A DNA stretch of 25,216 nucleotides, from positions 1 through 25,216 of the IMG/VR virus record IMGVR_UViG_3300042924_006764, one strand, 5' to 3'. Every line of letters starts with the position of its first letter. Positions within the stretch are counted from its first letter, which is position 1. Below are positions 1 through 25,216 of this stretch, piece by piece. Source of the DNA: a virus. The notes below the pieces were generated by a model. That model worked only from the letters and a program-made list of their open reading frames with translations. It ran no database searches and had not been told where the DNA came from. Both the position numbers and the translations under genes were made by a program.

Positions 1-254
1 CGAAGAACCAGATGTTCCACTTGTACCATTTTCTCCTGAAGAACCAGATGAACCACTTGATCCTGAAGTTCCATTAGTCCCTGAAGAACCACTGGACCCA
101 GAAGTACCACTTGTACCATTTTCACCTGAAGAACCTGATGATCCCGAAGAACCAGATGTTCCACTTGTACCATTTTCTCCTGAAGAACCAGATGAACCAC
201 TTGATCCTGAAGTTCCATTAGTCCCTGAAGAACCACTGGACCCAGAAGTACCAT
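1..254. repeat. 144-bp direct repeat inside the collagen-like coding tract
   Basis: Positions 1-109 recur almost exactly at 145-253, an offset of 144 bp (48 codons, 16 Gly-X-Y triplets). After the shared part the first copy carries nine extra bases (three codons) missing from the second. Shorter GAAGAACCA-type units continue to about 345. All offsets seen are multiples of three, so length changes keep the frame. Confidence 0.85.
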
Positions 255-1269
255 TTTCACCTGAAGAACCACTAGATCCTGACGTACCTGAAGATCCCGA
301 AGTACCGTTAATACCCGAAGAACCACTTGTTCCTGAAGTTCCTGTTGTACCCGTAAAACCTGTAACAACAACGGTTGAACCATCACTATTTTCAAGTGTT
401 AAGGTTTGATCATTGAAAGTACCACCTGTCAAAACACCGGTAAATCCTGAAACTGAAACGGTACCACCTGTTGAGTTGTATAATTCCAAAGTTGTCGTAG
501 CCGAAAAATATGTACCACCAGTGACTGTTGTACCACCACCCGATGTGGTGATTCCTGTGATAATCACAGACGTACCATCACTATTGTTTAAAGTTAAGTC
601 TGAAGTTTCGGAATCGTAAGTACCACCGGTCACTGTACCAGTGAATCCTGTAATAGTTATAGTACCACCAGTACTATTGAATAAATCTAATTCAGTTGTT
701 GCAGAATAGTATGTTCCACCTGTGATTTGTACATCGCTACCATAAAATATTCTCCAACGAGCTTCTTCTCTTGTAACACCATTATAACCTTCAATTGTTG
801 AACCTGTCCACGTATTAATGAAATTTCTTCCCTGTTCAGATCGACCGTTTATCGTTGTAAAAGTATCTTGTTGTGTGATTCCTGAATTACCTGTAAGACC
901 TGTTACTGAATTCCATAGATCATCATAATTTGGTATATGGTATTGGTAAACGGTATCAGTTTCATTTACATAAACTTGCATTCCGAGTCTCCTTCGACCT
1001 GAGGAAATATTATCAGAGTTGAGCGTTAATGTGGTAAAATTAAATCCACTATTCGGTTGAACATTAATTACTATTGGAATTGTATTTGCAGATAGTGTTT
1101 GTGTGCCGGTTCCCGAAAAAATTAATTCTAAATTTTCCAAATAGTAAACTTCTTGGTAACCACCAACTTGAGATACTGAAAAATTAGTACCAACATTGCT
1201 AGTTAGTGTTACTCCTTCAGGGGAATTTAATAATGAAAGTGATGTAGGATTTTTATAGGGGAATGCCAT
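1..1269 (-). CDS. Fibre-type virion protein with beta repeats and collagen-like Gly/Ser/Thr tract (3' end cut by window edge)
   Basis: An open frame of 423 codons starts at ATG 1269 (MAFPYKNPTS) and runs off the left edge without a stop. Residues 1-180 form a non-repetitive N-terminal part. Residues about 180-312 hold about four copies of a beta-type repeat of the form GGTYxSxTxxLxLxNSxGGTxxITGF. From about residue 313 the chain is a GTSGSSG-type Gly-X-Y tract in which X and Y are mainly Ser, Thr, Glu or Asn and never Pro. Such tracts occur in phage tail fibres and other virion surface proteins, where they form trimeric stalks. A TATTTATA motif lies 12 bases upstream of the start, as at other structural genes here. 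Function is inferred from composition; the C-terminal tip that would show a receptor-binding domain lies outside the window. Confidence 0.8.
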   Translation of the reverse strand, partial: MAFPYKNPTSLSLLNSPEGVTLTSNVGTNFSVSQVGGYQEVYYLENLELIFSGTGTQTLSANTIPIVINVQPNSGFNFTTLTLNSDNISSGRRRLGMQVYVNETDTVYQYHIPNYDDLWNSVTGLTGNSGITQQDTFTTINGRSEQGRNFINTWTGSTIEGYNGVTREEARWRIFYGSDVQITGGTYYSATTELDLFNSTGGTITITGFTGTVTGGTYDSETSDLTLNNSDGTSVIITGITTSGGGTTVTGGTYFSATTTLELYNSTGGTVSVSGFTGVLTGGTFNDQTLTLENSDGSTVVVTGFTGTTGTSGTSGSSGINGTSGSSGTSGSSGSSGENGTSGSSGSSGTNGTSGSSGSSGSSGENGTSGTSGSSGSSGSSGENGTSGTSGSSGSSGTNGTSGSSGSSGSSGENGTSGTSGSS

Positions 1270-1281
1270 TTTGTTTTATAT

Positions 1282-1289
1282 TATAAATA
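1282..1289 (-). promoter_or_regulatory. TATTTATA late-promoter-like motif
   Basis: TATTTATA on the minus strand, 12 bases before the start of the fibre-type gene at 1269. One of ten such motifs in the window; the promoter role is inferred from recurrence. Confidence 0.5.
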
Positions 1290-1332
1290 GTGAAAATTTC
1301 TTTGTATCACAGGTTTAAATTTATTTTTTTTG

Positions 1333-2862
1333 TTAAGATTTTGTATCACCTCGGAAATATAAACTTCCTGTTAATGGTAATGCAATTGGAAGTTCAAATT
1401 GTGGACTGACCCAAAGCACACGATAAGTTCCCGCTGGTATTGCAGCACCACTAGTAACTGTAACGTTAAGTGAAGTTAATCCTACAATTGTACCAATATC
1501 ATTAAACACATCATTACCTCCTAAAGTTGTTCCAACATCATTTGTCATATTTGTTAATGACCCACCAACGCCTGCAAGGGGAACCCAAATAGTATAAAAA
1601 TATTTAATAAGAGGATTAATTAATGAAGGGCTAACTTGAATTGAACCATATGTGTAAATATTTTGAGCAACTCCATTAATAACTTGACCTTGTGTTTGTG
1701 CAATTGCCGCACTTAAAGAAACTGCCGTAACAAAGTTTCCTCCGCCGATTGCATAAGAAGGTTGATGTGCATACACATCCAAATCGTTACTGTAAGTTCC
1801 ATTGTTGTTGTTTGGAATACCATTATTATAAATTGTAGCCCAATCCTGAGCACCATTAGCTAACGCATAAGTTTCTAAAGTGCTTGCATTACCAGCATTT
1901 TGCGGCTCGGCAAATATGTATGCCATAAATCCTTCTGTTGGTGTTGATGGTGTTGGAGTGTTAGTAGGAGTAGTTGTCGGACTTACTGCGGGACTTGCCG
2001 ATGGTGTAGGCGTGTTCGTTGGAGTTGAAGTCGGACTTACTTCAGGACTTGTTGATGGTGTAGGCGTGTTCGTTGGAGTTGAAGTCGGACTTACATCAGG
2101 ACTTGCCGATGGAGTAGGCGTGTTAGTTGGAGTTGAAGTTGGACTTACTTCGAGACTTGCCGTTGGTGTTACTGTCTGTGTGGGTGTTGTTGTTGGTGTG
2201 ATCGTAGGTGTGACAGAAGGTGTTGGCGTTGGTGTAGATGTTGCCGTTTCCGAAATTGTTGGCGTTGGCGTTGGTGTTGAAGTTGCCGTTTCCGAAATTG
2301 TTGGAGTTGGTGTTGGAGAACCTGATGGTGATGCGCCAGGAGTTTCAGTTGGTGTCGGTGTTGGTGTTGAAGTTGCCGTTTCCGAAATTGTTGGCGTTGG
2401 CGTTGGTGTTGAAGTTGCCGTTTCCGAAATTGTTGGCGTTGGCGTTGGTGTTGAAGTTGCCGTTTCCGAAATTGTTGGAGTTGGTGTTGGAGAACCTGAT
2501 GGTGATGCACCAGGAGTTTGAGTTGGTGTCGGCGTTGGCGTAGATGTCGATGATGTAGAAACAGTGGGTGTTATCGATGGTGTAGGAGTAATAGTTGGAG
2601 TTACTGTCGGCGTCATAGTTGGTGTTACTGAAATTTCACAACCTTCAGGCCATAATGTTAAATCAATTTCTTCGTAAGAATTTGGTGGGAATGCTGTTGA
2701 GAATGATCCTACTATATACCATATTTCCCTTGTCTCACCAGGCTTAATTTGATAGTTCTGTACAACTAAATCGTCGGAGCAACGGTTGTAATTGATAACC
2801 AATGTTTTCATTGGCATTACGTTTTTAATACCTACCTTTCTACAGACACAAGATGTGGACAT
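1333..2862 (-). CDS. Virion-associated protein with long Pro/Thr/Ser repeat stalk and C-terminal globular domain
   Basis: A 509-residue protein in three parts. Residues 1-77 are a small Cys-containing N-terminal region ([11 protein letters not shown]). Residues about 78-309 are almost entirely Thr, Pro and Ser, built from two repeat families: a 14-residue unit ([14 protein letters not shown]-like, five ISETATS copies) and an 18-residue unit ending [10 protein letters not shown] (four copies). Residues about 311-509 form a non-repetitive domain beginning [10 protein letters not shown], rich in Gly, Asn and beta-prone residues. The plan suggests a rigid extended linker carrying a distal domain, as in fibres or decoration proteins. 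It lies between a fibre-type gene and the MCP, and a TATTTATA motif sits 13 bases upstream. The terminal domain is not recognised, so the exact role is unknown. The minus strand is chosen because the opposite frames are only repeat shadows. Confidence 0.8.
1945..2160. repeat. Four tandem 54-bp coding repeats (18-residue unit)
   Basis: Encodes residues 235-306 of the Pro/Thr-rich protein. The copies begin [21 protein letters not shown] and ASPAVSP, and each ends TPTNTPTPS. Differences fall mainly in the third and fourth residues of the unit. Confidence 0.88.
2239..2472. repeat. 42-bp coding repeats nested in a 174-bp duplication
   Basis: Encodes residues 131-208. ISETATS units recur at 131, 145, 159, 189 and 203. 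The preceding [10 protein letters not shown] segment is itself duplicated at an offset of 58 residues (174 bp), so short repeats sit within a larger tandem duplication. The nucleotide copies are nearly identical, which suggests recent expansion. Confidence 0.85.
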
Positions 2863-2875
2863 TATTTACTTTTTA

Positions 2876-2883
2876 TATAAATA
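2876..2883 (-). promoter_or_regulatory. TATTTATA late-promoter-like motif
   Basis: TATTTATA on the minus strand, 13 bases upstream of the start at 2862 and just beyond the MCP terminator, so the Pro/Thr-rich gene appears to have its own transcription start. Confidence 0.5.
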
Positions 2884-2893
2884 TCCATTAAAT

Positions 2894-2922
2894 AAAAAAG
2901 GGAGGGTAAACTACCCTCCCTT
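2894..2922 (-). terminator. Rho-independent terminator after the major capsid gene
   Basis: An 11-bp perfect stem (AAGGGAGGGTA with TACCCTCCCTT) and a 3-base loop lie 20 bases past the MCP stop. On the minus strand the stem is followed by a run of T. Confidence 0.9.
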
Positions 2923-2941
2923 ACTATATAAATTGAAAATA

Positions 2942-4780
2942 TTATCTCAATTCGTCCAAATTGAATGTTCTAACACCATCAACTGTGATACGTCCGTAGA
3001 AACGGTTGTTAACCATTTTCTTAGCGTAACGTGTCATAATACCCTTGATAGGGGTAAAGTTGAATGGGTTGTACATAGTTGGAGTCAACTGAAGAGGTAC
3101 ATATGGAGCGTATACGTAACCTGTATCCAACAAGCTTGTACCTTTGTGTCCGATCAACACTTGGTTAGCTGGGAAGTATGGGTCACGGTAAACTTGGTAT
3201 CTACCAGCCAATGTTCCAACTCTTTCGATACCCATGTTGTACTGGTCCTGTTCAGGTGCCGCGTTAGAAACGTGGAAGTACTCAAGGTCGTCAAAGATAG
3301 CTGATACTTCTGAAGATACAACGATCCAGTTAGCACCACCTCTAAGAGTTGATTTATGGATTTGAGCTGAAAGTTGGTTGATAGCTGTGATCAATGTTTG
3401 GTTCCAGTCCTTCTGAGTGTAAGGAGTAGTACCTGAAGAAGCTAATCTCTTCCATCCGTTGTAGTCCCAACGTAGATCCCATGCTGCACCTTTTCTCAAG
3501 TCTCTTAAGATTTCACGGTCGATTTCAGCCGCCACTTGCTCAGACAACAAAGCTGTCAATTCAGCTTCAGCGTCGATGTTGTGGAATGCTGCAACGTCTT
3601 GTGCCAATTCAGGAGACCATTGAGCTCTAAGTTTTCTCTCTGTAACAGATACTGTTACTGACTCAAGGTCAAAAGAAACTTCACCGATTTGATCTTCAAA
3701 TTCCAAGCTCTCGTAGTTTCTGTAAACCGCTACGAACGCGTTACTGTTACCAGATGTTGATGCGAATGTAGAACCTGTGTAACCGTCAGGTGTAGTTTGA
3801 CCACACTCTATACAAACAGGAACTTGTAAATCAACTTCCAAGTAGATGTAACCGTTAGCATCACATACGTTATTGTACTGACCACCTGAACCTGTAGAAG
3901 GCCATACAGTTGATGAAGTACTTCCGTATTCTACAATACCCTTACCGTATCTCTGAGTAACAACTCTGAACAAGTATGGGTTTCTTGTGTTAGCTGAAGT
4001 AGTTGCGTTACCTGCAACACCCAAGATCAAAAGACCTGAAAGGAATTCTTCAGTATCCATCATGTTACCGTTAGGTCCGATCAATTGACCAGCACCTGCG
4101 TTCATGAATCCAGTCATTTTGATAAGAACTTTTCTGTAATCACCACTAGTGTAACCAGAAGGGATTAAGTAACCATCTTCCCAAGCTTGAGTCACGGTGT
4201 TAGCTGTGATAGCCGACCATCTACCTTTAGAGTAGTCGAACAATCCTGGAGGATTCAAAGCCGCTTCGTTACCTTCGTAGAACAAGTCATAAAGATCCTT
4301 GTTGAATGATGGATTATATGTACCAGCATCTACGTCTGTACCGTAACCCTTGTTAGGATCACCTGGATAGTTACCTGGAGAACCTACAGGAGCGTAGTGA
4401 TCACCACTACCACCTGTTGCTCCGTTGAATGTACCACCAGAGTAACCCTGAATACGTGGTACAAAGTAGAACAACTTACCGATAGGTAGGTTCATAGCTT
4501 GTACTGATACGATGTCGTTTGCAAGAAGTTTAGAGAATACTCTTCTTACGATTGGGAAAACTACAGTTTCAAAAGATCCTGAGTCAGAAGTAGAAGAAGC
4601 TTCATTGATTAAGTGTGAAGCTTGGTTTTCATACAACTGTGCGATGTTTTCCTTAAGGTGACCACCAAGACCCTCTAAGAATCCTAATTTGTCCCATTTG
4701 TTAATTGTGTCTTCTTTGATAACTTTCAAATGTTTCATGCCGATGTTACCAACAAGACCACTTTCTAATAATGCACCCAT
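2942..4780 (-). CDS. 23: Major capsid protein, T4 gp23-like
   Basis: A 612-residue protein that should form the hexamers of the head shell. The N-terminal part resembles T4 gp23 in layout (INKWDKLGFLEG; LYENQ; VVFPIVRRVF; VQAMNLPIGKLF). The core has ERKLRAQWSPELAQDV, matching the gp23 segment KAAYSIELAQDL, followed by DAEAELTALLSEQVAAEIDREI. The C-terminal part has LAGRYQVYRDPY and GYVYAPYVPL, again gp23-like. LINE|ASST at residues 57-64 looks like the prohead-protease site that removes the N-terminal peptide in T4. It is longer than T4 gp23 (521 residues), with a Gly/Tyr-rich insertion after the first conserved block. It lies directly downstream of the scaffold gene with a 23-base gap and ends at a strong terminator, as expected for a very highly expressed late gene. 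Confidence 0.96.
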   Translation of the reverse strand: MGALLESGLVGNIGMKHLKVIKEDTINKWDKLGFLEGLGGHLKENIAQLYENQASHLINEASSTSDSGSFETVVFPIVRRVFSKLLANDIVSVQAMNLPIGKLFYFVPRIQGYSGGTFNGATGGSGDHYAPVGSPGNYPGDPNKGYGTDVDAGTYNPSFNKDLYDLFYEGNEAALNPPGLFDYSKGRWSAITANTVTQAWEDGYLIPSGYTSGDYRKVLIKMTGFMNAGAGQLIGPNGNMMDTEEFLSGLLILGVAGNATTSANTRNPYLFRVVTQRYGKGIVEYGSTSSTVWPSTGSGGQYNNVCDANGYIYLEVDLQVPVCIECGQTTPDGYTGSTFASTSGNSNAFVAVYRNYESLEFEDQIGEVSFDLESVTVSVTERKLRAQWSPELAQDVAAFHNIDAEAELTALLSEQVAAEIDREILRDLRKGAAWDLRWDYNGWKRLASSGTTPYTQKDWNQTLITAINQLSAQIHKSTLRGGANWIVVSSEVSAIFDDLEYFHVSNAAPEQDQYNMGIERVGTLAGRYQVYRDPYFPANQVLIGHKGTSLLDTGYVYAPYVPLQLTPTMYNPFNFTPIKGIMTRYAKKMVNNRFYGRITVDGVRTFNLDELR

Positions 4781-4803
4781 TTTAATATATTTTTTTTTAG
4801 GTT

Positions 4804-6291
4804 TTATTTATTGATTTTTTGCATAATATCCTTCATTCTCATGAACTGAGGATTCTCATACGTTTTTGACTCAATCAAATTCTGAGCTGAACCTGAAGCT
4901 GGTGATTTGTCAATCTTACCTACTGATTCAGTCACAACATTTTGAGTCGTGTTATTTAGTTCATTCTTGATAGAATTGTAAAGAGACTTTGACTCTTTCA
5001 AAGATTCAACGTCGTCGAATCTTCTAAGTATGTTGATTTTCTCTTGCTTCGTAGTTGTATGTTCTGTAAACAATCTTGTAGCGTATGCTAAATTGGAATT
5101 AAACACTGCAACTTCATTCAATTTTTCTCTGAACACGTTAAGAGCCTTACGATATTCATCGTTTTTTTCTCTCAATCTTTGGACTTCATTATTGATAGAT
5201 TCAACTTTGACCCCGTTATCACCATAAACGTAGTTACGATTATTGGTAATTCCTTTTCTCAAACCACGACCTTCTTTGGAACCCATTCCGTAAGTTCTAG
5301 CCGCTTCTTTATGTTCACCCTTCTTACGAGTTTCGAATTGAGCATCGTCTCTTCTTGCCTTAGTAGTTTTCAAATCCTTTCCAGCAATTTTTCCGTGCTT
5401 CATAGCTTCTCTTTCGTCTTCACGATCATCATAACCTTGCTTCTTTTTCTTAGCTTCTTCCATCTCCTCTTCGGTGAATTCGAATTTCTTAGGTTTAAGG
5501 TTCATACCAACACCCTTAGCACTTCCCTTTGGTTCGATTGCTCCTTCCTTAGTTTCAGCCTTGGTTGTTAGTTTAGCTGCCTTGGTGTGACCCATGACAG
5601 GTTTGATAGTCATTTTTGATTCGGTCATGTCGTCAGAATCTTCATCTTCTTCTTCATCCATTTCGATTTCGTAAACTACCTCATCCATTTCTTCGTCCAT
5701 TTCTTCAGAATGCTCAGACTCATTAAAAATGTCTGCAATCATTGCATCCAATTCCTCGTCTGAAATTTCATCTTCTTCAACATCTACGTTCATATCCATT
5801 TGCTCATCCATTTCTTCGCTCATAGAGTCTTCCTCTTCTTCGCCTTCCATTTGAATGATATATTCAACGTCCGCATCTTCATCTTCAATGTGTACTTGAT
5901 TATCGTCTTGTTTTACGATAATACCGTCTTCATCACTCATCGCTTTGAAAACTTTCAAGATCTCCTCATCAGATGCTCCTGTAAGATCGATAGGTAGTTC
6001 ATCTTCTTCCTCAGAATCGAATTCCATTTCCATTTCATCCTCATCGGAATCCATTTCCATTTCATCATCTTCTTCGTCAGATTCTTCTGAGTCCATGTCC
6101 AAATCCAAGATATCTTCTTGTTCTTCCATTTCCTCAGCGTGCTCAGCCTCTTTCAGAGACTCTTTTACTAGTTCAGAGATTTCTTCCTTCATTGTCGAAG
6201 CAAGTATTCCTTTTGCATTCTCCGCTACTACTTGTTCCAAATTTTTCATTTGGAGTAGTGCTTCTTCTACTAGAGATTTGTTTTGTGCCAT
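4804..6291 (-). CDS. Acidic prohead scaffold/core protein candidate (gp22 position)
   Basis: A 495-residue protein. Residues 1-50 are helical. Residues about 50-225 are extremely acidic, with long Glu/Asp/Met/Ser runs. Residues about 225-340 are Lys-rich (KAAKLTTKAETKEG; EEAKKKKQGYDDRED). The C-terminal part contains coiled-coil-like heptads (NNEVQRLREKNDEYRKALNV) and ends MKDIMQKINK. The position immediately before the MCP and after the protease is that of T4 gp22, the main scaffold core protein. Several hydrophobic-x-Glu tripeptides (FTE, VTE, LIE) could be cut by the gp21-like protease during maturation. Sequence similarity to gp22 itself is not obvious to me, so the name rests on synteny, charge and coiled coils. 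A late-type motif lies 24 bases upstream. Confidence 0.72.
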   Translation of the reverse strand: MAQNKSLVEEALLQMKNLEQVVAENAKGILASTMKEEISELVKESLKEAEHAEEMEEQEDILDLDMDSEESDEEDDEMEMDSDEDEMEMEFDSEEEDELPIDLTGASDEEILKVFKAMSDEDGIIVKQDDNQVHIEDEDADVEYIIQMEGEEEEDSMSEEMDEQMDMNVDVEEDEISDEELDAMIADIFNESEHSEEMDEEMDEVVYEIEMDEEEDEDSDDMTESKMTIKPVMGHTKAAKLTTKAETKEGAIEPKGSAKGVGMNLKPKKFEFTEEEMEEAKKKKQGYDDREDEREAMKHGKIAGKDLKTTKARRDDAQFETRKKGEHKEAARTYGMGSKEGRGLRKGITNNRNYVYGDNGVKVESINNEVQRLREKNDEYRKALNVFREKLNEVAVFNSNLAYATRLFTEHTTTKQEKINILRRFDDVESLKESKSLYNSIKNELNNTTQNVVTESVGKIDKSPASGSAQNLIESKTYENPQFMRMKDIMQKINK

Positions 6292-6315
6292 TTGTTAAAA
6301 TGATTATTTTTACAC

Positions 6316-6323
6316 TATAAATA
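6316..6323 (-). promoter_or_regulatory. TATTTATA late-promoter-like motif before scaffold-MCP unit
   Basis: TATTTATA on the minus strand, 24 bases before the scaffold start at 6291 and downstream of the 6377-6404 terminator. It would give the scaffold and MCP genes their own strong transcription unit. Confidence 0.55.
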
Positions 6324-6376
6324 TATCCCCAAACAAAAAAAGTTATTTTTTTGATAATATCAGCCAAATTTAAATG

Positions 6377-6404
6377 AAAAATCCTCCACTTTTGGTGGAG
6401 GATT
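6377..6404 (-). terminator. Rho-independent terminator after the DUF4494-like gene
   Basis: A 10-bp stem (AATCCTCCAC with GTGGAGGATT) and a 5-base loop follow the stop at 6425. On the minus strand it is followed by five T. A T-rich stretch on the other side could also stop plus-strand transcription. Confidence 0.85.
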
Positions 6405-6424
6405 ATTTTTAGTTATAGTAAAAA

Positions 6425-6637
6425 TTACTTTTCTACAACCTCATCGATCTTACTTTCAGACACAGATGTGATTCTCCAATCGTGTGGGAAACCAGCATAT
6501 CTTGTGGTAACTTTAGCTTCAACGTCAGTTACGTTGAATCCTCTTACGAGTTTTTCTTCTCTGATTTTTTTGATCTTTCCTGTGTTCTCATCGGGTAGAT
6601 CATAAGTAATTTTTGCAATAAAATATTTTTCGTCCAT
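6425..6637 (-). CDS. Small DUF4494-like protein
   Basis: A 70-residue protein beginning MDEKYFIAKITYDLPDE. The pattern of an initial beta strand, a charged turn (TGKIKKIREEKLVRG), then DVEAKVTTRYAG and a last strand RITSVSESKIDE resembles DUF4494, a small family common in Bacteroidota whose members read KVRYEK...EPYLVDALSFTEAEARI. No function is known. It lies between the prohead protease and scaffold genes, 17 bases downstream of the protease, and is the last gene before a terminator. T4 has no equivalent here. The family assignment is from memory of the pattern. Confidence 0.6.
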   Translation of the reverse strand: MDEKYFIAKITYDLPDENTGKIKKIREEKLVRGFNVTDVEAKVTTRYAGFPHDWRITSVSESKIDEVVEK

Positions 6638-6654
6638 GTTTTTTTGGTTTTTAA

Positions 6655-7386
6655 TTATCTGTTTAAATAATGGTTCAATTTATTCAATAAGTCAATAGAG
6701 CGGTCCATACCTTTTCCTGTTGATTGTGAGGAAGATGAAATTCTTGCCATTTTTTCTTCTTCCAAGTTTTCTTCAAAGTTGTTTCTTTCTTTTACATCGG
6801 TAAAAAGATATGCACCAGGTGTAGATGGTGATGACACCAAATCAAAACAGATAAGTTCAAAGTCGTCTTGTACTTCGTTTTGTTCTCCAATTTTTTTCAG
6901 AGATCCAACACCACGTGATGAGATACCTAATGTAACACCTTGACGAAGAAGGTTTGCCGCTTGATCACCTTTGGTTGATACAACGCCTCTTTCGTGGAAA
7001 CCTGGTGATGTCAGAAGTTTTAGTTTACCCATAAGGATATGTCCATCCCACCAAATCTCGGTGATTGCGTGTGATACGCGATCCAAATCAATAAGTGATG
7101 ATTCAGGGTGATTGAGTTCAGACAGAGCAATACCCTTGTCGATCATTTTCTTGTAGTTTTCCGCTTCTCTCTTGAGGATTCTCTCAGGATATACACGACC
7201 GTTTCTGTTTGGTGTATTGTACTTTTGAAGTACCGCATAGAATTCAAAAGGCTTTGAATAGTCCAACATAGTTTTGTTGGATTCTTCAATTATGTTCTTA
7301 TTGAAATCATCGTTTGGCGAGATATGTCCCGCATCCATTTCTATGAGTATACCCTTACCAGTTTCACTCGGACCTAAAATTCGCAT
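6655..7386 (-). CDS. 21: Prohead core protease, T4 gp21-like (S78-type serine protease)
   Basis: A 243-residue protein that should cleave scaffold and capsid proteins inside the prohead. Visible features are FEFYAVLQKYNTPNRNGRVYP (residues 47-67), the catalytic His motif ELNHP (His93), WWDGHILMGKLKLL, and the nucleophile motif GISSRGVGS (Ser156 or Ser157) followed by FDLVSSPSTPGA. This His...Ser...Asp order is that of herpesvirus-like prohead proteases, and the length fits T4 gp21 (212 residues). The last 40 residues are a charged helical tail, probably removed by self-cleavage. A TATTTATA motif lies 16 bases upstream. The position between portal and MCP is as in T4. Confidence 0.93.
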   Translation of the reverse strand: MRILGPSETGKGILIEMDAGHISPNDDFNKNIIEESNKTMLDYSKPFEFYAVLQKYNTPNRNGRVYPERILKREAENYKKMIDKGIALSELNHPESSLIDLDRVSHAITEIWWDGHILMGKLKLLTSPGFHERGVVSTKGDQAANLLRQGVTLGISSRGVGSLKKIGEQNEVQDDFELICFDLVSSPSTPGAYLFTDVKERNNFEENLEEEKMARISSSSQSTGKGMDRSIDLLNKLNHYLNR

Positions 7387-7402
7387 ATAGATATCTTTTA
7401 GA

Positions 7403-7410
7403 TATAAATA
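7403..7410 (-). promoter_or_regulatory. TATTTATA late-promoter-like motif
   Basis: TATTTATA on the minus strand, 16 bases upstream of the protease start at 7386 and just after the stop of the preceding gene. Confidence 0.5.
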
Positions 7411-7416
7411 TACTGA

Positions 7417-7857
7417 TTATAGTTCTTTTACTTTTTTTGAAATGGTAAACTCGAAATTGGAGTTTTGCATAAAGTTTTTGTTGTAGATTTCCCTGCAGAT
7501 TCTCTTGAGAGAAAATTTGATTTTTGGATCTTTAAAATCTATTTCACAAGCGAGAAAAAAGGTAATTTCTAAATTCATAAAACTTTTTTTTCCAAATGTA
7601 ATCCCACTAGTTCTTAGGTCTAAATCAACAATGTAATTTGATTTAAATAATCCTGTGTCGATCATTTCGTACACAGAATTTTTTATGGATTTACTCAGAT
7701 CTGATACTATTCTCTCAGGTTTTTCAAATTCTTGTTTTGGGGTCACCCAACTTTGTATATTTAGATATATTGATTTGAGTTGTTTGGCATCGACTGTGCC
7801 GTAATTTATCTTCGCTTCAGGGAACCCTACAATACGCGAAGTTTTGCCTTTTTTCAT
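7417..7857 (-). CDS. Unknown protein in the head module
   Basis: A 146-residue protein (MKKGKTSRIVGFPEAKINYG) with no family I recognise. The middle part (residues about 35-75) looks helical, and the second half shows alternating hydrophobic strands (YIVDLDLRTSGITFGKKSFMNLEITFFLAC). It carries a net positive charge, with a Lys/Arg-rich C-terminus, unlike the acidic scaffold-type genes. It lies upstream of the prohead protease and divergently from bS21. Unlike the structural genes it has a host-type promoter (TTTG-N20-TATATTTT on the minus strand), so it may be made earlier than the head proteins. In T4 the gp67/gp68 genes lie near this position, but I see no similarity. Confidence 0.75.
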   Translation of the reverse strand: MKKGKTSRIVGFPEAKINYGTVDAKQLKSIYLNIQSWVTPKQEFEKPERIVSDLSKSIKNSVYEMIDTGLFKSNYIVDLDLRTSGITFGKKSFMNLEITFFLACEIDFKDPKIKFSLKRICREIYNKNFMQNSNFEFTISKKVKEL

Positions 7858-7862
7858 ATATT

Positions 7863-7924
7863 ATTTGACATACAAATGTTTATTGTTAATAAAAATATAC
7901 CACTAAAATGGTATTATGTCAAAT
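7863..7924. repeat. Nested inverted repeats in the divergent region before bS21
   Basis: A perfect 10-bp inverted repeat, ATTTGACATA (7863-7872) with TATGTCAAAT (7915-7924), encloses a second one, ATACCA (7897-7902) with TGGTAT (7909-7914). The outer arms place TTTGACA on both strands facing inward. It could be a symmetric operator or a pair of inward -33/-35 elements. Confidence 0.7.
7892..7923 (-). promoter_or_regulatory. Host-type promoter for the 146-residue protein gene
   Basis: On the minus strand TTTG (7920-7923), 20 bases, then TATATTTT (7892-7899), seven of eight matches to TAnnTTTG. The same bases can be read as TTGACA-N17-TATATT, the classical sigma-70 form. The expected start lies near 7885, about 28 bases before the gene. 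Confidence 0.6.
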
Positions 7925-7954
7925 TTTATCAACATCCGTATTATTTAGTAATAT

Positions 7955-8146
7955 ATGCTGATAGTAGAAGTTAAAAATAATAATATAGAAAAAGCACTAA
8001 AAGTGCTCAAAGGTAAAGTTATTAAAACAAAACAATTGGATATTCTAAAAGGTAGAAAAGAATTTCAGAAAAAGTCTGTAAAAAGAAGAACTGAAATTAA
8101 CAATGCAAAGTACGTTCAGTCGAAAAAGGATTCAGAGTCTTACTGA
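7955..8146 (+). CDS. rpsU: Phage-encoded small-subunit ribosomal protein bS21
   Basis: A 63-residue, strongly basic protein: an N-terminal strand MLIVEVKNNNIEKALKVLKGKV, then KTKQLDILKGRKEFQKKSVKRR and a helix TEINNAKYVQSKK. This matches the bS21 pattern (I-V-hydrophobic strand, KALKxxKxK, KxxxLxxLxxRxxFxKxSVKRRxE, AxYVQ) and the length of Bacteroidota bS21. bS21 sits on the 30S platform near the anti-Shine-Dalgarno end of 16S rRNA. bS21 genes are known in some uncultured phages. It is the only plus-strand gene within the head module, and its last seven bases overlap the end of the convergent 233-residue gene. No Shine-Dalgarno sequence precedes the ATG. A likely role is replacing host bS21 to bias initiation; this is inference. 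Confidence 0.86.
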   Translation: MLIVEVKNNNIEKALKVLKGKVIKTKQLDILKGRKEFQKKSVKRRTEINNAKYVQSKKDSESY

Positions 8147-8841
8147 ATGTTGTTGTAGAGAGCAAAAAGACGAACGTAATTGATTTTACTGTACTCATCT
8201 TTTTCTATCTGACCGATAGTTTCCTGAAGTTTTGTTTTAGTAACGTCATCTTCACTCTCAACACCGTTGAGAGAAGATATTGTCTTGTTCTTTAGTTCGT
8301 TATATTCTATCTCTAAATCTGTATCTTCAGTCATCAAAACTTTTGCTAAATCTGTTTTAGATGATTCGTCTAATGTTTCAATATAATTTGCTAATTGTTT
8401 TCCCGCAATGTTAAAAATAGTTTCAATCGGTAAATTAATTGATTCTTTTACTTGTGGTTTTTGAGTAAGATTTGATATTAAGTTTTTTCTACTTTCAACG
8501 GATTCCAAAATTGTGGTGGGCATTGAGTATACCAAATTGTCAATGTTTTTGTATTTGTTTTCACAAACAACATCTTTAATCCACAAGGAAACTGATGACA
8601 AATCTAATTTAGGTAATAATTTCTCGATCTGTCTCAAAGATTCTGTAATATACAATTCAGCAGTTTCTTTATCCAAACCTTGGTTCTTGTCGAGTTCTGT
8701 GTATAGATGAGTTAAATTACTGACAGCTTTATTCTCCAAAACAAATTTTTTGAAGTTTGCCATATCTTCTTTCATTGTACCTTTCACATAAGAAGATACC
8801 AACTTAGACTCTATTTTAGATAAAATTTCTCCGAAGTTCAT
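8140..8841 (-). CDS. Unknown helical protein downstream of portal
   Basis: A 233-residue, predominantly alpha-helical and charged protein (MNFGEILSKIESKLVSSYVKG). No family is recognised. Several hydrophobic-x-Glu tripeptides (VLE, ITE, IIE-like) are compatible with prohead protease cleavage. It sits directly after the portal gene with a 24-base gap. In T4 that position holds the small prohead core proteins gp67 and gp68, so a core or head-length role is plausible by position only. A one-mismatch copy of the late motif lies 14 bases upstream. Its 3' end overlaps the end of the convergent bS21 gene. Confidence 0.75.
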   Translation of the reverse strand: MNFGEILSKIESKLVSSYVKGTMKEDMANFKKFVLENKAVSNLTHLYTELDKNQGLDKETAELYITESLRQIEKLLPKLDLSSVSLWIKDVVCENKYKNIDNLVYSMPTTILESVESRKNLISNLTQKPQVKESINLPIETIFNIAGKQLANYIETLDESSKTDLAKVLMTEDTDLEIEYNELKNKTISSLNGVESEDDVTKTKLQETIGQIEKDEYSKINYVRLFALYNNIQ

Positions 8842-8855
8842 TTGATATATTTTAT

Positions 8856-8863
8856 AATAAATA
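8856..8863 (-). promoter_or_regulatory. Late-promoter-like motif, one mismatch
   Basis: TATTTATT on the minus strand, 14 bases before the start at 8841, overlapping the end of the upstream portal region. Confidence 0.35.
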
Positions 8864-8865
8864 TA

Positions 8866-10689
8866 TTAGTTTATCAAATTGCCCAACACTTTTTCTATTT
8901 CACCTAACGAACGTCTTCCTTTTTCCAAATCAAGCTCATCAATATTGGTTGATTCTGACGCATCAAAAATCATGTTCATTTTTTTGGTTTTACTTTCAGG
9001 GGTTACCTCACCGGTTGGTGATCCTGTTTCACCACCGGGAGATTCCAAAGGTGTTGCCTCAGGAGAACCAAACTCACCACCACCTTCAATTCCAAACTCT
9101 GAAGTCTCAGTCTCACCTGTGACAGGAGTTTTAGAACCATATAAGTTATCAACAGTATCAAACAAACCTGTTTTAGTAATGACGTTTGGAGTGTTTTGAA
9201 TTTCTGTAGCAACCGCTTTTTCAATCCTTTGTTGTTGTAGGTCAAGTTTGATTTCCTCATCAGAAAAACCTAGTATGTGTTTCTTAGCCCACGATTGTGA
9301 TACTGGAGCAATACCTTCAATTGGCATTACAGCGTCTTTGTATAACAACATTTTTTCTTTCCAAACATCGATAGTCAACAAATCAGCTTGTTTTGATGGA
9401 TTTGTCAAACTAAGTTGGAATGACCCTAATTCATCTTCAAATCCTAACAGGAACAAGTGAACAATAGCAATCTTATTTAGTTCGGCAATCATTGACTTCT
9501 GAATACGATTGATTGTACGTGCAAAACGAATATCCTGAAGGGATAAGTTTCTTCCATCACCAACAACTTCTTCAAAACCTAAAAATGCTTTTGGAATTCT
9601 AAGTGCCGTCAATAGTTTCTTTTGAATATATTCGATATCAGCGATCTCAGATAAGTTCTGAGCACCCTGTAATGTTTCGATTGGATTTGGAGCCGAAGGA
9701 TCTCGAACAGGTATAAAAAAATCTTGATCAACCGCCATTTGGTTGAATCTCATGTCTACGTTGCCAGTTTTGGGATCTGTAACCATATCCTTTTTGAACT
9801 GTGCGGCAAATCTTTGAACATACGGTTGGATATCACCATCATCCATGTTACCAACATATACTTTGAACACACGTCTTTCAGGTGCTCTTGAGACACGATA
9901 AACTAACATCGCATCTTCACCCAAAACTAATTGTTTCCAAATTCTTCTAGCTTTTTCCAGCATTGAAGTACCATAAGGTAATTTTCTGTCATCACCTAAT
10001 AATCTAAAATGAGCAATTTCCCAACTCTTAAATTCAAGTTGTTTGTTTTTCCATGTAAAAGTAAGACTTGATACTTTATCGGAAGTACCAGCTAATGCCG
10101 CTCCCGAACTTGCTCTTCCTCTCATACCAACTTCAACTCTTTCGATCTCGATATTAGGTAATTGAAGGCATCCTACAACACCTTTTTCAGGATCTAATTT
10201 TAAGAAAACAAAGTTATCACCATACTTAGACGTATTTCTTGTCCACATTGGTAAGTTAGTATTGATATCCAAAGCGTTGTTAAACAAATCACCCAATACT
10301 GCTTTGATCCTTGGTGAATCAGAATAAATTTGCAACATGTATCCGTTTTCATCTACCGTGGTAGACTCTTCCGCATAGGTATCCAAAGCCGCTGAAATCT
10401 CAGGAGTATATTCCATTGATTCGTAGTCGTAGTATGACGCCAACCTTGTTGGTTCATAATAAACCGCTTGTGAATAAAGGTTATTCTCAATTTTAGCCCA
10501 TTGTTGGGTTATATATGATGTTTGTCTGGCTTGTAATTTTTCACGTTCATACTCAGCTTTGTCCGTTGTTCTGAGTAGTTCTTTTTTGTCAAATTTGTAC
10601 GTAGGTACATCTTGACCCAGTAATGAGTTAGGTCCGAAGGTCTGTGATAACCTCTGCCATATTGTTAAGTTTTTATCTTCTTCCGCCAT
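8866..10689 (-). CDS. 20: Portal vertex protein, T4 gp20-like
   Basis: A 607-residue protein expected to form the dodecameric DNA channel at the head vertex, where head assembly starts and the terminase docks. T4 gp20-like stretches include YDYESMEYTPEISAALDTYAEEST (residues about 87-110), TRNTSKYGDNFVFLKLD, FKSWEIAHFRLLGDDRKLPYGTSMLEKARRIWKQL, YRVSRAPERRVFKVYVGNM, and LRIPKAFLGFEE...NLSLQDIRFARTINRIQKSM. It is longer than T4 gp20 (524 residues) because of a C-terminal Gly/Pro/Glu-rich tail of about 100 residues. It lies 32 bases downstream of the terminase gene, whereas T4 has gp18 and gp19 in between. Confidence 0.95.
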   Translation of the reverse strand: MAEEDKNLTIWQRLSQTFGPNSLLGQDVPTYKFDKKELLRTTDKAEYEREKLQARQTSYITQQWAKIENNLYSQAVYYEPTRLASYYDYESMEYTPEISAALDTYAEESTTVDENGYMLQIYSDSPRIKAVLGDLFNNALDINTNLPMWTRNTSKYGDNFVFLKLDPEKGVVGCLQLPNIEIERVEVGMRGRASSGAALAGTSDKVSSLTFTWKNKQLEFKSWEIAHFRLLGDDRKLPYGTSMLEKARRIWKQLVLGEDAMLVYRVSRAPERRVFKVYVGNMDDGDIQPYVQRFAAQFKKDMVTDPKTGNVDMRFNQMAVDQDFFIPVRDPSAPNPIETLQGAQNLSEIADIEYIQKKLLTALRIPKAFLGFEEVVGDGRNLSLQDIRFARTINRIQKSMIAELNKIAIVHLFLLGFEDELGSFQLSLTNPSKQADLLTIDVWKEKMLLYKDAVMPIEGIAPVSQSWAKKHILGFSDEEIKLDLQQQRIEKAVATEIQNTPNVITKTGLFDTVDNLYGSKTPVTGETETSEFGIEGGGEFGSPEATPLESPGGETGSPTGEVTPESKTKKMNMIFDASESTNIDELDLEKGRRSLGEIEKVLGNLIN

Positions 10690-10721
10690 ATTCTACAATA
10701 TTACTTGATATGTATTTTTTA

Positions 10722-12494
10722 TCAACGCCTTATTCCTCCGAATACCCATAAATAGTCTTGATAATCCCTTTTAGTAGGTTGATTTCTATAAGCTGGGTTA
10801 TTATCAAACATTTGATTTGGAATTTGCGGATTGAAAAATTGTTGTGTTGGCTTTTCATAAGTTTCGACCGTCCAAGATTCTAACATACTTTTGGCCATCT
10901 CATTTACCTTATTTAGTTGAGTGAATGATGTTTCAGCAACATATACCGCCATGGCAAGAGCCATAATTAAGTCGTCATGTTGTCCTTTCATGTGATCGGG
11001 TCGTCCATTAATATAAACAAATGTGTTCATTTCACTTAACAATCTTGTAGATCTAACTTTCATTCCGTGTCTTAGGGCTTCTTCAAAAGCAGCGATAATT
11101 TGAACACGTTTCTGACTAAAATTTAAACCAGGTATTTTGTCTTTAACTTTTGGATCAAATTTCCATTTATTTCCGTATTCAACTCCCTCAACATATAAAT
11201 CTTTATAATCTAATTCTTGTAATTTTCTAGCGGTTGCCACACCCATACCACCGGTAATATCTATAACAATAAATGCTGAATACATCGTCGCCCACTTAAA
11301 TGCAATTTCAGCCAATACATCAGGTGGTAGTTTACCCAAGTATTCGGCAACTTGTTCTCGTTCATCAAAATCATAAATTTGAATTGTAGAAAAGTCCTCG
11401 GAATCACCCCTTGAAACGTCAACTCCCATAATATATTTGTGACCCATTTCAGGTTCTTTCCAAATCCAAAAACCACCACTCATCATTTTTCCTGAAGGAT
11501 CTTTGATAGTAGTTTCAGTAATGTTTTGAATCAAGTTTGAATCGAATACGTTGTCACCAGATCCTAAGAAATTACACTCTAATTCTTGCGCAACTTTTCT
11601 TTTATCGTATTTAAGTTTTTTCACCATAGCCTCAAACCATGACGATGAAGGTTTGTAACCTTCTTTGAATTTTGACACTATTTCTTCAAAATTTCTTTCA
11701 AATGGATTAATCTTTGAATAATCCAATAAAACTTCTTTGTCATCATACTCTTCTCGATTGAGAAAATAATGAATTATATCTTTTGTTTTTACCAAATACA
11801 AATCTTTTGTATAACGAGGGTCACGATACCAATACATTTCAGTGATTTTGAAGTCGTTCATACTACGTAAGGCTTGATCGTAAATTTCGTAGTAAATAGG
11901 ATCATATCCATTAGGGGTGGAGATGACAATTACCTTACCACCCGTAGACAAAGATGCCATACAGGCAGCCCAAAAGTCTCCATCGGCATCAATAAAAGCC
12001 GCCTCATCAAAGATAAGAATAGTAGGTGAGTAACCACGAAGTGCGTCTTTTGAGGTTGCTACAGCCTTTATTTCACACCCATTTGAAAGTTTGTAGTGTT
12101 TGGCGGCGTTTTTATCAGGAGAAAACCCAACACCAACCCAATCGGGCCATTGGGCAGTAAATTCTCTAATTTTGTTTGCAAATTCGATAGACGTATCTTG
12201 TTTGTTAGCAATAATCAAAACCTTTTCAGGTTTGTTTTTTCTAGCAAAAACAACTTTTTTACTTGCCCAAGCCGCTGTCACTGTTGATACACCCGCCTGT
12301 CTATACTTCAAAGCTATGTTTTCGTTGTACGCATCATAGTCTTCCACCAATCGGACTTGATCAGGAAATAGTTCTAATGGAACGTATCGTGATTGAGTAT
12401 TATCGTAGGTCTGTAGATAGGTTTTTAAAGCGTAGGCAGTACTTGTCATACACTTTGAATACTCTAAGAGTAATTGTTCTTTACTTAAACCCAT
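10722..12494 (-). CDS. 17: Terminase large subunit, T4 gp17-like
   Basis: A 590-residue DNA-packaging motor. The N-terminal ATPase shows a phage-type Walker A, RQAGVST (residues 65-71), in which the usual lysine before Ser/Thr is absent as in many large terminases; Walker B, TILIFDEAAF (158-167); and a coupling motif VISTPNG. The C-terminal RNase H-like nuclease shows MGVDVSRGDSEDFS (near 355), VIDITGGMG (near 411) and a third acidic motif HDDLIMALAMAVY (near 500). The length is close to T4 gp17 (610 residues). The gene begins 8 bases after the preceding unknown gene and is followed by the portal gene, so packaging proteins are co-transcribed. Confidence 0.95.
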   Translation of the reverse strand: MGLSKEQLLLEYSKCMTSTAYALKTYLQTYDNTQSRYVPLELFPDQVRLVEDYDAYNENIALKYRQAGVSTVTAAWASKKVVFARKNKPEKVLIIANKQDTSIEFANKIREFTAQWPDWVGVGFSPDKNAAKHYKLSNGCEIKAVATSKDALRGYSPTILIFDEAAFIDADGDFWAACMASLSTGGKVIVISTPNGYDPIYYEIYDQALRSMNDFKITEMYWYRDPRYTKDLYLVKTKDIIHYFLNREEYDDKEVLLDYSKINPFERNFEEIVSKFKEGYKPSSSWFEAMVKKLKYDKRKVAQELECNFLGSGDNVFDSNLIQNITETTIKDPSGKMMSGGFWIWKEPEMGHKYIMGVDVSRGDSEDFSTIQIYDFDEREQVAEYLGKLPPDVLAEIAFKWATMYSAFIVIDITGGMGVATARKLQELDYKDLYVEGVEYGNKWKFDPKVKDKIPGLNFSQKRVQIIAAFEEALRHGMKVRSTRLLSEMNTFVYINGRPDHMKGQHDDLIMALAMAVYVAETSFTQLNKVNEMAKSMLESWTVETYEKPTQQFFNPQIPNQMFDNNPAYRNQPTKRDYQDYLWVFGGIRR

Positions 12495-12502
12495 TGAGTA
12501 TT

Positions 12503-13801
12503 TTAGGATCTACTGATGCCTAAACTACCTAAAAAGTCGTCTAAATCACCCAAATCATTGTCATCATCATCAGGTGAAGCAACGTCTGAGTCTGATTCTT
12601 CAGAACCATAATCTTCATCATCATGAGTTTCTTTCAAATGGTCCACAATTTCTGTTACCATTCTATCTAAGATTTGGGTAGCCTTAGCGTCACCTCTAAG
12701 AATTGCCTTTGCTAGTTTGAAAAATTCCTCAGCAGTCAATGCTGAAAAACGAGCGAATAGGTAGTTCTGTATCCATCGTTTATCTTCGTCAAATAATTTT
12801 TCAGGATAAGATTCAATAAACTTTTCCCATAATACAGGTCCAAGTCTCAAATCCCAAATTTCATTTGCTAAAGTGTCTGTTGACGCCATCACCATTTCGG
12901 CTTGTTTCGGGTCATCAGGTAATCCTTGAGTACCAAGAATTTCCATTGTTCCTTTAATCAATTCGTGTACAAGGACTGGAAAAAATACACCTCTAGCTTT
13001 TACTGTTGGTGGTTCGGTTTCAATATCAACTTCTTCCTTACCAGCAACACCACCTTGATTCATCATCATGTCCATCGCTTGATCAGGTAGAACCCAATAC
13101 AACAAATCATTTACTGACATGAGAACACCATAAAGATTCAATAACCGAGGATTTAATCGATCAAGTTCATCTTTTACTAATTCAAACATGTAATGTCCTT
13201 TTTTTGATGACCCTTGAATTAGAGCATTTATAAATCTTCGTTTTGCCTTCTCAATGTCATATCGTTCAAAAGCGGTAATAAAATCTTCAATGTCTTCTTC
13301 TTGTTGTTGGAAATTTTGTTCAATTTCTTCTTGTTCGGGTTCTTCACCTTCTTTGGAAAATCCCTCCATATCAATTTCACCCATACCAACTAACTTAGCA
13401 TCGTATTGAACTTGATCAGGTCTCACTCCCATTTCTTTACGTACTAAATCTACCGCCAAGTTTTCCAAATATTCTTTGTTTTGAGATTGAATTCCAAATA
13501 CGTCTCTTACAGCGCCCATCATAATCATTTGTAATCCCATAAGGGCATTTTGACTACTAACTTCTTCTTGTCCCGTATACCTTTTTACTTTCTCTACTAC
13601 GTCCTTAAATCTTTTTGACGCAATTTTTTCTTCAAAAGAAACTGGTATTTCTTCAGATTTGATATCAGGAAATGCCGGACTTTTAGACAATGGGGTTTCA
13701 CCCTTTTCCATCTTTCTTTTGATGTCAGGTGACATTCCTTTTGTTTGTTTTTCAAACTCTCCTCTATTTTGAGGGTCTTGTTCTTTTAAATTGTTTTTCA
13801 T
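12503..13801 (-). CDS. Unknown acidic protein upstream of terminase
   Basis: A 432-residue protein with no recognised family. Residues 1-75 are polar and charged. Residues about 75-135 are helical (NALMGLQMIMMGAVRDVFGIQ). An acidic Gln/Glu linker follows near 150-185, and then a long helical region to about 400. The last 45 residues are very acidic and end LGDLDDFLGSLGISRS, a charged tail with a hydrophobic tip of the kind that often binds a partner protein. Its ATG overlaps the stop of the upstream gene by one base (TAATG), and the terminase follows after 8 bases, so translation is probably coupled. By position it could be the gp16-like small terminase or a head/neck protein, but nothing in the sequence decides this. 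Confidence 0.75.
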   Translation of the reverse strand: MKNNLKEQDPQNRGEFEKQTKGMSPDIKRKMEKGETPLSKSPAFPDIKSEEIPVSFEEKIASKRFKDVVEKVKRYTGQEEVSSQNALMGLQMIMMGAVRDVFGIQSQNKEYLENLAVDLVRKEMGVRPDQVQYDAKLVGMGEIDMEGFSKEGEEPEQEEIEQNFQQQEEDIEDFITAFERYDIEKAKRRFINALIQGSSKKGHYMFELVKDELDRLNPRLLNLYGVLMSVNDLLYWVLPDQAMDMMMNQGGVAGKEEVDIETEPPTVKARGVFFPVLVHELIKGTMEILGTQGLPDDPKQAEMVMASTDTLANEIWDLRLGPVLWEKFIESYPEKLFDEDKRWIQNYLFARFSALTAEEFFKLAKAILRGDAKATQILDRMVTEIVDHLKETHDDEDYGSEESDSDVASPDDDDNDLGDLDDFLGSLGISRS

Positions 13802-14661
13802 TACTTCTTATTTTCAAAAGTCAGACCTAGTTGGTCAAATGTGATATAATCAGGAATTTTAGTAATTGGTGCTTTTGGGTTATCATCAACCATATTTTTT
13901 CCAGCCTTTGGTTTTGGTTGATGTTTTGGATTTTTGAATGGGTCACTTTTACCTGGTTTCTCAGTTGTACCTGGTTTTACTTTAGGTGGTGCTGTAGTAG
14001 GTGCTTGTTCCATAGCTTCTTTTTTTGTTAAAGTATAAAGCTTTCCTATAGGTTTGTCCATTCCCACATTTCCAACTAACTTATTAGCAATTCCTTTTTT
14101 TAGGGCTTTTCTGATGATACCACCTTCTTCTAACATAGAAACAAATTCACCTTTAGTCATTTTCGGTGTCAAGTGTTTCTGAACTAACTTGTCAAGTGAT
14201 GATTCTAAAATGACTTGTACAGGATTTTTTCCTTCTTTCATTGTTTTTTTCACATCTTTTACACATCTTTCAAATTTTTTCTTTTGATTTTCAGTATAAG
14301 AATCTCGATCTTTTCCTTCAAGACCTAATGAAGATGTACAAACAGCATAAGGATTATATTTTCCTTCTTTTTTTTCTTCCAAATCTTGAGATTCGTCCAT
14401 ACCATCTTGGTACATTCCTGGCGTTTTACCTGGATCAACACCAAAACCATCGTTTGTATCAGGACCAACCTGATGAGGTGCCTGTGTTGTCTCACCAGAT
14501 CCATAGGGATTTAAAGGATCTTCATCTTGACCTTCTTTCATCTCCTTTTCATAGACCTGATAAGGCTTTCCTTGTTGTTGAAGTTTAATTTCATCAGGTG
14601 ATCCTTTTTTTACCTTGATGGTAATAGTTTCTTGTTCCTTAGTTTCTTTTTTAGTTTTCAT
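13801..14661 (-). CDS. Unknown Lys/Pro-rich protein of the pre-terminase operon
   Basis: The frame can be opened at TTG 14679, but ATG 14661 (MKTKKETKEQETITIKVKKG) is preferred, giving 286 residues and an 11-base overlap with the upstream gene. The protein is low in complexity: a charged N-terminal part, a Gly/Pro/Asp segment (NPYGSGETTQAPHQVGPDT), a central folded-looking region with two Cys (NPYAVCTSSLG ... FERCVKDVKKTMKEG) and helices, and a Pro/Lys-rich linker before a short C-terminal motif (ITFDQLGLTFENKK). No family is recognised. The cysteine-containing region may be a small folded domain in an otherwise flexible virion or assembly protein. Confidence 0.72.
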   Translation of the reverse strand: MKTKKETKEQETITIKVKKGSPDEIKLQQQGKPYQVYEKEMKEGQDEDPLNPYGSGETTQAPHQVGPDTNDGFGVDPGKTPGMYQDGMDESQDLEEKKEGKYNPYAVCTSSLGLEGKDRDSYTENQKKKFERCVKDVKKTMKEGKNPVQVILESSLDKLVQKHLTPKMTKGEFVSMLEEGGIIRKALKKGIANKLVGNVGMDKPIGKLYTLTKKEAMEQAPTTAPPKVKPGTTEKPGKSDPFKNPKHQPKPKAGKNMVDDNPKAPITKIPDYITFDQLGLTFENKK

Positions 14662-15049
14662 AAACTGTATTTTTTTCAAATTCTAATATTAGGTCTCTTG
14701 CGTACAATTTATCTTTCACTTTTTCTTCGGTGTCTCCGTATCTGAAAACTAATCTTTCTTTATTTTCAGAACTATCTTCGGTTTCCCAAGATAAAGCAAT
14801 AATATCTTCCATGGCATCGGTCATTCCCATATAATCAGATTTTTGAATCAATTCCAAATCAACTGATGTATTTCTAAGGGTTGCAACCTTCTCTATAAAA
14901 TTAATGTGGGGTGGTTCAGGATAACCGTTTGACGGTTTAGCATCCCAATTCTCACCCCACACATCAAGTTCTTTACCGAAAATGAATTCGTACATGTTAT
15001 CACCTCTATAGTTAGGGCCCAAGCCATTCACATAGATTAGATAACTCAT
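14651..15049 (-). CDS. Unknown 132-residue protein, probable structural accessory
   Basis: A compact mixed alpha/beta protein (MSYLIYVNGLGPNYRGDNMYEFIFGKELDVWGENW) with many aromatic residues, including three Trp. No family is recognised. Its ATG overlaps the stop of the upstream acidic gene as ATGA, and its end overlaps the start of the next gene, so it is embedded in a translationally coupled operon. The aromatic-rich N-terminal half suggests a well-folded domain, unlike its low-complexity neighbours. Its operon with the terminase and portal genes suggests a role in neck, head completion or baseplate assembly; this is inference. Confidence 0.75.
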   Translation of the reverse strand: MSYLIYVNGLGPNYRGDNMYEFIFGKELDVWGENWDAKPSNGYPEPPHINFIEKVATLRNTSVDLELIQKSDYMGMTDAMEDIIALSWETEDSSENKERLVFRYGDTEEKVKDKLYARDLILEFEKNTVYEN

Positions 15050-16557
15050 AACACTTCACCTTTGGTAGATATTTTGATTTGTTCTCCTTTATGTTCAAAA
15101 ACTAAATTACCCTTGTTTGTTTTTCCAAGAAATTTGATTTCTGAATTTTCAGACATAACAAATTCTGCCGCCAATTTTTGTTCAACACTCTCTGACAATC
15201 TTTCAAAAGGTTTTGGTAAAGATTTTTTTAATTGTTTTTTTTCTGATTCAGAAACAACAAAGTATTTTTCCAAAACTTTATCAACTTTTGACTCTGAGAA
15301 GATACTGTCCATAATTTTAGATATTGAAGTGTGAGCCTTATCCTCTTCACTCATTTCTTCGTTACGTTGATTCTTGATGTTAGAATAAACTCCAATCACT
15401 TTACCATCTCTTCCATCATACTTGTCACGAAGGTCACCCTCACCCATTTCACTTCTTCTTTTACGAAGTTTGAAAGGTCCACCAAATTTTTCTTTGTATG
15501 TATCCCAAAACTTTCTATCACTACTATCTCTACCGAATTCTGCATCGTCACTTCTTCCCTTACGAAACCAATTTTGATTTGGGTATTTTGAAATAAAGTC
15601 ATCAAAATCATCATATTCTTCTTCGTCGTAATCAAAGTCGAAATCTTTCATACGGTTATCACTTTGGTCATAAAAACCATGATCACCAATTCCCAAGTAC
15701 ATGTCGTCTTGCTCACCCATTTCACCTTCAACAGGTTCATCTGAGGTCATGTCAAGATCCATATCCATTTCATCATCACCTGTCATATCCAAATCCATCT
15801 CATCTGATTCATAATCAGTTTCAACTTCTTCGAGTTTAGCCATGATGTCTTCTTTATCCTCATCATCCAACTTTTCCAAATCCAAAGCTGACAAAACTGA
15901 ATTTAGAACGTATTTGATGTCTTCAGAAGTCATACCGACAGAGTCGTTCATTGTGCGAATCTTCTGACCTAATTTACCTGTTAGTTTTTGAACTACTTTG
16001 AAGTCTACTTCTTCCTCAGCACCCATTTCAGGTGTTTCAGTATCCATTTCCATATCCATAGACTCATCACCACCTTCTGTGTCCAAACTCATGTCCATAT
16101 CCATTTCCATATCATCAGCTGGTGCTGCCTCAGGTTCTGGTGCCGGTGCTGGCTCAGGTGTTGGTACTTCTTGTTTTGGAAGTTTCAATGTAAATTTCTT
16201 TTGCTCTTCCAAATTGAACATAGACACCTCTTGTTCGTTCTCGTTGAGTCTATTGAGTTCACCAGCCAAAAGATTCATTCTCTTGAGTGCCTGTGAGTAG
16301 GACTTATAATACTTTCTATTCTTCATTGGTTCAATGTAATCCAATGATTCATCGATTCTTTTCTTGATAATATAACCAAGTTTTTCTTTTACAATTTCAT
16401 ATTGAAGTCCATCTGCCAAAGTTTTTCCAAACTCAGCACGTGACGTTTCATTTATCGAAGAAGGTGTATTTTCTTTGTATCTAGCAATTTCAAGGATTCT
16501 ATTGATCTTGTCTTGTCCTTGTAATTTTTCACTTCCAATTGGTCTTAGGTCAGCCAT
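15046..16557 (-). CDS. Second large acidic scaffold-like protein
   Basis: A 503-residue protein with no recognised family but a build very like that of the 4804-6291 protein. Residues 1-110 are helical and moderately basic (RILEIARYKENTPSS; YSQALKRMNLLAGELNRLNENEQ). Residues about 130-330 contain a Pro/Glu/Ala linker and Met-Asp-Glu runs (DDMEMDMDMSLDTEGGDESM) broken by a folded helical segment (EEVDFKVVQKLTGKLGQKIRT). Residues about 330-385 are basic, and the C-terminal part holds helices and a final beta-rich tip (IKFLGKTNKGNLVFEHKGEQIKISTKG). Several hydrophobic-x-Glu sites could be cut by the prohead protease. A prohead core or DNA-mimicking role is possible, but the sequence does not prove it. 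Confidence 0.78.
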   Translation of the reverse strand: MADLRPIGSEKLQGQDKINRILEIARYKENTPSSINETSRAEFGKTLADGLQYEIVKEKLGYIIKKRIDESLDYIEPMKNRKYYKSYSQALKRMNLLAGELNRLNENEQEVSMFNLEEQKKFTLKLPKQEVPTPEPAPAPEPEAAPADDMEMDMDMSLDTEGGDESMDMEMDTETPEMGAEEEVDFKVVQKLTGKLGQKIRTMNDSVGMTSEDIKYVLNSVLSALDLEKLDDEDKEDIMAKLEEVETDYESDEMDLDMTGDDEMDMDLDMTSDEPVEGEMGEQDDMYLGIGDHGFYDQSDNRMKDFDFDYDEEEYDDFDDFISKYPNQNWFRKGRSDDAEFGRDSSDRKFWDTYKEKFGGPFKLRKRRSEMGEGDLRDKYDGRDGKVIGVYSNIKNQRNEEMSEEDKAHTSISKIMDSIFSESKVDKVLEKYFVVSESEKKQLKKSLPKPFERLSESVEQKLAAEFVMSENSEIKFLGKTNKGNLVFEHKGEQIKISTKGEVL

Positions 16558-16572
16558 TTCTATAATATATTT

Positions 16573-16740
16573 TTAGTTGTTTAACCCGTTAAATCCACCT
16601 AAAGCCACTGCCGTTAATTGTACAACGGGTTGGTTTTGTGCTGTCGAATAGACTGGGTGAGGCAAGGGAGCAGTAGTAACTGTTCCATCACAATTTATAC
16701 AATCTTGATAATTGTAGGTTCCTGCGCTTAATACTGCCAT
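16573..16740 (-). CDS. Small 55-residue protein with CxxC motif
   Basis: An ATG at 16740 (MAVLSAGTYNYQDCINCDG) opens a 55-codon frame ending in TAA at 16573. A perfect TATTTATA motif lies 12 bases upstream, at the same distance as for other late genes, which is the main reason to call it real. The protein has one CINC pair near residue 14 and is otherwise rich in Ala, Thr, Val, Gly and Asn, with no charged clusters and no membrane segment. It resembles small virion decoration proteins in size and composition, but no family is recognised. The 503-residue gene starts 15 bases downstream, so this is probably the first gene of that operon. Confidence 0.62.
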   Translation of the reverse strand: MAVLSAGTYNYQDCINCDGTVTTAPLPHPVYSTAQNQPVVQLTAVALGGFNGLNN

Positions 16741-16752
16741 AATTTTTTTCTT

Positions 16753-16760
16753 TATAAATA
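16753..16760 (-). promoter_or_regulatory. TATTTATA late-promoter-like motif
   Basis: TATTTATA on the minus strand, 12 bases upstream of the 55-residue gene. It probably drives the operon running through the terminase gene. Confidence 0.52.
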
Positions 16761-16783
16761 TACGGATATTACCAAATCTTTAT

Positions 16784-17536
16784 TTATTCAGTCTCTTGAT
16801 TTTCTAAAGATAATTTTTTATCCATCAGTTTATTTTTGAAATTGTACAGTTTGTCAATGTATTGGTTCCTTCTCAAGAATTTAAAAACCAAATTCTCATA
16901 AGAAAATTCACCATCTTTTTCCAAACCTGAACTTCTATATTTTTTTAATTTTTCTTTGAATTTTTCTATTTTTCCTAAGGCTGTATCCAAATCATCATCA
17001 AGAATATCTTCCATCAAGTTATCGATGGTTTCCATAACCCCTTTAACTTTTTTCATCAAAAAGTCTTTGTCAATTTTAACATTTTCCTTTTCGGGTTTGT
17101 CAACCCACTGATCAAATAACACAGAATATACACCCGTTGAGAAGTGAACTTCGTTGATGTCCTCAGCATACAACTCAACCTCATAACCTTTTACAGTTAT
17201 ATTGTGAGTGGTATTGAATAAAGTTTTTTTGAGTTGAAACAGTTCTTTGTAAACATCACGATCTTTTGGTTCAAATTGTGAGAAATCAACATATAAGTGC
17301 AAATCAATATCTGAAAACTCAGACCAATTGAAGTTGGCCAAAGATCCTGTAAATCTAATATCATCAACAAATAAATCTTCACCCAAAAAATCCATAAATT
17401 CACCAGCAATTTGTAACAATGCAACACGGATTCCGTTTTTCAATACAGGGGTGTCAGTATCAACATCATTCCAAATCTTGGGGTTCAAAGTCTCCTTTGT
17501 ACCAAATGACATCAATATTTCAGAGTATTTGTCCAT
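16784..17536 (-). CDS. Nucleotidyltransferase-fold protein
   Basis: A 250-residue protein. Residues about 60-126 carry the polymerase-beta-like nucleotidyltransferase signature: FTGSLANFNWSEFSDIDLHLYV, with the GS motif at 64-65 and the metal-binding DxD at Asp76 and Asp78, then a beta strand VKGYEVELYAED whose Glu121 can serve as the third carboxylate. The second half is helical and very Lys/Glu-rich (ETIDNLMEDILDDDLDTALGKIEKFKEKLKKY). Such enzymes transfer a nucleotide onto RNA, protein or small molecules; the substrate cannot be read from the sequence. Similar stand-alone proteins occur in large phages without known roles. A TATTTATA motif ends only 4 bases before the ATG. Confidence 0.8.
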   Translation of the reverse strand: MDKYSEILMSFGTKETLNPKIWNDVDTDTPVLKNGIRVALLQIAGEFMDFLGEDLFVDDIRFTGSLANFNWSEFSDIDLHLYVDFSQFEPKDRDVYKELFQLKKTLFNTTHNITVKGYEVELYAEDINEVHFSTGVYSVLFDQWVDKPEKENVKIDKDFLMKKVKGVMETIDNLMEDILDDDLDTALGKIEKFKEKLKKYRSSGLEKDGEFSYENLVFKFLRRNQYIDKLYNFKNKLMDKKLSLENQETE

Positions 17537-17540
17537 AAAC

Positions 17541-17548
17541 TATAAATA
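17541..17548 (-). promoter_or_regulatory. TATTTATA late-promoter-like motif, 4 bases from start codon
   Basis: TATTTATA on the minus strand, with GTTT between it and the ATG at 17536. If it is a -10 element, the transcript would begin at or very close to the start codon. Confidence 0.5.
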
Positions 17549-17560
17549 CTCCGATATTAA

Positions 17561-17806
17561 TTAAGGGAGTTTGTTGTATTTGAATGCTTTGGAAATTTTG
17601 GTGGTAAAGTATTTTCCTTGTGATTCCGCGAGTCTGAATTCCGCATAGACGTTATGAGGTACATTTTCATATTCATAACGGGTTCCATTTTTGAACTCCG
17701 CAATCAACTTCTTAGTCGCCGTATCGTATTCGGTTCTATTGATGTTTGATGATTCAATCTCGTTGATAATTTTTGTTCCTTCTATTGTTTGTGATTTTAC
17801 GGCCAT
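17561..17806 (-). CDS. KTSC-domain protein
   Basis: ATG 17806 (MAVKSQTIEG) gives 81 residues. A longer frame exists upstream but overlaps the preceding gene by over 100 bases, and the short form starts one base after that gene's stop. Residues about 14-78 fit the KTSC domain: SSNINRTEYDTATKKLIAEFKNGTRYEYENVPHNVYAEFRLAESQGKYFTTKI, with the strand-strand-turn and the Lys-Tyr-Phe close to the end that typify the family. KTSC domains are found alone in phages and bacteria and fused to nucleic-acid enzymes such as lysyl-tRNA synthetase and recombination proteins. The molecular role is unknown. Confidence 0.85.
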   Translation of the reverse strand: MAVKSQTIEGTKIINEIESSNINRTEYDTATKKLIAEFKNGTRYEYENVPHNVYAEFRLAESQGKYFTTKISKAFKYNKLP

Positions 17807-17807
17807 G

Positions 17808-18110
17808 TTACAAAGGGGTTTTGAGATCAACTCTATACAATAAATTTGAAAAGTAATCATCAAAATCAGAATTACTATCTTCATAATCCATAAGACCAAA
17901 CCTACGAGCATCACTCTTCAACTTTTTTAAGTCGTAAATAACTCGTTCTCTTTGCATGTACATTTCACGAGTCATTCCTTCACCTCTTTGCAGTTGACGG
18001 TCTTTAACACCATGGTCAATAAACATTTTTCTCATAAGGATGTATCCACGGACAACATCCATCAAATCATTTTTTTTGATTTTTATAAATTTTCTTAATT
18101 GTGGTGTCAT
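17808..18110 (-). CDS. Small helical basic protein
   Basis: ATG 18110 (MTPQLRKFIKIKKNDLMD) gives 100 residues; a TTG 18 bases upstream would overlap the late-type motif and is rejected. The protein is mainly helical and basic in the first two thirds (GEGMTREMYMQRERVIYDLKKLKSDARRFG) with an acidic C-terminal part (DYEDSNSDFDDYFS). No family is recognised. It is followed after one base by the KTSC gene, so the two are probably co-translated. A TATTTATA motif ends 4 bases before the ATG. Confidence 0.72.
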   Translation of the reverse strand: MTPQLRKFIKIKKNDLMDVVRGYILMRKMFIDHGVKDRQLQRGEGMTREMYMQRERVIYDLKKLKSDARRFGLMDYEDSNSDFDDYFSNLLYRVDLKTPL

Positions 18111-18114
18111 ACCA

Positions 18115-18122
18115 TATAAATA
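18115..18122 (-). promoter_or_regulatory. TATTTATA late-promoter-like motif, 4 bases from start codon
   Basis: TATTTATA on the minus strand, then TGGT and the ATG at 18110. It lies just after the terminator of the UVR-motif gene and begins a new transcription unit. Confidence 0.5.
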
Positions 18123-18128
18123 CAACAA

Positions 18129-18150
18129 ACCCCCACTTTTGGGTGGGGGT
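18129..18150 (-). terminator. Probable terminator after the UVR-motif gene
   Basis: An 8-bp GC-rich stem (ACCCCCAC with GTGGGGGT) and 6-base loop lie just past the stop at 18157. The T tract that follows on the minus strand is short (TTTGTTG), so termination may be partial. Confidence 0.72.
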
Positions 18151-18156
18151 CGTGAA

Positions 18157-18624
18157 TTACATTTTCAGTTTTTTGAGTTCCTCTCGGATTTCAATTGCTC
18201 TTTCAAAGTTATGATCTGAAATCACTTGTTTGAGTTCATTCTCGAGTTTTTCAATTTCCTCTTGAGAGTTTTCAAGTTTCTTCATTCTATCACGAAGGTG
18301 GATTGCCAGTTCGTAATCTTCATTTTCGATTGCTCGTTGGAGTTCAGATTTGAGTCTGTCAGCACTGACCTCTTGTTTTTTATTAGATTTGAACATATTA
18401 GTCATCATATCGTCATCAAAACCTGAAGAACGAACAAAGCTGGTAATTAAAATTTTACCATCATCAGATGTGAATGTCTCTTTATTCCATTCACCATTTT
18501 TATCTTTTCCCTTTTCCACATTATTTTTTCCGTGGATACCAAATCGTCCACCAAATGGATGATTACCGAACATATTATTTAGTTCATTGAACAGGTCATC
18601 GAAAGAATCACTTTTTCCAAACAT
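18157..18624 (-). CDS. UVR-motif protein, McsA-like adaptor candidate
   Basis: A 155-residue protein. The first 35 residues are Phe/Gly/Asn-rich (FNELNNMFGNHPFGGRFG), followed by a short beta-rich stretch. Two UVR-type helical hairpins follow: residues 91-117 (LKSELQRAIENEDYELAIHLRDRMKKLE) and 129-153 (NELKQVISDHNFERAIEIREELKKL). UVR motifs occur in UvrB, UvrC, the middle region of ClpC and the ClpC adaptor McsA. The zinc-binding CxxC pairs of McsA are absent, so it is not a standard McsA. It is divergent from a ClpC-type gene whose own UVR-like hairpin has the same pattern (DYEQAAEIRDKEKKL), and the two promoters abut. A role as substrate adaptor or regulator of that ATPase is likely but inferred. 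Confidence 0.82.
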   Translation of the reverse strand: MFGKSDSFDDLFNELNNMFGNHPFGGRFGIHGKNNVEKGKDKNGEWNKETFTSDDGKILITSFVRSSGFDDDMMTNMFKSNKKQEVSADRLKSELQRAIENEDYELAIHLRDRMKKLENSQEEIEKLENELKQVISDHNFERAIEIREELKKLKM

Positions 18625-18724
18625 ATCTTTTCTTTTTTAGATTTTTATTGTTTATCTTTGTCCCAACAATAGTAAATAATGTGCCAATACCAAAATAACT
18701 ATCTTTACTGACAAAATGTCAAAA

Positions 18725-18755
18725 CAAAAATATTATCACCTGTCAAATTGTCAAT
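18725..18755 (-). promoter_or_regulatory. Host-type promoter for the UVR-motif gene
   Basis: On the minus strand ATTG (18752-18755), 19 bases, then TATTTTTG (18725-18732), a full TAnnTTTG box. The start would lie near 18718, giving a leader of about 94 bases that includes the inverted repeat TGACA-AAA-TGTCA at 18709-18721. Confidence 0.6.
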
Positions 18756-18786
18756 ATTGGTATTTGGAAAAATAATTGTATATTTG
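18756..18786 (+). promoter_or_regulatory. Host-type promoter for the ClpC-like gene
   Basis: ATTG (18756-18759), 19 bases, then TATATTTG (18779-18786), a full TAnnTTTG box. The expected start is near 18793, 20 bases before the ATG. Its -33 element joins that of the opposite promoter as the palindrome CAATATTG (18752-18759). Confidence 0.68.
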
Positions 18787-18812
18787 TGGTGTAAATCAAA
18801 AACAGTAATAAC

Positions 18813-20807
18813 ATGATTGAATCAATGGACGATAACGATAAGGGAGCCAAATCCCGTCAAAAACAAAGTGGAACTCCCGTCTTGGATAACTTCTCTAAAG
18901 ACCTAAACAAGATGGCCGCTGAGGGTAAACTTGATCCCGTCATTGGACGTGAGATGGAAATCCACCGAATTGCCCAAATCCTATCCCGTAGGAAAAAGAA
19001 TAACCCGATTATCGTGGGTGAACCCGGTAGTGGTAAAACCGCTATCGTGGAGGGACTGGCCAACAAGATCGTACAAGGCGACTGCCCCCGAAATCTTCGT
19101 GACAAACGTCTTGTCCTATTGGATCTTACCTCAATTGTTGCGGGTACCAAGTACCGAGGACAGTTCGAGGAGCGTATGAAGGTTATCATCGAAGAGTTGT
19201 CTGAGAACCCAGACATCATCGTCTTTATTGACGAAATCCACACGATCGTAGGTGCTGGTAACGCATCTGGATCGATGGATGCATCCAACATCTTCAAACC
19301 CGCTCTTGCCCGTGGTGAGATCCAATGTATTGGAGCAACCACTCTTGATGAGTACCGTACCAATTTTGAAAAAGACGGAGCACTTGAGCGTCGATTCCAA
19401 AAGGTCAGTATTGATTCTCCCTCAAAGGAAGAAACTCTACTTATCCTTCAACAATCTAAATCACGTTATGAAGATTTCCACAAGGTCCTTTACACCGAAG
19501 AGATCTTGGAGATGTGTGTTAATCTTGCGGATCGTTACATCACCGATCGTGAATTTCCCGATAAAGCATTTGATATCTTAGATGAGGTAGGAGCTCGTAG
19601 TCAAGTGGAGGTAAAGATACCCGAGTCAATTGAGATCCTGAAAAACAAAGCAGCAGAACTCAAACAACAGAAGTTAGATGTTGTAAAAAAACAAGACTAC
19701 GAACAAGCCGCTGAGATTCGTGATAAGGAGAAGAAACTTTTGGAACGTTTGGAGAAGGAAAAGGTTAAGTTCGAAAAAGAACAAGCCGAAAACAAAAAAC
19801 CAATTGATCCCGAGTTGGTTCTTACAGTGGTGGCATCCATGACCAAAATCCCTGTAAACAAATTATCTGTTGATGACAAAGCGGCACTTGTTGGTTTGGA
19901 AGAGTCCCTCAAGCAACAGGTCATTGGTCAGGACGATGCTGTTAGGAAAATTGCTCGAGCAATGCGTCGGAACCGTCTTGGAATCAAAGACCCAAACAAA
20001 CCAATTGGTTCGTTTATCTTTTTGGGTTCAACTGGTGTTGGTAAAACACACTTGGCAAAAGAACTCGCCAAACAAATCTTCGGTTCGGCCGACAACCTAA
20101 TCCGAGTGGATATGTCCGAATATCAAGAGAAACACTCCGTATCGCGTTTGATCGGAGCACCTCCAGGATACGTAGGTTATGATGAGGGTGGTCAACTCAC
20201 CGAGCAGGTGAAGAACAAACCATATTCGGTGGTTCTTTTTGACGAGGTTGAAAAGGCAAATAAGGAGATCTTTCATACCCTTCTTCAAATGTTGGATGAA
20301 GGTCATCTTACTGACTCTTTGGGTCGTAAAATCAACTTCAAAAACACCCTCATTATTATGACCTCAAACATTGGTGTGAAGAAACTTCAAGACTTCGGTA
20401 CTGGTATCGGTTTTGGTGGATCTTCATACTCAACGGAGGAACAGAAGAAGGAAATCTTGAAAAAGGAAATGAAGAATTACTTCTCACCTGAATTCATCAA
20501 CCGTATTGACGAAACCATTATCTTCAATTCTTTGGATCAAGAATCACTGAAAAAGATCGTATCTATCGAACTCAACAAGTTGATGAAACGTCTTGGTGAT
20601 CTAAAACTAAACTTCAGTTTTGATGATAAACTCGTAGAACACATCTCAAAAGTAGGGTTTGATGAAGTGTACGGTGCCAGACCGATCAAACGAGCAATTC
20701 AAGATGAAGTGGAGGACTTGGTATCCGAATCAGTCTTGTCTGACATTGTAAAAGAAGGTGGAACATACACCCTTTCAGTGGAAGATGAGAAAGTGGTTAT
20801 CAAGTAA
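18813..20807 (+). CDS. clpC: ClpC-type double AAA+ unfoldase lacking the N-terminal domain
   Basis: A 664-residue Clp/Hsp100 ATPase. D1 has Walker A GEPGSGKT (69-76), Walker B FIDEIHT (Asp140-Glu141), and ALERRF with the arginine finger. D2 has Walker A GSTGVGKT (405-412), Walker B VLFDEVEKA, and INRIDE. The middle region (283-310) is short and UVR-like (DYEQAAEIRDKEKKL), as in ClpC, not the long coiled coil of ClpB. GIGFGG (531-536) sits where ClpC has its ClpP-binding loop, so it could feed a host ClpP. The roughly 140-residue N domain is missing; instead there are about 25 polar residues before LDNFSKDLNKMA, so substrates must be recognised another way. Base composition is more GC-rich than its neighbours. 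It is followed by a strong terminator. Confidence 0.94.
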   Translation: MIESMDDNDKGAKSRQKQSGTPVLDNFSKDLNKMAAEGKLDPVIGREMEIHRIAQILSRRKKNNPIIVGEPGSGKTAIVEGLANKIVQGDCPRNLRDKRLVLLDLTSIVAGTKYRGQFEERMKVIIEELSENPDIIVFIDEIHTIVGAGNASGSMDASNIFKPALARGEIQCIGATTLDEYRTNFEKDGALERRFQKVSIDSPSKEETLLILQQSKSRYEDFHKVLYTEEILEMCVNLADRYITDREFPDKAFDILDEVGARSQVEVKIPESIEILKNKAAELKQQKLDVVKKQDYEQAAEIRDKEKKLLERLEKEKVKFEKEQAENKKPIDPELVLTVVASMTKIPVNKLSVDDKAALVGLEESLKQQVIGQDDAVRKIARAMRRNRLGIKDPNKPIGSFIFLGSTGVGKTHLAKELAKQIFGSADNLIRVDMSEYQEKHSVSRLIGAPPGYVGYDEGGQLTEQVKNKPYSVVLFDEVEKANKEIFHTLLQMLDEGHLTDSLGRKINFKNTLIIMTSNIGVKKLQDFGTGIGFGGSSYSTEEQKKEILKKEMKNYFSPEFINRIDETIIFNSLDQESLKKIVSIELNKLMKRLGDLKLNFSFDDKLVEHISKVGFDEVYGARPIKRAIQDEVEDLVSESVLSDIVKEGGTYTLSVEDEKVVIK

Positions 20808-20810
20808 AAG

Positions 20811-20840
20811 AAAGGGGGTCTAAGACCCCCTTTTATTTTT
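20811..20840 (+). terminator. Rho-independent terminator after the ClpC-like gene
   Basis: A 10-bp stem (AAAGGGGGTC with GACCCCCTTT) with a TAA loop begins 4 bases after the stop and is followed by TTTATTTTT. It can also act on the converging minus-strand gene at 20833. Confidence 0.93.
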
Positions 20841-21006
20841 TACAATACTTTGAGTTCTGACCATAATACATACAACGTAAAAGGGATACTTCAACTCTTA
20901 TATCATGATATTGGTCTCCAACTGCAGCTCTATGACCATTTCTGATCGATAGAAATAATTCATATTCTATCTCTACAATTCTTTTTAATATATCATTTTC
21001 ACTCAT
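20833..21006 (-). CDS. Small helical protein
   Basis: ATG 21006 (MSENDILKRIVEIEYELFL) gives 57 residues; a TTG 21 bases upstream lies in the terminator tract and is rejected. The protein looks helical, with a Glu/Leu/Ile-rich first half and a Cys/Tyr/Lys end (LLRCMYYGQNSKYCKK). No family is recognised. It is the last gene of the minus-strand accessory operon, after a terminator, and converges on the ClpC-like gene. Confidence 0.6.
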   Translation of the reverse strand: MSENDILKRIVEIEYELFLSIRNGHRAAVGDQYHDIRVEVSLLRCMYYGQNSKYCKK

Positions 21007-21025
21007 AGGCAAAAAAAATTTGGGC

Positions 21026-21049
21026 AAAAAAAAGAGGTCTTACGACCTC
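21026..21049 (-). terminator. Rho-independent terminator after the 2OG oxygenase gene
   Basis: A 6-bp stem (GAGGTC with GACCTC) and TTAC loop, 5 bases past the stop at 21055, followed on the minus strand by eight T. The small gene beyond it probably depends on readthrough. Confidence 0.85.
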
Positions 21050-21054
21050 AATTA

Positions 21055-21645
21055 TTATTCTTCTCTTAATAACCAAGTTGTTAAGATGTATTTATCGTTG
21101 GATACCGGTACATGACCTCTGTGAACATATGGCCAAGGTGCTGGCCAAACAATAAATGTTCCTTTAGTGGGTTTTACCATCAAACTTTGATGTAGGAACT
21201 CTGTTTCTCCACCCTCTTCGACATCATTGAGGTAAAACATAACGGCGAAGAGTCTGTTATAAAACTCACTATATTCACCCTCGGTGTGAAAAGACTTAAA
21301 GTGACCCACACCTTTTTCATATCTTTGTAATTGCCACACAGGGTAGTATGTTCCCTTACCAAAAAGATATTCGTGAGTGTTAAACTCATCTGTAGTTCTA
21401 AATCTACGAACATAAAGATCGATCTTTTCGTTAGCTGCATCAACAACCTGATTAACCAATTCTTCAAGTTCAGGAACTTTCATAATGTCAAAATCGGTAG
21501 TATCTTTGAATCTTTTATCTAAACCACTGGCAGTTATCCCTTGGTGATGATAATCTTCGTATTCGTGAAACGCCTCAATAAGACGATCACATAACTCCTC
21601 AGAAAGAGTCCCAGGGTAAACTCCGATTGTATCCTTGACGTTCAT
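21055..21645 (-). CDS. 2-oxoglutarate/Fe(II) dioxygenase, prolyl-4-hydroxylase type
   Basis: A 196-residue protein with the double-stranded beta-helix layout of P4H-type dioxygenases. WQLQRYEKGVGHFKSFHTEGE contains the first iron ligands, His120 and apparently Glu122 (HxE instead of the usual HxD). LFAVMFYLNDVEEGGETEF is the central core. PYVHRGHVPVSNDKYILTTWLL gives the distal His (His175) and the 2OG-binding basic residue (Lys185). Such enzymes hydroxylate protein, nucleic-acid or small-molecule substrates; phage copies are common, but substrates are mostly unknown. The start (MNVKDTIGVYPG) overlaps the upstream peptidase by 47 bases. It belongs to the operon driven from 22829. Confidence 0.88.
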   Translation of the reverse strand: MNVKDTIGVYPGTLSEELCDRLIEAFHEYEDYHHQGITASGLDKRFKDTTDFDIMKVPELEELVNQVVDAANEKIDLYVRRFRTTDEFNTHEYLFGKGTYYPVWQLQRYEKGVGHFKSFHTEGEYSEFYNRLFAVMFYLNDVEEGGETEFLHQSLMVKPTKGTFIVWPAPWPYVHRGHVPVSNDKYILTTWLLREE

Positions 21646-22432
21646 ATTCGTGTTTTGTATATCCTAATCTGTTTATCATCTCGTGTGCAGTGTGGATGGA
21701 ATTTTGTAAATCCTCCACTACAACATACTCATGCATTGTATGATAATTATAATAACCACAAGAAAAATTTATACAGGAAAAATCAAATTTTATTTTCAAT
21801 TGTGAAACATCCGTATAAGGATGGATTTGAAATTCATGATGGGCAAACTTTTCTGTCAAAACTTCATCAGCAATTCGGAAAAATTCCGAATTACGATCAA
21901 ATAATCTAATACCTGAACAAACTTCAGTCACCATGTAATTACTTGGGGCATCCAATTGGATGGCATAAGCAACATCCGAGAAAAACTCGGGACTTGCCTT
22001 ACGAGATCCCAAGCATCCAGTCTCTTCTGAAACAAAGAATGCCGCTTTTAAATGTGGTAAATCACGGAGAGATACCAACGCACCGTAAACACCACATTTA
22101 TCATCACCACCAATACCAACGGGTTTACCATCAGGATTATACCCTTTCAGAGACAACTTACCTTGTTTTTGACGATTAGGTAAAATTTCCTCGTGAACCA
22201 TAATTTCATCTTGGAAATGATGGACCGTATCAGTATGAGCCACCATACAAGGGTAGAGTTTATCCTCATACCCTTGAGTGGTCTTAGTGGCATATACATT
22301 CATCATCTCATCAACCACATAAGGAATACCCTCTTTATCCAACCAATCAGAGATGTATTGGACCATAAGTTCCTCATTATAAGTTGCGGTACGAACTGAT
22401 AACAGTTCCTTCAAAAATTCTAAGTCGTTCAT
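21599..22432 (-). CDS. M20-family metallopeptidase, peptidase T-like, without lid domain
   Basis: A 277-residue di-zinc peptidase. VAHTDTVHH gives His66 and Asp68, GIGGDDKCGV the bridging Asp (110 or 111), FVSEETGCLGS the catalytic Glu136 and ligand Glu137, QLDAPSN Asp161, and YHTMHEYV the last His (near 234). PYTDVSQLKIKF and NFSCGYYNYHTMHE resemble peptidase T and related exopeptidases. Usual family length is near 400 residues; the inserted dimerisation or lid domain is replaced by a short segment (about 170-210). Di-zinc ligands appear complete, so it is probably active on short peptides in the cytoplasm. It begins with a 4-base ATGA overlap with the cREC gene and overlaps the oxygenase start by 47 bases. 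It could finish the breakdown of peptides released by proteolysis (inference). Confidence 0.88.
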   Translation of the reverse strand: MNDLEFLKELLSVRTATYNEELMVQYISDWLDKEGIPYVVDEMMNVYATKTTQGYEDKLYPCMVAHTDTVHHFQDEIMVHEEILPNRQKQGKLSLKGYNPDGKPVGIGGDDKCGVYGALVSLRDLPHLKAAFFVSEETGCLGSRKASPEFFSDVAYAIQLDAPSNYMVTEVCSGIRLFDRNSEFFRIADEVLTEKFAHHEFQIHPYTDVSQLKIKFDFSCINFSCGYYNYHTMHEYVVVEDLQNSIHTAHEMINRLGYTKHEYERQGYNRSLPWDSF

Positions 22433-22782
22433 TTTCCGATGGATTTACGATAGTTTGAAAGAATGGAATTGATGTTTTGACGACCAACAGGATTTGCACT
22501 TTGAATTGACCATTTGGGAACATCGATATCCCCATTATCCATACAGTAATTTACCAACCATTTTGCGGCATCATGACCAGTACCAAGTTCATCATCACCC
22601 AAATCATGATCAAAGAAGATTTCATCAGGGAGACCAAACTCACGGATATAATCAACAAACTCAGGAAATTCTTTTACCCAAACAATCTCATCAACTTTGG
22701 AGTCGTACTCAGGGATATATTGATCCCTCCATACACTCATATTCGGATCCCGAATATCGTCTAACCACAAATATGTTTTCAT
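22429..22782 (-). CDS. Receiver-like cREC domain protein (predicted cyclic-phosphate processing)
   Basis: A 117-residue single-domain protein. MKTYLWLDDIRDP holds the acidic pair of a receiver-like fold (Asp8-Asp9); EIFFDHDLGDDELGTGHDAAKWLV gives the central Asp motif (HDLG) and a TGxDAAKW helix; WSIQSANPVGRQNI carries the SANPVG loop. This combination matches the cyclic-phosphate processing receiver family (cREC_REC), predicted from comparative genomics to act on cyclic-phosphate products such as those from ADP-ribose or RNA processing. The biochemical role is not proven. It is the first gene of an operon with the M20 peptidase and oxygenase, close behind a strong host-type promoter with a leader of about 10 bases. 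Confidence 0.78.
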   Translation of the reverse strand: MKTYLWLDDIRDPNMSVWRDQYIPEYDSKVDEIVWVKEFPEFVDYIREFGLPDEIFFDHDLGDDELGTGHDAAKWLVNYCMDNGDIDVPKWSIQSANPVGRQNINSILSNYRKSIGK

Positions 22783-22798
22783 GTTGATAAGTTTTCAA

Positions 22799-22829
22799 CA
22801 AAGATACGAAAATATTTGTGAATATCAAA
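22799..22829 (-). promoter_or_regulatory. Perfect Bacteroidota-type promoter for the accessory operon
   Basis: On the minus strand TTTG (22826-22829), exactly 19 bases, then TATCTTTG (22799-22806), matching TTTG-N19-TAnnTTTG. It overlaps the stop of the upstream 349-residue gene, and the start would lie near 22792. Confidence 0.85.
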
Positions 22830-23874
22830 ATAGTCTATAAGTTGTCAACAAGTTTCTAACACCCTCAATTGGTAACCTGAATCTTTCAGATGTATACTCA
22901 CCCGGTTTGTAAACTCTGATATCCACTTTTTCTGTTTCGTTGTCAAATCTTTCAATTGTGAATGAATCATACTGATTTCCATCAGGAAATTTTTTCATTT
23001 GACCAGGTGTTACATTAAAATCTTGTAATAATTTGTAATACTTTTGGTCCGATGTAAAATCTCTACCTTCAAACTCTTCTTCTACCGCATCCAAAAGTTT
23101 ATCAATATACCTGTAGATTGGTTCTGGATCATAATCCGTACCCATTTCCCAAAAACCATCTTCGTAATTGGGGTAATGTGTGTGATTGAATATTACGTCC
23201 TTAATTATATCAGTAAGACTTTGATCACTATCATCATCTCCGTATTTTTCAATAAAGTTCATCAATTGAGATAAACTTACCAAAAACGTTTCTCTGGTTG
23301 TAACAGGTACCATTTGAATAAATTTTCTTGGGACGGGTATTGAATAGTCTTTATATAGTTCCTGTTCTATCTCTTCCCTAATTTTGTCGTTTCTTTCTTC
23401 CACAACACTATCAATAATATCTGAAACATATCTATCAAACTCCTGATCCAAAAAAGTTATAATTTTTTTCGCACATTCTGAGTCACCGTCTAATTCACAT
23501 TTACCGTAGTTTATTTCAGGTATCATGTTGGACATCAATTTTAATAACCGTTTTTTCTGATCATCTTTAAACCAATAAAATCCATAACCTTCTTCCCAAT
23601 CGCCGATCATAGAGTCGTTATCAATGAAATCATTATAACCACCATATTTAGAAGTTACATTATTGATAACCCATCGGGTATTGTCATCCAAACCAAATAA
23701 ATCCCAATAATCCTCAAACTCCAAAAGAGCACCCTTCCCTTTTACTTCTAGAATCTCAGGTATTTCATCTATAAGATCTTGGGCAGAAATTTTACCTTCC
23801 AAATACCCCCTTATAACCTCAACCATTTTGTTAGGTCTTTTATCGTCTTCGAGTAAAAACTTAGATAGTTTCAT
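22825..23874 (-). CDS. Unknown acidic protein with capsid-targeting-like N-terminus
   Basis: ATG 23874 (MKLSKFLLEDDKRPNK) gives 349 residues; a GTG 18 bases upstream lies in the late-type motif and is rejected. The protein is acidic and mostly helical, with Trp/Tyr-rich stretches (DNDSMIGDWEEGYGFYWFKDD; EDGFWEMGTDYDPEP) and a beta-rich C-terminus (EKVDIRVYKPGEYTSERFRLP). No family is recognised. The first nine residues, MKLSKFLLE, resemble the short peptides that direct T4 internal proteins into the prohead (MKTYQEFIAE in IPIII) and end in a hydrophobic-x-Glu cleavage-type site. A late-type motif ends 6 bases before the ATG. An internal head protein is therefore possible. Confidence 0.75.
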   Translation of the reverse strand: MKLSKFLLEDDKRPNKMVEVIRGYLEGKISAQDLIDEIPEILEVKGKGALLEFEDYWDLFGLDDNTRWVINNVTSKYGGYNDFIDNDSMIGDWEEGYGFYWFKDDQKKRLLKLMSNMIPEINYGKCELDGDSECAKKIITFLDQEFDRYVSDIIDSVVEERNDKIREEIEQELYKDYSIPVPRKFIQMVPVTTRETFLVSLSQLMNFIEKYGDDDSDQSLTDIIKDVIFNHTHYPNYEDGFWEMGTDYDPEPIYRYIDKLLDAVEEEFEGRDFTSDQKYYKLLQDFNVTPGQMKKFPDGNQYDSFTIERFDNETEKVDIRVYKPGEYTSERFRLPIEGVRNLLTTYRLF

Positions 23875-23880
23875 ATTTTT

Positions 23881-23888
23881 TATAAATA
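23881..23888 (-). promoter_or_regulatory. TATTTATA late-promoter-like motif
   Basis: TATTTATA on the minus strand, 6 bases before the ATG at 23874. Confidence 0.5.
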
Positions 23889-23913
23889 CCACGAAGAATT
23901 CAATTTTTTGTTG

Positions 23914-23921
23914 TATATTTG
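23914..23921 (+). promoter_or_regulatory. TAnnTTTG -7 box upstream of the exported-protein gene
   Basis: TATATTTG ends 4 bases before the ATG at 23926. No clear TTTG is found 19 bases upstream, so only half of the promoter consensus is present. If real, the transcript would be nearly leaderless. Confidence 0.4.
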
Positions 23922-23925
23922 AAAT

Positions 23926-24384
23926 ATGAAAAATGTATTGACCACAATTGTCCTTATGTTCACATTCACGATGAACTCACAAGTTATCAAATACCCAATT
24001 GATACCATTTATTACTTTGAGTTTCCCCCTCACATGGATATTGAAACCGCTCGACAGTGGAATAAGGTCGATTACATCAACTCAGGGACTTTCTTAGATA
24101 CCAACGACCTATATTGGGTGATAGACCTAACCAAAGGTAAACTAACGGTCTACGGGACAAAATACAAGATCAAAAACACTTACTTTCCCGACTCCACAAT
24201 CATGGTTTTGGATTACAAACTCAAAGGTCGAGATAAGTACAACCGACGAATCATGTTCTACAAAGATGAATACGGATACGAGAAGATGTTATTCACCATC
24301 GAACCCAAAACAAACAAGAAACAAAAAAACCCCGAACCAAACAAAGGTGGTTGGGGTTATGTAAAACAAGAAGGGGGTCAATGA
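23926..24384 (+). CDS. Small exported protein of unknown function
   Basis: A 152-residue protein with an N-terminal signal peptide (MKNVLTTIVLMFTFTMNSQ): a short basic start, hydrophobic core and polar cut region near residue 17-20. The mature part is beta-rich and aromatic (IDTIYYFEFPPH; NDLYWVIDLTKGKLTVYGTKYK) with a Lys/Asn/Gly tail (NKKQKNPEPNKGGWGYVKQEGG). No family is recognised. It is one of only three plus-strand protein genes in the window and lies between two minus-strand genes. Its stop codon lies within the stem of the downstream terminator. A periplasmic or outer-membrane function during infection, or host-surface modification, is possible; this is inference. Confidence 0.75.
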   Translation: MKNVLTTIVLMFTFTMNSQVIKYPIDTIYYFEFPPHMDIETARQWNKVDYINSGTFLDTNDLYWVIDLTKGKLTVYGTKYKIKNTYFPDSTIMVLDYKLKGRDKYNRRIMFYKDEYGYEKMLFTIEPKTNKKQKNPEPNKGGWGYVKQEGGQ

Positions 24385-24395
24385 CCCCCTTTTTT
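24371..24395 (+). terminator. Terminator overlapping the stop of the exported-protein gene
   Basis: A stem GGGGGTC with GACCCCC extended by AA/TT, loop AAT, then six T. The TGA stop at 24382-24384 lies inside the hairpin. The mirrored run could also terminate the converging minus-strand gene at 24397. Confidence 0.9.
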
Positions 24396-24396
24396 A

Positions 24397-24939
24397 TTAT
24401 ACTTTTTTCATCTGATCTTGGGTAATTCCCCATAAGACATTGTAGAAATTAGGATAGTATTCCAAAACTTCAGTGGTAATATCCCTACCATCACCATCCA
24501 TAATTGGGAAACCCTTAGTAAACCATCTTTCATCGACATAGTTATTTTTAGCTACAGTTCTCAAACCTGATCTTACCATATCAACAATCTTATCACTAGC
24601 AATATCCTGTGGTGAATTAGATGGGAATGACTTAGCAGTCAATGGATCAACCTCAAATCTTCTTTTACCTGGTTGTAAACCCTTACCTTTTAGGTATGCC
24701 ATCGCTCTAACCAAAGAGTCCATACCTCTAAATGGATCGACAAAAACCATGAGGGTAGAATCATCCAAATTCTTCAAACTTTTTGTACTTACAGGTGCGT
24801 CCATTTGCTCTTTAGTTTCTCTTTTCATTTTGAAACCATTAACTTTCGTACCAAACGCAACACCGGTACTTTGTTCCTGTATAACTTTCCTGATAATTTT
24901 CTCCAAATCAGATTCTGCTAATCTTATAACTTTCTTCAT
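24397..24939 (-). CDS. Unknown protein with conserved-looking N-terminal targeting peptide
   Basis: A 180-residue protein beginning MKKVIRLAESDLEKIIRKVIQEQ. This amphipathic basic helix, ending in I-Q-E at residues 20-22, has the look of a cleavable capsid-targeting peptide. The remaining part is compact (STLMVFVDPFRGMDSLVRAMAYLKGKG; ERWFTKGFPIMDGDGRDITTEVLEYYP) and not assigned to a family. A TATTTATA motif lies 15 bases upstream. If the leader is a targeting signal, the protein would be packaged in the head and could enter the host with the DNA. That idea rests on analogy with T4 internal proteins only. Confidence 0.75.
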   Translation of the reverse strand: MKKVIRLAESDLEKIIRKVIQEQSTGVAFGTKVNGFKMKRETKEQMDAPVSTKSLKNLDDSTLMVFVDPFRGMDSLVRAMAYLKGKGLQPGKRRFEVDPLTAKSFPSNSPQDIASDKIVDMVRSGLRTVAKNNYVDERWFTKGFPIMDGDGRDITTEVLEYYPNFYNVLWGITQDQMKKV

Positions 24940-24954
24940 ATAAAATATTTTCTA

Positions 24955-24962
24955 TATAAATA
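24955..24962 (-). promoter_or_regulatory. TATTTATA late-promoter-like motif
   Basis: TATTTATA on the minus strand, 15 bases before the ATG at 24939. Its edge is one base from the -33 element of the opposite RNA promoter. Confidence 0.5.
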
Positions 24963-24963
24963 C

Positions 24964-24994
24964 TTTGTCATTAGAAAAAAAGTATTTATCTTTG
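24964..24994 (+). promoter_or_regulatory. Perfect Bacteroidota-type promoter for the RNA locus
   Basis: TTTG (24964-24967), 19 bases, TATCTTTG (24987-24994), an exact match to TTTG-N19-TAnnTTTG. The expected start near 24999-25001 coincides with the 5' arm of the RNA's closing stem. No equally good promoter lies just before the tmRNA. Confidence 0.85.
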
Positions 24995-24996
24995 TA

Positions 24997-25085
24997 AGAG
25001 AAATCACGGGTGGCTCCCTTAATAGTTAAGGCTGACCTTAAGCATCTGACCAAAAGTCTATACAGGGGGCGAAAGTGATTTCTTT
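24997..25085 (+). ncRNA. Structured RNA of unknown family between promoter and tmRNA
   Basis: An approximately 89-base element closed by an 11-bp stem: AGAAATCAC (24999-25007) pairs with GTGATTTCT (25075-25083), extended by one G-U and one A-U pair. Inside, GCTCCC (25013-25018) can pair with GGGGGC (25065-25070, one G-U), TTAAGG (25026-25031) with CCTTAA (25036-25041) across a CTGA loop, and GAC with GTC around CAAAA. A second CCTTAA at 25017-25022 competes for the same TTAAGG and would break the GCTCCC helix, so two folds are possible. It does not fit tRNA, 4.5S, 6S or the hammerhead core, nor a riboswitch class I can recall. It may be an independent sRNA or a leader controlling the tmRNA. 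Confidence 0.6.
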
Positions 25086-25100
25086 GTTCTTTGAAAATAT

Positions 25101-25216
25101 GGGGGTGACCGGTATTGATTGGCAGGGTTAGTCATACGGGGCATGCGGTGAGATGTTTCCTATCACCTTAATCTATGGATGCAACAATCAAACGGCGAAA
25201 CTTTCGCAACACTCGA
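25101..25216 (+). ncRNA. ssrA: Transfer-messenger RNA (tmRNA), 5' part; 3' end beyond window
   Basis: The run starts GGGGGTGACCGGTATTGATTGG, the acceptor-stem and D-loop-like start of tmRNA, and contains the conserved GGGGCATGC. A hairpin GGTGA (25147-25151) with TCACC (25163-25167) fits the first pseudoknot, and TTAATCTATGGATG follows as in Bacteroidota tmRNAs. The resume region AAACGGCGAA matches that of Bacteroides tmRNA, so the tag reads Gly-Glu-Thr-Phe-Ala-Thr-Leu and continues past the edge. tmRNA with SmpB frees stalled ribosomes and marks unfinished proteins for degradation. The tag differs from the Bacteroides form GENNYALAA after its first two residues. No SmpB gene is seen in the window, so host SmpB would be needed. 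Confidence 0.93.

Follow-up and report, generated by a model that had tools for sequence, protein, structure and literature searches.

A covarying phage RNA element with a three-way junction, placed before, inside or after tmRNA and in tRNA arrays

Near the end of the 25,216-nt stretch of viral DNA analysed here (IMG/VR record IMGVR_UViG_3300042924_006764; hereafter, the window), a segment of 89 nt stands between a predicted promoter and a tmRNA gene. What is this segment, does it adopt one fold or two, and what could a phage gain from carrying it? The original prediction had described it as an unassigned bistable RNA, in which a single TTAAGG (25026–25031) could pair with a CCTTAA either upstream (25017–25022) or downstream (25036–25041), the former at the expense of a GCTCCC/GGGGGC helix (25013–25018 and 25065–25070); we found each of these motifs at those positions. 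The source record is that of a T4-like phage, with a PHROG terminase and major head protein, and the best relatives of the terminase include Flavobacterium phages (28% identity). On the minus strand of the window, an open reading frame at 1333–2862 contains a long proline/threonine-rich repeat (TPTPT), and perhaps encodes a phage structural or adhesion protein.

The 89-mer (24997–25085, plus strand, like all window features described below) was predicted to fold at −30.3 kcal/mol (z = −3.5), a value equalled by none of 200 dinucleotide shuffles. Its outermost helix, P1, comprises 11 pairs, one of them G–U, between 24997–25007 and 25075–25085. An internal loop, formed by J1/2 (GGGUG, consensus RGGUG; 25008–25012) and J2/1 (GAAA; 25071–25074), leads to P2, in which GCUCCC (25013–25018) pairs with GGGGGC (25065–25070), and P2 opens into a three-way junction carrying two hairpins. 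The latter are P3 (UUAAGG-CUGA-CCUUAA; 25026–25041) and P4 (GAC-CAAAA-GUC, with a variable loop; 25048–25058), connected by the joining strands J2/3 (UUAAUAG; 25019–25025), J3/4 (GCAUCU; 25042–25047) and J4/2 (UAUACA; 25059–25064). Altogether, the element consists of a core of ~65 nt and a variable clamp helix, P1.

Homologues were collected by pattern scans of viral contigs and by one scan of genome contigs, whose matches were mostly due to chance and were set aside. Counting near-duplicates, some 84 true loci were found besides the window, all on phage contigs except two on Patescibacteria genome contigs. A covariance model (R1) built on 22 loci, the window sequence among them, scored the window element at 104.9 bits (E = 6e-26) and recovered sequences that were not members of the model at E values of 1e-10 to 1e-15. 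These included GC-rich phage contigs (L121, L122, L126 and L128), the 636-kb huge phage LR756504 (L131) and loci bearing extra hairpins (L119, L124, L127 and L055); the most diverged pair, L120 and L129, was recovered at E values of 0.0008 and 0.009. The same core thus occurs in AT-rich Bacteroidota-type phages, in GC-rich phage contigs and in huge phages.

When cultured phages and plasmids were searched, the only carriers were the uncultured huge-phage records LR756500 and LR756504, and the plasmid matches were due to chance. Among bacterial genomes, none of 296 from Bacteroidota carried the element, in a search run without a positive control. Of 192 from Patescibacteria two did, and among 88 genomes from the order to which one of these belongs there was a single carrier; a cellular origin was rejected on these counts. 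Occurrence in cells is sporadic, and the two Patescibacteria copies (L085:5481–5576 and L133:1501–1589), one lying behind a rarA-like gene and the other behind a possible HNH gene, may have been acquired from phages.

Comparison of the homologues, as the original prediction had proposed, revealed strong covariation. In an alignment of 64 sequences fitted to the covariance model (~21 clusters at 85% identity), 90.4% of the cells were paired, as against 75.1% upon shuffling, and 20 of the 25 pairs showed two-sided changes. The covariation score was 0.392, compared with 0.139 ± 0.008 for shuffles, and slid controls did not exceed 0.092; a MAFFT alignment of 22 sequences agreed (0.398 vs 0.163). 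Two-sided changes affected nine of the nine P1 pairs tested in the alignment of 22, and all six pairs of P3 and the four modelled pairs of P4 in that of 64. P1 is rewritten from locus to locus: the window group has AAATCAC/GTGATTT, L115 has GAAACAAC/GTTGTTTC and L066 has ATAATTAG/CTAATTAT. P2 was paired in 99% of the cells and varied at its outer pair (G–C, A–U or G–U), the single covarying one, while its U–G wobble was kept in 64 of 64 sequences.

The weighted information per position was highest in J4/2 (1.95 bits), followed by P2 (1.85), J3/4 (1.72) and the unpaired RGGUG/GAAA loop (1.62), and was much lower in P3 (0.93) and P1 (0.26). P1 is a clamp, conserved for its pairing only, and the active part is P2 with the joints. 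Aptamers, protein-binding RNAs and ribozymes show conservation of this kind, whereas plain processing hairpins do not, and the pattern looks like that of a core that binds or catalyses. P1 is weak or absent in a few members, where, upon inspection of the sequences, a strand of P4 appeared able to pair with the 3' flank instead (GUUAAGGU/ACCUUAAC in L133 and CCGGGG/UCCCGG in L067).

The same data bear on whether the RNA is a switch. Both alternative pairings of TTAAGG are perfect in the window, and in this respect the original prediction stood; the upstream one, however, would cost ~8.5 kcal/mol when enforced, for a computed ensemble fraction of ~1e-6. It showed no two-sided changes, and at least one of its pairs was broken in 13 of the 22 aligned sequences, down to a minimum of three pairs out of six, while the downstream P3 hairpin retained five or six of six pairs by compensatory change. 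A case in point is L051 (UCAAGG/CCUUGA), where compensation preserves the downstream helix and leaves the upstream one a pair short. GC-rich homologues, moreover, have a separate hairpin in place of J2/3, the strand to which part of the first CCTTAA belongs. Because the upstream pairing does not covary, fails in homologues and is so sparsely occupied, we conclude that the element has a single stable fold, and the proposed bistability was abandoned; a switch class, with two mutually exclusive helices both covarying, is not what the alignment describes.

A Bacteroidota-type promoter is predicted at 24964–24994 (TTTG at 24964–24967, N19, and TATCTTTG at 24987–24994), just before P1 begins at 24997; the transcript would therefore start at the 5' arm of the 11-bp stem, as originally anticipated, and transcription of the element is presumed from the position of this promoter. 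Directly past P1 comes the motif GTTCTTTGAAAA (25086–25097), which element-free tmRNA leaders also have and which some tRNA arrays carry close to the element; it and the leader motif GTTCTTTGAA may be akin to the boxA antitermination motif. The 5' part of the tmRNA gene (ssrA) occupies 25101–25216 and is cut by the end of the window. This start was assigned because in the near-identical locus L003 (element at 1512–1600 and Rfam tmRNA at 1086–1496, both minus) the tmRNA begins 15 nt past the element, the very spacing that had been proposed for the window.

When viral contigs were scanned with the 5' end of the tmRNA, 13 loci were returned. Four of them (L003, L006, L007 and L013) contain the element, which lies 3' of the promoter and 5' of the GTTCTTTGAA motif. 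The other nine lack it, and there the leader motif and the tmRNA come next without an insert, in most cases behind a promoter of the same type (it lies directly 5' of the tmRNA in L002, L005 and L012). L013 and L011 have an upstream gene in common; in L013, ~90 nt are cleanly inserted between TTTGTA and GTTCTTTGAA, and L011 lacks them. This comparison, together with the element-free loci, shows that the pre-tmRNA 5' leader can have the element inserted or do without it, and the absence from nine of 13 close tmRNA relatives implies that it is not essential at this site. Since element-free loci mostly keep the promoter, the latter belongs to the tmRNA rather than to the element alone and, judging from its position, would serve both.

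Placement in a tmRNA leader was found at 36 loci besides the window, and in nine of them, L003 included, RF00023 confirmed a tmRNA starting 15–17 nt past the element. At 15 other loci the element lies inside the tmRNA, between PK2 and PK3. In L057, for example, the Rfam tmRNA (474 nt) spans the element, and in L057, G012 and G014 the RF00023 match includes it as extra length (474–476 vs 382–411 nt); this insert is absent from most other loci whose tmRNAs have the same tag end. Separately, we observed that phage tmRNAs with that tag end (L134–L162) differ greatly between PK2 and the tRNA-like end, a linker that seems particularly prone to structural change.

Still other placements were seen. 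In LR756504 the element (280462–280373, minus) follows the tmRNA (280863–280507, minus) by 45 nt; nine loci lie in tRNA arrays, and L119/L130, L114 and L067 lie beside one tRNA. Seven loci (L058, L066, L074, L116, L118, L124 and L127) had neither a tRNA nor a tmRNA in the flanks retrieved. One of these stand-alone copies, that of L074, has a matching promoter just 5' of P1, and no consensus intrinsic terminator was found downstream of this copy. Every carrying record scanned had a single copy (28 of 28 and 9 of 9 in two scans), several of these records being far longer than 100 kb.

Two neighbouring features deserve a mention of their own. Just 3' of the element in two huge-phage records (L055:430–560 and L113, minus), a possible second structured RNA of ~130–150 nt is closed by AACTATTGGA...TCCAATAGTT. 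In the tRNA arrays of L024, L039, L047 and L052, a common non-tRNA segment beginning with TTGTGGTTGTAAGAAACGGGAAACTCGTAAAGTG follows the element and is possibly another structured RNA.

Tests against known RNA classes left the element unassigned, again in agreement with the original prediction. Rfam 15 returned no match in the window at the gathering threshold, and in E-value mode only chance matches appeared (TB10Cs1H1 at 17.3 bits vs 45, ASpks at 16.9 vs 52). In L066, L055, L067 and 14 other loci, too, the element itself was unmatched by Rfam. Neither ARAGORN nor Rfam matched anything in the window, where the tmRNA is truncated, and neither ARAGORN nor RF00005 found a tRNA at the element. 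A part of the tmRNA fold was rejected because RF00023 either starts past the leader-type element or spans it as extra length, and a tRNA/tmRNA processing leader as such because the same tmRNAs occur without the element and copies occur elsewhere. The placements, before, inside and after tmRNA, in tRNA arrays and beside unrelated genes, are not those of a riboswitch. A group I intron core was dismissed, as no Rfam intron matched and the element stays under 130 nt wherever it holds no inserted ORF; a homing endonuclease gene in a peripheral loop was seen in L116 only. A possible contact of J1/2 (AGGUG) with the 16S anti-Shine-Dalgarno was discarded, as GAUGG variants break the pairing, and resemblances to the Pistol, hammerhead and hairpin ribozymes failed on inspection.

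The closest known company is that of GOLLD and ROOL, phage and prophage RNAs of undefined function that are often found near tRNA islands (PMC12286853, PMC2864571). The linker of GOLLD can contain tRNAs, and ribosomes bind GOLLD in pull-downs, according to work cited in PMC12286853. Our element resembles these RNAs in being phage-encoded and often beside tRNA islands; however, they are RNA cages of hundreds of nucleotides, whereas it measures ~65–90 nt and has one three-way junction. The broad category is known, but the element shares neither size (its core being only ~65 nt) nor Rfam model with GOLLD or ROOL. Bacteriophage T4 offers another possible likeness in its stable RNAs C and D, small non-tRNA RNAs of obscure function within the phage tRNA cluster; no T4 record was among the matches listed in our phage searches. 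With tmRNA (RF00023) the element may share a transcript or a molecule, but tmRNAs with the same tag end occur with and without it. A literature search yielded no description of the element, which may stand uncommented in a 2017 set of 224 RNA motifs or in a 2023 catalogue of ~10,000 viral RNA candidates.

What, then, might the element do? The reading we favour, though tentatively, is that of a trans-acting phage RNA module, carried on stable-RNA transcripts, whose core would bind a host partner conserved across phyla. At the window locus, the element would be transcribed as the first ~100 nt of the pre-tmRNA and freed by the cut that generates the tmRNA 5' end; elsewhere it would remain within the mature tmRNA or be made alone from its own promoter. 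The P2/junction core would then bind a partner conserved across host phyla, for example in the translation or RNA-processing machinery, to the benefit of the phage. Action in trans is something we infer from sequence comparison: in its favour are the covariation, the concentration of information in the joints and P2 (1.6–2.0 bits, vs 0.26 in P1), the single copy per record and the variety of placements, from 15 nt before tmRNA to inside it, 45 nt after it, in tRNA arrays and alone. The same core in AT-rich, GC-rich and huge phages points to a widely conserved partner, and the copies inside tmRNA suggest that the latter is used as an abundant scaffold. Against a trans-acting module, embedding in structured RNAs would equally suit a role in cis, the HNH genes associated with it at six loci speak more for mobility than for a takeover of the host, and most close tmRNA relatives lack the element at the leader site.

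A role in cis, in which the element would help to protect, fold or process the pre-tmRNA or tRNA transcript that contains it, or would act in its antitermination, for instance as the upstream partner of the boxA-like GTTCTTTGAA motif, strikes us as unlikely. Its position at the 5' end of the pre-tmRNA, just before that motif, and its presence in long untranslated tRNA arrays speak for such a role. The boxB–boxA of rrn leaders and the put antiterminator RNAs of HK022 likewise sit in the leaders of untranslated transcripts beside boxA. Unlike them, however, the element is also found within tmRNA, past its 3' end and by itself, and is not known to have any sequence in common with them. The copies within mature tmRNA and 45 nt past it, and those that stand alone, are hard to reconcile with a role in cis, as are the close relatives with the same tmRNA and promoter and no element. 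In particular, a function confined to tmRNA maturation is disfavoured by the stand-alone copies without tRNA or tmRNA nearby, one of which, in L074, has a matching promoter just before it.

Just as doubtful, in our estimation, is a selfish RNA spread by HNH homing endonucleases and tolerated at intergenic or linker sites, with a fold needed for its own propagation or harmlessness. In L116 (1883–2600, minus) the element is split at J2/3 by an insert of ~630 nt with an HNH endonuclease gene (PHROG 374, E = 3e-21), and at L121, L128, L123, L129 and L056 an HNH gene lies next to the element or overlaps with it; the HNH candidate in L133 was recognized by eye and had no family match. At the same place in J2/3, L114 has an insert of 22 nt with the same 3' end as that of L116, possibly its remnant, and J2/3 is expanded by hairpins in L114, L119, L124 and L126. 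The HNH gene within J2/3 and the HNH neighbours indicate that this joint belongs to the periphery of the RNA and that homing endonucleases are drawn to the locus. Sporadic occurrence in cells (a single genome in the Patescibacteria order of 88) and several unrelated insertion sites would also fit a mobile element. Yet the element is in single copy in every carrying record scanned, most copies have no HNH gene beside them, phages of this kind often have free-standing HNH genes, whose target may simply be a conserved site, and nowhere did removal of the element appear to restore an interrupted gene. Group I introns with homing endonucleases and IStrons (PMC4227781) are comparable for the HNH gene in a peripheral, expandable joint, as seen in L116, but the element is far smaller, has no Rfam group I match and splits no gene that its removal would restore.

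A new class of ribozyme, self-cleaving or self-splicing, is less probable still. Small size, conserved joints, freely variable helices and promiscuous contexts would suit one, and so would the P4 strand that may pair with the 3' flank in place of the P1 pairing (L067 and L133). No Rfam ribozyme matched, however; ~80 nt is far below the size of known self-splicing introns, and self-cleavage is unlikely given the copies inside tmRNA, as cutting between PK2 and PK3 would break it. As for TTAAGG alternating between its two CCTTAA partners, the perfect complementarity of both in the window is outweighed by the upstream pairing's lack of covariation, its fall to three of six pairs, its minute predicted occupancy and the hairpin that takes the place of J2/3 in GC-rich homologues, so that a switch is barely credible.

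Returning to the trans-acting module, it is possible, if far from assured, that the element represents a new class of small phage RNA, whose conserved junction core binds or inhibits a host component of broad conservation (most likely one of translation or RNA processing), and which phages of different host groups have time and again plugged into tmRNA and tRNA transcripts, with tmRNA as its natural expression scaffold. A core conserved across phages of several host groups, and repeatedly built into tmRNA, implies a target common to many bacteria. The alignment and the covariance model make the element directly testable. With it, an RNA family would be added to those known, and perhaps a new RNA of host takeover as well; its insertion shows that tmRNA can accommodate a foreign RNA domain, which it may also display.

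Follow-up and report, generated by a model that had tools for sequence, protein, structure and literature searches.

The window analysed here is the whole of one IMG/VR record (25,216 bp). Its gene content, which includes a terminase, an S77 prohead protease and other head genes, is that of a T4-like myovirus fragment, and its end falls inside a tmRNA gene. Two ORFs on the minus strand (positions 1-1269 and 1333-2862) are long and carry low-complexity repeats, a collagen-like GTSGSSG repeat among them; they probably encode tail-fibre or adhesin-like proteins. The main features of the tmRNA region are the following.

18157..18624, minus strand: protein carrying two UVR motifs, encoded divergently from clpC (Pfam UVR, 6e-14; found in 52 of 109 phage loci)
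18813..20807, plus strand: ClpC-like AAA+ unfoldase without the N domain, with an IGF ClpP-docking loop, a KYRG pore loop and an M domain
21599..22432, minus strand: M20-peptidase-like gene in the clpC-tmRNA interval, conserved in 100 of 109 loci
24964..24994, plus strand: Bacteroidota-type promoter by sequence motif, TTTG (24964-24967), 19 nt, TATCTTTG (24987-24994)
25000..25084, plus strand: structured RNA leader immediately upstream of the tmRNA (z -3.24; beside the tmRNA in 27 loci)
25101..25216, plus strand: tmRNA, first 116 nt; the 411-nt gene runs past the contig end and is complete in the contig L002
25101..25107, plus strand: 5′ strand of the acceptor stem, GGGGGTG, pairing with CACCTCC in L002; the third pair is G-U, an alanine identity element
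25147..25167, plus strand: PK1 region, stem GGTGA (25147-25151) / TCACC (25163-25167), from RNAfold of the full tmRNA
25194..25216, plus strand: start of the tag reading frame, resume site at 25194, GETFATL; the full tag in sister contigs is GETFATLEALGLIQAEEVTVA

On the window alone, the tmRNA was called by neither ARAGORN nor Rfam because the gene is truncated by the contig end. The initial annotation had recognized the 5′ part of a Bacteroidota-type phage tmRNA at 25101-25216, and this was borne out by the acceptor strand, PK1 and the resume frame, all of which can be read there. The tag starts with the codons GGC GAA ACT TTC GCA ACA CTC, giving the GETFATL that had been proposed. The annotation had also advised reading past position 25216 for the full tag and the 3′ acceptor, and the contig L002 (IMGVR 3300042891_001994) supplied both in complete form. 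L002 corresponds to window positions 21380-25216 at 100% identity over 3,837 bp. It contains the complete 411-nt gene at 1086-1496 on its minus strand, which scores 81.1 bits against the tmRNA covariance model RF00023 (gathering score 47), whereas the truncated window copy gives no match. Seven related loci likewise exceed the gathering threshold. The L002 tmRNA has all seven acceptor pairs including G3-U70, a discriminator A, CCA and an intact T arm, and a terminator-like hairpin lies 3′ of it. Its tag is 21 aa long, with the C-terminal end EEVTVA, and is followed by a stop. A disrupted 3′ half, the outcome that would have spoken against the annotation, is excluded for the lineage by the intact acceptor pairing and T arm. 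Given the identical 3.8-kb overlap, the window phage’s own tmRNA would be expected to have the same 3′ half as that of L002.

The anatomy of the tmRNA is conserved across relatives. Searching with a pattern of 28 bases that covers the tmRNA start retrieved 13 viral contigs, which together with the window form a first set of 14. A search of IMG/VR with the phage clpC yielded 80 loci, most of them with a tmRNA downstream. ARAGORN misses complete members of the group (e.g., L002 and L007), and nhmmer with explicit acceptor and tag checks was used instead. All seven acceptor pairs were found in 58 of 62 relatives, the third pair is G-U in 59, and the discriminator is A in every one. Two of the exceptions are intron-interrupted genes and the remainder reflect a wrong T loop chosen by the script. 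Pairs 5-7 of the acceptor stem covary among the 62 relatives, the variants being GGGGGTG/CACCTCC, GGGGATG/CATCTCC, GGGGTAG/CTACTCC, GGGGAAG/CTTCTCC and GGGGGTA/TACCTCC. Group I introns lie in the tmRNA T loop of L009 and L010 (Rfam RF00028) and were recognized there by eye in L057, L103 and L106. The T-loop introns of the phage tmRNAs apparently occupy two different subsites; four T-loop subsites have been described in the tmRNA database (PMC11915505).

The tags of these tmRNAs form a family of 21-22 aa with the consensus G[NED][TV]xxK[LM]xxxGLxxxxxVxVA. There are 51 distinct tags at the DNA level and 45 as peptides. Thirty-eight of the peptides are 21 aa long; all of these have G1, G11 and L12, and K6 and A21 are each found in 35. 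Three more tags, read by eye, start with D (DNVINKLSAVGLIRTEENISVA, DATFAKMATLGLTREAVVVGA and DNTLSKMATLGLTREAVVVAA). The phage tags mostly end in VA, AA, TA, GA or TI, and they share an internal conserved core, KMxxLGL. The pN/pS ratio of the tag is 0.60 in frame vs. 0.84 and 1.00 when the frame is shifted, and its codon-position entropies are 0.85/0.61/1.27. Purifying selection on the tag frame is moderate, with substitutions near saturation. The family was also recovered independently of clpC. At least 118 IMG/VR loci match a degenerate DNA pattern that encodes G-N-x-[LF]-x-K-M-x-x-x-G-L; among the matches listed, 115 have a tag-family reading frame, and three without one were set aside as chance. 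The tmRNA profile is matched as well (nhmmer) by 112 of the 115 listed, and two of the reading frames run off the contig end. These loci overlap with the clpC-based set, some contigs being common to both. Acceptor covariation with a constant G3-U70, together with selection on the tag frame, argues for lasting tmRNA function, and it is highly probable that the tmRNA works and that its private tag is under selection.

The tags of potential hosts are different. In an even draw of 118 Bacteroidota genomes, tmRNA matches were found in 114. Seventy-five Bacteroidota loci, mostly from this draw, were examined, and ARAGORN found a tmRNA in 59. The sampled Bacteroidota tags are 9 or 10 aa long in 95 of 98 ARAGORN calls and end in LAA or MAA, with three odd calls; the commonest in the sample are GENNYALAA and ADDYSYAMAA. 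The most frequent tag length in the tmRNA database is 10 aa (PMC11915505). The phage tag falls outside this host-type ssrA pattern in both length and ending, and no tag like it was found among the ARAGORN tags of the 75 Bacteroidota loci examined. The tag had been described as non-host-like from its first residues, and at 21 aa against 9-10 aa in hosts this description holds; a host-identical tag is excluded for the lineage. The tag is unlike any in the sampled Bacteroidota and is kept across a large lineage of uncultured viruses. The first three residues of the host tags GNTQYAMAA, GETNYAMAA and GETSYAMAA (GNT or GET) are common to phage tags, which would fit a host origin with later extension. 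The tmRNA 5′-end pattern had zero matches in 84,980 bacterial and archaeal genomes, i.e., no exact copy is present there. A second tmRNA-like match in the Bacteroidota sample (genome G141, 49 bits) was set aside, as it had no ARAGORN call and no recognizable tag.

The tag is linked to a gene for an unfoldase. The ClpC of the window aligns to residues 149-794 of Staphylococcus aureus ClpC, and the N domain is taken to be missing because the alignment starts only at residue 149. It has two AAA+ modules, an M domain and a ClpP loop but not the N-terminal adaptor-binding domain. The docking loop is [IVL]GF wherever it was read, and KYRG is present in 86 of 86. ClpC is encoded in all 14 contigs of the first set, the window included. 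It was also found in 84 of the 115 tag-found loci listed, and 16 of 20 of the remaining contigs, when searched whole, encode it; several of the tag-found loci without clpC are short. The tmRNA lies ~2.5-7 kb downstream of the phage clpC, and the gene order in syntenic loci is clpC, M20-like gene, tmRNA. Two further genes between clpC and the tmRNA of the window, encoding a 2OG-Fe(II) oxygenase (21055-21645, minus strand) and a cREC receiver-like protein (22429-22782, minus strand), are found mainly in the closest relatives. UVR motifs occur in McsA, a partner of ClpC, and the divergently encoded UVR protein is therefore a possible ClpC adaptor.

The partners of this unfoldase and of the tmRNA are encoded in part of the lineage. 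ClpP is encoded in 19 of 39 larger relatives. Of 20 long relatives, 14 have it; the computed distances place it ~17-27 kb past the tmRNA, and 13 aligned copies have a full-length domain with conserved Ser/His/Asp. In L018 (G014), whose tag peptide is identical to GETFATLEALGLIQAEEVTVA, ClpP follows ~20 kb further on. ClpP is absent within the window, which ends inside the tmRNA, so any ClpP would lie beyond it. In a second set of 20 records chosen by tag, five encode ClpP and 15 lack it. Two of those 15 are as long as 273 and 304 kb and have GNVLNKME... tags, so a private ClpP cannot be a fixed requirement. SmpB was found in none of the first 14 contigs and in 2 of 20 relatives searched. Full-length phage SmpB is encoded in L319 and L320 (G021 and G024), and the 309-kb genome G021 also has the tmRNA, ClpC and ClpP. 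Phage ClpP and SmpB had no match in the sampled host loci, which contain neither gene.

The region upstream of the tmRNA points to the host group. TANNTTTG occurs within 170 nt upstream in 130 of 137 distinct tmRNA upstreams vs. 24 expected in shuffles, and a -33 element accompanies it in 124 vs. 3.5 in shuffles. The leader between promoter and tmRNA is near-invariant where present and consists of a P1 helix (GAAATCAC/GTGATTTC) with inner hairpins; 4 of its 25 pairs show compensatory change. No convincing Rfam family was found for 25000-25084, and some close relatives, L011 among them, lack the leader. The leader is possibly a riboswitch-like or processing element. The phage ClpP starts with MTPYILEERE, which we take to be similar to Bacteroidota ClpP. 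Based on this start and the Bacteroidota-type promoter, the viruses probably infect Bacteroidota.

Phage tmRNAs are already known. Published accounts describe ten phages with a tmRNA, including the mycobacteriophage Bxz1 group and Bacillus phage G (PMC4131195), tmRNA in 402 phage genomes (2.3%) together with the two-piece tmRNA of Melnitz (PMC9004378), and huge phages with a tmRNA, some with SmpB too (PMC7162821). The tmRNA described here resembles the bacterial Bacteroidota-type tmRNA (RF00023) in its G3-U70 acceptor, T arm, PK1, resume frame with stop and length of ~411 nt. It differs in being phage-encoded and in its tag of 21-22 aa ending in V-x-V-A rather than 9-10 aa ending in LAA or MAA. 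It also differs from the Melnitz tmRNA, which is permuted and of alphaproteobacterial type (PMC9004378). As far as the available portions of these accounts go, no lineage-wide private tag linked to ClpC/ClpP is described for other phage tmRNAs (PMC4131195, PMC9004378, PMC7162821), and no report of the tag family or of such a tag was found in the open-access literature. Among GenBank phages (50,697 records), nothing was similar to the window tmRNA beyond the T arm, and the closest ClpC is ~56% identical to the phage ClpC. The huge phages LR756508 and Lak-C1 were considered as members and rejected, as their tmRNA matches are not hit by a model of the phage tag-family tmRNA. The match in LR756508.1 (92434-92880, L332; 72 bits) has a long open frame, ...NNADYESAGFTAEDFAQMDGESLYHGSERKPAAV, which may be an unusual long tag. 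Like Staphylococcus and Bacillus ClpC (PDB 6em8, 3j3s), the phage ClpC has two AAA+ domains, an M domain, an [IVL]GF loop and pore loops; unlike them it lacks the N-terminal adaptor domain, the alignments beginning at residues 145-149. Phage steering of ClpCP has been described for SPO1, whose Gp53 acts as an adaptor of the host ClpCP (PMC6873191). SPO1 modifies a host enzyme, whereas the present phages encode their own unfoldase and tagging RNA and, in part of the lineage, their own peptidase.

We favor a phage-run trans-translation whose tag marks proteins for degradation through a phage ClpC-ClpP route (probability about 0.55). The tmRNA would be transcribed during infection from the Bacteroidota-type promoter and charged with alanine by the host AlaRS. 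It would enter stalled ribosomes with SmpB, usually the host’s and sometimes the phage’s own, and extend the unfinished protein by alanine and the 21-22 aa tag specific to the phage. This tag would then most likely serve as a degron for the N-domain-less ClpC, docked on the phage’s own ClpP in part of the lineage and otherwise on that of the host. Rescue and disposal by the phage would run parallel to, and separate from, the host tag pathway. The most likely purpose would be to clear ribosomes and their products while takeover breaks mRNAs, by a route under phage control. Parts of this reading differ in strength. That the tag is a degradation signal is likely, and the chances that phage ClpC reads it are about even. 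The initial annotation had left open whether a different tag would send proteins to a different protease or spare them from it; the former is more plausible because ClpC is linked at nearly all loci examined and ClpP in part of the lineage. The linkage of tag and ClpC may reflect common descent, as the phages share synteny. A stricter version, in which a private degron is read only by phage ClpC (with phage or host ClpP and perhaps aided by the UVR protein) and is insulated from host ssrA/ClpX, is tentative. In E. coli, tag variants ending in LVA are unstable. Tags ending in VA can thus be degrons, so the phage enzyme need not be the only reader of the phage tag, and host ClpXP might also recognize it.

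Such host reading is central to a simpler explanation, which we consider unlikely: the phage tmRNA merely adds rescue capacity during mRNA breakage, host ClpXP/ClpAP reads its tag, and ClpC serves other roles (e.g., disaggregation or degrading host proteins). The small hydrophobic residues at the tag end are like those of ordinary degrons, ClpP is not encoded throughout the lineage, and few of the searched records have SmpB, so that the host's SmpB is assumed to serve. This explanation predicts a host-like tag, however, and the phage tag is about twice the sampled host length and conserved in the lineage. The absence of the canonical LAA ending and the conserved KMxxLGL core would also suit a tag that shields proteins from host proteases or routes them elsewhere, e.g., to assembly or sequestration. 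The terminal Ala of 35 of 38 21-aa peptides, as in degrons, and the ClpP-docking unfoldase encoded alongside make this improbable. Slightly less probable still is a tmRNA captured once from a host, with limited function, that stays near clpC by block inheritance. It would account for the conserved gene order across loci and for host tags with the same first residues (GNTQYAMAA, GETNYAMAA), but it sits poorly with acceptor covariation around a constant G3-U70 and with selection on the tag frame.

Roles suggested for phage tmRNAs include maintaining host machinery and recycling host proteins (PMC9004378) and sensing the state of the host (PMC7162821). A new long degron with a matching protease may be of use for engineering. 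The private tag and ClpC bring the role of a phage tmRNA within reach of a direct test that needs two or three purified proteins and a reporter. A host-differing tag kept beside a ClpP-docking unfoldase bears directly on the purpose of phage tmRNAs.
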